Below are positions 1 through 5,625 of a stretch of 5,625 bases of DNA, in pieces. The stretch's first letter is position 1. Every line of letters begins with the position of its first letter. The position numbers and the translations under genes were made by a program. The stretch is from an uncultured Oscillospiraceae bacterium (GTDB lineage Bacteria; Bacillota; Clostridia; Oscillospirales; Oscillospiraceae), in the NCBI GenBank assembly GCA_934661715.1, contig CAKUJL010000107.1:1-5625 (forward strand), given 5' to 3'. The notes beneath the pieces are model-generated. The model ran no database searches and was not told where the DNA came from. It worked only from the letters and a program-made list of their open reading frames with translations.

Positions 1-268
1 TCGGGGTAATGGCGGTGACTTCGATGAACTTGCCGTCGGGCTTATCCTTCAGACGGTTCATGACCTTGATAAAGTCGATCTTCGGGGTCTTGCCGTAGGG
101 AATGATCTCTTCGGGCAGCAGGCCGAGCTTCTCGCGGAAGTAATCCACAGAGGGAAGGTTCTTCTCAGCTTCTTCAGCAATCTGCCAGTCCTTGTATTCC
201 GTCGGGTCCAGCGTGACACGACCGGTCTGGGGGTCTACGTACTTGCCATCCTTGAATTCGATTGCCAT
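1..268 (-). CDS. fhs: Formate--tetrahydrofolate ligase, N-terminal part (cut by window edge)
   Basis: ATP-dependent cytoplasmic enzyme that makes 10-formyl-tetrahydrofolate from formate and THF, the entry step of the methyl branch of the Wood-Ljungdahl pathway. I translated 89 residues by hand from the ATG at 266-268. From about residue 29 they follow the family N-terminus: an IAEEAE helix, EKLGL, a YGK segment, then KDKPDGKFIEVTAITP, which in Fhs leads directly into the ATP-binding P-loop (TPxGEGKT). The window ends just before that loop, so the catalytic part is not visible; family length is about 550-560 residues. The start is supported by AAGGAGG eight bases upstream, and there is no other Met until about residue 70. 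Residues 2-27 (EFKDGKYVDPQTG...) are an extension compared with the Moorella enzyme as I remember it. The gene has its own promoter and a leader of about 120 nt, and it lies downstream of the RACo unit on the same strand. The family call rests on a short but distinctive stretch. Confidence 0.9.
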   Translation of the reverse strand, partial: MAIEFKDGKYVDPQTGRVTLDPTEYKDWQIAEEAEKNLPSVDYFREKLGLLPEEIIPYGKTPKIDFIKVMNRLKDKPDGKFIEVTAITP

Positions 269-390
269 GGATATTTCCTCCTTGTTCTTCCGGGGCTCTT
301 CAACTCCCCGGGAAAGACTAGTTTAGCGCTGAGCATCCCTTCATCCGCAGCTTTCAGCGCCGCACGGAATCGATACTTTTTTATCGGTTC
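269..390 (-). promoter_or_regulatory. Structured 5' leader of fhs
   Basis: If transcription starts about 7 nt past the -10 box at 397-402, the fhs mRNA carries an untranslated leader of roughly 120 nt. Three local hairpins can be drawn: CGATA/TATCG at 382-386 with 371-375 (loop 6), GCGCTGA/TCAGCGC at 354-360 with 326-332 (21-nt interior), and CCGGGG/CCCCGG at 306-311 with 290-295 (loop 10). The last ends six bases before the Shine-Dalgarno site. No hairpin is followed by a U-run, so simple transcription attenuation is not evident. I did not recognise the conserved core of a ZTP (pfl) or THF riboswitch, the classes one would expect ahead of fhs. The leader is seen in sequence; any regulatory role is inference. 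Confidence 0.4.
277..283 (-). promoter_or_regulatory. Strong Shine-Dalgarno site of fhs
   Basis: The minus strand reads AAGGAGG followed by eight bases and then ATG. This is close to a perfect anti-16S match and decides the fhs start, supporting the N-terminal extension as translated. Confidence 0.85.
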
Positions 391-396
391 GTCCTT

Positions 397-425
397 AGCA
401 TATCACTATCTTTTTTGGAAGTCAA
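397..425 (-). promoter_or_regulatory. Sigma-70-type promoter for fhs
   Basis: On the minus strand TTGACT (420-425) and TATGCT (397-402) are separated by exactly 17 bp. The -35 box matches TTGACA at five of six positions and the -10 matches TATAAT at four of six, with an A-rich spacer. It lies downstream of the hairpin at 498-534 and upstream of fhs, in the right orientation. It gives fhs an independent transcription unit with a predicted start near 390. Confidence 0.7.
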
Positions 426-497
426 TACCTAAACGTCGATTTGTAGCTTTGCACGGAAAGTGGGCCATTTCTTTGTGCTTTATGTCACATATGATAT

Positions 498-534
498 AGA
501 GCACCCGAGGGCTGATATGGCTCTCGGGTGCTCT
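498..534 (-). terminator. Terminator-like hairpin after the trigger-factor-like gene
   Basis: A perfect 12-bp inverted repeat, AGAGCACCCGAG (498-509) with CTCGGGTGCTCT (523-534), is extended inward by a G-U and two G-C pairs, leaving a 7-nt loop. It lies about 85 nt beyond the stop of the chaperone-like gene and about 70 bp before the fhs promoter, the expected place for the end of the RACo unit. On the minus strand the sequence after the stem is ATATCATATGTG, a poor U-tract, so termination may be inefficient or the hairpin may act as an mRNA 3'-end stabiliser. The plus-strand side is no better. Confidence 0.5.
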
Positions 535-618
535 TATACAAATCTATTCTGCTGTTGAAAGGATATTTGTCTGAAATGACGAGCGATATTTCACCCGCAA
601 ATTTCGCGGTTTTCCGCC

Positions 619-1584
619 TCAGTCCTTCGAAGCCGCCGCCTCGACCACCGTCACGGACGCGTGTGCCCGGACAAACGTGATGGCCTTTTTCATGCGGATG
701 TTGTCTTTGACGCTGGACTCAAACTGCGCGTTTAAGTAGGGCTTGAGCTGCTCCATGGTCATGCGGTTCTGCCGACAGATGGCAGAAAGCTCGTCTGCAA
801 CATCCTGCTCCGTCGCGGTAAGACCCTCCAGAAGGGCGATGCGCTCGGCGGATTTCTGGATGCGAAGGCTGTTTTCGGCCTCGGGCTTTGCGTCCTCGCG
901 GATCTGCTGCTCGGTCTGGCCGCTGAACTGAAGGTAGGCCTCCAGCGTCAGGCCCTTCTGGCCCAGCTGCGCCTTGAGAAGCTCCACCTGCGCGTCGACG
1001 CTTTCCTGAAGCTCCTTTTCCGTCGGCGTGTACTCGAGCGTCGCGGCGACCTGCCGCATGAGATTGTCCTGCACCTCGAGCTCGGCCTTCTCGTCGTAGT
1101 ACGCCTGTAAGCTTTCGCGAAGCTTTGTGCGCATTTCGGCAAGAGAAGCGCAGTTTCCGACCTCCTTGGCAAAGATATCATCCAGAGCATACTCGGCGCG
1201 TTCGCGAATCTCGACGATGTGGCACTTAAACTCCGCGGGCTTTCCGGCAAGCTCAGTCGCGCGGTAGTCCTCCGGGAAGGTCACGGTGACGAGGACGTCT
1301 CCGCCCGTCTCCGCGCCCACGAGCTGCTGCTCAAAGCCGGGGATGAACATGCCGCTGCCAAGCGTCAGAACCTGCTCTCTGGCTGTGCCGCCGTCAAACT
1401 GCTTGCCGTCCACAAAACCCGCGTAATCGAGCACGACCTGATCGCCCATCTGTGCGGCGCGGTCCTTGACGGGGACGATGCGCGGGGCCTGCTGGCGAAG
1501 CCGCTCCATCTGCCGCTCGAGCTCGTGGTCGGTCACGGTCAGCTTTTCAAAATTGGCCTTCAGGCCCTTATAAACAAAGCTCAT
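619..1584 (-). CDS. Trigger-factor-like peptidyl-prolyl isomerase/chaperone lacking the ribosome-binding domain
   Basis: The 321 residues correspond to the linker, FKBP-type isomerase domain and C-terminal chaperone domain of trigger factor. Residues 5-47 (YKGLKANFEKL...RIVPVKDRAAQMGD) match the segment just before the isomerase domain. The FKBP domain spans about 47-127, with VLDYAGFVDGKQFDGG, LGSGMFIPGFEQQL and VTFPEDYRATELAGKPAEFK. The helical SurA-like chaperone domain follows (about 133-310: LDDIFAKEVG, LTLEAYLQFSGQTEQQIRE, IRMKKAITFV). Normal trigger factor is about 430 residues; the missing part is the N-terminal ribosome-docking domain with its GFRxGK signature. This is not an edge or frameshift effect: the bases upstream encode the DUF3786 gene, and GAGGG at 1592-1596 lies 7 nt before the ATG. 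The stop of the previous gene is 10 bp away. It is likely a cytoplasmic folding helper acting after translation, possibly for proteins of this pathway; that client is inferred from position only. A full-length tig elsewhere in the genome is expected. Confidence 0.88.
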   Translation of the reverse strand: MSFVYKGLKANFEKLTVTDHELERQMERLRQQAPRIVPVKDRAAQMGDQVVLDYAGFVDGKQFDGGTAREQVLTLGSGMFIPGFEQQLVGAETGGDVLVTVTFPEDYRATELAGKPAEFKCHIVEIRERAEYALDDIFAKEVGNCASLAEMRTKLRESLQAYYDEKAELEVQDNLMRQVAATLEYTPTEKELQESVDAQVELLKAQLGQKGLTLEAYLQFSGQTEQQIREDAKPEAENSLRIQKSAERIALLEGLTATEQDVADELSAICRQNRMTMEQLKPYLNAQFESSVKDNIRMKKAITFVRAHASVTVVEAAASKD

Positions 1585-1591
1585 AGTTGTA

Positions 1592-1596
1592 CCCTC
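1592..1596 (-). promoter_or_regulatory. Shine-Dalgarno of the trigger-factor-like gene, overlapping the upstream stop codon
   Basis: Minus-strand GAGGG lies 7 nt before ATG (1582-1584) and overlaps the TGA stop (1595-1597) of the DUF3786 gene. The arrangement implies translational coupling, and it fixes the start at a point that leaves no room for a ribosome-binding domain. Confidence 0.75.
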
Positions 1597-2227
1597 AGAA
1601 ATTATTTTTGATGCTGGAGATCAGAATATCGCCCGCAACGACGCGGTCTTCGGCGGAAAAGCCGTCTTCAAAGTTGTCCGAGTACAGAACCTGGCTGCTC
1701 GGCGGGAACTCGTCGTCTCCGGCGTAGACCATGATCTGCATCCGGTAGCCGGGCAGGAACTCAAACTCGTAGCCCGCGTCGCCGTGCTCGACTCTGGCCG
1801 CGCCCATCTTCTCGCAGGCCTCGGCGAATTTGCCGACGCGCGTGCCGAAGGTGAAGGCGGCTCTGGTGAGAACGCGGCCTGTATACGGGCTGATATAGAG
1901 CTCGCCCCACGGCATTTCGCGGAAGGTCTTGAAGCTCAGCCAGCGCCCGGCACGTTTGCCGGACAGCAGGAAGCGCAGCATGAACGTCTGCGCGGGGATA
2001 TTCTTGAGGCCGAACGCCTTCGGGTTGTCCGCCGAAATGGTGTATTCCGGCCACGTGATCTGGTAGGTCTCGCCCAGAAGCGTCACGGAAAACGCGCCGT
2101 ATTCAAACGGGACGCCGCAGCGCTGCGCCGTTTCTTCGGGGTCGATGTCCCGGAAAAGGGACTCATAGTGCGCAAACGGGACCTCTTCCTTGTTGTTCTG
2201 TACGTCTTTTTTATTCAGCTCTGCCAT
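1595..2227 (-). CDS. DUF3786 domain protein of unknown function
   Basis: A soluble 210-residue protein whose pattern fits the uncharacterised DUF3786 family: a central FMLRFLLSGKRAGRWLSFKTF block (82-102), PWGELYISPYTGRVL (106-120), TFGTRVGKFAEACEKMGA (126-143), then LPGYRMQIMVYAGDDEFPPSSQVLYSDNF (158-186) and an acidic end region with EDRVVAGDIL (193-202). No signal peptide or membrane segment is apparent. Only two cysteines (37, 138) are present, so it carries no Fe-S motif of its own. The ATG at 2225-2227 is chosen because AGGAG lies 7 nt upstream; a longer reading from 2296 would overlap the RACo gene by over 60 bases and begins with an Arg/Ser/Cys-rich stretch typical of out-of-frame sequence. 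It lies 4 bp after RACo and 10 bp before the chaperone-like gene. The family name is from recognition of the pattern; biochemical function is unknown. Position suggests an accessory role in corrinoid or acetyl-CoA synthase function. Confidence 0.8.
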   Translation of the reverse strand: MAELNKKDVQNNKEEVPFAHYESLFRDIDPEETAQRCGVPFEYGAFSVTLLGETYQITWPEYTISADNPKAFGLKNIPAQTFMLRFLLSGKRAGRWLSFKTFREMPWGELYISPYTGRVLTRAAFTFGTRVGKFAEACEKMGAARVEHGDAGYEFEFLPGYRMQIMVYAGDDEFPPSSQVLYSDNFEDGFSAEDRVVAGDILISSIKNNF

Positions 2228-2231
2228 ATCC

Positions 2232-4163
2232 TCACTCCTGCACGCTCGACGGGAACAGCTCACGGTTCGTGTGCGGCAGGAAGCAGGCCGCGACAAATTC
2301 GTCCATGTACCGCGGATTCGTCGAAAGCTCCATATATGTCATGTTGGACGCGATCTCGCTTACCTTCTGGTTGGCGTTCTCCGAGCGGACCATCGCGTAA
2401 GCGCCCGCAAGAGAGGTGTTGCCGAGGTAGGTAAAGAGGCTGCGGTCAATATCCGGCAGCATACCGATCCGGACGGCATTTTCCATGTTGATGCCCGAGC
2501 CGATGCCGCCGGCGACATAGACGTGCTCGAGAACCGTCACGTCCATATCCAGACTCGACAGCATGATGTTGATGGCCGAGAAGATCGCGCCCTTGGCCCG
2601 GATGAACGAGTCGATATCGACCTCGGTGATCGAAATTTCGCGGCCCGTTTCGCTCTCGTCGGGTCTGGCGAGAATATACCGGCCCATGCCGTGCTCGTCG
2701 TGCGCCACACGGCCGCCCTCGCGGACAAACTTGCCCTTCGAGGAGATGATCGACGTGCGGTAGAGCTCGGCAATGACGTCGATGATGCCCGAGCCGCAGA
2801 TGCCGACAGGCTTCTGGCCTTCGTCGCCGACGATGGTGAGCTTCGGCTCCATGGAATCGCGGTCAATTTCGACCGCCTCGACCGCGCCGTCCGTTGCGCG
2901 CATACCGCAGGAAATGTCGCCGCCTTCAAACGCGGGGCCTGCCGAGCAGGCGCACGACATCATGAAGTCGCGGTTGCCGAAGACGAGCTCGCCGTTGGTG
3001 CCAAGGTCGATGAACAGGGAAAATTCGTCCTTGTTCCAGATCAGGCTTGCGAACGTGCCCGCGGTGATATCGCCGCCGACATACGAGCCGATGTTCGGCG
3101 CGACGAGCACCTCGGCGTCGGGGTTCGCAACAAAGCCAAGGTCCAGCGCCCGCATCCCGCGCCACTGGAAGAACGTCGGAATGTACGGCTCCATGCGCAC
3201 GGGGTTTGCGTCCACGCCGAGAAGCAGATGGTTCATCGTCGTGTTGGACGCGACAGCGGCGCGGAGGATCCTGTCTGCCGTGATGCCCGCGGATTTGCAC
3301 ATCACCGCCGTCAGGGGAACGAGCGTTTCTTTCAGGATCGCGTCCTGAAGCCGCTTCACGCCGCCGGGCTTCGACTGCTCGATGATGCGGTTGATGACGT
3401 CCGCGCCGTAGCGGATCTGTCCGTTGCCGGAGGACGCCTTCGCGACGACCTCGCCGGTTTCCAAATTCAGAAGCACACCCGTGACCGTCGTCGTGCCGAT
3501 GTCGATGGCGCAGCCGATCATGGGGGCGTCGAGCTTTCCGGTGACGTCCATGATCGTCAGAACGCCCATATCGAGCGTGCCCGCGATCTGCACCTTGAAA
3601 TTCGCCTCGCGGAGCGTTTTTGCAAGCTTCTTGACGGTGTGGTAGGTGAGCCTGACCTCCTCGCAGCCGTCAAACGCAGCCTGCGCGGCCAGCGCCAGCC
3701 GTTCGGTGTCGGGCATGGTGTCGACGAGTGTGGGCTCTTCCATCTCGACCACAGCCGAGACAAAGTCGCAGCTGATCTCGACGCCCGCTTCGCGGATATC
3801 CGCCTGCAATTTGTTGAACGTCGCGACCTCTTCGCCGGTCGAAAGATCCGCGGTCTTCATGCGGCTCTGATAGGCAGAGGCAATGTCCGGAACCTGCACA
3901 ACGACGTCGGACGCGGGCTTGCTTGCGCAGCTCAGACGCCAGCCTGCGGCGTATTCTTCCTCGGAAATATGGTGCGTGGGAGTGCTTTCGACGGTGCCCT
4001 CGAGAATTTTGACCCGGCACTTGCCGCACGAGCCGTTGCCGTTGCAGGGCGCGTCGATGGCGACGTTGGCAGCCTTCGCCGCGTCCAGAATCGTCGTGTT
4101 GGGCGTCACATCGACGATAACGGGCTTTCCGCCGTTTTCAAACTGAAATGTGATCTGGTACAT
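2232..4163 (-). CDS. acsV: Reductive activator of corrinoid iron-sulfur protein (RACo; Orf7 of acs clusters)
   Basis: Uses ATP hydrolysis to drive low-potential electron transfer that returns inactive Co(II) corrinoid to Co(I) in the corrinoid iron-sulfur protein AcsCD. The 643 residues show an N-terminal plant-type [2Fe-2S] ferredoxin domain (about 1-95) with C40, C46, C49 and C79 (Cx5Cx2Cx29C). A linker and middle region follow (about 100-210), then a C-terminal ASKHA ATPase domain (DUF4445-type): CAIDIGTTTVTGVLLNLETG (218-237, phosphate 1), SNTTMNHLLLG (306-316), IGSYVGGDITAGTF (358-371), FIDLGTNGELVFGN (384-397, phosphate 2), SAGPAFEGGDISCGMRA (407-423), VAGGIGSGINMENA (550-563, adenosine) and the family-typical C-terminus YMDEFVAACFLPHT. 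Length is about that of characterised RACo proteins. The start has AAAGGAGA about nine bases upstream. The gene follows acsB, as orf7 does in Moorella. Related activators of methyltransferase corrinoids (RamA type) are the alternative; the 2Fe-2S N-terminus and the acsB neighbour favour RACo. Confidence 0.92.
   Translation of the reverse strand: MYQITFQFENGGKPVIVDVTPNTTILDAAKAANVAIDAPCNGNGSCGKCRVKILEGTVESTPTHHISEEEYAAGWRLSCASKPASDVVVQVPDIASAYQSRMKTADLSTGEEVATFNKLQADIREAGVEISCDFVSAVVEMEEPTLVDTMPDTERLALAAQAAFDGCEEVRLTYHTVKKLAKTLREANFKVQIAGTLDMGVLTIMDVTGKLDAPMIGCAIDIGTTTVTGVLLNLETGEVVAKASSGNGQIRYGADVINRIIEQSKPGGVKRLQDAILKETLVPLTAVMCKSAGITADRILRAAVASNTTMNHLLLGVDANPVRMEPYIPTFFQWRGMRALDLGFVANPDAEVLVAPNIGSYVGGDITAGTFASLIWNKDEFSLFIDLGTNGELVFGNRDFMMSCACSAGPAFEGGDISCGMRATDGAVEAVEIDRDSMEPKLTIVGDEGQKPVGICGSGIIDVIAELYRTSIISSKGKFVREGGRVAHDEHGMGRYILARPDESETGREISITEVDIDSFIRAKGAIFSAINIMLSSLDMDVTVLEHVYVAGGIGSGINMENAVRIGMLPDIDRSLFTYLGNTSLAGAYAMVRSENANQKVSEIASNMTYMELSTNPRYMDEFVAACFLPHTNRELFPSSVQE
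2235..2239 (-). promoter_or_regulatory. Shine-Dalgarno of the DUF3786 gene inside the end of the RACo gene
   Basis: AGGAG is formed by the last two sense codons (CAG GAG) of the RACo gene, followed by its TGA and then ATG, with 7 nt spacing. This selects the ATG at 2227 over the upstream in-frame ATG at 2296 and suggests coupled translation. Confidence 0.75.
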
Positions 4164-4172
4164 CGGATGGGG

Positions 4173-4180
4173 TCTCCTTT
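4173..4180 (-). promoter_or_regulatory. Shine-Dalgarno of the RACo gene
   Basis: Minus-strand AAAGGAGA lies nine bases before the ATG at 4161-4163. It supports the start that gives a complete 2Fe-2S domain. Confidence 0.75.
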
Positions 4181-4193
4181 CGGTGTAGTTCCT

Positions 4194-4243
4194 ATCAAGG
4201 TCATACGTCTGCGGACGGTGGTTCGCACACGTATGGTCTTGAT
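4194..4243. repeat. 50-bp imperfect palindrome in the RACo leader
   Basis: Two 20-base arms (4194-4213 and 4224-4243) flank a 10-nt centre. Pairing runs ATCAAG/CTTGAT (6 bp), a symmetric two-base mismatch, CATACGT/ACGTATG (7 bp), one mismatch, then TGCG/CGCA (4 bp): 17 of 20 positions. On the minus strand it would form a long stem ending 30 nt before the RACo start codon. No U-run follows, so it is not a standard terminator. It could be a leader RNA element, an mRNA stabiliser or a protein-binding operator. I see no second copy in the window. Confidence 0.6.
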
Positions 4244-4290
4244 TTCGCGGACATTTTCAGCGTTTTGTCCATGCTGTATGAACACTTTGC

Positions 4291-4320
4291 AAAAAAGGGA
4301 GAGGGCTTCTGCCCTCCCCC
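4291..4320 (-). terminator. Rho-independent terminator after acsB
   Basis: On the minus strand GGGGGAGGGC (4311-4320) pairs with GCCCTCTCCC (4297-4306) around an AGAA tetraloop, nine of ten positions paired with one C-A mismatch. TTTTTT (4291-4296) follows immediately. GC-rich stem, short loop and U6 tail form a textbook intrinsic terminator, about 105 nt past the acsB stop. It ends the acsB transcript or lowers readthrough into the RACo unit. Confidence 0.88.
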
Positions 4321-4425
4321 TATGTGCTTGCTTGCCAAGCCTTCGCGTATAGACGGGCGCTGGCGGGATGGGAGGCCCCGCTTTTTCATCAGCAGCCGCA
4401 AGTACAAGGCTCTTCGCTTATTATA

Positions 4426-5625
4426 TTACATCAGCGGCTCCATTGCAAGTACCGGATGATTCTTTTCCTGCAGGAACGTCATCAGGGCGTCGCAATCGGT
4501 GCAGATGGTCTCATCGGCGATCATGTCGGTGAAGTTGTCGATGCCATAGAGCTCCTTGGCGGTCTTGTTGAGCTTTTCGCCCACGTCGTCCTTGAGTTCC
4601 TTCGGCATCCAGACGATACGCTCGATACCGCCCTCGGCGTGGATGAACTTCTTCGACGAGATGAAGTGACGGCCATGGCCCATGTAGCCGGGGGTCTGTA
4701 CGCCGCCGCCGGTGCAGGAGGCCAGCTCGCCGAAGGTCATGCCGGCAGGCGTCATGCCCGCGTATTCGCGGTTGACGACGATAAAGCCGTTGGACATCGG
4801 CTCGATGCCGGAGATGCACTCGAAGCAGCCGCAGGAGGTCATCGGGTCTTCCATGATGGAGTACAGCGTGACCTCTTCGACCGCGCCGTGCGTTGCGTCC
4901 TTGATGGCCTCGTTGACGGTCGTGTAGCGGCCGGTGCGCTCGTCGAGGCAGCCTTCCTTCGAAATGGGCTGGGACGGGCCGTTCGGGTTGAGCTCATACG
5001 TCGCCTTCGCGTCGAGCCACGACACAGCGCCGCACAGGCCCAGACGTTCCGGCGTGACCACGCAGCAGTGTGCCGGCGCAAAGGACTGGCACAGGATGCA
5101 GGTGAAGAACCGGTCGACGGACTCGTCGGTCATGGAGGCCAGACGGTCGTCACGCATATTGTAGCGCGGGATGGCGACGTCGTTTAAGAAGGCGGTCGCC
5201 TTGACGGGGTCGGTGATGAGGTGCACTTCGCACTTGTCGACGACAGCTTCAAATTCGTCCGTGATCATGTGGTACAGAACCTCGGCGAAATGCGTCAGGC
5301 GCAGACCCTTTTCGAACGCTTCCTTGGAAATACGGATACGGAACTGGTTGCGCTGGCCGGTGTGCATGACGCCTTCCATGTAGTTGAACCACGCGTGGAT
5401 CTTCCGCTCGATGACAGACTCAAAGTCGGGCTGCATCTTCTTGCCCGCGACATAAATGCAGGTGGCAAGCGCGTACTCGAGATCGCCCGAGTCAATATCC
5501 GGGCCGTCGACGACGATCTTGTGGTCCTCGACCTCTTCCATGGGCTTGGACAGAACGAGCTCACAGGTGGTGTTCTTGGCAGACCAGAATTCGACCTGCA
5601 TATCGGCCTTGCGGATGATCTCGCC
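4426..5625 (-). CDS. acsB: CO-methylating acetyl-CoA synthase, C-terminal 399 residues (cut by window edge)
   Basis: Condenses a methyl group from the corrinoid protein, CO from CO dehydrogenase and CoA into acetyl-CoA. The reading frame stays open to the right edge (GEIIRKAD precedes the Met at 5601), so the N-terminal CODH-contacting domain, about 330 residues, lies outside. Counting from the Met at 5601, the A-cluster ligands are C168, C171, C180, C190, C257 and C259, in CILCQSFAPAHCCV, LGLCGA and MTSCGCFEC. Adding 338 gives exactly the Moorella ligands 506, 509, 518, 528, 595 and 597, and the total of 729 equals the Moorella length as I recall it. F174 corresponds to the Phe512 gate residue. 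Other family blocks are SMTDESVDRFFTC, TPERLGLCGAVSWLDAKATY, ELNPNGPSQPI, GMTFGELASCTGGGVQTPG, IVWMPKELK and the end HPVLAMEPLM. A methanogen-type CdhC is less likely, because the corresponding length and C-terminus match the bacterial enzyme. A strong terminator follows. Confidence 0.96.
   Translation of the reverse strand, partial: GEIIRKADMQVEFWSAKNTTCELVLSKPMEEVEDHKIVVDGPDIDSGDLEYALATCIYVAGKKMQPDFESVIERKIHAWFNYMEGVMHTGQRNQFRIRISKEAFEKGLRLTHFAEVLYHMITDEFEAVVDKCEVHLITDPVKATAFLNDVAIPRYNMRDDRLASMTDESVDRFFTCILCQSFAPAHCCVVTPERLGLCGAVSWLDAKATYELNPNGPSQPISKEGCLDERTGRYTTVNEAIKDATHGAVEEVTLYSIMEDPMTSCGCFECISGIEPMSNGFIVVNREYAGMTPAGMTFGELASCTGGGVQTPGYMGHGRHFISSKKFIHAEGGIERIVWMPKELKDDVGEKLNKTAKELYGIDNFTDMIADETICTDCDALMTFLQEKNHPVLAMEPLM

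Follow-up and report, generated by a model that had tools for sequence, protein, structure and literature searches.

The window examined here, a 5,625-nucleotide stretch of DNA from an uncultured Oscillospiraceae bacterium, encodes a trigger factor (TF) that lacks the ribosome-binding domain and belongs to a single clade of short TFs whose persistent neighbour is fhs, the gene for formate-tetrahydrofolate ligase. This ligase gene is the next gene downstream of the short TF in 59 of 68 loci, or 59 of the 65 that can be evaluated, because three of the nine loci without it end within 150 nucleotides or inside the TF. We tentatively propose, with somewhat less than even confidence, that the short TF works after translation, assisting the folding or assembly of those one-carbon (tetrahydrofolate) enzymes whose genes adjoin its own, and that Fhs is its most probable client. 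This reading is suggested by the fact that fhs stays in place while other neighbours change, and by the folate-state riboswitches present in many loci.

Profile searches and a structural match define a protein of 321 amino acids (positions 619..1584, minus strand). It carries an FKBP domain (PF00254, E 2e-16) followed by the C-terminal chaperone domain Trigger_C (PF05698, E 1.9e-23) and scores 246 bits against the Tig model TIGR00115 (cut-off 180), and Pfam returns no match in it to the ribosome-binding domain Trigger_N (PF05697). Its N terminus lies at the linker before the FKBP domain, in agreement with the structural match to 1w26 (22% identity). These searches bear out the original prediction, made from the sequence alone, that the protein begins at this linker and keeps the isomerase and chaperone domains without the ribosome-binding part. 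Given the known role of the missing ribosome dock, the short TF should be unable to serve as the usual nascent-chain chaperone. Residue F84 aligns with E. coli F198, a residue with a role in isomerase activity, and is phenylalanine in all 31 short and all 42 full-length rows. Residue C121 is cysteine in 31 of 31 short TFs and in 6 of 42 full-length TFs, the other 36 having valine, and 18 more alignment columns separate the two groups.

The gene is intact and conserved, which agrees with the earlier claim that it is a real gene rather than debris. Its Shine-Dalgarno sequence GAGGG (1592..1596, minus strand) overlaps the stop of the preceding DUF3786 gene, also as predicted. The start is of the same kind in 97 of 100 rows, 43 columns are invariant among 52 sequences, and 64 of the 68 loci have frames of 312–322 amino acids; of the other four, two are cut by contig ends, one (L014) is broken and one (L015) is flagged with a stop inside the match. 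In the main tree, from which L079, L091, P0028, P0059 and P0068 were left out, 31 short rows, including two long-branched distant ones, form one clade (support 100/99) apart from the full-length tig of these genomes, the full-length rows grouping at only 90/67. Of 50 short-TF genomes, 37 yielded a full-length tig, the nearest relative (G001) among them; this check took in 50 of the 68 loci, and the genomes in which no tig was found are drafts that may be incomplete. The expectations that short-TF genomes carry a second, complete TF elsewhere and that short homologues are not scattered at random were both supported.

A protein search yielded 113 proteins of 236–334 amino acids and seven of 431–512 amino acids among the best 120 of 7974 passing matches. 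The longer seven (P0030, P0031, P0035, P0046, P0053, P0055 and P0066) were considered as full-length versions at the short-TF locus and rejected, as their identical C-terminal stretches led us to read them as chimeras. P0028, P0059 and P0068, which share one common N-terminal part and differ in their C-terminal parts, also look chimeric. All ten are metagenome proteins and apparent assembly chimeras, with most junctions within the conserved FKBP region. The last three were left out of alignment A3 and are included in alignment A2, used for searches of the order, family and extended-Fhs genomes; alignment A1, used for the public-genome scan, includes the C-domain piece of P0028.

The short TF has a limited distribution. 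A public-genome scan with two peptide patterns, based on the best 80 of 141 candidates, recovered the 68 short-TF loci and 11 ordinary-length TFs from elsewhere. All 68 are titled Bacillota or its subgroups, mostly Oscillospiraceae with three Lachnospiraceae. Within these best 80 of 141 candidates no relatives were found outside this group, although a scan of this design may miss more distant short TFs. Of 297 genomes in the order to which the nearest genome belongs, 3 have a short-TF match of at least 480 bits among the matches listed, and all other listed matches score 298 bits or less with frames of at least 396 amino acids. The family sample contains a short TF in 11 of 300 genomes at E 1e-95; in two of these the copy is divergent (416 and 332 bits). 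Of all the short TFs, the most distant, that of G404, directly adjoins a CobW-type GTPase gene (L122, 1759–5430), with a URO-D-family gene nearby, and no fhs match occurs within the 14.5 kb fetched around it.

In the window, the short TF ends a row of minus-strand genes that is tightly spaced from acsV onward. The C-terminal part of acsB, encoding acetyl-CoA synthase, occupies 4426..5625 (PF19436 and PF03598); its NF040764 score is under the whole-protein cut-off, the gene being cut by the window edge. It is followed by acsV (2232..4163; NF040756, 904.5 bits, cut-off 800), which encodes the corrinoid activation protein RACo, and by the DUF3786 gene (1595..2227; PF12654, E 3.3e-49), whose start, read from sequence, is the ATG at 2227, 4 nucleotides past the acsV stop. 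Beyond the short TF, the minus strand carries the first 89 residues of Fhs (2..268; PF01268 and NF010032), 99% identical to the Fhs of locus L001.

The original prediction linked the short TF to RACo, DUF3786 and acs genes, and a table of neighbours for TFs of about 320 residues confirms that this linkage exists yet identifies fhs as the persistent neighbour. Specifically, acsV or DUF3786 lies upstream in 8 of 68 loci, and also in genome G422; at least 2.5 kb of upstream sequence is available in 59 of the 68 loci and less than 2.5 kb in the other 9. In three loci (L031, L066 and L067) an ECF-type transporter, of folate type by reading, and a folC-like ligase are inserted between acsV/DUF3786 and the TF. 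A quick tree with SH-aLRT support only, which left out L014 and labelled L024, L060 and L064 (downstream side cut) as fhs-linked, places nine acs-linked rows (the window, G422 and seven of the eight loci) as early branches and has no acs gene beside the TF in the 62 rows of its main clade. The acs linkage is thus probably an old arrangement that disappeared along the lineage leading to the main clade, whereas fhs stayed.

Simple gene calling assigns the next gene to the Fhs family in 54 of 62 loci and distributes the gene before the TF over 19 families and 7 singletons in 66 loci. Folate genes continue beyond fhs, with fchA in 14 of 16 loci that extend more than 900 nucleotides and folD in 13 of 15 that extend more than 2500 nucleotides; in L058 the TF and fhs are still paired although fchA and folD sit on the other side. 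Exceptions to the pair comprise the broken copy L014 and L015, which keep the acs side and lack fhs beside the TF, one close group (L041, L049 and L051), in which the next gene of L049 encodes a dCMP deaminase by Pfam, and L068, where an aldo-keto reductase (by reading) follows. Genomes G032 and G418 likewise have a short TF that does not adjoin fhs.

Many of the short TFs are preceded by riboswitches of the folate pathway. An Rfam search that took in 50 of the 68 loci placed a ZMP/ZTP riboswitch (RF01750) above the gathering score immediately before the TF in 18 of 45 loci and also in L124. In 24 of 68 loci a ZTP core motif lies no more than 230 nucleotides ahead of the TF, at 51–97 nucleotides in 22 of them and at 180 and 228 nucleotides in two. 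A model built from the 19 Rfam matches (18 loci and L124) recovers the same 24 loci and adds L117, and seven of the loci that it finds, L117 included, are outside its training set. Its 33 matches fall before the TF in 26 cases, elsewhere in the loci in five (four of these before a DUF1576-type gene) and are weak in two; none lies in 27 Fhs loci whose fetched sequence contains no TF. The THF riboswitch (RF01831) scores above gathering before the TF in L035, L039 and L040, three loci beyond the 24 with ZTP motifs, and before the transporter-folC-TF row in L031 and L066. The window itself contains no RF01750, RF01831 or other known RNA family according to Rfam, and the ZTP model gives no match before its TF. 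In L039, a Clostridiales-1 RNA (RF01699; 2125–2286, minus strand) occupies the gap between the short TF and fhs.

In the window, fhs is preceded by a sigma-70-like promoter site (TTGACT-N17-TATGCT; 397..425, minus strand), recognized by consensus match only, whose TTGAC is invariant in 15 of 15 aligned leaders, and by a conserved structured leader that we call R1 (269..388, minus strand). The R1 leader is about 120 nucleotides long, with 92.5% of cells paired and changes on both sides in 12 of 25 pairs. It exceeds every slide, and all 500 shuffles in four of five measures, the fifth being reached by 96 of 500; these comparisons lean in its favour because one alignment supplied both the structure and the test. 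Seven loci outside the training set match at E <1e-10 (L018, L022, L123, L124, L128, L129 and L130), and further examples include L001 10831–10951, L006 4055–4178 and L012 10460–10580. Rfam reports no match over the leader in the window, L006, L012, L124 or L128. Because L128 and L130 come from genomes without a short TF and carry R1 before fhs, the leader belongs to fhs; with its covarying helices, it is a candidate new cis-regulatory RNA. Also between the TF and fhs in the window is a strong inverted repeat at 499–533 (GAGCACCCGAG...CTCGGGTGCTC); it has no T-run after it on the minus strand and is retained in L001 with both arms changed.

Among 59 paired loci, the TF-fhs gap is shorter than 150 nucleotides in 40 and longer in 19. 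Sixteen of the long gaps hold the R1 leader; in the remaining three loci the TF is preceded by a ZTP or THF switch. The 40 short-gap loci include 21 with a ZTP motif and two with a THF switch (L035 and L040), leaving 17 in which neither was found; none of the 40 has a strong R1 match and one (L002) has a weak one (23.4 bits, E 0.011), uncounted, as was that of L117 (25.5 bits, E 0.0013). L018 has both its own fhs leader and a switch before the TF. A single switch may therefore serve the TF and fhs jointly, or else fhs has a leader of its own, as in the window.

PMC2864571 describes fhs as a known target of the pfl motif (ZTP riboswitch), and that paper and PMC7266159 describe ZTP riboswitches as signalling a shortage of 10-formyl-THF. 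If our model is correct, the FKBP and chaperone domains would handle chains that have left the ribosome complete or almost complete, as PceT reportedly does for the dehalogenase PceA, and a cell short of 10-formyl-THF, with high ZMP/ZTP, would raise the chaperone and Fhs together. In the window lineage, by contrast, the TF is the last gene of the acsV-DUF3786-TF row and fhs sits behind a promoter-like site and leader of its own, so the TF would there be produced together with acetyl-CoA synthase proteins too, which are possible clients above all in that lineage. A more specific version, which we regard as doubtful, is that a ribosome-free TF is dedicated to one client under an alarmone switch: ZTP would turn on the chaperone and its client Fhs from one message when 10-formyl-THF is short, and in lineages without the ZTP switch the R1 leader, as a new RNA class, would control fhs, possibly by sensing a metabolite of the same pathway.

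Genome content ties this lineage to acetyl-CoA synthase (ACS), although co-occurrence is not proof of function and every such count is weakened because related genomes are not independent. ACS (PF19436) is matched in 47 of 50 short-TF genomes versus 96 of 300 family genomes, a count in line with the reading in the earlier note; within the 300-genome sample the counts are 8 of 11 with a short TF versus 88 of 289 others, and one of the three misses (G004) has acsV adjoining the TF. The carriers are likely to be acetogens among Oscillospiraceae gut bacteria. Two or more ACS beta matches, often in two score classes of about 420 and 400 bits, occur in 36 of 50 short-TF genomes (for example, C11 and C3 in G001, and C25 and C16 in G032).

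The Fhs of this lineage (in the window and L128–L137) is extended at its N terminus by about 18 residues (MAI-F-DGKYVD), a segment that 26 other Fhs in the family sample lack. Of the 18 genomes with extended Fhs among the 300, 9 have the short TF, compared with none of the 26 with plain Fhs, seven Fhs fragments being left unjudged; of the other two short-TF genomes, G404 has no Fhs match at the cut-off used, and in G002 (L002) fhs is cut but still shows the extension. The nine remaining genomes with the same extended Fhs have a full-length tig only. The extension is thus not specific to the short TF, and its interpretation as a TF docking tag was rejected.

Several of these observations count against Fhs as the client: the nine extended-Fhs genomes with only a full-length tig, the TFs of G032, G418, L014 and L015 that are not beside fhs, the lack of a riboswitch before the window TF and the 17 short-gap loci without a found ZTP or THF switch. 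A need for a dedicated chaperone is not known for the Fhs of other bacteria. Moreover, the ACS co-occurrence fits an acs client equally well. The short TF might instead be a chaperone for the nickel or corrinoid proteins of acetyl-CoA synthase, its place beside fhs reflecting inherited regulation. The enzyme served by PceT is likewise a corrinoid enzyme. The tight acsV-DUF3786-TF spacing in the window, the early-branching acs-linked rows, the ACS counts, the presence of acs without fhs beside the TF in L014 and L015, and the precedent of PceT as a known dedicated TF (PMC8905343) are all consistent with this explanation. We nevertheless consider it unlikely, as the 62-row main clade has kept fhs without acs beside the TF, 88 of 96 ACS-positive family genomes have no short TF at E 1e-95, and ZTP and THF riboswitches respond to folate state rather than to corrinoid or metal. 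The original prediction of a dedicated chaperone for a Wood-Ljungdahl metalloprotein therefore stands in part: the protein is a second TF in ACS-bearing genomes, yet acs linkage was seen in only 8 of 68 loci. Apo-AcsB or the corrinoid protein is a possible client, less likely than Fhs because the fhs link persists and the RNA switches are one-carbon or folate ones.

TF-type binding domains are promiscuous, and the short TF could also be an all-purpose extra chaperone, serving many clients and tied to fhs only by a common promoter and switch, that adds folding capacity during Wood-Ljungdahl-dependent growth. Its intact PPIase residues and the varied genes before it accord with such a role, which we judge rather improbable given the persistence of the TF-fhs pair in 59 of 65 loci and the limited spread of the gene (11 of 300 family genomes and, among the matches listed, 3 of 297 in the order). 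A decaying tig copy or assembly artefact without function would explain the chimeric database proteins and the broken L014 copy, but is scarcely credible for a single clade with such uniform starts, invariant columns and frame lengths. Fhs as the client is what we infer; its linkage to the TF and the riboswitch matches are observed.

The nearest precedent for a helper of the kind that we propose is PceT/RdhT of Desulfitobacterium and Dehalobacter, a likeness by description rather than by sequence comparison. PceT, according to Maillard et al. in 2011, is reportedly without the ribosome-binding N-terminal domain, an absence that the window protein shares. PMC8905343 and PMC3306737 describe PceT/RdhT as a TF homologue whose gene lies in the same operon as that of its client and which serves a single anaerobic enzyme, a reductive dehalogenase; the short TF would by analogy also be of a dedicated type, encoded beside the gene of an anaerobic-pathway enzyme. 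The neighbours of the short TF differ, being fhs, acs (in early branches) and folate genes, with no dehalogenase-type gene among those named, and no twin-arginine (RR) pair was seen by eye in the Fhs N termini of 59 loci, three of them cut short. Canonical Tig (TIGR00115) has the same FKBP and C-terminal domains, and the short TF scores above its cut-off, but Tig retains the ribosome-binding domain and forms a separate clade within the same genomes. Plastid Tig2 is another truncated TF paralogue with a new task, although in the reverse sense, keeping only the ribosome-binding domain according to PMC11731035. The loci resemble the known ZMP/ZTP (pfl) regulon in having RF01750 upstream of a gene row with fhs, and differ in that the first gene behind the switch encodes a chaperone.

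Searches of the open-access literature found no paper naming trigger factor, ZTP and riboswitch together, and, judged by listings and passages, no paper on trigger factor with a Wood-Ljungdahl cluster or a formate-tetrahydrofolate ligase operon gives a description of the short-TF gene. If true, our proposal would add a case beside PceT of a TF turned from general ribosome chaperone to one-pathway helper, in this instance for carbon fixation by gut bacteria that are mostly uncultured, and would bring a folding factor into the ZTP regulon. It also makes a testable claim on the folding needs of Fhs or acetyl-CoA synthase that is relevant to transplanting the Wood-Ljungdahl pathway to other hosts.

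Beyond folD, four loci have a ZTP riboswitch directly before a membrane protein gene (L009 14605–14685, L025 14371–14451, L054 15677–15756 and L058 7797–7877). The protein is DUF1576 by Pfam in L058 and belongs to the same blast family in L009, L025 and L054; it may function as a transporter in the one-carbon or purine pathway.
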